Position numbers and translations under genes: made by a program. A DNA stretch of 37,307 bases from Ectothiorhodospira haloalkaliphila ATCC 51935 (lineage in GTDB: Bacteria > Pseudomonadota > Gammaproteobacteria > Ectothiorhodospirales > Ectothiorhodospiraceae). The notes beneath the pieces were generated by a model, which ran no database searches, was not told the origin of the DNA, and saw only the letters and a list, made by a program, of their open reading frames with translations. Shown one piece after another: positions 1-37,307 of this stretch. The stretch lies in contig NZ_KK214995.1 in assembly GCF_000633935.1 (NCBI RefSeq), positions 1 to 37,307 of the forward strand, given 5' to 3'. Numbering within the stretch: the first letter of the stretch is position 1; each line of letters begins with the position of its first letter.

Positions 1-1127
1 GCGAGGGTGGCTGGCAATGCGGTTGCCCGGTAAAACACTCGATGGTGTTGTGGGTGATCCGGACCTCGACCTCCTTCTTGATCAGGGCGTAAGGCACCGA
101 GTAGTAGTGCCCCCGATGGCCACGTGGTAGTCGATATGTACCCGGGCCTTCTTCCATTCGGCATAGACATAACGCTCTGCCGGCAGAGGCTGCAGGCCGG
201 CTTGTCCAACTGCTCGAAGTGTTCGCGCCGACAACCGGGCAACTTCCGGAACGGGCGGTTGTTGAGCTTCTCCAGCAGTTCACGGATGCTGGATTTGAGT
301 TGCCCAAGAGAGAAGTGCTGACGGTGGCGCAGTGCCGCCAGTATCCACCGCTCAACGATCAGCACGCCACCCTCCACCCTTGGCCTTGTCCCGGGTTTTC
401 GGGATCGTGCGGGGACAACGGCCACACCGTAATGGGCGGCCATGTCCTGATAGGTCGGGTGGAGATCCGGATCGTAACGATGCGCCTTGGTGACGCCCGA
501 TTTCAGGTTGTCCGGCACCACCAGCTCTGGCACACCTCCGAAGAACTCGAAGGCCCGGATGTGGGATCCAATCCAGTCGGGCAGTGTCTGGCTCCAGGTC
601 GGCTCTGCATAGCTGTAATTGGACGCCCCAAGTACTGCCACGAAGATCTGAGCCTCGCGGATCTCCCCGGTATTGCGATCAATGACTGGCACAGTCTGGC
701 CGGCATAGTCCACAAACAGCTTCTCTCCAGCCCGGTGGTCCTGACGCATCACCATGTCCAGCTTGCCCTGCCAGGCCCGATAGTTCTCGCAAAACCAGCT
801 GTACTGATACCCCTCTGGGTGGGCTTCCCGGTACTCCTGCCAGATCAGGAAAAGGGTGACGTGCTTGCCCCTCAACTCCTCTTTGACCCGATGCCAGTCC
901 GGTACGACCCGGGCATGGGCTGGCAGGTCTGGAGGGGGCGGAAATAACAACTGCTCCAGGCGACTTTCGCCCAGGTCCTCTGGCAATGGCCAACTCAAAC
1001 CCGCCTCGGCAAAACGCCGAAGATACTCCCTCACGGTGGGACGACTGATACCGCAGGCCAATGCAACCTGGCGGTTGCTCAGCCCTCGCTCCCATTTGAG
1101 GCGTAGGACTTCTTTGATCTTCCGCAT
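1..1127 (-). pseudogene. istA: IS21 transposase IstA, frameshifted, 3' end outside window
   Basis: Starting at the ATG at 1127 the frame stays open to the window edge. The N-terminal part is a clear IstA: a helix-turn-helix at residues about 15-38 (SNRQVALACGISRPTVREY), then a DDE integrase core with D140 (LFVDYAG), D206 (VVPDNLKSG) and E252 (VEGGVLIVERW). From memory of the family, residues about 243-250 should read RKPRDKAK but read RKPGTRPR, which needs two compensating one-base indels. After residue about 290 (EQLDKPA) the frame leaves the family sequence; the expected C-terminus (AERYVYAEW, KARVHIDYHVAIGG, HYYSVPYAL) lies in other frames. Every shift falls in a short homopolymer run. It is either a decaying copy or carries sequencing errors, so activity is doubtful. 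Confidence 0.85.
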
Positions 1128-1228
1128 GGATAACCTCTTCGCTGGCATCTGACCTTCCCCGGATGGAAAGGACCAGCCTACCGGTAAGTTATCCCGCGTC
1201 TGGACACTTCGATGAGTCGACTCAGCGC

Positions 1229-1333
1229 CTCTGCCTGGGTGGCAGCCTTGCCGTGGAATCAGTGGCAGCTTTCCCCTGGAATGGGTGGCAGGCTTGCCGT
1301 GGAATCAGTGGCAACCTTGCTCCGGAATACGCA
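1229..1333. repeat. 23-bp tandem repeats at the IS21 end
   Basis: Consecutive units of 23 bp can be laid out at 1229-1251, 1252-1274, 1275-1297 and 1298-1320, with a partial unit at 1321-1333. They share the pattern TGGAATnnGTGGCAnnnTTnC. The second and fourth units differ at only a few positions. IS21-family ends normally carry such reiterated sites for IstA binding. The block sits directly upstream of the istA start, so it may also contain the transposase promoter. Confidence 0.75.
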
Positions 1334-1439
1334 GGGTGGCCGAGGTGACGGTGACTTCCTCCAGCACCACGGCGGGTACATCGGCCAAAGCCAGGCCCGG
1401 CAGTGTGGAGAGCAGGGCGAGCATGGGTACTGGGCGCAT
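1334..1439 (-). pseudogene. TonB-dependent receptor, 5' fragment cut by IS21
   Basis: An ATG at 1439 preceded by AAGGAG with good spacing opens a frame encoding a signal peptide (MRPVPMLALLSTLPGLALA) followed by DVPAVVLEEVTVTSAT. The string LEEVTVTSAT is typical of the TonB box and plug start of outer-membrane TonB-dependent receptors. The frame is broken at 1333, where the IS21 end begins, so only about 35 codons remain. The rest of the receptor is not visible next to it; it may lie beyond the left edge on the far side of the element. The substrate is unknown, but the Zur-like site upstream suggests zinc. Confidence 0.7.
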
Positions 1440-1495
1440 GGGAAAATCTCCTTGCCTCGTGACGTGTAGGGTGATGATCTCTCGATTAAAGATAA

Positions 1496-1508
1496 GTTAT
1501 ATCATAAC
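1496..1508. promoter_or_regulatory. Zur-like operator upstream of the truncated TonB receptor
   Basis: GTTATATCATAAC is a near-perfect 13-bp palindrome differing by one base from the GTTATA-N-TATAAC core of gammaproteobacterial Zur boxes. It lies within the longer dyad AAGTTATATCATAACTT, about 60 bases upstream of the receptor start. The surrounding sequence is strongly AT-rich compared with the window, as expected for a promoter. The Zur assignment is inference from the consensus; another metalloregulator with a similar dyad is possible. Confidence 0.5.
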
Positions 1509-1596
1509 TTTATGGAGGTGAGAATATTCGGAAATACTAATCTGCATTCAGCGCTGACGGCGTAAAGCTCTTCCGCATGAGCGGATGGGAGGCGTG

Positions 1597-1614
1597 CCCC
1601 GCCCGAGGGCGGGG
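1597..1614 (-). terminator. GC-rich hairpin downstream of the first HmuS-like gene
   Basis: CCCCGCCC and GGGCGGGG form a perfect 8-bp stem with a 2-base loop, just past the stop of the minus-strand HmuS-like gene ending at 1633. There is no clear T-run on the minus strand, so it is a candidate terminator or 3'-stabilising hairpin only. Confidence 0.4.
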
Positions 1615-1632
1615 TTCAGGCAGAGGCGGGAT

Positions 1633-2691
1633 CTACCAGGCGGTGATGGCCGGCTGCATGGTCCGGAGGAGGCTGGGCCAGTCGTTCCAGGGGTGGGCTG
1701 AGGTGGCCTGATCATCGATGCTCATCAGCAGTCTGCCATGACGGTCGTGACACTCGATGGCCAGGGTAAAACCCCGGTAGCCGGGTTTGCGAACGACCCA
1801 TACGGTTTCCACCGATTGCAGTTCCAGCCGTGCCCGGGCCGGCCCCTGCTCCATCTCCAGGACATTGGCGCGGACGTTGGCCTCGATGTGGTCGCTGGCG
1901 TGGCGTTGGGTGACGGCCCCGTTGGATACCGATACGCGCAGCGGTAGGTGTGTCTGTTCGTTGAGCGACTCGGCCAGCAGATGCAGGGCGTTCACGCCGG
2001 TACGCAGGGCGAACTCACGGCCCAGGGTTTCCAGCATTTGCGTTCGCGATAATTCGGGCAGGCCTGGTATGCACTCTGCGGGAAAGTCCGTGGGCAGTTG
2101 CCACCAGATCCGCAGGGATTCCCGATCCAGCCGGTCCAGTGGGTGGCTTTTGGGGTCTGCATGCCAATGGGGTGGGGTGGGGACATGGGTCTTCTGGCGT
2201 CCCTGATGAGGATCCATGAAGGGCTGGATCAGGGTGGGGTCGAGCCCCCGCGGCGATGCCGCCTGGAAGGTGAATATCCGCTCACCGAATTCGTTGAAGA
2301 AGCGCATGGATTGGGGGACCGATTGCCCGGAGGTTTCCCCGTCCATCACGAAGCCGCTGCGCCAGTGATCGAGATTGAGCGCCAGGGATTGGCGATAGCC
2401 GCGCAGGAACAGTGTATTTTCCCTGGTGCTGGCCTGATCCGCATTCAGCGGCTGATCCAGCTCAACGCCAGGCGCCGATGTGGTGCAGCGAAGCCAGGGA
2501 TGCTTGCGCAGGTGATGGACAAGATTAAGCCAGTCCTGGCGCAGCCGATGCACCCTTCGGCCGCAGGCCAGCTCGAGTTGCTGGGATTCGGTCAGGCCCA
2601 TATGGCGGCTGTCCAGGTAGGGGCGGGCCTGGGGCGAATGGAAGGTGGAAAGCCGGGCGTGGCGCTGGGGCAGAAACTCTGCTGCGTGCAT
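1633..2691 (-). CDS. HmuS-like heme utilisation protein, divergent (352 aa)
   Basis: The start at 2691 has GGAGG five bases upstream. The protein has the two-repeat size of HmuS/HemS hemin-degrading factors (about 350 aa). The first half carries MRFFNEFGERIFTFQ with GLDPTLIQPFMDPH, matching the family pattern of an FFD-G-V-KIY strand followed by a helix. The second half carries ETVWVVRKPGYRGFTLAIE and HGRLLMSID, matching the C-terminal AEVWVVRKPT...LEAFD...L motif. It is much more divergent than the paralogue at 3485: the first-repeat TRNEHxVH region is not recognisable. Family members bind heme in the cytoplasm and some degrade it. A Fur-like box lies upstream and the IsdG-like gene lies 124 bases before it on the same strand. 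Heme binding is likely but unproven. Confidence 0.7.
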   Translation of the reverse strand: MHAAEFLPQRHARLSTFHSPQARPYLDSRHMGLTESQQLELACGRRVHRLRQDWLNLVHHLRKHPWLRCTTSAPGVELDQPLNADQASTRENTLFLRGYRQSLALNLDHWRSGFVMDGETSGQSVPQSMRFFNEFGERIFTFQAASPRGLDPTLIQPFMDPHQGRQKTHVPTPPHWHADPKSHPLDRLDRESLRIWWQLPTDFPAECIPGLPELSRTQMLETLGREFALRTGVNALHLLAESLNEQTHLPLRVSVSNGAVTQRHASDHIEANVRANVLEMEQGPARARLELQSVETVWVVRKPGYRGFTLAIECHDRHGRLLMSIDDQATSAHPWNDWPSLLRTMQPAITAW

Positions 2692-2718
2692 GGGAACCTC
2701 CGAAGGGTGAATATGCGT

Positions 2719-2740
2719 ATTTAATAATAATCATTTGCAT
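2719..2740. promoter_or_regulatory. Fur-like box upstream of the first HmuS-like gene
   Basis: The AT-rich stretch here contains ATAATCATT at 2726-2734, identical to the centre of the Fur consensus, with partial matches on both flanks (about 14 of 19 by eye). It lies about 30-50 bases upstream of the gene starting at 2691. Repression by Fur under iron sufficiency is the expected role; this is inference. Confidence 0.5.
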
Positions 2741-2815
2741 TAAAAAGGCATAGTCCCATCGTGGTGTTTCCGACGAACGGATGCATCGGTTCAAAGGGAA
2801 AGGCCGTCCCGGTGA

Positions 2816-3136
2816 TCAGGTGTCCGCGGCCATGGACTGGAGTACCTCAAAGCATTCCAGATGGGGCCCGGTGAGGTAGATATGGGAACGACTGCCGGCC
2901 GACCGATGGGCCTCGCGAAACGCATCAGACTGGGTCCAGGCCTCGAAATCCCCCAGGCTGGTCCAGAGGGTGTGGGTGGAATACAAGGTGTGGTCGTCGA
3001 ATGATGCGCCCCGCAACACCTTGAACTCGATGAACCCGGGAACCCCTTTCAAACGGCTCTCGCGTCCCTCCCAGATCTCTTCGAATTCTGTTTCGTGACC
3101 GTGGCGTACCTTGAAGCGGTTCATGGCAATCATCAT
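2816..3136 (-). CDS. IsdG/HmoA-like heme monooxygenase (ABM domain, 106 aa)
   Basis: A small ferredoxin-like alpha+beta barrel protein of the antibiotic biosynthesis monooxygenase (ABM) superfamily. It begins MNRFKVRHGHETEFEEIW and continues with VPGFIEFKVLRG, DDHTLYSTHTLW and FEAWTQSDAFREAHR, the pattern of the IsdG/HmoA branch that opens the heme ring to release iron. His of EAHR is a candidate heme ligand. The start at 3136 follows GGGAG; an internal ATG at 3124 (MNRF) is a possible alternative. It is followed on the same strand by the HmuS-like gene and faces a second one across the intergenic region, which strongly supports a role in heme-iron use. Other ABM proteins act on small aromatics, so the heme substrate is not certain. 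Confidence 0.75.
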   Translation of the reverse strand: MMIAMNRFKVRHGHETEFEEIWEGRESRLKGVPGFIEFKVLRGASFDDHTLYSTHTLWTSLGDFEAWTQSDAFREAHRSAGSRSHIYLTGPHLECFEVLQSMAADT

Positions 3137-3484
3137 GGCGGTGTCTCCCGAAAGGATGGCTGGGGATGGCCGGCGTTGGCTTGCCGGCAGTGCTTCTTAT
3201 CAAGAATAGTACTCATTACGATTCTCGCCAAGGGGTCTGTTTTCTTTTCGGCGACCCGCATCCATTTTTTTCAAGGGGGTATGAGTACAAGAGGCTTTCT
3301 GGTGATCGGTTGTCGGGTTGCAAATGAGAATGTAATGCATTAACGTTATTTCCTGTCGGGTCCGATCCGTGGATCCGCCATCCTCCACTCAGCCCGCCGT
3401 CGACGTCATCGATCAGCCAGCCAGAGTGCGTCACATCTGCTTCCAATGTGCCGGTCGTCATCCATCGACCGTCAGGAGGTTCTC
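3137..3484. promoter_or_regulatory. Divergent intergenic region with Fur-like sites
   Basis: This 348-base region separates the minus-strand IsdG-like gene from the plus-strand HmuS-like gene. The best Fur-like site is at 3320-3338, with AATGAGAAT at 3323-3331 followed by a partial right half. A weaker AT-rich candidate lies near 3200-3220 (AGTACTCATTACGATTC), close to the IsdG-like start. The stretch 3345-3470 is GC-rich leader for the plus-strand gene, which has a strong AGGAGG. No ORF or RNA gene is supported here. Confidence 0.45.
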
Positions 3485-4558
3485 ATGCGTGTACTCTCTT
3501 CATCGTCCGCCGAGCCCGCACCGATGGCTCGGACTCAAGCCGACCCGGAGCCTGCTGCCCGAGCCGAGCGCAGGACCCGTCATGACCTGGCCAGTCGCAC
3601 CGGCCTGTCGGATGCCCGCCTGCTCATGCGAGAACTGGGTGATGGCCTGGTGCGCCTCAGGCCGAACTGGGATGAACTACTCCCGGCCCTGGAATCCCTG
3701 GGCACTGTGCGGGCCGTGACCCGTAACGCCCATGTCATCCATCAGAGCGTGGGCAGCCTTGGCCATGCGCACGTCCGCGAAGACATGGGTTGGCTGGTCG
3801 GCAGTGGCATGGACCTGCGACTGATGCTCGGCCACTGGCATCACGCCCTGGCCGTGGTTGCGCGGGATAACCCGATGGCGGAACGCGGGGTGTATTTCTT
3901 TGATGCCGACGGCAGTCAGGTTCATGGCGTGGAGCTCACTTCCGAATCCAGTCAGGGGGCTTTCGCGGCCCTGGTGACGCGTTTTCGCGGGCCGCGGCTG
4001 ACGCCGGAATTCCTGTCGTGTGCGCCTGTCGTGCAGTCGCCCGCCCGACGCATTCCCCTGGTGGATATCGTGGATCTCAGGGTTCGCTGGGATGCCATGG
4101 GTGAACCGGGTGACTTTTCGGACCTGCTGGCGCATTTCGGCATGACGCGGCTCAACGCCCTGCGGTTGGCGGGTCCGGGCCGAGCCTTCTCCGTGGGGGT
4201 GGAGTCCGGATGCACCCTGCTGGAATACATCCGGGATGAGGCCTTGTCGGTGGAAGTGCATGTGGCCAATGTCGGTGCCGTGCAGATCCATCACGGCTAT
4301 GTGGGGAGTTTCCGCGAGGCCGACGATTGGTGGCGGATCAGGAATCCCCGGTTCAGTCTGGATCTGCGCCGTGCCGGGCTCGCCGAGGTGTGGGTGGTCC
4401 GTCGCCCAACGCATCGTGGCCCGGTGCATTCCCTGGAGTGGTATGGTTTCGATGGCAGCCTGTTGATGCAGATCTTTGGCCATCGGTCCACGGGGGGTGT
4501 CGAGGATGCACGATGGCGGCATCTGCTGGGCTCTTTGGAAGGCGATCGAACCGACTGA
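3485..4558 (+). CDS. HmuS-like hemin-degrading factor (357 aa)
   Basis: The start at 3485 is chosen because AGGAGG lies just upstream; a longer in-frame extension to 3446 lacks this. The protein follows HmuS/HemS closely: an N-terminal helix-turn-helix-like stretch (LGDGLVRLRPNWDELLPAL), ALESLGTVRAVTRNAHVIHQ, DLRLMLGHWHHALAV, VYFFDADGSQVHGVEL and, in the second repeat, VEVHVANVGAVQIHHGYV, DLRRAGLAEVWVVRRPT and SLEWYGFDGSLLMQIFGHR. The first-repeat HWHHA segment is in the usual position of heme-contacting histidines. HmuS proteins bind cytoplasmic heme and support iron release. It is divergent from the IsdG-like gene and lies 241 bases upstream of the ferrosome-like operon on the same strand. 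No heme importer genes are found beside it. Confidence 0.85.
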   Translation: MRVLSSSSAEPAPMARTQADPEPAARAERRTRHDLASRTGLSDARLLMRELGDGLVRLRPNWDELLPALESLGTVRAVTRNAHVIHQSVGSLGHAHVREDMGWLVGSGMDLRLMLGHWHHALAVVARDNPMAERGVYFFDADGSQVHGVELTSESSQGAFAALVTRFRGPRLTPEFLSCAPVVQSPARRIPLVDIVDLRVRWDAMGEPGDFSDLLAHFGMTRLNALRLAGPGRAFSVGVESGCTLLEYIRDEALSVEVHVANVGAVQIHHGYVGSFREADDWWRIRNPRFSLDLRRAGLAEVWVVRRPTHRGPVHSLEWYGFDGSLLMQIFGHRSTGGVEDARWRHLLGSLEGDRTD

Positions 4559-4799
4559 GAACCCGGGGCTTGCGCGAACTGATGAAGCACCCGGCTTGGC
4601 GTTCAAGGCACGCCATGTCATGATGACGGAGTACGGATCCTGAGCGATCTACCCGAATCAACCGTACGTCACTCCAGCCAGCCGCCGCCAGCCAAGTGAC
4701 GCCATCCCGGAGTAATGGGTGCGTGACCTTGATGCCTGAAAGTTCTCCTCTGCGCGCAAGCGCTCCTGAGTGGCCACCGTGCCTGTTGGCAGGTGCGCC

Positions 4800-5141
4800 A
4801 TGATTCAGCTTGATGACGTGCGTGCCGTGCTCGACGATGTGCGGATCGCCCATCACGTGCGTGGGCGCGTGCGACTGAAACTTGTCCGCGACCCTCAGCT
4901 CCAGAAGTCCCCTTCCGGGGCCTTGATCGAAACACTTCAGGTTCTGTTGGCATCATTGCCCGGGGTGCGCGATGTGCGTATCAACCTGCTGGCCCGTTCC
5001 TGCGTGGTGGACTATGACCCGGAGACGATTCCGCCCGAGGCCTGGGCGGATTTTCTGGCCGGTGAGCGCACGCCGTCGGCAGACCGGCTGGAAAAGGTGC
5101 TGGAGCAGGCCTGCCGGGAAGTCAGCGATGCCCTGTCCTGA
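4800..5141 (+). CDS. HMA-like protein without CxxC, first gene of ferrosome-like operon (113 aa)
   Basis: A ferredoxin-like heavy-metal-associated (HMA-2-like) fold is suggested by the beta-alpha-beta pattern: HHVRGRVRLKL, then a helix ending LASLPGVRDVRINLLARSCVVDYDP. The metal-binding CxxC of classical HMA domains is absent; in its place stands HHVRGRVR. The same H-x-x-RGRVR signature opens the P-type ATPase at 6288 in this operon, which argues that the two proteins share an ancestry or a partner. The start at 4800 has AGGTG upstream; the frame could extend to 4770 but without a ribosome site. Its likely role is an accessory factor in iron loading of the compartment; this is inference. Confidence 0.7.
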   Translation: MIQLDDVRAVLDDVRIAHHVRGRVRLKLVRDPQLQKSPSGALIETLQVLLASLPGVRDVRINLLARSCVVDYDPETIPPEAWADFLAGERTPSADRLEKVLEQACREVSDALS

Positions 5142-5235
5142 CACGACGACAGATCACCGCATCCCGAGGAATCCCCGGGCCTGGGGATTGTCTCACATTA
5201 AATAAGGTGTCGCGGAATTGAGGAGGAAAAGCACC

Positions 5236-5496
5236 ATGATACCGTTACTTCCCTTTGCCGCCGGGGTGATTACCGGCGCGGTCGCGGTGCGACTGTTGAA
5301 GACGGATCGCACCCGCAAGACGCTCCACCAGGCCGGGGACCGTCTGCGGGATGCCACCGTATCCAGCCTGGAGGGCATCGAGAATACTTCTGCCCGTGCG
5401 CGTCGACGGCTCGCGAGAGCCGAGGCCGCCAAGGCGGCCGATGGCGATTCCGTGATCGATGCCGATGCTGAAAAGCCTGACGGGCCCGCCTCTTGA
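5236..5496 (+). CDS. Small single-pass membrane protein of the ferrosome-like operon (86 aa)
   Basis: The start at 5236 follows GAGGAGGAAA with ideal spacing; an upstream TTG at 5218 overlaps that site and is rejected. Residues about 3-21 (PLLPFAAGVITGAVAVRLL) form one hydrophobic segment with GxxxG-type spacing. The rest is a basic, alanine/arginine-rich helix (ARARRRLARAEAAKAAD) and an acidic tail. This resembles YtxH-like or small accessory membrane proteins. I recognise no enzyme motif. Its stop overlaps the TTG start of the next gene, indicating translational coupling. Confidence 0.75.
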   Translation: MIPLLPFAAGVITGAVAVRLLKTDRTRKTLHQAGDRLRDATVSSLEGIENTSARARRRLARAEAAKAADGDSVIDADAEKPDGPAS

Positions 5497-5879
5497 AGCC
5501 GGGTGATCGACGCTTGAGGCGCCTGCCGCCGCCCATGCCAGGCCCCTTGCCACCCCCCCGCGACGGTAATCCTTTCGTTCGTGGCCTGGTGGTGGGGGGG
5601 TGCCTGGCCGCCTTTCGCGGCGTGGGGCGCCGGGGAGCACCCCGCCCGACGAAACACATCCTTCGCCACGCCCTTCAGGAGGGCACCGCGCTGGCCGCCG
5701 GTACGCGGGCAGCCGTGGCGGTGGGCCAACGGGATTATACCGGTGCCCTGACGGCTGCCGCCGCAGGCGCAGCCGGTGTATTGATCATTGAACGCCTCCT
5801 GGGCGACTCGCCCGAGGCCAGACGGGAGTCAGTGAATGGGAAAGAAACGCAAGAAAAAGGAAGCAAGACGTCGGCGTGA
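5493..5879 (+). CDS. Glycine/alanine-rich membrane protein of the ferrosome-like operon (128 aa)
   Basis: The most likely start is TTG at 5493, overlapping the stop of the previous gene; an internal ATG at 5535 is an alternative, but no clear ribosome site favours either. A proline-rich head (PPPMPGPLPPP) is followed by two hydrophobic glycine/alanine-rich segments, FVRGLVVGGCLAAFRGV and ALTAAAAGAAGVLIIERLL, with small-residue packing motifs suited to tight helix association or membrane curvature. It ends with a charged tail that overlaps the next gene by 44 bases. No family is recognised. Position suggests a structural role in the compartment membrane. Confidence 0.65.
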   Translation: MKPGDRRLRRLPPPMPGPLPPPRDGNPFVRGLVVGGCLAAFRGVGRRGAPRPTKHILRHALQEGTALAAGTRAAVAVGQRDYTGALTAAAAGAAGVLIIERLLGDSPEARRESVNGKETQEKGSKTSA

Positions 5880-6288
5880 AGCCATGTACGAGGGCTATGG
5901 ATGGGGGCCGCGAGATCCGGCCTATCAGGGCTACGGCCCGGGCTATGGGCCCTACGGCGAGGGTCCCTGGGGATATGATGCCTACAACGATCCGCGAGGT
6001 GCCCAGGGGCGCTACGGGTATGGTTATGGTGAGGGTGCCCGCGACGGCGAGGGCCTGTTCGATGGCTTGAAGGGCATGCTGCGCGGTCGCCATAGTGAGC
6101 AGTTCCTGCTGGGCCTGGCCATCGGCGCCGGCGCCGCCTGGGTGCTCAGCGACGAGGAGACCCGTCGCAAGCTGATGAAGGCCGGCGTTGATCTCTATTC
6201 CGGTGTGGCCGGCGGCGTGGAGGAACTCAAGGAACAGATGGCCGATATCAAGGCGGAACTGGACGCCGAACGTCACGGGGATCAGTGA
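5836..6288 (+). CDS. Gly/Tyr-rich protein with YtxH-like C-terminus (150 aa)
   Basis: GGGAG lies upstream of the ATG at 5836. The protein has three parts. A strongly basic head (MGKKRKKKEARRRRE) comes first. Residues about 18-65 are a low-complexity Gly/Tyr/Pro region with repeated GYG, GYGP and YGYG units. A hydrophobic segment at about 90-104 (FLLGLAIGAGAAWVLS) is followed by a long amphipathic helix (DEETRRKLMKAGVDLYSGV...EELKEQMADIKAELDAE) like YtxH-type proteins. Such a layout suits a membrane-anchored scaffold with a sticky or mineral-interacting tail. The stop overlaps the start of the ATPase gene (TGATG). Function is inferred from context only. Confidence 0.75.
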   Translation: MGKKRKKKEARRRREAMYEGYGWGPRDPAYQGYGPGYGPYGEGPWGYDAYNDPRGAQGRYGYGYGEGARDGEGLFDGLKGMLRGRHSEQFLLGLAIGAGAAWVLSDEETRRKLMKAGVDLYSGVAGGVEELKEQMADIKAELDAERHGDQ

Positions 6289-8402
6289 TGGACGAAACCT
6301 GGTTCAGCGGCGTTGAGCCCGTGCACGCCATCCGCGGACGGGTGCGTTTTCGCTACCGACGACGTCCGTCGATGCCCGCCGAGGGTCGTCGCATCTGCTC
6401 GGCGGTGGCCTCCATCGAAGGGGTGGAGTCCGTGCGCGTCAACGAGCGAATCGATTCGCTGGTGATCCGCTTTGAACCGGAGGTGACCGACCTGTCCCGC
6501 CTGCGGGAGGGCATTCTGTCGCTGACTGCCCCGCCGCTGTCGCGCAACGCCGGCCGCAGTCGCAATGACGAGGCCAGCCTGCTGGCGGTGGGATTCGGGG
6601 GGGTGACCCTGATGCTGACCCGCTGGTTGCCCCCCTGGCTGCAACTTCCCCTGTCGATTGCCATCGCCCTGCCGGTACTGGGGGCGGCGGTGCGCGATCT
6701 GTTCCGCCAGGGGATCACCTCTCATGTTCTCGAGGCGCTGGCGGTGATCATCTCCATTGCCCGCCGCGACTACTTTGCCGCCAACACCACCGCCTTCCTG
6801 CTGGCACTGGGGGAGTATCTGGAACACTCCATCCAGCGTCGTTCCGACGATCTGCTCAAGCATCTGATGCGCCCGGGCGATACCGAGGTCTGGGTGGAAC
6901 GGGATGGGGTGGAACTGCTGGTGGATGCGCGGCAGGTACGTACCGGTGATACGGTCATCGCCGCCACCGGCACGGTGATCCCCGTGGATGGCACGGTGCT
7001 GGGGGGCGAGGCGCTGGTGAACGAGTCCACCATGACCGGCGAGAGCGTACCCGTGACCCGTCGTCGCGGCGATACGGCGCTGTCGGGCACCCTGGTGCAG
7101 GAAGGGCGCATCCGCATCTACGCCGAGCGGGTGGGGCGCCATGCCGCGGCGGCCCGGATTGCCGACTTCGTGGAGCACTCTCTGGAGGCCAAGAGCAACA
7201 CGCAGCTGGAGGCGGCCAGGCTGGCGGATCGACTGGTCCCCATGGTGCTGGGGCTCTCGGGTGGCACCTGGGTGGTGTCCCAGGATACCGAGCGGGTGGC
7301 GGCGGTGCTGCAGGCGGACTACTCCTGTGCGCTCAAGCTGGCCACCCCCGTGGCGTTCAAGTCCGCCATGTACCGGGCGGGTCAGTCGGGCATGCTGGTC
7401 AAGGGGGCCACGGCGCTGGAAAAACTCGCCGAGGCCGACACCTTCGTGTTCGACAAGACCGGCACCCTCAGCAGCGGTCAGCTGCAGGTCACCGATTCCA
7501 TCGCCTTCGACAGTCAGTACACCTCCGAGGACCTGATCAACATGGCCGCCTCGGTGGAGGAGCATTATTTTCATCCCATGGCCATGGCGGTGGTGGAGGC
7601 GGCGGAGCGGTTGCCGCATCAGCAACACTTCAATCATAAGGAAGTGGAGTTCATTGTGGCTCATGGGGTGGCCAGCAGCATCGAGGGCCGGCGCATCGTG
7701 GTGGGCTCCCGACATTTCCTGGAGGAACACGAAGGGATCGACATGGAACCCTTCTCGGCCGTGATCGAGCGCCTGCGGAACGATGGCAAGACGCTGCTCT
7801 ACATCGGCTATGGTGGTGAGTTGCTGGGGGTGCTGGCGCTCAAGGACACGCTACGCTCCAATGCCGCGGCCACCGTGCAGCGGTTGCGACAGCTGGGCGT
7901 GGGCCGGGTGATCATGCTCACGGGGGATCAGCCGGAACGGGCCCGCCTCATGGCGGAACACCTGGGGCTGGATGACTACCGGGCGGGGCTCATGCCCGAG
8001 GATAAGGCACTGGCCCTGAAGAACCTGGCGGGAGAGGGTGCCCGCATTGCCTTCGTGGGAGATGGCATCAACGATGCCCCGGCCCTGTCGGGGGCCCATG
8101 TGGGCATGGCCATGCATCATGGGGCGGATGTGGCGCGTCTGGCGGCGGACATCACGCTGCTGGAGGATGATATCGCCCGGGTGGCCGATGCCAAGGCCCT
8201 GGCCCTGGCCACGCGTGGGCTGGTGGACAGTAATTTCAAGCTCACCGTGGGGTTGAATACGGGCATTCTCTCCGCCGCCGCCTTCGGGTTGCTGAATCCG
8301 GTGGCGGCCTCGGCGCTGCACAATGGCAGCACCATCGGCATTCTTTTGCGTGCCCTGGCCGGCGCCGGCTTGTCACGGGGGCAGGCTGCCCGGGCAGCCT
8401 GA
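6288..8402 (+). CDS. fezB: P1B-type ATPase, FezB-like (704 aa)
   Basis: A heavy-metal-transporting P-type ATPase. An HMA-like N-terminus (residues 11-65) carries HAIRGRVRFRYRRRP in place of CxxC. Then come paired membrane helices from about 95, the actuator loop with TGES (250-253), an ion-site helix DYSCALKLATP (SCA at 346-348 instead of CPC/SPC/TPC), DKTGT with the phosphorylated D389, EEHYFHPMA (the HP motif) and the hinge GDGINDAPAL near residue 590. The SCA-type site and arginine-rich non-CxxC N-terminus fit the P1B-6 class that includes FezB of ferrosomes, which loads iron into membrane-bound compartments. The start at 6288 overlaps the previous stop; GTG at 6285 is also possible. Substrate iron is inferred from class and context. 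Confidence 0.8.
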   Translation: MDETWFSGVEPVHAIRGRVRFRYRRRPSMPAEGRRICSAVASIEGVESVRVNERIDSLVIRFEPEVTDLSRLREGILSLTAPPLSRNAGRSRNDEASLLAVGFGGVTLMLTRWLPPWLQLPLSIAIALPVLGAAVRDLFRQGITSHVLEALAVIISIARRDYFAANTTAFLLALGEYLEHSIQRRSDDLLKHLMRPGDTEVWVERDGVELLVDARQVRTGDTVIAATGTVIPVDGTVLGGEALVNESTMTGESVPVTRRRGDTALSGTLVQEGRIRIYAERVGRHAAAARIADFVEHSLEAKSNTQLEAARLADRLVPMVLGLSGGTWVVSQDTERVAAVLQADYSCALKLATPVAFKSAMYRAGQSGMLVKGATALEKLAEADTFVFDKTGTLSSGQLQVTDSIAFDSQYTSEDLINMAASVEEHYFHPMAMAVVEAAERLPHQQHFNHKEVEFIVAHGVASSIEGRRIVVGSRHFLEEHEGIDMEPFSAVIERLRNDGKTLLYIGYGGELLGVLALKDTLRSNAAATVQRLRQLGVGRVIMLTGDQPERARLMAEHLGLDDYRAGLMPEDKALALKNLAGEGARIAFVGDGINDAPALSGAHVGMAMHHGADVARLAADITLLEDDIARVADAKALALATRGLVDSNFKLTVGLNTGILSAAAFGLLNPVAASALHNGSTIGILLRALAGAGLSRGQAARAA

Positions 8403-8444
8403 GCCTGCCAGGCATCGTCATGCAGTCCCTTTTTGTGTTTTATT

Positions 8445-8461
8445 TGATTGAATGATTATCA
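8445..8461. promoter_or_regulatory. Fur-like box upstream of the FMN-binding lipoprotein
   Basis: TGATTGAATGATTATCA contains, read on the minus strand, TGATAATCATT, a perfect left half and centre of the 7-1-7 Fur motif, with a degraded right half. It lies 18 bases before the start of the lipoprotein gene and overlaps the expected promoter zone in an AT-rich stretch. Iron-dependent repression of the downstream gene is inferred. Confidence 0.55.
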
Positions 8462-8479
8462 CTAAAAAGGAGAAAATCC

Positions 8480-8932
8480 ATGTCATTGAGATGTCGTTGG
8501 CCCGTGATCATTGCGCTGCCATTCATGCTGGCGGGCTGCTGGGGCCCGGAAACGGGGGAGCAGGCACCGGTTTATGAAGATGGCACCTACCGGGGTGGTT
8601 TCTTCGACCGTGACCAGATACAGGTGGGGGTGCAACTCACCCTGGAAAACAACCGTGTGACCGCCGCCGGCTTCCGCCAACTGGCCTATGGGGGGACGGA
8701 TTATCGACTGGCCGAGGAGGGTTTGCCCCTGGGGATTGCCGACCAGTACCGTGAACTGCTGGATCACATGCTGGGCAAGGACATCAACGAGGTCATCCCG
8801 GAGCTGTACTCACCCGGGGAGGTGGTGACGGAAAACGCGGAAGTGGACGGTTTCACCTCGGCCACCATCCGTTCGTCCAAGGTGATTTCAGCCATACGGG
8901 ATGCCCTGAACCGCGGCGTGTACAGCTACTGA
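8480..8932 (+). CDS. Lipoprotein with FMN_bind domain, probably flavinylated (150 aa)
   Basis: The ATG at 8480 follows AGGAG. A lipoprotein signal ends in the lipobox MLAGC with C20 as the acylated cysteine. The mature part begins YEDGTYRGG, as many FMN_bind domains do, and ends with DGFTSATIRSSKVISAIRDAL. D123-x-x-T126-S-A-T129 matches the covalent flavinylation motif Dxx(S/T)gAT except for serine at the small-residue position. FMN is attached to such threonines by ApbE, which is not in the window. The protein would be a one-electron carrier outside the cytoplasmic membrane. With a Fur-like box upstream it could serve extracytoplasmic ferric reduction; that role is inference. Confidence 0.75.
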   Translation: MSLRCRWPVIIALPFMLAGCWGPETGEQAPVYEDGTYRGGFFDRDQIQVGVQLTLENNRVTAAGFRQLAYGGTDYRLAEEGLPLGIADQYRELLDHMLGKDINEVIPELYSPGEVVTENAEVDGFTSATIRSSKVISAIRDALNRGVYSY

Positions 8933-8995
8933 GGAGGGGGGGTGGTGGCCCGGCCCCCGGGTTCGGCATCACCCGTCCGCTCCCTTGAGCGCTCA

Positions 8996-11560
8996 TCATT
9001 CTTCCCAGCGTGAGCCCGTTTCCTCGGGCGTGGGCGAGGGCGCGGCCTCAAAGGGTGTGAGGCGCAGGAAGGCGTCCAGATGTCTCCCCGCCAGTTCCTC
9101 GTGGCCGTGGCGGCCAAGCACCCGGTAGTGATAATAGTGCCGACCCGCATGCACATAACCCTGTTCGCGCTGTTGCAGCCGGGACAGGTAGGGATCCCGG
9201 TGAGGGGGCACCTGCCGGGAGAGGGCTTCGTACAGGGAGCCCAGCTCCGCACCGATCACCCAGCGAGCCTCCCCCGTATGCACACGCCGCTGGGAACGGG
9301 GCGCACCGTATTCCACCACCGGCCGGTTACGGGTGTTGACCGGATAATCGTCGAACACCTCACTCAGCCCCACATTGCCGGCATAAAAGCGCAACGACAC
9401 GGCTTGCAATAACGGCGCCGGCAGGTCCGGATTGCCGGCCAGTGCCCGGCCATGCCGGACCAGGACATCCGGGTCCAGTGTGACATCCGCTTCGGTGCCC
9501 ACCAGGGCCAGGATGGAACCCGTGGGGAACATGTCACCGCGCCAGGCCACCACCTGGGGGAAGACTTCCTGCATGGTGCGCCCGATACTGCCCAGCTCCC
9601 GTTCGGTGAGCTGATAAAGGGGCAACCATTGGACAAACAGGCCACCGTCCGCCAGGCGCTCACGGGCCACCTGGTAGTGCTCACGGGTGTAAAGATTGCC
9701 CGTTCCCGCCTTCCAGGGAGTGAACAGGTCACTGATGATCAAATCGTAACGGTGGCTGGCGTGACGCAGGCAATGGTGCCCATCCTGGGCACGTACCGTG
9801 ACGCGCTCGTCCTGGAAAAGTCCGTTGTTCCAGGGAGCAAAGTGGATGCTGGCCAGTTCCACCACCTCCGGCAGGATCTCGCACACATCCACCCGTTCCA
9901 CCGGGAACATCAGGCTGGTGCCTGCCGTGATGCCCGTGCCCATGCCCAGGTAAAAGACATGGCGGGGGTCCGGGTGGGTCATCATGGGGATCAGGGTGCG
10001 GTTGCGTTCCGACTCCAGCGACGTGGTGCCCCCCAGGGTGTAGTAGTTGTTCACGCGCAGCACACGGTGATCACCCCATTGCACCACGGTGGCCGTGGCA
10101 TGGCTGCCTTCGCGCACATCCAGAAGGGACTCACCGGCCGTCGGGTCCAGGCGGGACACGCTCAGCCCCTGGGGATGCCAGACCAGCAAGGCCAGGCAGA
10201 CAGCCGCCAGCGGGGTGGCCCCGGCGAGGCGCCAGGGAGCGGGGGCCGAGGAGCGCCAGATGAGCCAGACGACCAGCGCCGGGTAGACGGCGGCGAACAC
10301 CAACAAGCTGCCGGTCACGCCGACCCAGGGCAGCAGGACAAAGCCCGCCGCCAGTGAACCGACGATGGCCCCGGAGGTGTTGGCCGCCACCAGTTGCCCG
10401 ATGATCCGGCCCGGTTCCGGTCGGGATGCCTCCACGGCCCGCAACAGATAGGGCAGGACTGCGCCCAGCAGGATGCCCGGCAGCACCATCACCGCGATCG
10501 CCGTGGCCGACACGGCGGCCAGGTATTCCCGCCAGCCGGCCCCGGCCCCCACGTAGTTGAGTCCGTCGGTGGCGGCATGAAAGGCCCAGGGCGAGGCCGC
10601 AATCACGACGGCCGACAGGAGCAACAGTACGCCAAGCACACCATGAGGGGGCAGACGCTGGATGCGGGCCAGGGCGTTGGCCATCAGTGACCCCAGGGAC
10701 AGGGCGACCAGGAAAGACACCAGCACGATGGCATAGGTGTAAACGGAATTCTGCAGCACTTGGGCAAAGAGTCTTGTCCAGAGCACCTCCACGCCCAGGG
10801 TGGCCAGGCCCGAGGCGAAGGCGATCACCCCCACCATGCGCGGCGGCAATGACGGCCAGCGGGCAACCGAGGCGGCGGCTGAGGCTGGCGAAGGGGATGG
10901 CGTGGAAGAAGGGGCGCTCTCGCCCGCGCGCGCCAGGATACGGCGCGCCAGAACGATGGCGATGATGCCAACGGTCAGGTCGATGCCAATGGCCAGCAGA
11001 TAGGCTCCGTGAAAACCCAGCAGCATGGGCAGGGCAAAGCCGGCCGCCAGTGCCCCCACGGCGGAACCGAAGGTGTTGAGGGCATACAGGGCCGTGCCGG
11101 TGGTGGACAGTCGTCCCACCACGCGGACCATGAACTGCCCCATCATGGGCAGGGTGCCCCCCATCAGGAAGGCCGGCGGGAACAGGATCACCGCAGCCAG
11201 ACCCGCCTTGAGGGCCTGGTCGGCCACCGGATGGTCTCCGGCCAGGGCATAGAGCGCCGGGTACAGGCTGTGGTACAGGTCAGTGAGGAAGAAATGGCCC
11301 AGGGCGGTCAGGGCGACGGCCACCTCCAGGGCACCGAAGGCGGCCAGGGCCGATCTCACCCGAGGCGCCATGCGTCCCCAGAACCAGCCGCCCACGGCCA
11401 GTCCGGCAAAGAACACCGCAATGGCCAGCGCCGCCGCCTGGGCCGTGCTGCCAAACAGCAGGCCCAGTTCCCGAACCCACAGCACCTGATAGACCAGCGC
11501 GGCAAAGCCCGACAGAAAGAACAGGGCGGCGATGGCCCAGCGAAGCGGTGTCGACACCAT
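8996..11560 (-). CDS. Membrane-fused spermidine synthase-like protein (854 aa)
   Basis: The first about 480 residues form a multi-spanning membrane domain of roughly 13-14 hydrophobic helices starting SGFAALVYQVLWVRELG, the typical opening of the membrane polyamine-synthase-like family. The C-terminal half is a Rossmann methyltransferase/spermidine synthase-type domain with YLGMGTGITAG (cofactor loop), VDVCEILPEVVELA (acidic residue after the second strand) and YDLIISDLFTPW (catalytic-strand D). The last about 130 residues are a less conserved tail. Known relatives are often annotated as fused MFS/spermidine synthase, and their product is mostly untested. A Fur-like box lies directly upstream. 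It converges with the FMN-binding lipoprotein gene, 63 bases apart. Confidence 0.75.
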   Translation of the reverse strand: MVSTPLRWAIAALFFLSGFAALVYQVLWVRELGLLFGSTAQAAALAIAVFFAGLAVGGWFWGRMAPRVRSALAAFGALEVAVALTALGHFFLTDLYHSLYPALYALAGDHPVADQALKAGLAAVILFPPAFLMGGTLPMMGQFMVRVVGRLSTTGTALYALNTFGSAVGALAAGFALPMLLGFHGAYLLAIGIDLTVGIIAIVLARRILARAGESAPSSTPSPSPASAAASVARWPSLPPRMVGVIAFASGLATLGVEVLWTRLFAQVLQNSVYTYAIVLVSFLVALSLGSLMANALARIQRLPPHGVLGVLLLLSAVVIAASPWAFHAATDGLNYVGAGAGWREYLAAVSATAIAVMVLPGILLGAVLPYLLRAVEASRPEPGRIIGQLVAANTSGAIVGSLAAGFVLLPWVGVTGSLLVFAAVYPALVVWLIWRSSAPAPWRLAGATPLAAVCLALLVWHPQGLSVSRLDPTAGESLLDVREGSHATATVVQWGDHRVLRVNNYYTLGGTTSLESERNRTLIPMMTHPDPRHVFYLGMGTGITAGTSLMFPVERVDVCEILPEVVELASIHFAPWNNGLFQDERVTVRAQDGHHCLRHASHRYDLIISDLFTPWKAGTGNLYTREHYQVARERLADGGLFVQWLPLYQLTERELGSIGRTMQEVFPQVVAWRGDMFPTGSILALVGTEADVTLDPDVLVRHGRALAGNPDLPAPLLQAVSLRFYAGNVGLSEVFDDYPVNTRNRPVVEYGAPRSQRRVHTGEARWVIGAELGSLYEALSRQVPPHRDPYLSRLQQREQGYVHAGRHYYHYRVLGRHGHEELAGRHLDAFLRLTPFEAAPSPTPEETGSRWEE

Positions 11561-11577
11561 GGGGAATTCCGAGTCAG

Positions 11578-11594
11578 TGAATGATAATCAACCC
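11578..11594. promoter_or_regulatory. Fur-like box upstream of the spermidine synthase-like gene
   Basis: ATGATAATCA at 11581-11590 is a ten-base exact match to the centre of the Fur consensus, about 20 bases upstream of the minus-strand start at 11560. Flanking bases match only partly. The position suits repression of the minus-strand gene; the nearest plus-strand gene starts 165 bases away. Confidence 0.5.
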
Positions 11595-11755
11595 GTTATG
11601 GTATTGGATAACCTGCTCGAGGGACAGGCCTCATTGGTTCACATCCGCCACCCGGGTACACTGCAGATGACCGCTCGACCTTGCGTGAGCCCCAGCCGAA
11701 AGCGGTGCGGGCGTCTTGCCGGGTCCTGTCTTTCGGATCGAATCAGGGGCATCGG

Positions 11756-11920
11756 ATGAGCCACGCCAAACCCAACCTGCCCACGAAGACCTGTGTGGTC
11801 TGCGGCCGCCCGTTTGCCTGGCGGCGCAAGTGGGCCCGCGTCTGGGATGAGGTACGCTACTGTTCCGAGCGCTGTCGTCGGCAACGGGGATCGGTCGGTG
11901 CGGCCAGGGGGCCGCCATGA
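11756..11920 (+). CDS. DUF2256 small cysteine-rich protein (54 aa)
   Basis: A short protein beginning [20 protein letters not shown] and continuing [21 protein letters not shown]. The CxxC...CxxxC pattern suggests a zinc ribbon, and the whole sequence is characteristic of the DUF2256 family. Its stop overlaps the start of the photolyase gene (ATGA), a coupling often seen for this family. Function is unknown; a role in the folding, cofactor supply or DNA interaction of the photolyase is possible but unproven. Confidence 0.85.
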
Positions 11921-13446
11921 CCACCTTGCGTCTGGTACTCGGCGATCAGCTCAACGCATCGCACCCCTGGTTTCGCCAGCCGGATGACGGTTGCGTTGTG
12001 GTGATGATGGAGATCCGCAGCGAGACCGACTACGTGATCCATCACGCGCAGAAGGTGCTGGCCATCTTTGCGGCCATGCGCCGCTTCGCCGAGGCCCTGC
12101 GGGCTGCCGGCCACCGTGTTCACTACCTGCGTATTGGCGACTCCGAGAATCGGCAAGGCTTCGCAGCCAATCTCCAGTGGCTGGCTGCACATTACCAGGC
12201 GACCCGGTTCGAGCGCATGGAGGCCGATGAATGGCGCGTGGAACGGCTGCTTGATGAGGCCTCAGCCCGGCTCGGCCTGCCCAGCACGGTGGTGGATGCG
12301 GCGCATTTTCTTTGCGAGCGGGGTGAACTGGCCCAGGCCTTCAGCAGCGAGCGGGTGCCACGCCTGGAGTATTTCTATCGTGACATGCGCCGCCGCCATG
12401 GCCTGTTGCTGGATGACCACCAGAAGCCGGTGGGTGGGCGCTGGAACTTCGATGCCGACAACCGTGCCCGCTGGCCGGGGGAGCCACCCACCCCCGACTG
12501 GCCATGGGCGCCCACGGATGTCTCGGCACTTTGGCAGGAGATCGTCGCCGCCGGAGTGCGCACCCTGGGGGAGCCTGGTGCCGATGCGCTGGCCTGGCCG
12601 TTGACCCGATCTCAGGCGCGTGCAGGGCTGCAGGCGTTCATCAAACAGGCCTTGCCGCATTTTGGTCGTTTTCAGGATGCCATGAGCACCCGGGAGCCGT
12701 TGCTGTTCCATTCGGGGCTTTCGTTCGCTCTCAATACCAAGATGCTGCATCCACGGGAGGTGATCGATGCGGCGCTGGAGGCCTTTGAGGCAGGCGCCGT
12801 GGATATCGCCGCCTGTGAGGGATTTGTGCGCCAGATTCTCGGCTGGCGCGAATATGTGCGGGGCGTCTACTGGAGCCGCATGCCGGATTACGCGCAGACC
12901 AACGCCCTGCAGGCCCGCCGGCCCTTGCCCCGCTGGTACTGGACGGGTGAGACGCACATGGCCTGTCTGCGCCACGCCATAGGCCAGTCCCTGCGCCTGG
13001 CCTACGCACATCATATTCAGCGGTTGATGATCACCGGCAATTTCGCCCTGCTGGCGGGGTGCGATCCGGACGCGGTGGACGCCTGGTATCTGGGGATCTA
13101 CATCGATGCCTTTGAATGGGTGGAGATGCCCAACACCCGTGGCATGAGCCAGTATGCCGACGGTGGGCTGGTGGCGAGCAAGCCTTACGCTGCCTCGGCC
13201 AGCTACATCAAGCGCCAATCGGACTATTGCAAGGGCTGCCGGTATGCCGCCACCCGCCGGCACGGGGATGATGCCTGCCCGTTCAATGCGCTCTACTGGG
13301 ATTTCATGCTTCGCCACGAGGCGGATTTTGCCAGCAACCCGCGCATGGCCATGCCGTACCGCGCCTGGAAGCGCATGGATGAGCCGGAGCGCACGGCCAC
13401 CCTGGAACACGCTCATCGCCTGCTTGAGCGGCTCGATACCCTGTGA
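11917..13446 (+). CDS. FeS bacterial cryptochrome/photolyase, PhrB type (509 aa)
   Basis: A photolyase of the iron-sulfur bacterial branch, which repairs (6-4) photoproducts in DNA with blue light. It begins [16 protein letters not shown], typical of this branch. Four cysteines, at 350 (MACLRHA), 438 and 441 (YCKGC) and 454 (DACPFN), fall at the same positions I recall for the 4Fe-4S ligands of Agrobacterium PhrB. FAD-site segments are also visible ([37 protein letters not shown]). The length matches the family. It overlaps the DUF2256 gene by four bases. No light- or SOS-type operator was recognised. Confidence 0.92.
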
Positions 13447-13529
13447 TCATCTGCAGGGCCAATGCGCCATGTCCTCGGTCGCAGCCGAAGGAGTAGTACA
13501 ATTCCGGTCGTTCGACACAAGGGGAGCCA

Positions 13530-16500
13530 ATGATGCAGCATCGGCAGGAACAGCGTTGGCAGTTCTGGATCGATCGGGGCGGCACGTTCACCGATGTGAT
13601 CGGTCGTCGGCCGGACGGCAGCATGGTCATGCACAAGCTGCTGTCCGAGCACCCGGAGCGCTACCGGGATGCGGCCCTGCAGGGTATTCGCGATCTGCTG
13701 GGCCTGGAGCCGGAGGACGCCATTCCGCCGGAGCGGCTGGAGTCGGTGAAGATGGGCACCACCGTGGCCACCAACGCCTTGCTGGAGCGCAAGGGGGAGC
13801 CCACGGTGTTCGTCACCACCCGGGGCTTTGCCGATGTCCTGCGCATTGGCTACCAGAACCGGCCGGACATCTTCGCCCTGGATATCCGGCTGCCCGAGCA
13901 GCTCTACCGGCGGGTGGTGGAAGTGGATGAGCGCATCGCCGCCGACGGCACGGTGCTGGCCGCACCGGATCCGCAACAGGTGCGCACCGCCCTGAATGAG
14001 GCGCGGGTCGCCGGTTGTACCGCCTGCGCCATCGCTTTCATGCACGGGTATCGCTACACCGCCCATGAGGAACAGGTGGCTGCCCTGGCCCGCGAAGCGG
14101 GTTTAGAGCAGATCAGCGTCTCGCATCAGGTGAGTCCGCTCATGCGCCTGGTGGGCCGGGGGGATACCACGGTGGTGGACGCGTATCTCTCGCCCATCCT
14201 CAAGCGCTATGCCGAGCAGGTGGCCGCGGAGCTGGGCGGCACCCGCCTGATGTTCATGAAGAGCGACGGCGGGCTCACCGATGCCCGCTGGTTCGAAGGC
14301 AAGGACGCGATCCTCTCGGGGCCGGCCGGCGGGATTGTCGGTTGCGTGCGCACCGCCATGATGGCGGGTTTCGAGCAGATCATCGGCTTCGACATGGGTG
14401 GCACGTCCACCGACGTCGCCCATTATAACGGCGAGTTCGAGCGCAGCTTCGAGACAGTGATCGGCGGCGTGCGCATGCGCGTGCCCATGATGCGCATCCA
14501 CACCGTGGCTGCCGGCGGCGGCTCCTGCCTTGGGTTCGATGGCAGCCGCTACCGGGTCGGCCCGGAGTCCGCAGGGGCGGACCCGGGGCCGGCCTGTTAT
14601 CGCCGTGGCGGCCCGCTCACCGTGACCGACTGCAACGTCATGCTGGGCCGGCTGCAGCCGGCGTTCTTCCCGCGCGTGTTCGGCCCCGACGGTGACGAAC
14701 CCCTGGATGCCGACGTGACCCGCGAGGCCTTCCGGGAACTTGCCGAACGCATCCACCGGGAGACCGGCGATGCGCGCAGTCCGGAAGAGGTGGCCGAAGG
14801 CTACCTGCGCATCGCCGTGGAGAACATGGCCAATGCCATCAAGCAGATCTCCGTGCAGCGGGGGCATGACATCACGGGCTACACCCTGAACTGTTTCGGC
14901 GGTGCCGGCGGCCAGCATGCCTGCCGGGTGGCCGAGGCCCTGGGCATGGCCCGGGTTCTGGTGCATCCCTTCGCCGGGGTGCTGTCCGCCTACGGCATGG
15001 GCCTGGCGGATCTCACCACCCTGCGGGAACTGGCCGTGGATGCGCCGCTGCAGGCCGACACCCTCAAGCGACTGGCGCCGCGTCTGGAATGGGCCGAGGG
15101 CGAGGGCCGGGAGGAACTCCTGGCCCAGGGCGCCCCTGCGGATGGTCTGCGTGCGGTGCACAAGCTGCAGCTACGCTACGAGGGCACCGACACCGCACTG
15201 CTGGTGGATCACGGTGATGCCAAGCAGGTGCGGGCAGATTTCGAGACCCTGCATCGCACCCGCTTCGGGTTCACCATGCCGGACAAGCGGGTGATGATCG
15301 CCGCCGCGGTGGTCGAGGTGATCAGCAGTGATGGCGCCCTCGGCAGGGAGCCAGAGCGACCCCCGCGTGGGGCAGGTGAAGGTCCGGATGCCCTGGGGCA
15401 GGTGGAGGCCTGGATGGAGGGCGCCTGGCGCAGCGTGCCCGTCCATGACCGCGAGACCCTGGCCCCCGGGGACCGCATCGACGGCCCGGCCATCATCCGC
15501 GATCCGGTGTCCACCATCGTGGTGGAGCCGGGCTGGTCACTGGGGGTCAACCCCTACGGCCACCTGCTGCTGGACCGGCAGGCCGCCACCGCGACCGCCC
15601 GTGTGGGCACCGAGGCGGATCCGGTGATGCTGGAGGTGTTCAACAACCTGTTCATGAGTGTCGCCGAGCAGATGGGCGTGACGCTGCAGAACACCGCCCA
15701 GTCCGCCAACATCAAGGAGCGGCTGGATTTCTCCTGCGCCGTGTTCGACTCCGATGGCGGTCTGGTGGCCAATGCGCCCCATGTGCCGGTGCATCTGGGC
15801 TCCATGGGCGAGAGCGTGCGCGCCATCATCCACGCCCGCCGGGGCACGATGCGGCCCGGCGACGTGTTCATGCTCAACAATCCGTACCAGGGCGGTACCC
15901 ATCTACCGGACATCACCGTGGTGACGCCGGTGTTCGATGATGCCGGTGACGAGATCATCTTCCATGTGGCCAGCCGCGCCCACCATGCGGATGTGGGCGG
16001 TCTCACCCCGGGCTCAATGCCGCCCCACAGCCGCCATATCGACGAAGAGGGCGTGCTCATCACCAATGTGCAGGTGCTCGATGCCGGCGAGTGGCGGGAG
16101 CAGGCCCTGCGGGATCTCTTCGGCAACGGCCGCTATCCCGCCCGCAACATCGAGCAGAACCTGAGCGATCTGCGTGCCCAGATTGCCGCCAACAATCGCG
16201 GCGTCAACGAACTGCGCGGGCTGGTCAGTCAGTACGGTCTGGATGGTGTGCACGCCTACATGGCCCATGTCCAGGCCAATGCCGCCGAGCAGGTGCGTCG
16301 GGTGCTGGACGTGCTCGGCGATGGCGCCTGGGAAAAGCGCCTGGACAACGGTGCCGTGGTGCGGGTGGCCATCCGCGTGGACCGCGAGGCACGCTCGGCC
16401 GTGGTGGACTTCACCGGCTCCAGCCCCCAGCAGGACAGCAACTTCAACGCCCCCCGGGCGGTGACCCGGGCGGCGGTGTTGTATGTGCTGCGCACCCTGG

Positions 16501-17144
16501 TGCAGGACAGCATCCCGCTGAATGACGGCTGTCTGGAACCCATCGAGCTGGTGATTCCGGAGGGCTCCATGCTGAGTCCGCGCCATCCCGCCGCGGTGGT
16601 GGCCGGCAATGTGGAAGTGAGCCAGGTGGTCACCGATACGTTATATGCGGCCCTGGGGGTGATGGCCAACAGCCAGGGCACCATGAACAATGTCACCTTC
16701 GGCAACGATACCCACCAACACTACGAGACCCTGTGCGGCGGTGCCGGCGCCGGTAATGCCTTCCATGGCGCCAGTGCCGTGCATGTGCACATGACCAACA
16801 GCCGCCTCACCGATCCGGAAGTGCTGGAGACACGCTTCCCGGTGCGGCTGGAGGGTTTCGCCGTGCGCCATGGGTCGGGCGGCGATGGGCAGTGGCGGGG
16901 CGGCGATGGCGTGGAGCGCCGTCTGCGCTTTCTGGAGCCCATGACAGTGGCGGTGCTGGCCAACAGCCGCGTGCAGGCCCCGGCGGGCATTGCCGGCGGC
17001 GGCGACGGAGCCCTGGGCGAGCAGTTCGTCCTGCGTGCCAGCGGCAGCCGCGAGGACCTGGGCGGCACGGACCTGGCCGCCATGGACACCGACGACGTGT
17101 TCGTGATCCGCACCCCCGGCGGCGGTGGATACGACGCCAGGTAG
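13530..17144 (+). CDS. ATP-dependent 5-oxoprolinase (1204 aa)
   Basis: A fused hydantoinase A/B-type enzyme that hydrolyses 5-oxo-L-proline to glutamate with ATP. The N-terminal half has the actin-like nucleotide sites [12 protein letters not shown] (residues 14-25), [12 protein letters not shown] (near 288) and [17 protein letters not shown] (near 457). The C-terminal hydantoinase B half includes [20 protein letters not shown] (near 783) and ends [11 protein letters not shown]. The about 1200-aa length is standard for the single-chain 5-oxoprolinase rather than split hyuA/hyuB. The ATG at 13530 follows AGGGGAG; the second ATG at 13533 is equivalent. It stands alone between the photolyase and the arsenic genes. 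Confidence 0.9.
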
Positions 17145-17197
17145 AAGCGATGCAAGGCGCGTTGCATGGTCCCGGTGGGCTGGCTGCCAGCGCCCAC

Positions 17198-17219
17198 GGC
17201 CCCCCAGCCCTGTGGGGCC
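17198..17219. terminator. Hairpin between the 5-oxoprolinase and arsA
   Basis: GGCCCC and GGGGCC form a six-bp stem around a ten-base loop between two converging genes. It could serve as a terminator for either strand, but a strong T-run is lacking, so confidence is limited. Confidence 0.4.
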
Positions 17220-17258
17220 AGGGCTTTGCATGCGGATGAGGGTAGTGCCTCCGTGTGA

Positions 17259-18971
17259 TCAGTCGTGTGTCTCGCTCCAGGGCTCCACCACGAGTTTTTG
17301 ATGGTGTTGCTCCAGGATCTCCCGGATCCATCGGCCCTCGGCGGCCTGGCGCGCCCGCAGGATGGGATCGCTCACCTGCACCGGGCTCAGGGCCTGATTG
17401 ACGATCCAGCCGGCGGGTTCGATGCCGGCCCGACGCAGATCGGCCTGCAGGGCCGCCGCTTCATGTACGGGCGTGGCCTCGGGCAGGGTGCAGATGAGCA
17501 CATGGGTGAAGGCCGGATCCCGCAATCGGGGCAGCAGTTGTTCCACCGCTTCGGGCACACCCTGACTCTGACGCCCCAACTCCCGGTGGTAGGCCTGCGC
17601 GGCATCCAGCAGGAGGATGGTGTGGCCGGTGGGGGCCGTGTCCAGGACCACGTACTGATCGCGGGCCTGATCGACGGTCCGGGCAAAGGCCTGGAAGACG
17701 GCGATCTCCTCGGTGCACGGGGAACGCAGGTCCTCCTCCAGCAACCGGCGACCTTCCTCGTCCAGATCCTTGCCCGCCGAGGCCATCACCGCTTCCCGGT
17801 AACGCCGGGTCTCCAGGGCCGGGTCCACCCGGCCAATGGTCATGCCTTCGGGGATCTCGCCCACGGCAGCCTCCACATGGGCCGCCGGGTCCGTGGTGGT
17901 CAGATGAACCCTGTGGCCCTGGCGGGCCAGGGTCATCGCGATGCGGGCTGCCAGGGTGGTCTTGCCCACGCCTCCCTTGCCCATGGTCATGATGGCACCA
18001 TGGCCGTGGCGACCCAGGGCCTCCACCAGGGCCTCGAAGGTCTCACCTTCGGGCGGCTGAACCGGGTCGGTGGCGTCGGGTGGGGGTTCCGCCTCGGCCA
18101 GCAGGATGCGCAGCCCCTCCAGCCCCATGGGCGGGCGCCCCCGCAACGGGCGTTCGCTGCGGGGTAGATCGCGAAGCAGGGCGGGCATGCGCTCCAGTGC
18201 CCGGTGCCCGCGTGCCTCCAGGGCCCGGGCCACCGGATCTTCCGGGTCCCGTGCCTGGAACAGGCCATTCACCACCAGGTGCTGGTTGGCCACGCCCAGC
18301 TCCCGCAGTTCTCCACTGGAGCGGGCCGCTTCGTTCAGGGCCGCCGCTTCGGGGCGGGTCACGAGAATGAGCGTGGTGCGCTCGCCATCCCCGAGGCTGT
18401 CCACGGCACGGGCATAGATCTCTTTCTGGCTGGCCAGCCCCTCCAGCGGCCCCAGGCAGGAGGTGCCCGAGGTGTTGGTCTCGATGAATCCCGTCCAGGC
18501 ACTGGGCAGGGACAGCAGGCGCAGGGTATGCCCCGTGGGTGCGGTGTCGAAGATCAGATGATCAAAGTCCTGGGTGGATGGGGTGTCGCCCAACAATGCG
18601 GCGAAGGCATCGAATGCGGCAATCTCCATGGTGCAGGCACCGGAGAGCTGCTCCTCCATGCTGTTCACCACCGCCTCCGGAAGCTTGCTCCGGTAGGGGC
18701 CCACCACCCGTTCGCGGTAGGCGGCGGCCGCCTTTTCCGGATCGATGTTCAGGGCCTTGAGGCCGGGAACCGCCGGGATGGGGGTGGGGGTGTCGGAAAG
18801 TGGGGTCTCCAGGACCTCATCCACGTTGGAGGCCGGGTCGGTGGAGATGAGCAGGACCCTTTTGCCCTGTTCCGCCAGGGCCAGGGCACTGGCACAGGCC
18901 AGCGAGGTCTTGCCCACGCCGCCCTTGCCGGTGAAGAAGAGATGTCGGGTAGGGGTGTGGAGGAAATTCAT
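17259..18971 (-). CDS. arsA: Arsenite-stimulated ATPase ArsA, two-domain (570 aa)
   Basis: The start at 18971 (MNFLHTPTRHLFF) has AGAGG upstream; an open extension to 19172 runs through a repeat hairpin and into the arsD end, so it is rejected. Two ATPase halves are present, each with a P-loop (FTGKGGVGKTS at 13-23; GKGGVGKTTL at 331-340) and a DTAPTGHT signature. Cysteines C113 (LSGACTMEI), C172 (GTSCLGPL) and C419 (RSPCTEEI) fit the arsenite-binding cysteines 113, 172 and 422 of E. coli ArsA. ArsA energises arsenite export with ArsB, and ArsD hands it arsenite. The gene for a pump is not in the window. Confidence 0.95.
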   Translation of the reverse strand: MNFLHTPTRHLFFTGKGGVGKTSLACASALALAEQGKRVLLISTDPASNVDEVLETPLSDTPTPIPAVPGLKALNIDPEKAAAAYRERVVGPYRSKLPEAVVNSMEEQLSGACTMEIAAFDAFAALLGDTPSTQDFDHLIFDTAPTGHTLRLLSLPSAWTGFIETNTSGTSCLGPLEGLASQKEIYARAVDSLGDGERTTLILVTRPEAAALNEAARSSGELRELGVANQHLVVNGLFQARDPEDPVARALEARGHRALERMPALLRDLPRSERPLRGRPPMGLEGLRILLAEAEPPPDATDPVQPPEGETFEALVEALGRHGHGAIMTMGKGGVGKTTLAARIAMTLARQGHRVHLTTTDPAAHVEAAVGEIPEGMTIGRVDPALETRRYREAVMASAGKDLDEEGRRLLEEDLRSPCTEEIAVFQAFARTVDQARDQYVVLDTAPTGHTILLLDAAQAYHRELGRQSQGVPEAVEQLLPRLRDPAFTHVLICTLPEATPVHEAAALQADLRRAGIEPAGWIVNQALSPVQVSDPILRARQAAEGRWIREILEQHHQKLVVEPWSETHD

Positions 18972-19024
18972 CAGGGGACCTCTCGATTCAGCTTTACCCA
19001 CCAAGGGGAACAGCACGCTCTGAG

Positions 19025-19050
19025 CCCCTCTCCCGCTGGCGGGAGAGGGG
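19025..19050. repeat. Palindromic hairpin between arsD and arsA
   Basis: A perfect ten-bp stem (CCCCTCTCCC / GGGAGAGGGG) closes a six-base loop and is followed by GTGGGGTGAGGG. This resembles an extragenic palindrome common in proteobacterial genomes. It sits in the 106-base arsD-arsA gap and could stabilise or attenuate the transcript. Confidence 0.6.
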
Positions 19051-19077
19051 GTGGGGTGAGGGCGGTGGATCTTCAGG

Positions 19078-19428
19078 TCAGCCGCAACAGCCGCTGCCCG
19101 GGCTGGTGCTCTTGCCGCATTCCGCCTCCAGCCCGGTCCATTGGGCCAGTTGCTCGCGATCCGGGTACACACCCTGGCTCATGACCGCCCCGTCCACCAG
19201 AAACACCGGCAGGGCGTCCTCGCCATCCTTCTCCAGAATGCTCTGGATGGTGGCGTTTTCCACGAAGGCTCCGGGTTGCTGGGACAGGTTGTAGCGGGTC
19301 ACGCTCACCCCGGAATCACGCAGCCACGCCAGGTCACCCGCCAGCCGGGAGAGCCTGGGGTCCACGCTGGGTCCGCAAACGCCGCTGGCGCAGCACTGGG
19401 GAGGATCGAACACGGTGATCTCGGTCAT
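19078..19428 (-). CDS. arsD: Arsenite metallochaperone ArsD (116 aa)
   Basis: The start at 19428 gives MTEITVFDPPQCCASGVCG, the exact ArsD opening with C12, C13 and C18 that bind As(III). The thioredoxin-like body follows, with ALPVFLVDGAVMSQGVYP. A vicinal pair (GCCG) at the very end, plus one earlier cysteine, replaces the two CC pairs of E. coli ArsD. ArsD delivers arsenite to ArsA and can act as a weak regulator. It lies between the MBL-fold gene and arsA on the same strand, 106 bases before arsA. Confidence 0.93.
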   Translation of the reverse strand: MTEITVFDPPQCCASGVCGPSVDPRLSRLAGDLAWLRDSGVSVTRYNLSQQPGAFVENATIQSILEKDGEDALPVFLVDGAVMSQGVYPDREQLAQWTGLEAECGKSTSPGSGCCG

Positions 19429-19477
19429 GGGGGAAGCCCTCGTCGTGGATGACAATATGGGCCGAGAATACGCTATT

Positions 19478-19505
19478 CCATATATATGATCAACCGCATG
19501 TATGG
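19478..19505. promoter_or_regulatory. Operator-like dyad upstream of arsD
   Basis: CCATATATATG and CATGTATGG form an imperfect inverted repeat with a short spacer in the 101-base gap upstream of arsD. The stretch is AT-rich against the local background. An ArsR-type regulator is the natural candidate, but no arsR gene lies in the window and the assignment is inference. Confidence 0.35.
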
Positions 19506-19529
19506 GCCGCGCATGAGACGCCCCGGGCG

Positions 19530-20495
19530 CTAGAAACTGGCCTCCATGAACAGATAGGTACGATTGATATTCATACGGTGCCAATCGTCGTAATGGCGCA
19601 GGTGCCGGAATTGAGGCAGGTCCGCGAGGCGGCTCACCACTTCATCCAGTGTCTCCCAGTTCTCCAGACCTTCCCCCACCTGGCGCACCAGCAGGGCCAG
19701 GTAATCACCGGTATCCTGCTGCGCGGTGGCCAGGTCGGTGGCCTCGCCATGGCCGGGAACCACCACCTCCGGCTCCCAGGAGGCCATGGTCTCGAAGGCC
19801 TTGAGCTGTTCCACCGGATTACTCCATGGGTGAATGCCCAGCATGCGCTCGGTGTAGACCACGTCACCGGAGAAGACCACACCCTGATCTGGCAGATGCA
19901 GCAGGATGTCCCCCGGGAAGTGGGCATCTCCGGCATGGATCATCTCGAAGCGCACCCCGCCCAGCTCGAACGCATGATGATCCGAGGCGATGGGCGAGGG
20001 TGCCGGGCGTGGCTCGGTGCTTTCCATGGTCGCCGCGCCCAGGGTGTCCGTGAGGCGATCCAGGTGCTGTCGGGCAAACTCCGCCTGGGTGGCGGCAGTG
20101 CGTTCAAGGGCCAGGATCTCGGCACCCTGGGAGAGGAAGTAGTCATTGCCCAGCCAGCGGTGATCCTGGCTGCCCAGATTGATCACATGGGTGATGGGCT
20201 GGTCGGTCAGGTCAGCCACAGCCTGTTCAATGCGTTGGGCCACATGGTGGCTGGGGCCGCTATCGATCAGCACCACCCCTTCGTCGGTGATCACAAAACC
20301 CACGTTATTGTTCATGCCCAGGTTGGCCTGGGTTCGATTTTCCAGTGAGCCATAAAAGTAATGGATCTGCTCTGTGATGGCCCGCGGCTCGAGGATCCGT
20401 TCGATGGGTCGGTCCTCACCCGCCAAGGCTGTGGTCAGGGAGGAGATCATCAGTCCAATCAGGGTGGAGAGGAGTGCGGGGGCACGGGCAATCAT
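19530..20495 (-). CDS. Exported MBL-fold protein with altered metal motif (321 aa)
   Basis: A signal peptide (about residues 1-26, ending TALAGE) precedes a metallo-beta-lactamase fold of the kind seen in SoxH-like and quinoprotein-relay hydrolases: VGFVITDEGVVLIDSGPS, then VINLGSQDHRWLGN, AGDAHFPGDILLHLPD, GVVFSGDVVYTERMLG and EVVVPGHGEATD. In place of the zinc motif HxHxDH it has L107-G-S109-Q-D111-H112, so the two histidines of the first metal site are lost while D, H and the later H/D/H ligands remain. A one-metal site or a changed substrate is likely. It precedes arsD and arsA on the same strand, so a link to arsenic or sulfur chemistry is possible. Confidence 0.8.
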   Translation of the reverse strand: MIARAPALLSTLIGLMISSLTTALAGEDRPIERILEPRAITEQIHYFYGSLENRTQANLGMNNNVGFVITDEGVVLIDSGPSHHVAQRIEQAVADLTDQPITHVINLGSQDHRWLGNDYFLSQGAEILALERTAATQAEFARQHLDRLTDTLGAATMESTEPRPAPSPIASDHHAFELGGVRFEMIHAGDAHFPGDILLHLPDQGVVFSGDVVYTERMLGIHPWSNPVEQLKAFETMASWEPEVVVPGHGEATDLATAQQDTGDYLALLVRQVGEGLENWETLDEVVSRLADLPQFRHLRHYDDWHRMNINRTYLFMEASF

Positions 20496-20558
20496 GCTGT
20501 TCCTCGGTCATGTTGAAAAGTGGGAGGCGGGACGCCCCACCCCTTTTTATGCCAATCC

Positions 20559-20580
20559 AAGCATAAATATATGCCCGATC
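20559..20580. promoter_or_regulatory. AT-rich dyad in the promoter of the MBL-fold gene
   Basis: GCATAAATATATGC, with five-bp arms GCATA/TATGC, lies in the AT-rich stretch upstream of the gene starting at 20495. A GC-rich hairpin followed by CCCTTTTT at 20519-20547 lies between this dyad and the gene when read on the plus strand. Regulator unknown. Confidence 0.3.
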
Positions 20581-20671
20581 GCTGCCAAGCCCTCCTGAGG
20601 ATCCGGCACGTCTTCGATTTGAGCCCGGGCCGCATGCCTGTTAGATTCATACGGTTATCTTCAGACTTCAG

Positions 20672-20890
20672 CAGGTGACCCGGGGCCTTCGTGGCCCATC
20701 CATCGGGTTGAAACGGGAAGCCGGTGACATCGCCCAGGCGATCACTCCGGCGCTGCCCCCGCAACGGTAAGTGGTGAACTTGGAGAACCCAGGCCACTGT
20801 GAGACCCCGTCCCCCGGGCGGATCTCATGGGAAGGCAGCTCTCCACCTTGAATACCCACCACAAGCCCGGAGACCGGCCTGTTGAAGACC
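20672..20890 (+). ncRNA. Cobalamin riboswitch upstream of cobW-cobN
   Basis: Conserved elements appear in order: GAAACGGGAAGCCGGTG (20708 region), GCTGCCCCCGCAACGGTAAG (20752 region), a CCACTG segment, GGGAAGGCAGCTC and the B12 box AGCCCGGAGACCGGCC at 20864-20879. These are the hallmarks of the adenosylcobalamin/cobalamin riboswitch family. About 130 bases then separate it from the cobW start, with a GCCGC/GCGGC hairpin at about 20893-20908 as part of a possible expression platform. Binding of cobalamin would switch off the cobaltochelatase operon. Confidence 0.95.
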
Positions 20891-21016
20891 AGGTGCCGCG
20901 GGGTGCGGCGTGCCGGGTGGAGCCGGACCGCGCTTGAGCTCTCCTCCGTGGCACGTACCGCCTTCGTGGCGCATCCATCCCATCGATGCGCGGGCGGCGC
21001 GCGAGCGAGCATTTCC

Positions 21017-22099
21017 ATGATATCCAGATCAAGAATCCCGGCCACCATCGTCACCGGCTTTCTGGGCAGTGGCAAAACCACCCTGCTGCGTCATCTCCTG
21101 GACAATGCCCAGGGGCGGCGTATTGCCGTCATCGTCAACGAGTTTGGCGAACTGGGCATGGATGGGGAGATCCTCAAGGGTTGCGGCATCGGCTGCGATG
21201 AATCCGGAGAGGACGCCGGCACGCTCTACGAACTGGCCAATGGCTGTCTGTGCTGTACCGTGCAGGAGGCCTTTTATCCGGTGATGAAGGCCCTGATGGA
21301 GCGCCGGGACGAGATCGATCACATCCTCATCGAGACCTCCGGCCTGGCGCTGCCCAAGCCCCTGGTGCAGGCCTTCAACTGGCCGGAGATCAAGACCGGC
21401 TGCACCGTGGATGCCGTGGTCACCGTGGTGGACGTGCCCGCCACCGCCCAGGGACAGTTCGCCGCCAACCCCGAGGCGGTGGACCGGCAACGCCGCGCCG
21501 ACCCGAACCTGGATCACGACTCCACACTTCATGAACTCTTCGAGGATCAGCTATCCGCGGCGGATCTGGTGGTGCTGAGCAAGACCGATCTTGTGGATGC
21601 GGCGGCAGTGGAGCGGGTCACGGCACTCGTGCGCGCCGAGATCCCGCCCCCGGTGAAAATCCTCTCCAGCGACCATGGGCGAGTGGATCCCGCGCTCATG
21701 ATGGGGCTGGGCAGTGCCTCCGAAGCACATATCCACCTGCGCGCCGGGCATCATGACCATGCCCATGGGGAGGGAGATCATCACCATGATCATGACCACG
21801 ATCAGTTCGACTCGGTGGTGGTGAGGCTGCCGCAGGTGGATCGCGACAGGCTGCTGGAACGGTTGCAGCAAGTGGTGCGGGATCACCGCATCTTCCGCGT
21901 GAAGGGCTTCGCGGCCCTGCCCGACAAGCGCATGCGCCTCGTGGTGCATGGGGTGGGAAGTCGTTTTGACAGCTACTTTGACCGCCCCTGGGGTGCCGGG
22001 GAGGATCGCGCAACCCGTCTGGTGCTGATCGGTCAGGACCTCTCGGCCGAGGCCCTGGAGCAGGCCCTGCAACCGGCGGTTCTGGCGGCGACGGCCTGA
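21017..22099 (+). CDS. cobW: CobW family GTPase/metallochaperone (360 aa)
   Basis: A COG0523 G3E GTPase: P-loop GFLGSGKTT (14-22), NEFGELGMDG, the metal motif NGCLCC, an SKTD guanine-recognition motif, and a histidine-rich stretch (HHDHAHGEGDHHHDHDHD) before the C-terminal CobW domain. The start at 21017 is the first Met giving the normal N-terminus; an open extension upstream into the riboswitch leader is rejected. Under a cobalamin riboswitch and directly coupled to cobN (TGATG overlap), it is best read as the CobW that supplies cobalt to the chelatase. Confidence 0.92.
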   Translation: MISRSRIPATIVTGFLGSGKTTLLRHLLDNAQGRRIAVIVNEFGELGMDGEILKGCGIGCDESGEDAGTLYELANGCLCCTVQEAFYPVMKALMERRDEIDHILIETSGLALPKPLVQAFNWPEIKTGCTVDAVVTVVDVPATAQGQFAANPEAVDRQRRADPNLDHDSTLHELFEDQLSAADLVVLSKTDLVDAAAVERVTALVRAEIPPPVKILSSDHGRVDPALMMGLGSASEAHIHLRAGHHDHAHGEGDHHHDHDHDQFDSVVVRLPQVDRDRLLERLQQVVRDHRIFRVKGFAALPDKRMRLVVHGVGSRFDSYFDRPWGAGEDRATRLVLIGQDLSAEALEQALQPAVLAATA

Positions 22100-25000
22100 T
22101 GCATCTGCTGGCGGCACAACCCGGCGGGTTCGTCGACGACGACTCGGTGATCACGCGTCTGGATCAGACGCCCGCCGATATCGTCATCCTCAGTGCCGCG
22201 GATACCACCCTGGCCCTGCTGGCCTCCCAATGCCCACAGGCCCGGTCGGGCCCCGTGGGGGAAGACAACTACCCATCCGTTCGCCTGGCCAACCTGCTGC
22301 ACCTGAGCCAGCCGGCGTCGGTGGACCTGTACCTGGATGAGGTGCTGCAAAAGGCCCGCGTGATCATCATCGATCACCTGGGTGGCGAATCCTACTGGCC
22401 CTATGGCACGGAGCAGGTGTGGGCCCTGTGCCGACGCCGGGGTATCCGGTTGGTGATGTTTTCCGGGGACAATACCGAGGATGGCAACCTGCTCATGAAG
22501 AGTACGGTGGAGCCGGATATTTGCCGCGCCCTGTGGCGCTATCTGCGCGAGGGCGGCCCCGCCAACATCCGGGCCTTCTATGACTTTATCGGGGCCACCT
22601 TTTTCGATCTCCCCCTGGAGCCTCCGCCACCCAGGCCGCTGCCTCACATCGGCGTGTATCACCCCGAGCAGGATGTGGGCACGGTATCGGCCTGGCAGGC
22701 GCGCTGGCATGCGGGGGCGCCGGTGGTGGCCGTCCTCTTTTATCGCTCACATCTTCAGGCGGGCAATACCGCGGTCTTCGATGCCCTGTGCCAGGCACTG
22801 CTGAGCCGCGGCCTCAACCCCCTGCCCATGGCCCTGGTGTCCCTGAAGGATCCACTGTGTCTGGAGATGGTGCGACGCCTGTGCCGGGAACAGGGCGTGG
22901 CTATGATCCTGAACGCCACGGCCTTCTCCCGGGCCCAGGGGGCAGACGGCGAACAGGCCCTGGCGGATGATCGGCCGGTGCTGCAGGTGATCCTCTCGGG
23001 CGGCAACGAGGAGAACTGGCAGCGGGACGTGCATGGGCTGCAGCCCCGGGATATTGCCATGCAGGTGGCCCTGCCGGAGATGGATGGCCATGTCATTTCC
23101 CGGGCGGTGAGCTTCAAGGGCCTGGAGCGCCGCTGCCCGCATACCCAGACCGATGTGGTGCATTACCAGCCCCAGGCCGAGCGAATCGCGTTCGTCGCCG
23201 CCCTGGCCGAGCGCTGGTGTCGGCTGCGCAACACCCCGAATGGGGACAAGCGCCTGGCACTGATCCTGGCCAACTATCCCACCCGGGAGGGTCGCCTGGG
23301 CAATGGCGTGGGTCTGGATACCCCCGCCTCGGTCGTCGGGATTCTGCGCCGTCTGGAGGCGGAGGGGTATGCCGTGGACGGCATCCCCGATGACGGCGAT
23401 GCCCTGATGAGTCGACTGTGCGAGGGTGTGACCAATGATCCTCAGCATCGGGCGACGCGTCCCGCCTGGCAAAGCCTGTCCATGGCGGACTACCGGCGTT
23501 ACTTCGATGGCCTGCCCGAGGTCAATCGTCAGGCGGTACTGGCCCGCTGGGGCGCACCGGAGCAGGACCCCATGGTGCGACAGCAGCGCTTCATGATCGC
23601 CGGTCTGCGCTGCGGCCGGGTGTTCGTGGGCATCCAGCCGGCCCGCGGCTATCACCTGGACATGATGGCCAATTATCACGACCCGGATCTGGTCCCCCCG
23701 CATTACTACCTGGCCTTCTACGCCTGGCTGCGGCTGCAGTTTGGCTGTGATGCCATCATCCATGTGGGCAAGCACGGCAACCTGGAGTGGCTGCCGGGCA
23801 AGAGCGTGGCCTTGAGTGACACCTGCTGGCCGGACCTGATCTTCGGCGCCATGCCGCATCTCTATCCCTTCATCGTCAACGACCCTGGGGAGGGCACCCA
23901 GGCCAAGCGTCGTGCCCAGGCGGTGATCATCGATCACCTGATGCCGCCGCTCACCCGGGCCGAGAACTATGGGCCGACAAGGGATCTTGAGCGCCAGGTG
24001 GACGAATACTACGAGGCCCTGATGCTGGATCGTCGCCGCGCCGGGGTGCTGCGCAAGAACATCCTGGACAGCATCATCGCCCAGGACCTGCATCGGGACC
24101 TGGGTCTGGAGACGCCGGCGACCGAGGAGGAGGAGCAGTTGCTGCTCAACCGCACCGATGCCTATCTGTGTGAGCTCAAGGAAAGCCAGATCCGCGATGG
24201 TCTGCACATCTTCGGCGAATCCCCCGAGGGGCGCCAGGAACGTGACACCCTGCTGGCCCTGGCCCGCTACCCGATGGGGGACGGGCGAGAAGGCAACGAC
24301 AGCCTGATCCGTGCCCTGGCCCGGGACCTGGATCTGGGTGAGGGGTTCGATCCCCTGGACGCCCACTGGGCCGATCCCTGGAAAGGTCCTCGTCCTGATG
24401 TGCTCCAGGCAGCCCTGGCCGACGAGCCCTGGCGCCACCAAGGGGATACCCGCGAGCGCCTGGAAGCCCTGGCCCGCTCCATCCTGGAACAGGGGTTGCC
24501 GGAAGCAGGGTGCGCCTGGCCCCGAACCCGCCCGGTGCTGGAGCGCATCCGCACACGCCTGCAACCGGACCTGCAAGCCTGCGGCCCGCGGGAACTCGGT
24601 GGGCTGTGTGACGGGCTTGAAGGACGCTTCGTGCCGCCCGGACCCAGCGGTGCCCCCTCCCGGGGGCGCCCGGATGTGCTGCCCACCGGGCGCAACTTCT
24701 TCTCGGTGGATGCCCGCGCCATCCCCACCGCCACCAGCTGGACCCTGGGCATGAAATCGGCGGCCCTGCTGGTGGAGAAATACATGCAGGAGCACGGGGA
24801 TTATCCCCGCGCCATCGGGTTGTCCGTCTGGGGTACCGCCACCATGCGCACCGGTGGCGACGACATGGCCCAGGCCTTCGCCCTGATCGGCGTGCGGCCG
24901 CGCTGGTCCGCCGGCAGTCACCGGGTGACCGACTTCGAGATCCTGCCCCTGTCAGTGCTGGATCGCCCCCGCATCGATGTGACCCTGCGGGTGTCCGGGT

Positions 25001-25887
25001 TCTTTCGGGACGCCTTCGCCCACGTGATGCGGCTGTTCGACGCGGCGGTACAGGCGGTGGCGGAGCAGGACGAGCCGGAGGACCTGAACCCGATCCGTGC
25101 CCGCATTCAGCAGGAGAGCGCGGCGCTGGTCGCCCAGGGAATGGAGGCAGGCCAGGCGCGTCGGCAGGCGGGGTTCCGGGTCTTCGGTGCCCAGCCCGGC
25201 GCCTACGGGGCCGGCATGCAGGGGCTGATCGATTCCCGCCACTGGCAGGAGGATGCGGACCTGGCCCAGGCCTATCTCAACTGGGGTGCCTATGCCTACG
25301 GACAGGAGGATCACGGCACCCGCGTGCCTGCGGTGCTCACCCGGCGGCTTGCGGGGATCGATCTGGTGGTGCAGAACCAGGACAACCGGGAACATGACCT
25401 GCTGGATTCGGATGACTATTACCAGTTTCAGGGGGGCATGACGGCGGCGGTGCGTCACTTCAGCGGTCGTCAACCCGAGATCTACCATGGCGATCACAGT
25501 CATCCCCAGGCCCCGCGCATGAACACCCTGGAGTGGGAAATCAGCCGGGTGATCCGCTCCCGGGTCACCAATCCCAAGTGGATCGAAGGCGTCAAGCGAC
25601 ACGGTTACAAGGGGGCGTCGGAGATGGCCGCCACCGTGGAATATCTGTTCGCCTACGATGCCACGGCCCGGGTGGTGCGGGATGATCAGTATGCCCGCGT
25701 CACCGATGCCTACATCAATGACCCGGATACCCGGGGCTTCATCCAGGCCCACAACCCGGCCGCGTTGCACGAGATGTGCGAGCGTCTGCTGGAAGCCATG
25801 CAGCGGGGCCTGTGGGAGCACCCTGGCAACTATCGCCAGCAACTGGAAAACCACCTGCTGCAGACCGAAGAACACCTGGAAGGCTGA
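22099..25887 (+). CDS. cobN: Cobaltochelatase large subunit CobN (1262 aa)
   Basis: The full-length CobN/ChlH-type subunit that inserts cobalt into hydrogenobyrinic acid a,c-diamide in the aerobic-type pathway. Typical segments are VIIIDHLGGESYWPYG, DAIIHVGKHGNLEWLPGK, FGAMPHLYPFIVNDPGEG and FFSVDARAIPTATSW, then WGTATMRTGGDD and the C-terminal DNREHDLLDSDDYYQFQGG and YHGDHS. The start overlaps the cobW stop. It is followed by the ChlI-like AAA ATPase three bases after its stop, so the chelatase is encoded as one operon. The length is normal for CobN. Confidence 0.95.
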   Translation: MHLLAAQPGGFVDDDSVITRLDQTPADIVILSAADTTLALLASQCPQARSGPVGEDNYPSVRLANLLHLSQPASVDLYLDEVLQKARVIIIDHLGGESYWPYGTEQVWALCRRRGIRLVMFSGDNTEDGNLLMKSTVEPDICRALWRYLREGGPANIRAFYDFIGATFFDLPLEPPPPRPLPHIGVYHPEQDVGTVSAWQARWHAGAPVVAVLFYRSHLQAGNTAVFDALCQALLSRGLNPLPMALVSLKDPLCLEMVRRLCREQGVAMILNATAFSRAQGADGEQALADDRPVLQVILSGGNEENWQRDVHGLQPRDIAMQVALPEMDGHVISRAVSFKGLERRCPHTQTDVVHYQPQAERIAFVAALAERWCRLRNTPNGDKRLALILANYPTREGRLGNGVGLDTPASVVGILRRLEAEGYAVDGIPDDGDALMSRLCEGVTNDPQHRATRPAWQSLSMADYRRYFDGLPEVNRQAVLARWGAPEQDPMVRQQRFMIAGLRCGRVFVGIQPARGYHLDMMANYHDPDLVPPHYYLAFYAWLRLQFGCDAIIHVGKHGNLEWLPGKSVALSDTCWPDLIFGAMPHLYPFIVNDPGEGTQAKRRAQAVIIDHLMPPLTRAENYGPTRDLERQVDEYYEALMLDRRRAGVLRKNILDSIIAQDLHRDLGLETPATEEEEQLLLNRTDAYLCELKESQIRDGLHIFGESPEGRQERDTLLALARYPMGDGREGNDSLIRALARDLDLGEGFDPLDAHWADPWKGPRPDVLQAALADEPWRHQGDTRERLEALARSILEQGLPEAGCAWPRTRPVLERIRTRLQPDLQACGPRELGGLCDGLEGRFVPPGPSGAPSRGRPDVLPTGRNFFSVDARAIPTATSWTLGMKSAALLVEKYMQEHGDYPRAIGLSVWGTATMRTGGDDMAQAFALIGVRPRWSAGSHRVTDFEILPLSVLDRPRIDVTLRVSGFFRDAFAHVMRLFDAAVQAVAEQDEPEDLNPIRARIQQESAALVAQGMEAGQARRQAGFRVFGAQPGAYGAGMQGLIDSRHWQEDADLAQAYLNWGAYAYGQEDHGTRVPAVLTRRLAGIDLVVQNQDNREHDLLDSDDYYQFQGGMTAAVRHFSGRQPEIYHGDHSHPQAPRMNTLEWEISRVIRSRVTNPKWIEGVKRHGYKGASEMAATVEYLFAYDATARVVRDDQYARVTDAYINDPDTRGFIQAHNPAALHEMCERLLEAMQRGLWEHPGNYRQQLENHLLQTEEHLEG

Positions 25888-25890
25888 TCC

Positions 25891-26994
25891 ATGACCGCGC
25901 TGTCGATCCAATACCCGTTCACGGCCCTCAAGGGGGTGGCGCAACTGCAGAATGCCCTGCTGCTGGCGGCCATTGATCCCCTGATCGGCGGGGTGCTCAT
26001 CGAAGGGCCTCGCGGCGCCGCCAAGACCACCAGCGCCCGGGCCCTGGCGCAGTTGCTGCCGGACGGCGGCTTCGTCAACCTGCCCCTGGGGACCAGTGAG
26101 GAACAGCTCCAGGGTTCGCTGGATATCGAGGCCGCGCTCAAGCAGGGGGATGCCTGTTTCAAGCCGGGGCTGCTGGCCCGGGCCCACCAGGGGGTGCTGT
26201 ATGTGGACGAGGTGAACCTGCTGCCCGATGCCCTGGTGGATCTGTTGCTGGATGTGTCGGTGAGCGGCGTGAACCGCGTGGAGCGTGACGGCATCTCCCA
26301 CCAGCATGAGGCGCGTTTCGTGCTGGTGGGCACCATGAATCCGGAGGAGGGGGAGTTGCGGCCCCAGCTCCTGGATCGTTTCGGTCTGCTGGTGCGCCTG
26401 AACGACATGATCGACGCCCCCACGCGCCGGGAGATCGTGCGCTCCCGGCTGGCCTTCGAGGCGGATCCGGAGGCATTCATCCGCACACACGAGACGGATC
26501 AGGAGGCGCTCAGGGAGCGCATCTGCCAGGCTCGCGCGCGACTGGAATCCCTGGCCTTCACCGACGGGGTGCACGATCGGGTGAGTGAAGTGTGTTTTGC
26601 CGCCGGCGTGGAAGGGGTGCGGGCAGATCTGGTGATGCTGCGGGCCGCGCGGGCCCATGCGGCCCTGGCGGATGCCGCTTGCATTCGGGACACGGATATT
26701 GATGCGGTGCAGGCCCTGGTGCTGGCGCATCGCCGCCGGGACCGCTCCGCGTCGTCACCCGACGAGGCATCGGGCCCGGAGCCCTCTGGCGAAGACCCGT
26801 CGCATGCGCCAGAGACGGCCGGTTCATCCCGATCGCAAGGCAGCGGCGCGGGAGATCATGATGCCCCCCGGGACACTGAAGCCACGGTGCCTGAGCGCGG
26901 CGGTCATGATCAGGACTGGGGTGCACTGCCTCCGGAACCCACCCCCATCCGGTCCCTGGCGCAGGTGAGGCCCCTGCCGACAAAAAAGCCCTGA
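25891..26994 (+). CDS. ChlI/BchI-like AAA ATPase of the cobaltochelatase (367 aa)
   Basis: A magnesium-chelatase I-type motor: YPFTALKGVAQLQNALLLAAIDP, P-loop GPRGAAKTT (39-47), Walker B GVLYVDEVNLL (D106/E107), TMNPEEGELRPQLLDRFGL and the lid-helix region FTDGVHDRVSEVCFAAGVEGVRAD. Residues about 270-367 form a polar, proline/acidic tail not seen in plain ChlI but like the linker of ChlD. In this operon it should hydrolyse ATP for CobN in place of CobS. A GGAAGG site precedes the start. Confidence 0.88.
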   Translation: MTALSIQYPFTALKGVAQLQNALLLAAIDPLIGGVLIEGPRGAAKTTSARALAQLLPDGGFVNLPLGTSEEQLQGSLDIEAALKQGDACFKPGLLARAHQGVLYVDEVNLLPDALVDLLLDVSVSGVNRVERDGISHQHEARFVLVGTMNPEEGELRPQLLDRFGLLVRLNDMIDAPTRREIVRSRLAFEADPEAFIRTHETDQEALRERICQARARLESLAFTDGVHDRVSEVCFAAGVEGVRADLVMLRAARAHAALADAACIRDTDIDAVQALVLAHRRRDRSASSPDEASGPEPSGEDPSHAPETAGSSRSQGSGAGDHDAPRDTEATVPERGGHDQDWGALPPEPTPIRSLAQVRPLPTKKP

Positions 26995-27005
26995 CGCGCT
27001 CGCCG

Positions 27006-27656
27006 GTGGCCGGTCAGCTGCCGGATGAGCGCGCGCCAGGGCCGGGGCGGTGGCGTCGTCCGCGCAAGCAGGCGCAAGCGGGCATCCATTGGCATCGCAC
27101 CCTGCTGAACAAGGGGCCGGGACCGCTCCAGCCCGGGCATCTGGTGTACCGACCCCGCCGGGGGGGTGCCGGCATGCTGTATTGCCTGGTCCTGGACTGC
27201 TCCGCCTCCATGCTCAGGCAGGACAAGCTGGCCATGGCCAAGGGCCTGATCAGCGCCTGGGCCCATCAGCTGTACACGCAGCGGTCGGCGCTGGCGGTGG
27301 TGGGGTTTTCAGGGCAGGGTGCCTATATCCTGCGGCCGCCCTCCCGGGCCCCCCTGTGCAGCGATGCCTGGGTTGCCCCCATCCCCGGCGGCGGGGGCAG
27401 CCCGGTGGGGGCCGGTATTCAGCGGGCGCAGGACCTCATGGCCCAGGCAAAACGCCGCCATCCGGATCAGCCCATTGGTCTATGGCTGCTCACCGACGGC
27501 CGCACCACCCAGCAGCCCCCCCGACCCGACATCGCGGATTTCTGTGAGGTGGTGGATTTCGAGACCGAGGCCATTCGCCTCGGCGGCGCCCAGCGCATCG
27601 CCCGCGCCTGGCAGGCCCCGTGCTGGCCGGTGAGTGCCTTTATCGAGATGGGCTGA
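27006..27656 (+). CDS. Minimal VWA (ChlD-like) subunit of the cobaltochelatase (216 aa)
   Basis: A von Willebrand factor A domain with the MIDAS motif DCSAS (D64, S66, S68) in MLYCLVLDCSASMLRQDKLAM, GGGGSPVGAGIQRAQDLM and LWLLTDGRTT. The N-terminal part (GRWRRPRKQAQAGIHWHRTLLNK) matches the region just before the VWA domain of ChlD/BchD. The AAA part of ChlD is missing; the preceding gene supplies an AAA domain plus linker. The likely start is GTG at 27006, 11 bases after the previous stop. It should bridge CobN and the ATPase ring. Confidence 0.82.
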   Translation: MAGQLPDERAPGPGRWRRPRKQAQAGIHWHRTLLNKGPGPLQPGHLVYRPRRGGAGMLYCLVLDCSASMLRQDKLAMAKGLISAWAHQLYTQRSALAVVGFSGQGAYILRPPSRAPLCSDAWVAPIPGGGGSPVGAGIQRAQDLMAQAKRRHPDQPIGLWLLTDGRTTQQPPRPDIADFCEVVDFETEAIRLGGAQRIARAWQAPCWPVSAFIEMG

Positions 27657-27662
27657 ACTGGC

Positions 27663-28436
27663 TCAACGATACCCCATCAGGAACGGCAGTCCATCCTGGT
27701 AGGCAATCCCCACATCCACCTGATACACCGCGCGCAGGTGTTTTGGGGTGATGACCTCCGCAGGGGCGCCCGAAGCGACCACCTGGCCCTGGTCCAGCAG
27801 CACGATCCGATCGGCCAGTTGCGTGGCGATGTTGATCTCGTGGAGCACGACCAGGATGCCTTGCTGGTTGATCCGTGCCCGCTCACGCAGGATCTCCATG
27901 GTGTCGCGCTTGTGCTTCATGTCCAGATGGTTGGTGGGTTCGTCCAGGAGCAGGTAAGGGGTGTCCCGCACCAGGGCCCGGGCGATGGCGGCCTTCTGGC
28001 GTTGTCCGCCGCTGAGTTCGTCCAGGGGCCGGGCGGCCAGTGGCGTCAGTTCCAGACGTGCCAGAACCCGTTCCACCTTCTCCAGTGACGGCTGATCCGG
28101 GTACCAGGGGCTGTCGCGAAGCCCCAGCAGCACGCTCTCGAACACGGTCATCGGATAGACGATATCCGTGGCCTGCGGCACATAGGAGAGCCGCTGGGCG
28201 GCCTGCCAGCGGCGCATGCGCCTCAGGTCCTGGCCCTGAAGGGTGATGCGTCCGCTGTGCGGCTTGAGCAGACCCATGGCGCATTTGAGCAGGGTGGTCT
28301 TGCCCGAGCCGTTGGGCCCGAGCAGTGCCACCACCTCGCCCGGGCGGACCTGAAGGCACGCCCCCTTCAGGGTGGGCGTTGCGCGCCGATAACCGAAGGA
28401 GACATCTTCCAGGATCAGCCCATTCCGGGGACTCAT
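27663..28436 (-). CDS. ABC transporter ATPase, BtuD/FecE-like (257 aa)
   Basis: An ATPase of the iron-siderophore/cobalamin import class with Walker A GPNGSGKTTLLK, signature LSGGQRQKAAIARAL, Walker B LLLDEPTNHLD and a switch histidine in VVLHEINIA. Its start overlaps the permease stop by four bases. Riboswitch control of the upstream receptor suggests a corrinoid as cargo. It ends six bases from the end of the convergent VWA gene. Confidence 0.88.
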   Translation of the reverse strand: MSPRNGLILEDVSFGYRRATPTLKGACLQVRPGEVVALLGPNGSGKTTLLKCAMGLLKPHSGRITLQGQDLRRMRRWQAAQRLSYVPQATDIVYPMTVFESVLLGLRDSPWYPDQPSLEKVERVLARLELTPLAARPLDELSGGQRQKAAIARALVRDTPYLLLDEPTNHLDMKHKRDTMEILRERARINQQGILVVLHEINIATQLADRIVLLDQGQVVASGAPAEVITPKHLRAVYQVDVGIAYQDGLPFLMGYR

Positions 28437-29530
28437 GCGCTGCCTCCGGCACGATGGCGCAGGATCAGGTAGATGAACAGGGGGGATCCCACAAAGGCGG
28501 TGACCACGCCCACCGGCAGCACCACCGGGGCGAAGGCATGCAGGGAAATCAGGTCCGCCACCACCAGCAGCAGTCCGCCCATCAGTGCCGTGGCCGGCAA
28601 CAGAAACCGGTGATCCGTGCCGATCATCAGCCGGGCCAGGTGCGGCGCCACCAGGCCCAGAAAGCCGATCCCGCCCGTGAAGGCCACCACCACCGCTACC
28701 AGCAGCGAGACCAGCAGCATCAGCAGGATGCGCAGGCGCTCCACCGGCAGGCCCAGACTCCTGGCCGTGTCATCCCCCAGGAGCAGGCGGTTGAGATCCA
28801 CCGCCCGCCACAGAAAGATGGGCAGTACCAGCAGCAGTGTCAGGCTGATCAGGGTGGCGCTTTCCCAGTTGGCGCGGCTGAGGCTGCCCACCGTCCAGAA
28901 CATCACCTCACGGGTGGCATAGGCGTCGGAGAAATAGATCACCAGCGTGGTGCAGGCACCAAAGAAATACATGAGCGCGATCCCCGCCAGGATCAGGCTC
29001 ATGGGCGTGGCACCCTTCCATTGTCCGATCAGCAGGATCAGCAGTGAAACCCCGATGGCGAACAGGAAGGCGTTGGCCACGATGCCCACCACGCCGAAGG
29101 CGGAAAACCCGAAAATGATCACCAGCGCTGCCCCCAGGGAGGCCCCGGAAGACAGGCCCAGGGTGAAGGGGGAGGCCATGGGGTTGCGTAGCAGGGTCTG
29201 CAGGATCACCCCGCCCAGCGCCAGCCCCATGCCGGCGGTGAGGGCGGTGATGAGGCGTGGAAGGCGGATGTTCCAGACCACGTTCTGAATCTCCGGGCTC
29301 ACCCATGCGCCGGGCAGGGCCGGGGCGAGCAGGGCCAGGATGGTCTGTGAGACGGGGATATCCATGGCCCCCAGGGTCAGGCCATGGAGACTGATGGCCA
29401 CCAGGCCCAGGGCCAGCACCGCCAGAAGCAGGGCACGCCGGCGATTCTGGCGACGATAGGCAGCGATGGTATCGGGTGATCCCGCATCACCCGTGTGCCG
29501 TGTCGGGGTGGCCGTGTCCATGATGGTCAC
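28433..29530 (-). CDS. ABC transporter permease, BtuC/FecCD-like (365 aa)
   Basis: A permease of the FecCD family with about ten hydrophobic segments. Visible family motifs include RLPRLITALTAGMGLALGGVILQTLLRNPMASPFTLG (near 95-130) and GGIGFLGLVAPHLARLMIGTDHR (near 285-310), the coupling loop that contacts the ATPase. It overlaps both neighbours by four bases, showing tight translational coupling in the importer operon. Confidence 0.9.
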   Translation of the reverse strand: MTIMDTATPTRHTGDAGSPDTIAAYRRQNRRRALLLAVLALGLVAISLHGLTLGAMDIPVSQTILALLAPALPGAWVSPEIQNVVWNIRLPRLITALTAGMGLALGGVILQTLLRNPMASPFTLGLSSGASLGAALVIIFGFSAFGVVGIVANAFLFAIGVSLLILLIGQWKGATPMSLILAGIALMYFFGACTTLVIYFSDAYATREVMFWTVGSLSRANWESATLISLTLLLVLPIFLWRAVDLNRLLLGDDTARSLGLPVERLRILLMLLVSLLVAVVVAFTGGIGFLGLVAPHLARLMIGTDHRFLLPATALMGGLLLVVADLISLHAFAPVVLPVGVVTAFVGSPLFIYLILRHRAGGSA

Positions 29531-30678
29531 AGATCCTCAAAGCCGCTTTGCCGGGCAAGATGCTCATACAGCCCGGGTTTGCCGTAGAAGGTGTGGAGGA
29601 TGTCCTCGCCAAGAAGTGCTGCATCCAGGTCCTCAAGGGCCTTTGGATACAGGATCCTGCCCATGCGGATCAGATCCACCAGTCCGGTGGCCAGATCCCA
29701 GCCCATGTAGGTGCCCTTGAAGCGATGCACCTGCCCGTCGCGGATGGCGGACACGTCCTGCAGACGGGCATCGTTCAGCACGGTGTCCAGGGACACCCGG
29801 CTCGCCTGGGAAGGGGTGTGCAGGAAGATATGCTCGGGGTCCCATTGCAGCAGTTGCTCGGCGGCGATTTCCCCGTCTCGACCGCGCCGCTGCGAGGCGA
29901 CGTTGCGGGCACCCAGCTGTTCCAGCGGATAATAGAAGGCCACGTTGCTGAACAGGTTGGTGCGGTGGGCCAGGTAGACGCGGGGGGCGGCTTCGCCCTG
30001 GATGCGGGATTGCAGGGAGGAGACTTCCTGGCGATAACGCTCCAGCAGTTGCTCGGCACGGGCCTCCTGATCGAGGATGACGCCCATCAGGCCGTAGGCC
30101 CGCTCTATCCCGGCCATGATCTTCTCCGGATCGCGCTCCCTGCCGAGGGTGCTGACCGCCACCACCGGGATGCCCAGCTGCCGCTGCAATCGATCCGCAT
30201 GGTCCGCCATGGCCTGGGTGGAGTCGCCCCGGGTGAAGGCCCAGTAGAAGAAGACGTCCGGGGAGACGCTCACCACCCTCTCCAGATTGATGTCCGATCC
30301 GGGCTGACCGCCTCCCAGTTGCGGGATGTCTTCAACCCCGGCCACCGCCAGCGCCTCGATGGTTTTCTCCCGGGAGAAACGGGAACCGAACATGTCGCCG
30401 GGGATGCCCACCAGGCGATCGTCCGCCTGCAGGTGCACCACCATGCGAAAGGCATCCACGTTCACCGTGGCGATGCGCTCCACATCCCTGGGCACGCTGA
30501 CCTGTCGGCCCAGCATGTCCTGGATCTCGCGCATGGGAACATCGGCCTGGTCCTTGTCGAGTCTGGCGTCGGGTGCGGGGGCATCACAGCCGACGAGGAT
30601 CATCAGGATCACCATCAGCATCGATACCCGGGCAGGGGCGCGCATGGGCGCCCATGGAGTCATCATCGCGTTCTGCAT
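29527..30678 (-). CDS. ABC transporter substrate-binding lipoprotein, BtuF/FecB-like (383 aa)
   Basis: A lipobox (MILVGC, C31) marks a lipoprotein anchored in the cytoplasmic membrane. The fold is the two-lobe helical-backbone type: DMLGRQVSVPRDVERIATVNV in the N lobe and RVYLAHRTNLFSNVAFYYPLEQLGARNVA in the C lobe, ending with KALEDLDAA and TFYGKPGLYE. Several upstream methionines exist; the first, at 30678, has a GGAAAG site. Its ligand is probably a cobalamin or another corrinoid because of the riboswitch; heme or siderophore ligands are not excluded by sequence. Confidence 0.85.
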   Translation of the reverse strand: MQNAMMTPWAPMRAPARVSMLMVILMILVGCDAPAPDARLDKDQADVPMREIQDMLGRQVSVPRDVERIATVNVDAFRMVVHLQADDRLVGIPGDMFGSRFSREKTIEALAVAGVEDIPQLGGGQPGSDINLERVVSVSPDVFFYWAFTRGDSTQAMADHADRLQRQLGIPVVAVSTLGRERDPEKIMAGIERAYGLMGVILDQEARAEQLLERYRQEVSSLQSRIQGEAAPRVYLAHRTNLFSNVAFYYPLEQLGARNVASQRRGRDGEIAAEQLLQWDPEHIFLHTPSQASRVSLDTVLNDARLQDVSAIRDGQVHRFKGTYMGWDLATGLVDLIRMGRILYPKALEDLDAALLGEDILHTFYGKPGLYEHLARQSGFEDL

Positions 30679-30730
30679 GGAATGCTTTCCGTGGTTGAAT
30701 GGATTCGGGCGCAGGCTGGATACCGGTTTG

Positions 30731-32758
30731 TCAGAATCTCAGCGTGGCACTCACCCGGATGTCCCGGCCGGGTTCGTCCCGCACGAGGATGCGGCCATCA
30801 TCATCCGTGTCCGCCAGCGAGGTGTGCCGGGCATATCGGGTGTCCAGGAGGTTGTGAATCACCAGCGACAGGGTCAGACGGTCGTTCAGGCCGGGGTCCC
30901 ACTGGGCCTGCAGGTCGTGGAGGCTGTAGCCATCACGTGGTGGTGCGTCGTCGGGTACCTGGGTGAGGTCATCCACCCAGGTGAAGGTGTATCCCAGGGT
31001 CAGGCTGTCCAGGGCCGCCCAGCGATGATCCCAGACGAAGCGATCCCCGCCGGTGCCGCCCCGTCGCCGTGATACCGCCTGGGGATTGCCGTCCTCGTCC
31101 AGGGTTTCGGCACTGAAGAACGAGATATGGGTGTCGTACCGGCCCGCGCCCCAGCTTCCGCGGATCTCGTAGCCGCGTGTGCGCAGGGTATCCTCCCGGT
31201 TGCGGATGGTCCCCACAAACGGTGGCTCAAAGCCGCAGCGTCGGCTGGCAAAGGGGCTTCCCCAGGGGTCATCCCGGTCCACGCTGTTGCGCAAGCGGGT
31301 GTCGAACAGGGTGAGTTCCAGTTGCAGCCGATCCCGATCGACCAGGGCATCCCGGGCTTCGTATCGCACGCCCGCCTCCCGGCGACGGGACTTTTCCGCC
31401 TTGAAGGGCTCGCCATCATTGAGGTTGGTGTCCTCGTTGATGTAGGCCATCCAGCCGACGGGGATGATCCCGGTGCCGCTCACCGCCTCCCCATAACCGG
31501 CAAAGGCGGTCAGGCCGGCGGGGAGTGCCACTTCCGCGCTCACGTTGGGGGAAACGGCGCTTCCCGACAGTGTCTGCTGGTGAAATTCGGTGGAGAAGTC
31601 ATCGAAACGCGCCCCCAGGGAGAGCGACAGGCGTCCCCGGTGCATGCGATTCTGGATGAAGGCCCCCAGGTTGCGGGACTCACTGGAGATGCTCGGGCCC
31701 TCTGTTCGTCCCTCTTCCAGGTAATAGTCCACGCCCAGGGTCAGCCGGTGCTGGATGCCCGCGTGATCAAGGTGGAAGGTATTCCTGGCATCGCCGCCGT
31801 ATTCCCGGGTGCGGATTCGGGTGTCGTTGTCGAGTCGCTGCAGTTGATGGTCGGTGTAATAGAGGCGTCCGTTCCAGTCCAGCCAGCTCCTCGGGGCGTC
31901 ATAGGCATGCTGCAGGGTCCAGCGATGCTGTCTCACACGTTGACCCACCTCATCCTGGGCCTGGTCCTCGCGGGGGTCGCCGAAGTCGCTACCCCGGGAC
32001 CCATAGGGATGATCGCCGGTGAATGTGTGGCGCTGGGCACCCAGTCGGATCTCCTGACCTTGTGTGGGCAGTCGGCTAAGCCGCAGCAGGTAGTCGCGGT
32101 CCTGTCCACCGGAATGGGGCATGGTTTCGCCCCCGCCAATACGGTAATCCTCACGATTCACGGCCCGCAGATGGGCCAGGGCACCCCAGTCCTCGTTCAG
32201 CCGGGTCATGAGGGAGGTTGAACCCAGCCATGCCTCATCCGCGCTGGCATACGCGGCTTTCATGCGAGCGCCCTGTTGCTGGTCTGGCAGGAGCAGGTCC
32301 TGGGCATCCTTGGTGGTGAATGCCACGCGCCCCCCCAGGGCCCCGGGGCCCTGGTCGGCCGAGGGGCGGGGGTCCACTTCCACTTGCCTGATCAGATCAG
32401 GGTCCAGACCGCTGAGGCTGCCCCGATGCTGGTGGAGATTGCGGCCTTCGCGGGCGCCGTCGATGTTCACATTGAGATTGCTGGCTTCCAGTCCGCGCAG
32501 ATAAAGGCGCTGCGCGTTGCGACTGCCGCCGCCCACATCCACGGAGACCTCGGAGCGGAAGATGTCCGCAACATCCAGGGGCTGGTGCCTGCGAATGTCC
32601 TCGTCGGTGATTCGGCGGTTCGAAGGGGGTCGGGACTCAAGAACGATGCGGTCCAGTTCAACGACGTCAGATGGATCATGGCTGGCCTGGCCCGCAAAGC
32701 CGGGCGACATCAGGGTGCCGGACACCATGGCCAGTAAAAGGGGATTCGACTTGTGCAT
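30731..32758 (-). CDS. TonB-dependent receptor of heme-receptor type, riboswitch controlled (675 aa)
   Basis: A signal peptide (about residues 1-23) is followed by a TonB-box-like DVVELDRIVLESR, then the plug with LYLRGLEASNLNVNIDGAREGRN and GLDPDLIRQVEVDP...GPGALGGRVAFTTKDAQDLL. That last pattern is characteristic of the heme/hemoglobin receptor group (HutA/HmuR-like). The barrel ends in IRVSATLRF with a terminal phenylalanine. AAGGA precedes the start. The cobalamin riboswitch directly upstream and the BtuFCD-like genes downstream make corrinoid import the likely job despite the heme-type sequence. Confidence 0.88.
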   Translation of the reverse strand: MHKSNPLLLAMVSGTLMSPGFAGQASHDPSDVVELDRIVLESRPPSNRRITDEDIRRHQPLDVADIFRSEVSVDVGGGSRNAQRLYLRGLEASNLNVNIDGAREGRNLHQHRGSLSGLDPDLIRQVEVDPRPSADQGPGALGGRVAFTTKDAQDLLLPDQQQGARMKAAYASADEAWLGSTSLMTRLNEDWGALAHLRAVNREDYRIGGGETMPHSGGQDRDYLLRLSRLPTQGQEIRLGAQRHTFTGDHPYGSRGSDFGDPREDQAQDEVGQRVRQHRWTLQHAYDAPRSWLDWNGRLYYTDHQLQRLDNDTRIRTREYGGDARNTFHLDHAGIQHRLTLGVDYYLEEGRTEGPSISSESRNLGAFIQNRMHRGRLSLSLGARFDDFSTEFHQQTLSGSAVSPNVSAEVALPAGLTAFAGYGEAVSGTGIIPVGWMAYINEDTNLNDGEPFKAEKSRRREAGVRYEARDALVDRDRLQLELTLFDTRLRNSVDRDDPWGSPFASRRCGFEPPFVGTIRNREDTLRTRGYEIRGSWGAGRYDTHISFFSAETLDEDGNPQAVSRRRGGTGGDRFVWDHRWAALDSLTLGYTFTWVDDLTQVPDDAPPRDGYSLHDLQAQWDPGLNDRLTLSLVIHNLLDTRYARHTSLADTDDDGRILVRDEPGRDIRVSATLRF

Positions 32759-32770
32759 GGACGTTCCTTG

Positions 32771-32813
32771 CGCGCACCACCCCGTGCGCGGTGATCGGAT
32801 GGACCACGGGGTG
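32771..32813 (-). promoter_or_regulatory. Competing hairpins at the receptor ribosome site
   Basis: Between the riboswitch and the receptor start two hairpins share one segment. One pairs 32805-32813 with 32778-32786 (CACCCCGTG / CACGGGGTG). The other pairs 32784-32790 with 32771-32777 (CGCGCAC / GTGCGCG) and abuts the AAGGA ribosome site at 32765-32769. They cannot form together, as expected for an expression platform acting on translation. Confidence 0.5.
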
Positions 32814-32904
32814 TCAGCGAAGGAGGGCCGAACGAGAGGAACGCACCACCGGGAAGGCGGGAGGGTTATCCGTGACCGGCCCCGACCGCAGCACCCCGCA
32901 GTGT

Positions 32905-33138
32905 TCGGGTCTGTTCAGGGCCGGTCTCCGGACTTGTGGCCTGGAGGGCGATGACGCCCTCCGGCAGATCTGCCTTCCCACACGGCCCGCCCGAACAAGG
33001 ACGTGAGCCGCGCAGTGGCATGAGAGAATCTGCCGTTACCACCTACCGTTGCGGGGGCAGTGCCGGACTTGCCAGGTCAACCTGGCTGCACCGGACTTCC
33101 CGTTTAACCTGCCAGACCGGGACGGTCGACAGGCACCC
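32905..33138 (-). ncRNA. Cobalamin riboswitch upstream of the TonB receptor
   Basis: On the minus strand the conserved elements occur in order: GGTGCCTGTC at the 5' end, AAACGGGAAGTCCGGTGCAG, CACTGCCCCCGCAACGGTAG, CCACTGCGCGGC, GTGGGAAGGCAGATC and the B12 box AAGTCCGGAGACCGGCC. The full aptamer is present. Cobalamin binding should repress the receptor and, if co-transcribed, the ABC genes. Confidence 0.95.
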
Positions 33139-33513
33139 AGAACAACCGCGGAGACTATCAGGTTAATTGGCGCCGATTCAACTTGACGAAGGGTGCTGAT
33201 TCTGGAACCGGCTCCCGTGCAGCGTGTGTTTGTGCACAGGCGGGCTGGGGCCTAGTCGATTGCCCGGTTTTCTGTCAAGGGGAAATCACCCATGGAGGAC
33301 ATTCAGAATAAATCTATATAAATTATTGAGTTAGCCTAGGGTGGCGATTTTTTGACCAATCTGACGGCAATGCCCGTCAGGCCAGGCTTTTCGGGGTTTG
33401 CCGACACGCTGTCCACAAAGATATCCACAGGATCTGTGGACAGCGTGTCCGCCACCTGGAAGACGCGCAAATGATCAACCGATAAATTTTTCGATGACGG
33501 CTGGATGTGGTCG
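33139..33513. other. Non-coding stretch between riboswitch and DUF1992 gene
   Basis: No gene is supported here. The part 33139-33300 probably holds the promoter of the minus-strand riboswitch transcript. An AT-rich island lies at 33305-33335 (AATAAATCTATATAAATTATT). A short stem CTGACGG/CCGTCAG occupies 33361-33380 and is followed by a T-rich base run. A long perfect inverted repeat lies at 33403-33449 and is listed separately. Confidence 0.6.
33403..33449. repeat. Perfect 15-bp inverted repeat with DnaA-box-like sites
   Basis: GACACGCTGTCCACA (33403-33417) and its exact reverse complement (33435-33449) flank a 17-base loop containing ATATCCACA, one base from the DnaA-box TTATCCACA. Both arms carry TGTCCACA. 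It lies downstream of the DUF1992 gene. It could be a terminator, a protein-binding site or a mobile palindromic unit. Confidence 0.7.
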
Positions 33514-33879
33514 TCAACGCCGCTCCAGGCGTTGGCAGACCTGCTCGAAGTAATCTGCGCTCAGCGCTGGATTCATGCCCCGTTCCCGTCCCAGCCGGTC
33601 CAGTAATAGCCTTAGGCGCTTCGAATGCTGATCCTTGAGCGACTGATCCGTAGCCGTCGCCAATAGATCTTCCACCTCACGGATTTCCTTGCGCAAACGC
33701 AGTTCCTCCGGGATGAAACCACCGTTACGCAGGAGCCGATAGGCCGTGCGCAGCTCCTCGGGCACCATGGAGTCGTCTTCCAGGTTCAGTGGCTTGCCAG
33801 CACCGGGCAGATCCTGAAAGTCGCCCCGCCGCTCGGCTTCCTCAATGCGGGCTTCCACCATGCGGTCGATGAGATACAT
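33514..33879 (-). CDS. DUF1992 (DnaJ-C28-like) protein (121 aa)
   Basis: The sequence DRMVEARIEEAERRGDFQDLPGAGKPLNLEDD at the N-terminus, followed by PEELRTAYRLLRNGGFIPEELRLRKEI, is diagnostic of DUF1992, a conserved cytoplasmic domain found alone in bacteria and in human DNAJC28. It is highly charged and helical, and its function is unknown. It is framed by two long inverted repeats, 64 bases after its stop and 44 bases before its start. No ribosome site of standard form is obvious. Confidence 0.88.
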   Translation of the reverse strand: MYLIDRMVEARIEEAERRGDFQDLPGAGKPLNLEDDSMVPEELRTAYRLLRNGGFIPEELRLRKEIREVEDLLATATDQSLKDQHSKRLRLLLDRLGRERGMNPALSADYFEQVCQRLERR

Positions 33880-33923
33880 GGGCTGATAAGTGTCGGGGGT
33901 GACGAAGCTTTGCCGGAGGCGGG

Positions 33924-33968
33924 AAGGGACATCAGAATGATGGCAAGTTATCGATTCTGATGTCCCTT
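33924..33968. repeat. Second perfect 15-bp inverted repeat
   Basis: AAGGGACATCAGAAT (33924-33938) and its exact reverse complement (33954-33968) flank a 15-base loop. It lies between the end of the TsoY-like gene and the start of the DUF1992 gene, both on the minus strand. A terminator for the former or a dispersed palindromic element are the main options. Confidence 0.7.
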
Positions 33969-34018
33969 TCGCAAGGAGTCACTGACTCTCTGAGGATTCC
34001 GTAGTGGGCGGTGTGGGC

Positions 34019-35230
34019 TTAACTTCCAGTGGTCCGCGCCGCTTTAAAATCTCCGGGTGCATCAAGGATGTTGCGCTTTATGCGCCACATTACTTCAAGA
34101 GTCTTGAGTTGCACGGCGATGAACGGGAGCATGACCAGAAGATGTGCCCAGCTGCCCGCCTGCAGTACGCCGCTGTTGATCAGGCCCAGGTGAATGAAGA
34201 ACATGCCGAAAACGAAGAACGCCACGCCCGGGCAGATCAGAGCAAAGGTGCCGGCATTGCCCTGGCTTCCCCGGGAATAGTCGCGGAAATAACCGAGGCG
34301 CTGCATCACGGCATAGCCGATCAGCCCGAAGAGGATCTGTGCAGACAGGATGGCGGCACCCAGGATCAGCAGCGAGCTGTAGTTGACCGATTGGTCAAAC
34401 CCCTGTTGCAGGCCATAGGACAGACGGATCCAGGTGATGCCCAGCAGGGTCAGGATGGGGATGATGATCCACAGGCTGGGGCTGGCCGCCACATTGATGC
34501 CCTTGACCATCATGGCCTGGAAGCCGTGTACCAGCTTGATCACCGACAGCAGGATGGCGGCGGTGAAAAAGAACATGGACAGCAGGAGGGCAATGATGGC
34601 GGTGGCCTGCGTTTCGCTCATCATGGCCGGTGCTGCCAGGCCCACGGCGATCATGGCCAGGGCGAAGATGGCGATCATGGGCGCCAGACTGTTATTGGAC
34701 GAGAAATCCACGTTGCCTTCGGTGAGGGTGCGGGCAAAGTAGGTGGTCAGGATCTTCAGGGCGTATACCCCCACCGCCATGAAGGCCAGTAGCGCCAGCG
34801 GGAACAGGTATTCCACCACCGACCACAGGTTGGGCACGAACAGTGCGCCCAGCACGAACATCATGTTGATGGACATGGCCAGGGTGAGGGGAATGGCCAT
34901 CAGGGAGATCTCGTTGTTGCTGCAGCGCAGCTGGGTGAATGCCGGCGTGCGGCGGAACTGGCGGTATTCGCGGATGTTCCAGGCCAGCAGCCGGAAGTGC
35001 AGCGCAGCGAGGAGGACCACGGCCAGCAGCACCAGCGCCAGCCCGACCGATGCGGGCGTCACCGGGCCGGTGAGGATGGGCCACAGGTGATTGAAGGTGG
35101 CCATGGAGGGCTGGGGGCGTTCCACCAGAAACATGGGGTACATGAAGAACGAAACGGCCAGACCGCCTGCCCCCAGGGCTGCCAGGAAGAAGAGGGGATG
35201 GTACGACTCGTTGAGGTCGCGTTTGAGCAT
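34019..35230 (-). CDS. TsoY-like multi-spanning membrane protein (403 aa)
   Basis: About ten to eleven hydrophobic helices. The start at 35230 (MLKRDLNESYHPLFF) has AAGGAA upstream and a strong promoter 37-65 bases before it; a longer frame to 35341 would cover that promoter and is rejected. The conserved-looking part LRCSNNEISLMAIPLTLAMSINMMFVLGALFVPNLWSVVEYLFPLALLAF resembles the group annotated as TsoY family (seleno)proteins, distantly like TDT/TehA-type channels. The family name is from memory and should be confirmed. The cysteine in LRCSNNE is a residue of interest in a family with selenoprotein members. It follows the cytochrome c-prime-like gene on the same strand but has its own promoter. 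Confidence 0.6.
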   Translation of the reverse strand: MLKRDLNESYHPLFFLAALGAGGLAVSFFMYPMFLVERPQPSMATFNHLWPILTGPVTPASVGLALVLLAVVLLAALHFRLLAWNIREYRQFRRTPAFTQLRCSNNEISLMAIPLTLAMSINMMFVLGALFVPNLWSVVEYLFPLALLAFMAVGVYALKILTTYFARTLTEGNVDFSSNNSLAPMIAIFALAMIAVGLAAPAMMSETQATAIIALLLSMFFFTAAILLSVIKLVHGFQAMMVKGINVAASPSLWIIIPILTLLGITWIRLSYGLQQGFDQSVNYSSLLILGAAILSAQILFGLIGYAVMQRLGYFRDYSRGSQGNAGTFALICPGVAFFVFGMFFIHLGLINSGVLQAGSWAHLLVMLPFIAVQLKTLEVMWRIKRNILDAPGDFKAARTTGS

Positions 35231-35266
35231 CAAGGTTCCTTGGATGGCGTGGATCAATATCCGTAT

Positions 35267-35295
35267 ATTATAAATTGCTAATATATTTCTGGCAA
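35267..35295 (-). promoter_or_regulatory. Sigma-70-type promoter of the TsoY-like gene
   Basis: On the minus strand TTGCCA (35290-35295) and a perfect TATAAT (35267-35272) are separated by 17 bases, a near-consensus promoter. AATAT/ATATT and ATATTA/TAATAT dyads overlap it and may be an operator. The start codon at 35230 leaves a leader of about 30 bases. Confidence 0.65.
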
Positions 35296-35296
35296 A

Positions 35297-35314
35297 CCCG
35301 GACCTTGGTCCGGG
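35297..35314 (-). terminator. Terminator hairpin after the cytochrome c-prime-like gene
   Basis: CCCGGACC and GGTCCGGG form a perfect eight-bp stem with a two-base loop, followed on the minus strand by TTTGCC. It lies 18 bases past the stop at 35332 and directly upstream of the promoter of the next gene. Confidence 0.6.
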
Positions 35315-35331
35315 AATGGGGTGTGGGTGGC

Positions 35332-35874
35332 TTAGTGACACTCCATGGGCAGGAATTCAAACTGCCGATGACAGGCGATGCACACGTTCTGCACATTCAC
35401 CAGGCGATGCATGATCTCCTGGCTGGGCGCACCCTGCCGGGATTGCTCGGCAATGTCGTCGAATCCCAGGCGCATGGCCCGGTACATCTCCACGAAATCC
35501 GGAGACAGATTGGCCGCCATGCGCTCGAAGCGCCTCAGCTCCCGCTGGTTTGTCCGATGCGGCCGACCTTCTTCCTCATAGGCTTGCGCCAGCAACTTCA
35601 TGCGTTCCAGCATGGCCGAAGTGGGGCGAAAATCCTCGGCCAGGGTGGCGATGCCCTCATGATCATCCTCCAGTGCGGAGGCGAGAATACCGTTGGAGAT
35701 CTCCAGAAACTCCCGCATGTGGCCCAGCAGGTGCTGACGGTCATCGTCGCAAAGATGCAGGGCCGTGCGTGGTTGACCTGGATCCGCATGCACCGGAGTC
35801 ATCATCATCAACAGCATGATCAGCAGAAGAAAAAGGGCCGGAATGCCCGAGCGATATGCGTGTGGTCTTGTCAT
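35332..35874 (-). CDS. Cytochrome c-prime-like heme protein (180 aa)
   Basis: A signal peptide (hydrophobic FLLLIMLLMMMTPVHA) is followed by a mainly helical protein with a single C-terminal heme c motif, CIACH at residues 165-169 in VQNVCIACHRQFEF. This layout, four helices with CxxCH near the end, is that of cytochrome c-prime and related periplasmic cytochromes, which bind NO or act in electron transfer. The many methionines near the N-terminus make the exact start slightly uncertain. It follows the truncated TonB receptor by 37 bases, as if in one transcript. Confidence 0.8.
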   Translation of the reverse strand: MTRPHAYRSGIPALFLLLIMLLMMMTPVHADPGQPRTALHLCDDDRQHLLGHMREFLEISNGILASALEDDHEGIATLAEDFRPTSAMLERMKLLAQAYEEEGRPHRTNQRELRRFERMAANLSPDFVEMYRAMRLGFDDIAEQSRQGAPSQEIMHRLVNVQNVCIACHRQFEFLPMECH

Positions 35875-35911
35875 GGCTTGAATCTGTCCGCGTGTTCAGG
35901 AAAAAGGCGGC

Positions 35912-37088
35912 TCAGCGCAGCGAGTAGCGCAGTCCCACTCGGTAGAACCGACCCGGGTCGGCCAGCAGGCTGCTGTCATTGTTGGCGTCGAACAGGTTGT
36001 CGATGCCGCCATAGAGTTCCAGGTTGTCCCAGTGTCGGGGCTGGAAGCTGGCGGTCAGGTCAGCCACGGTGTAGCTGCTGTCCCGCTCGGTGTTGTCGGC
36101 ATCCAGATAACGCTGGCCCACGTGACGCACGCGCACCTGCCAGAATTGCCTGTCATCGGGTGCCCAGTTGAGGCCGGCCACGGCGGTGATGTCGGGGCTG
36201 TTGGACAGGGTTTTCCCGGTGTTGCGATTCTCGGCGTCCACCCAGGTGCCGGAAAGGTCGGCGTGCACCGTGCGGGTGACAGGTAGTGACAGCAGGCCCT
36301 CCAGGCCACGGATGCGGGCCTCACCCACGTTGCGGAAGGTGATGTATTCCGTGTCCAGGGGCTGTTCACGTACGCGCTCCACCCGGTCGCGAATGTCGGT
36401 GTGGAAGGCAGTGAGTTCGTAGCGCCCACCGCCAATCCGTCCCAGGAGGCCCAGTTCCCAGGTTTCGCTTCGTTCCGGCTTCAGGTCATGAGGCGTCTTG
36501 CCGACACTGGGGTCGGACACATGGGCACCGAGCATGGGCATGCCGCGTGGATTGATATGGTTGGAATCGTAGTCGCGATTCTCGGGCACCTTGAAGCCCT
36601 GGGCGTAGTTGAAGCGCAAGCGGGAGGCTTCGGTCAGGGCGTAGACGCCACCGGCCTTCACGGTGGTGCTGTCTTCGCCCACACTGGCCTCGTCGTAGCG
36701 GGCGCCGTAAACCAGATCCAGACGTTCGCTGGCCTGCCACTCGTGCTGGATGAAGGCACCGCCATGCCAGCGGTCATCGCCATCGCGGTACTGGGCAACG
36801 GCTGCCAGTGTGTGTTCGGCGGCGGGACTCCAGGTGGCCAGCAGGTCGTTGATGGTCTCGGTCAGGATCACATCCCTGCCTCCGGCATCCGTCTGGTCCC
36901 GGTTGTCAAAGCCCAGGTCGCGCCAGGGGATTGCGGTGACGGAGCGTTCCTTTTCATAGCGGCTCTGATACAGGTTGTAACGCAGCCCGAAGCGTTCGTC
37001 GGGACGCCAGTCCAGGGTGCCGGAGACATCGGTGCGACGGTTATCGTCGGTCCAGCGGGTGGGGATGTTGAAGGCTGGAATGGTCTGG
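35912..37088 (-). pseudogene. TonB-dependent receptor, 3' fragment
   Basis: The C-terminal barrel of a TonB-dependent receptor: RFNYAQGFKVPENRDYDSN, LKPERSETWELGL, YELTAFHTDIRDRVERV, FRNVGEARIRGLEGLLSL, TVADLTASFQPRHWDNLELYGGIDNLFDANND and the end FYRVGLRYSLR. The reading frame extends upstream of a GTG at 36871 through WTDDNRRTDVSGTLDWRP to about 37088, then meets an in-frame stop in unrelated sequence. Signal peptide, TonB box, plug and first strands are missing. The 5' end coincides with a repeat-bearing segment that looks like a mobile-element end. Confidence 0.8.
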
Positions 37089-37200
37089 TGTTGTTTCCCA
37101 GATTATTCCACGCCCCTTTTCCCACACAGATCCTGGCTACAGGCCGAGTGTTTTCCCGGATTATGCCCTCGGGTGGAAGATTCCTGGAAGGTGAACGGAT
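37089..37200. repeat. Putative mobile-element end with near-repeated motif
   Basis: TGTTGTTTCCCAGATTATTCC at 37089-37109 and GTGTTTTCCCGGATTATGCCC at about 37148-37168 are near copies spaced about 60 bases apart. The first lies exactly where the receptor coding sequence is broken and begins with TG. Reiterated sites like this occur at ends of IS21-type elements, but no transposase is here, so it would be a solo end or remnant. Confidence 0.4.
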
Positions 37201-37212
37201 GCGGGAAGCTGG

Positions 37213-37240
37213 GGGCGCGAGCCTTGGGTGACTCGCGCCC
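37213..37240 (-). terminator. Hairpin after the gene at the right edge
   Basis: GGGCGCGAG and CTCGCGCCC form a perfect nine-bp stem with a ten-base loop, 13 bases beyond the minus-strand stop at 37253. A terminator role fits; no strong T-run follows. Confidence 0.5.
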
Positions 37241-37252
37241 GGGGGCAAGGAC

Positions 37253-37307
37253 TCAGAAGGGATCCTGCTCGTCGTCGAACAGGGAGGTCTGGCGGGTGTC
37301 GATGGAG
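37253..37307 (-). CDS. C-terminal end of an unidentified protein leaving the window
   Basis: Minus-strand codons from the right edge read SIDTRQTSLFDDEQDPF and stop at 37253-37255. A terminator-like hairpin follows. The 17 residues are acidic and too short for a family call. Confidence 0.5.
   Translation of the reverse strand, partial: SIDTRQTSLFDDEQDPF

Follow-up and report, generated by a model that had tools for sequence, protein, structure and literature searches.

A probable ferrosome (fez) gene cluster in Ectothiorhodospira haloalkaliphila with an unlinked FezC-like gene

Results

Five genes in a tightly packed operon

The DNA analyzed here is a stretch of 37,307 nucleotides (the window), in which positions 4800-8402 hold five genes, all on the + strand (Table 1). 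In their order these encode an HMA-like protein (H), a short YtxH-like protein (Y1), a small Gly/Ala-rich protein (T), a Gly/Tyr-rich YtxH-like protein (Y2), and a P1B ATPase. The initial annotation had described a five-gene operon with most genes coupled by overlap, and this was confirmed, as three of the four junctions overlap (by 4, 44, and 1 nt), while the first, between H and Y1, is a 94-nt gap. The ATG at 4800 was taken as the start of H, as it matches the start of the relative L039, and an alternative GTG at 4770 is likewise open. All five genes are under purifying selection, with dN/dS values of 0.10-0.22 against L039 and of 0.15-0.50 against the farther relatives L042 and L041, the latter range at a dS of ~1 or higher and with the short YtxH-like gene of L041 left out.

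Table 1. Features of the fez-like locus in the window
Feature	Position	Strand	Remarks
33-bp block upstream of operon	4668..4700	+	identical in 3/10 genus genomes
HMA-like protein H, 113 aa	4800..5141	+	GRVRLK replaces CxxC; Pfam HMA_2 E 3e-5, below cut-off
Short YtxH-like protein Y1, 86 aa	5236..5496	+	start preceded by GAGGAGGA
Small Gly/Ala-rich protein T, 128 aa	5493..5879	+	TTG start
Gly/Tyr-rich YtxH-like protein Y2, 150 aa	5836..6288	+	Gly/Tyr-rich N-terminus, helix with YtxH-like Gly/Ala stretch, long charged helix
ATPase assigned to P1B-6 (FezB-type), 704 aa	6288..8402	+	Cys-free HMA-like N-terminus, SCA in TM4, HNGST in TM6

The ATPase belongs to the P1B-6 class by motifs and phylogeny

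The ATPase carries one copy each of TGES, DKTGT, GDGIND, SCA, and HNGST, as well as an HP motif, and has no CxxC within residues 1-110, so the proposed P1B ATPase with an SCA site and no CxxC was borne out. SCA in TM4 is the mark of P1B-6 ATPases, and the CPC or SPC that marks the P1B-1, P1B-2, and P1B-4 classes at this place is absent. The HN motif in TM6 is given as a further P1B6 feature in PMC9374683, and HNG[STA]T was found in all 97 ATPases of the loci listed. The SCA count among these loci is partly circular, because 80 loci were picked by the pattern [VA]DYSCALK as the best 80 of 591 relatives. Identity is 40-60% to homologues in Shewanella, Vibrio, Ferrimonas, Azospirillum, and Chromatiaceae. 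A phylogeny that placed the ATPase among Cu, Zn, or Co exporters had been named in the initial annotation as contrary evidence; in a tree of 43 of the 97 fez-like ATPases and nine other P1B ATPases that include Cu, Zn/Cd, and Co types, it falls instead in a clade with the Shewanella, Vibrio, and Azospirillum proteins, set apart from the nine others with support of 100/100, with warnings of long branches among those nine and of odd composition in nine rows. Judged by its sequence motifs and this tree, the ATPase is thus assigned to the P1B-6 (FezB-type) class. Of its 24 matches among solved structures, not one bears the name of a P1B-6 or iron ATPase. Fe(II) is tabulated as the P1B-6 substrate in PMC7558416. 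PMC4932525 states that no P1B-6 ATPase had been biochemically examined by 2016. Iron is the presumed substrate here.

The small proteins have counterparts in related clusters

The Pfam matches of the window proteins to HMA_2, HMA, and YtxH all lie below the Pfam cut-offs. Each small protein has homologues in the clusters of Shewanella, Vibrio, Ferrimonas, and Azospirillum, contrary to the earlier view that close families could not be recognized for two of them. H and Y1 share 42% and 36% identity, respectively, with the Azospirillum proteins at the same positions, and Y2 is 62% identical to its counterpart over 64 aa. An iterated T profile and one started from the Shewanella small protein retrieved an identical set of 98 ORFs in 91 loci, and the iterated Y1 profile merged into the YtxH-like set, which spans 96 loci. 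As described initially, H is HMA-like and lacks CxxC. The claim of two small hydrophobic proteins beside a YtxH-like one stands as to the presence of the genes, but Y1 shares the YtxH-like superfamily with Y2. A joint family of T and Y is not supported, at an hhalign probability of 8%. The structural model of T is helical and of low confidence (mean pLDDT 68, pTM 0.30), and that of Y2 is similarly weak (mean pLDDT 67, pTM 0.28), with a C-terminal part modeled as a helix followed by a long charged helix.

Gene content and order are conserved beside related ATPases

Loci with related ATPases were collected into a set of 98 from which L044 (deletions) and L053 (internal stop) were excluded, and which was reduced to 97 as L125 is without a full ATPase. 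Using profiles seeded from the window proteins, the H, Y, and T families were all present in 84 of the 97 loci listed, and 55 of these 97, Shewanella L087 included, have the order H-, H+, Y, T, Y, ATPase; such counts are lowered because contig ends cut some loci. Shuffled ORFs gave 0 matches for each of the four profiles tried. In the neighborhoods examined of Shewanella, Vibrio, Ferrimonas, and Azospirillum homologues, the genes likewise follow the order H-Y-T-Y-ATPase. Thus, the survey of synteny upheld the proposed fez-type architecture in both families and order.

A close layout is found on plasmid p3 of Azospirillum brasilense Cd (D9623_RS27375-27350), where families and order are as in the window and the ATPase is 59% identical; this cluster is annotated as HMA2, cation transporter, hypothetical, YtxH, and heavy-metal ATPase. 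A six-gene fez operon is known from both Shewanella and Rhodopseudomonas palustris. In the loci compared, which come from Shewanella species other than S. putrefaciens, HMA-like, YtxH-like, Gly/Ala-rich, and Gly/Tyr-rich YtxH-like genes precede a P1B-6 ATPase in the order of the window, and the laboratory-tested operons of S. putrefaciens, R. palustris, D. magneticus, and C. difficile lie outside the alignments. The window ATPase is ~40% identical to that of Shewanella, and Y1 has a length of 86 aa, where its counterparts in the displayed loci of Ferrimonas, Vibrio, and Shewanella reach 225-314 aa.

A sixth gene lies elsewhere in the genome

On another contig of the same genome (C4:923995-924477) is a gene whose HMA_2 product ends in a DUF4405-like tail with two His. 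FezC itself is described as a DUF4405-like cytochrome in PMC11334425. Among ten genus genomes, this FezC-like gene is present in all six that encode a full-length ATPase and in none of the four that do not. The companion set is complete genome-wide, with five genes in the window and the sixth unlinked, rather than forming a single six-gene operon. In A. brasilense, the FezC-like HMA_2 gene lies inside the cluster. The Shewanella HMA proteins examined have no DUF4405 tail at E 0.05. The D. magneticus fezABC genes, which include a cytochrome FezC, likewise combine a P1B-6 ATPase with a DUF4405-like FezC. The two His are invariant in 8 of 8 aligned FezC-like rows (the Arcobacter row added by hand), and the protein may bind haem. 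The tail matches DUF4405 at E 2.6e-4, below the cut-off; five sequences served to build a profile of the tail, and these five match it by construction. DUF4405 was rejected as a lone FezC marker, since at E up to 0.1 all 10 genus genomes had a match, as did 11 of 14 control genomes (3 above the cut-off). An HMA_2 family search of the same genome did not list the FezC-like gene. Separately, HiPIP was found at three places in this genome, two of which were compared with the PDB.

The upstream region

The 33-bp block upstream of H occurs once each in G000, G007, and G009 with 0 mismatches (backwards control 0), and it could be a regulatory site. Its RNA fold was no better than that of shuffles (z 0.22), and Rfam gave no match at E up to 1 for 4400-5400. 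At 4500-8600, 1 promoter and 3 terminators were predicted, where shuffles gave 0.5 and 1.7. In C. difficile, fezA and fezB are under repression by Fur (PMC12574912); at 4500-5250 there is no clear Fur-like box, the best site scoring 11/19 against the E. coli consensus. Elsewhere in the window, 20 places reach ≥12/19 versus 0-5 in 20 shuffles.

Discussion

Ferrosomes are membrane-bounded pockets for iron storage. The homology and order of the genes, the ATPase class, and the co-occurring FezC-like gene together make it probable that 4800-8402 is a ferrosome gene cluster, closest to the six-gene kind. In R. palustris CGA009, ferrosomes arise from six fez genes (PMC12016538), while those of C. 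difficile are reported to need FezA and FezB (PMC12574912), which does not require a single six-gene operon. We infer that FezB would pump cytosolic Fe(II) into the lumen of small membrane vesicles at the expense of ATP. Y1, Y2, and T may cluster FezB and give the vesicle membrane its shape or lining, the Gly/Tyr-rich tail may help to pack the vesicles or contact the mineral, and the Cys-free HMA-like domains could serve in regulation or docking and not as thiol sites for metal. The FezC-like protein, a putative haem protein, would pass electrons across the membrane, keeping iron storable or releasable through its redox state.

A plain Fe(II) export platform, in which the P1B-6 ATPase would expel surplus iron across the cytoplasmic membrane, clustered by YtxH-like proteins as PacL-like scaffolds and without an organelle, is an unlikely alternative reading of the same genes. 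Its precedent is mycobacterial PacL-CtpC, in which small proteins with one TM and Glu/Ala repeats cluster the CtpC efflux ATPase, a P1B ATPase with HN in TM6 (PMC9374683); this platform is not known to make an organelle, and by the same source genes for DUF6110 proteins usually accompany those for P1B6 ATPases. The modeled helix and long charged helix of Y2 would fit a PacL-like layout. CtpC has CPC in TM4, unlike the SCA found here. Against this reading, neither the window proteins nor the relatives scanned matched DUF1490 or DUF6110 at E up to 1, and the gene families and their order equal those beside the ATPases of Shewanella, of which S. putrefaciens is a ferrosome maker. Export of Cu, Zn, Cd, or Co with incidental neighbors is highly improbable. 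The generic models TIGR01525 (466 bits) and cadmium-type TIGR01512 (346 bits, above its cut-off of 313.5) do match the ATPase, but its SCA and HNGST in place of CPC/SPC, its missing CxxC, and its separation from the CopA, ZntA, CadA-like, and SPC-type clades led us to reject a Cu, Zn/Cd, or Co exporter, and the neighbors are conserved.

That the operon is a dying copy, brought in by transfer, separated from its FezC gene, and under loss in the group, is scarcely credible. In the near relative G009 the locus does carry three internal deletions and the FezC-like gene is absent, and three further genus genomes have neither ATPase nor FezC-like gene; here, however, all five genes are open with low dN/dS against L039, the ATPase motifs are intact, and the FezC-like gene is retained though unlinked. 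The ATPase groups with those of Azospirillum and Arcobacter and not with its own family, which suggests horizontal transfer, the group for the AU test having been named after the tree was inspected.

Taken as a ferrosome locus, the cluster is of a kind already known, with one member apparently relocated far off on the chromosome. The FezC-like gene bridges two ferrosome layouts, the YtxH-like/Gly/Ala-rich operon and the cytochrome FezC layout. Because this gene is inherited together with the operon without being linked to it, ferrosome gene sets can be split, and surveys confined to one operon may miss members. The cluster could also provide a genetic, testable account of the magnetic inclusions described in 1997 in Rhodopseudomonas and Ectothiorhodospira (PMC9160268), although that review gives these inclusions as lacking a lipid membrane, unlike ferrosomes. 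We rate at somewhat short of an even chance the full proposal that Ectothiorhodospira makes ferrosomes from an acquired Azospirillum/Arcobacter-type fez operon, with its HMA_2-DUF4405 haem subunit encoded outside the operon, and that this system caused the magnet-sensitive inclusions of 1997. Ferritins are encoded in all ten genus genomes, which rules out their lack as the reason for ferrosomes and indicates iron storage independent of ferrosomes in this genus.

The ferrosome-type gene cluster and its ATPase

The five genes occupy part of the first 8.4 kb of the window, all on the same strand, and overlap at three of their four junctions. In gene order, dN/dS was 0.22, 0.16, 0.16, 0.11 and 0.10 against locus L039 (ATPases 91% identical) and 0.47, 0.50, 0.40, 0.23 and 0.22 against locus L042, where dS is around 1, and all five look to be real genes under selection. 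Pfam matches of the window proteins to HMA_2, HMA, and YtxH stay below the curated cut-offs. The initial annotation had recognized a ferrosome cluster, which was correct. Sequence comparison establishes gene content, homology, gene order, ATPase class, selection, and co-occurrence with a FezC-like gene. This is a ferrosome cluster of a known kind, from which Fe(II) transport, vesicles, and roles for the small proteins would be predicted.

Locations of the cluster genes and associated features (window coordinates unless a locus or contig is named)
Feature	Location	Strand	Remark
33-bp block	4668-4700		ends GTCACT...AGTGAC
HMA-like gene	4800-5141	+	Pfam HMA_2 below curated cut-off
Short YtxH-like gene	5236-5496	+
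Small Gly/Ala-rich protein gene	5493-5879	+	TTG start; Pfam gives nothing usable
Gly/Tyr-rich YtxH-like gene	5836-6288	+	Pfam YtxH below curated cut-off
P1B ATPase gene	6288-8402	+	ATPase domains clear in Pfam
FMN_bind-like gene	8480-8932		Pfam 21.3 bits, cut-off 22
FezC-like gene, own genome	C4:923995-924477		outside window
FezC-like gene, G007	L166 4586-5092		about 24 kb from cluster
Ferritin-like gene	L056 4237-4920
Ferritin-like gene	L045 4447-4968
Ferritin-like gene	L112 5591-6130
Ferritin-like gene	L130 3152-3724
Ferritin-like gene	L117 1123-1668
Ferritin-like gene	L115 3935-4519

The ATPase carries the motifs TGES, DKTGT, HP, GDGIND, SCA, and HNGST; SCA is the TM4 mark of P1B-6 ATPases. 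HNG[STA]T is present in 97/97 related ATPases, drawn in part from the best 80 of 591 relatives, and an HN motif in TM6 is described as a P1B6 feature (PMC9374683, excerpt). Membership of the ATPase in the Cu, Zn, or Co types was addressed with a maximum-likelihood tree built from 43 ATPases of the fez type and 9 further P1B ATPases, the latter including E. coli CopA and ZntA together with a CPC-type and an SPC/HEGST-type ATPase of pMOL30, presumably CadA and CzcP. The two sets separated with 100/100 support, a split unaffected by the long-branch warning that covers the other P1B ATPases, which places the ATPase apart from the Cu, Zn, and Co types sampled. The family is patchy, since matches at E <= 1e-95 occurred in 8/398 genomes drawn across the phylum (own genome counted) and matches at 1e-100 in 12/72,556 plasmid records.

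The companion proteins likewise have counterparts elsewhere. On plasmid p3 of Azospirillum brasilense Cd the order is HMA2, HMA-type, two hypothetical proteins, YtxH, and ATPase, and the window's five proteins match the last five of these (E 1e-18, 2e-5, 0.03, 3e-20, and 0); the weak value belongs to the Gly/Ala-rich protein, which reaches 4e-5 against its Arcobacter homologue. Iterated profiles seeded from the window proteins, or separately from Shewanella or Vibrio proteins, led to the same sets, namely 162 HMA-type ORFs from 89 loci, 196-199 YtxH-type ORFs from 96 loci, and 98 Gly/Ala-type ORFs from 91 loci. Four family profiles run on controls found no match among shuffled ORFs and 1, 2, 1, and 2 matches among ORFs outside any recognized cluster, all in L125, which was left out of the locus count because its ATPase is cut, bar one HMA-type gene in L131. 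HMA-like (H), YtxH-like (Y), and Gly/Ala-rich (T) genes all adjoin the ATPase in 84 of the 97 loci (drawn in part from the best 80 of 591 relatives). In 55/97 the genes run H-, H+, Y, T, Y, ATPase, including loci of Shewanella (L087), Vibrio (L070), and Ferrimonas (L060). The arrangement in the window is H+, Y, T, Y, ATPase.

Upstream of the cluster are HemS/ChuX-type and ABM-type genes, and beyond the FMN_bind-like gene just downstream of the ATPase are a FecCD-type permease, an ABC ATPase, and a TonB receptor. The FMN_bind-like protein begins like a lipoprotein and contains the stretch DGFTSAT, a possible site of flavin attachment; such a gene is near the ATPase in 2/98 loci, the window's own and L039. 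Three genus genomes each have one copy of the 33-bp block, without differences and 5' of the operon; it is possibly a regulatory site. Ferritin-like (DUF2202/rubrerythrin-type) genes, below the Pfam cut-off, lie near the ATPase in 6/98 loci, that of the query itself (L056) among them; a role as ferroxidase partner of ferrosomes is possible.

An unlinked sixth member

A sixth cluster member, FezC-like, is unlinked from the other five in the own genome, which is the new feature of this cluster. In a genus relative an HMA2 gene adjoins the cluster, and a search with part of its protein found a 160-aa homologue elsewhere in the own genome (L146, L149), a gene not listed by a Pfam HMA_2 search of that genome. 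Its protein matches HMA_2 (E 1e-3) and, C-terminally, DUF4405 (E 2.6e-4), both below cut-off, and two His are invariant in 8 aligned rows (the Arcobacter row added by hand). FezC is described as a cytochrome of the DUF4405-like kind, which as a homodimer could bind haem (PMC11334425, excerpt), and haem binding would be predicted here as well. The gene is present in 6/10 genus genomes, exactly those with a full-length ATPase (G000, the own genome, and G002, G003, G004, G005, and G007), and in 0/4 of those without; the chance of such a match is 1 in 210, calculated by hand with kinship of the genomes ignored. It adjoins the cluster in four genomes, is distant from it in G007, and is on another contig in the own genome. 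In the latter two, its neighbors resemble, by eye, genes for TonB receptors and metal ABC transporters. HMA-type proteins of five more loci, labelled Thioalkalivibrio, Chromatiales, and Gammaproteobacteria, carry similar two-His tails (E 2e-8 or better).

Descent and possible decay

The window's ATPase clade is sister to Azospirillum (100/100) and then to Arcobacter (100/99). Grouping it instead with the other Ectothiorhodospiraceae of the tree was rejected (AU p 9e-7, the group having been named after the tree was seen), and horizontal transfer is the simplest reading. In the near relative G009, locus L044 lacks three internal segments, equivalent to window 5050-5387, 5615-6114, and 6338-7962, owing to either decay or assembly error; the FezC-like gene is absent from this genome, and a gene next to the locus also seems shortened. 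G004 has a second, partial ATPase copy (L147), with 78% identity across query 173-701; its small contig, C53, also has a gene resembling a DNA cytosine methyltransferase.

Relation to reported magnetic inclusions

Magnetic inclusions were reported in Rhodopseudomonas and Ectothiorhodospira by Vainshtein et al. 1997, as cited in a review that describes them as lacking a lipid membrane (PMC9160268, excerpt), which speaks against ferrosomes unless a membrane was overlooked. RPA2333-2338 are the genes from which R. palustris CGA009 builds ferrosomes (PMC12016538, excerpt), and they are down in low light with many iron genes (PMC6879726, excerpt). The window supplies an Ectothiorhodospira gene set of the corresponding kind. 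Among the passages searched, none connects ferrosomes with Ectothiorhodospira or Azospirillum by way of fez genes, and the primary ferrosome surveys (Nature 2022, 2023) may list the genus.

Genome G013 shares an 11-kb stretch with that of Thiorhodospira sibirica, which fixes the family of the window's genome as that of this species. Photosynthetic reaction-centre genes are present in 10/10 genus genomes. Two HiPIPs of the own genome have PDB entry 1hpi, the Ectothiorhodospira vacuolata HiPIP, as best match (E 6e-31 and 7e-22; next best 6e-10 and 7e-9). These features point to Ectothiorhodospira as the probable host. On pORIO2 of Cereibacter azotoformans, a plasmid typed as conjugative, the cluster (L057) is flanked by TonB/FeoA and sigma factor/FecR/TonB genes, and its ATPase has DYACPVK in place of the SCA of the other ATPases.
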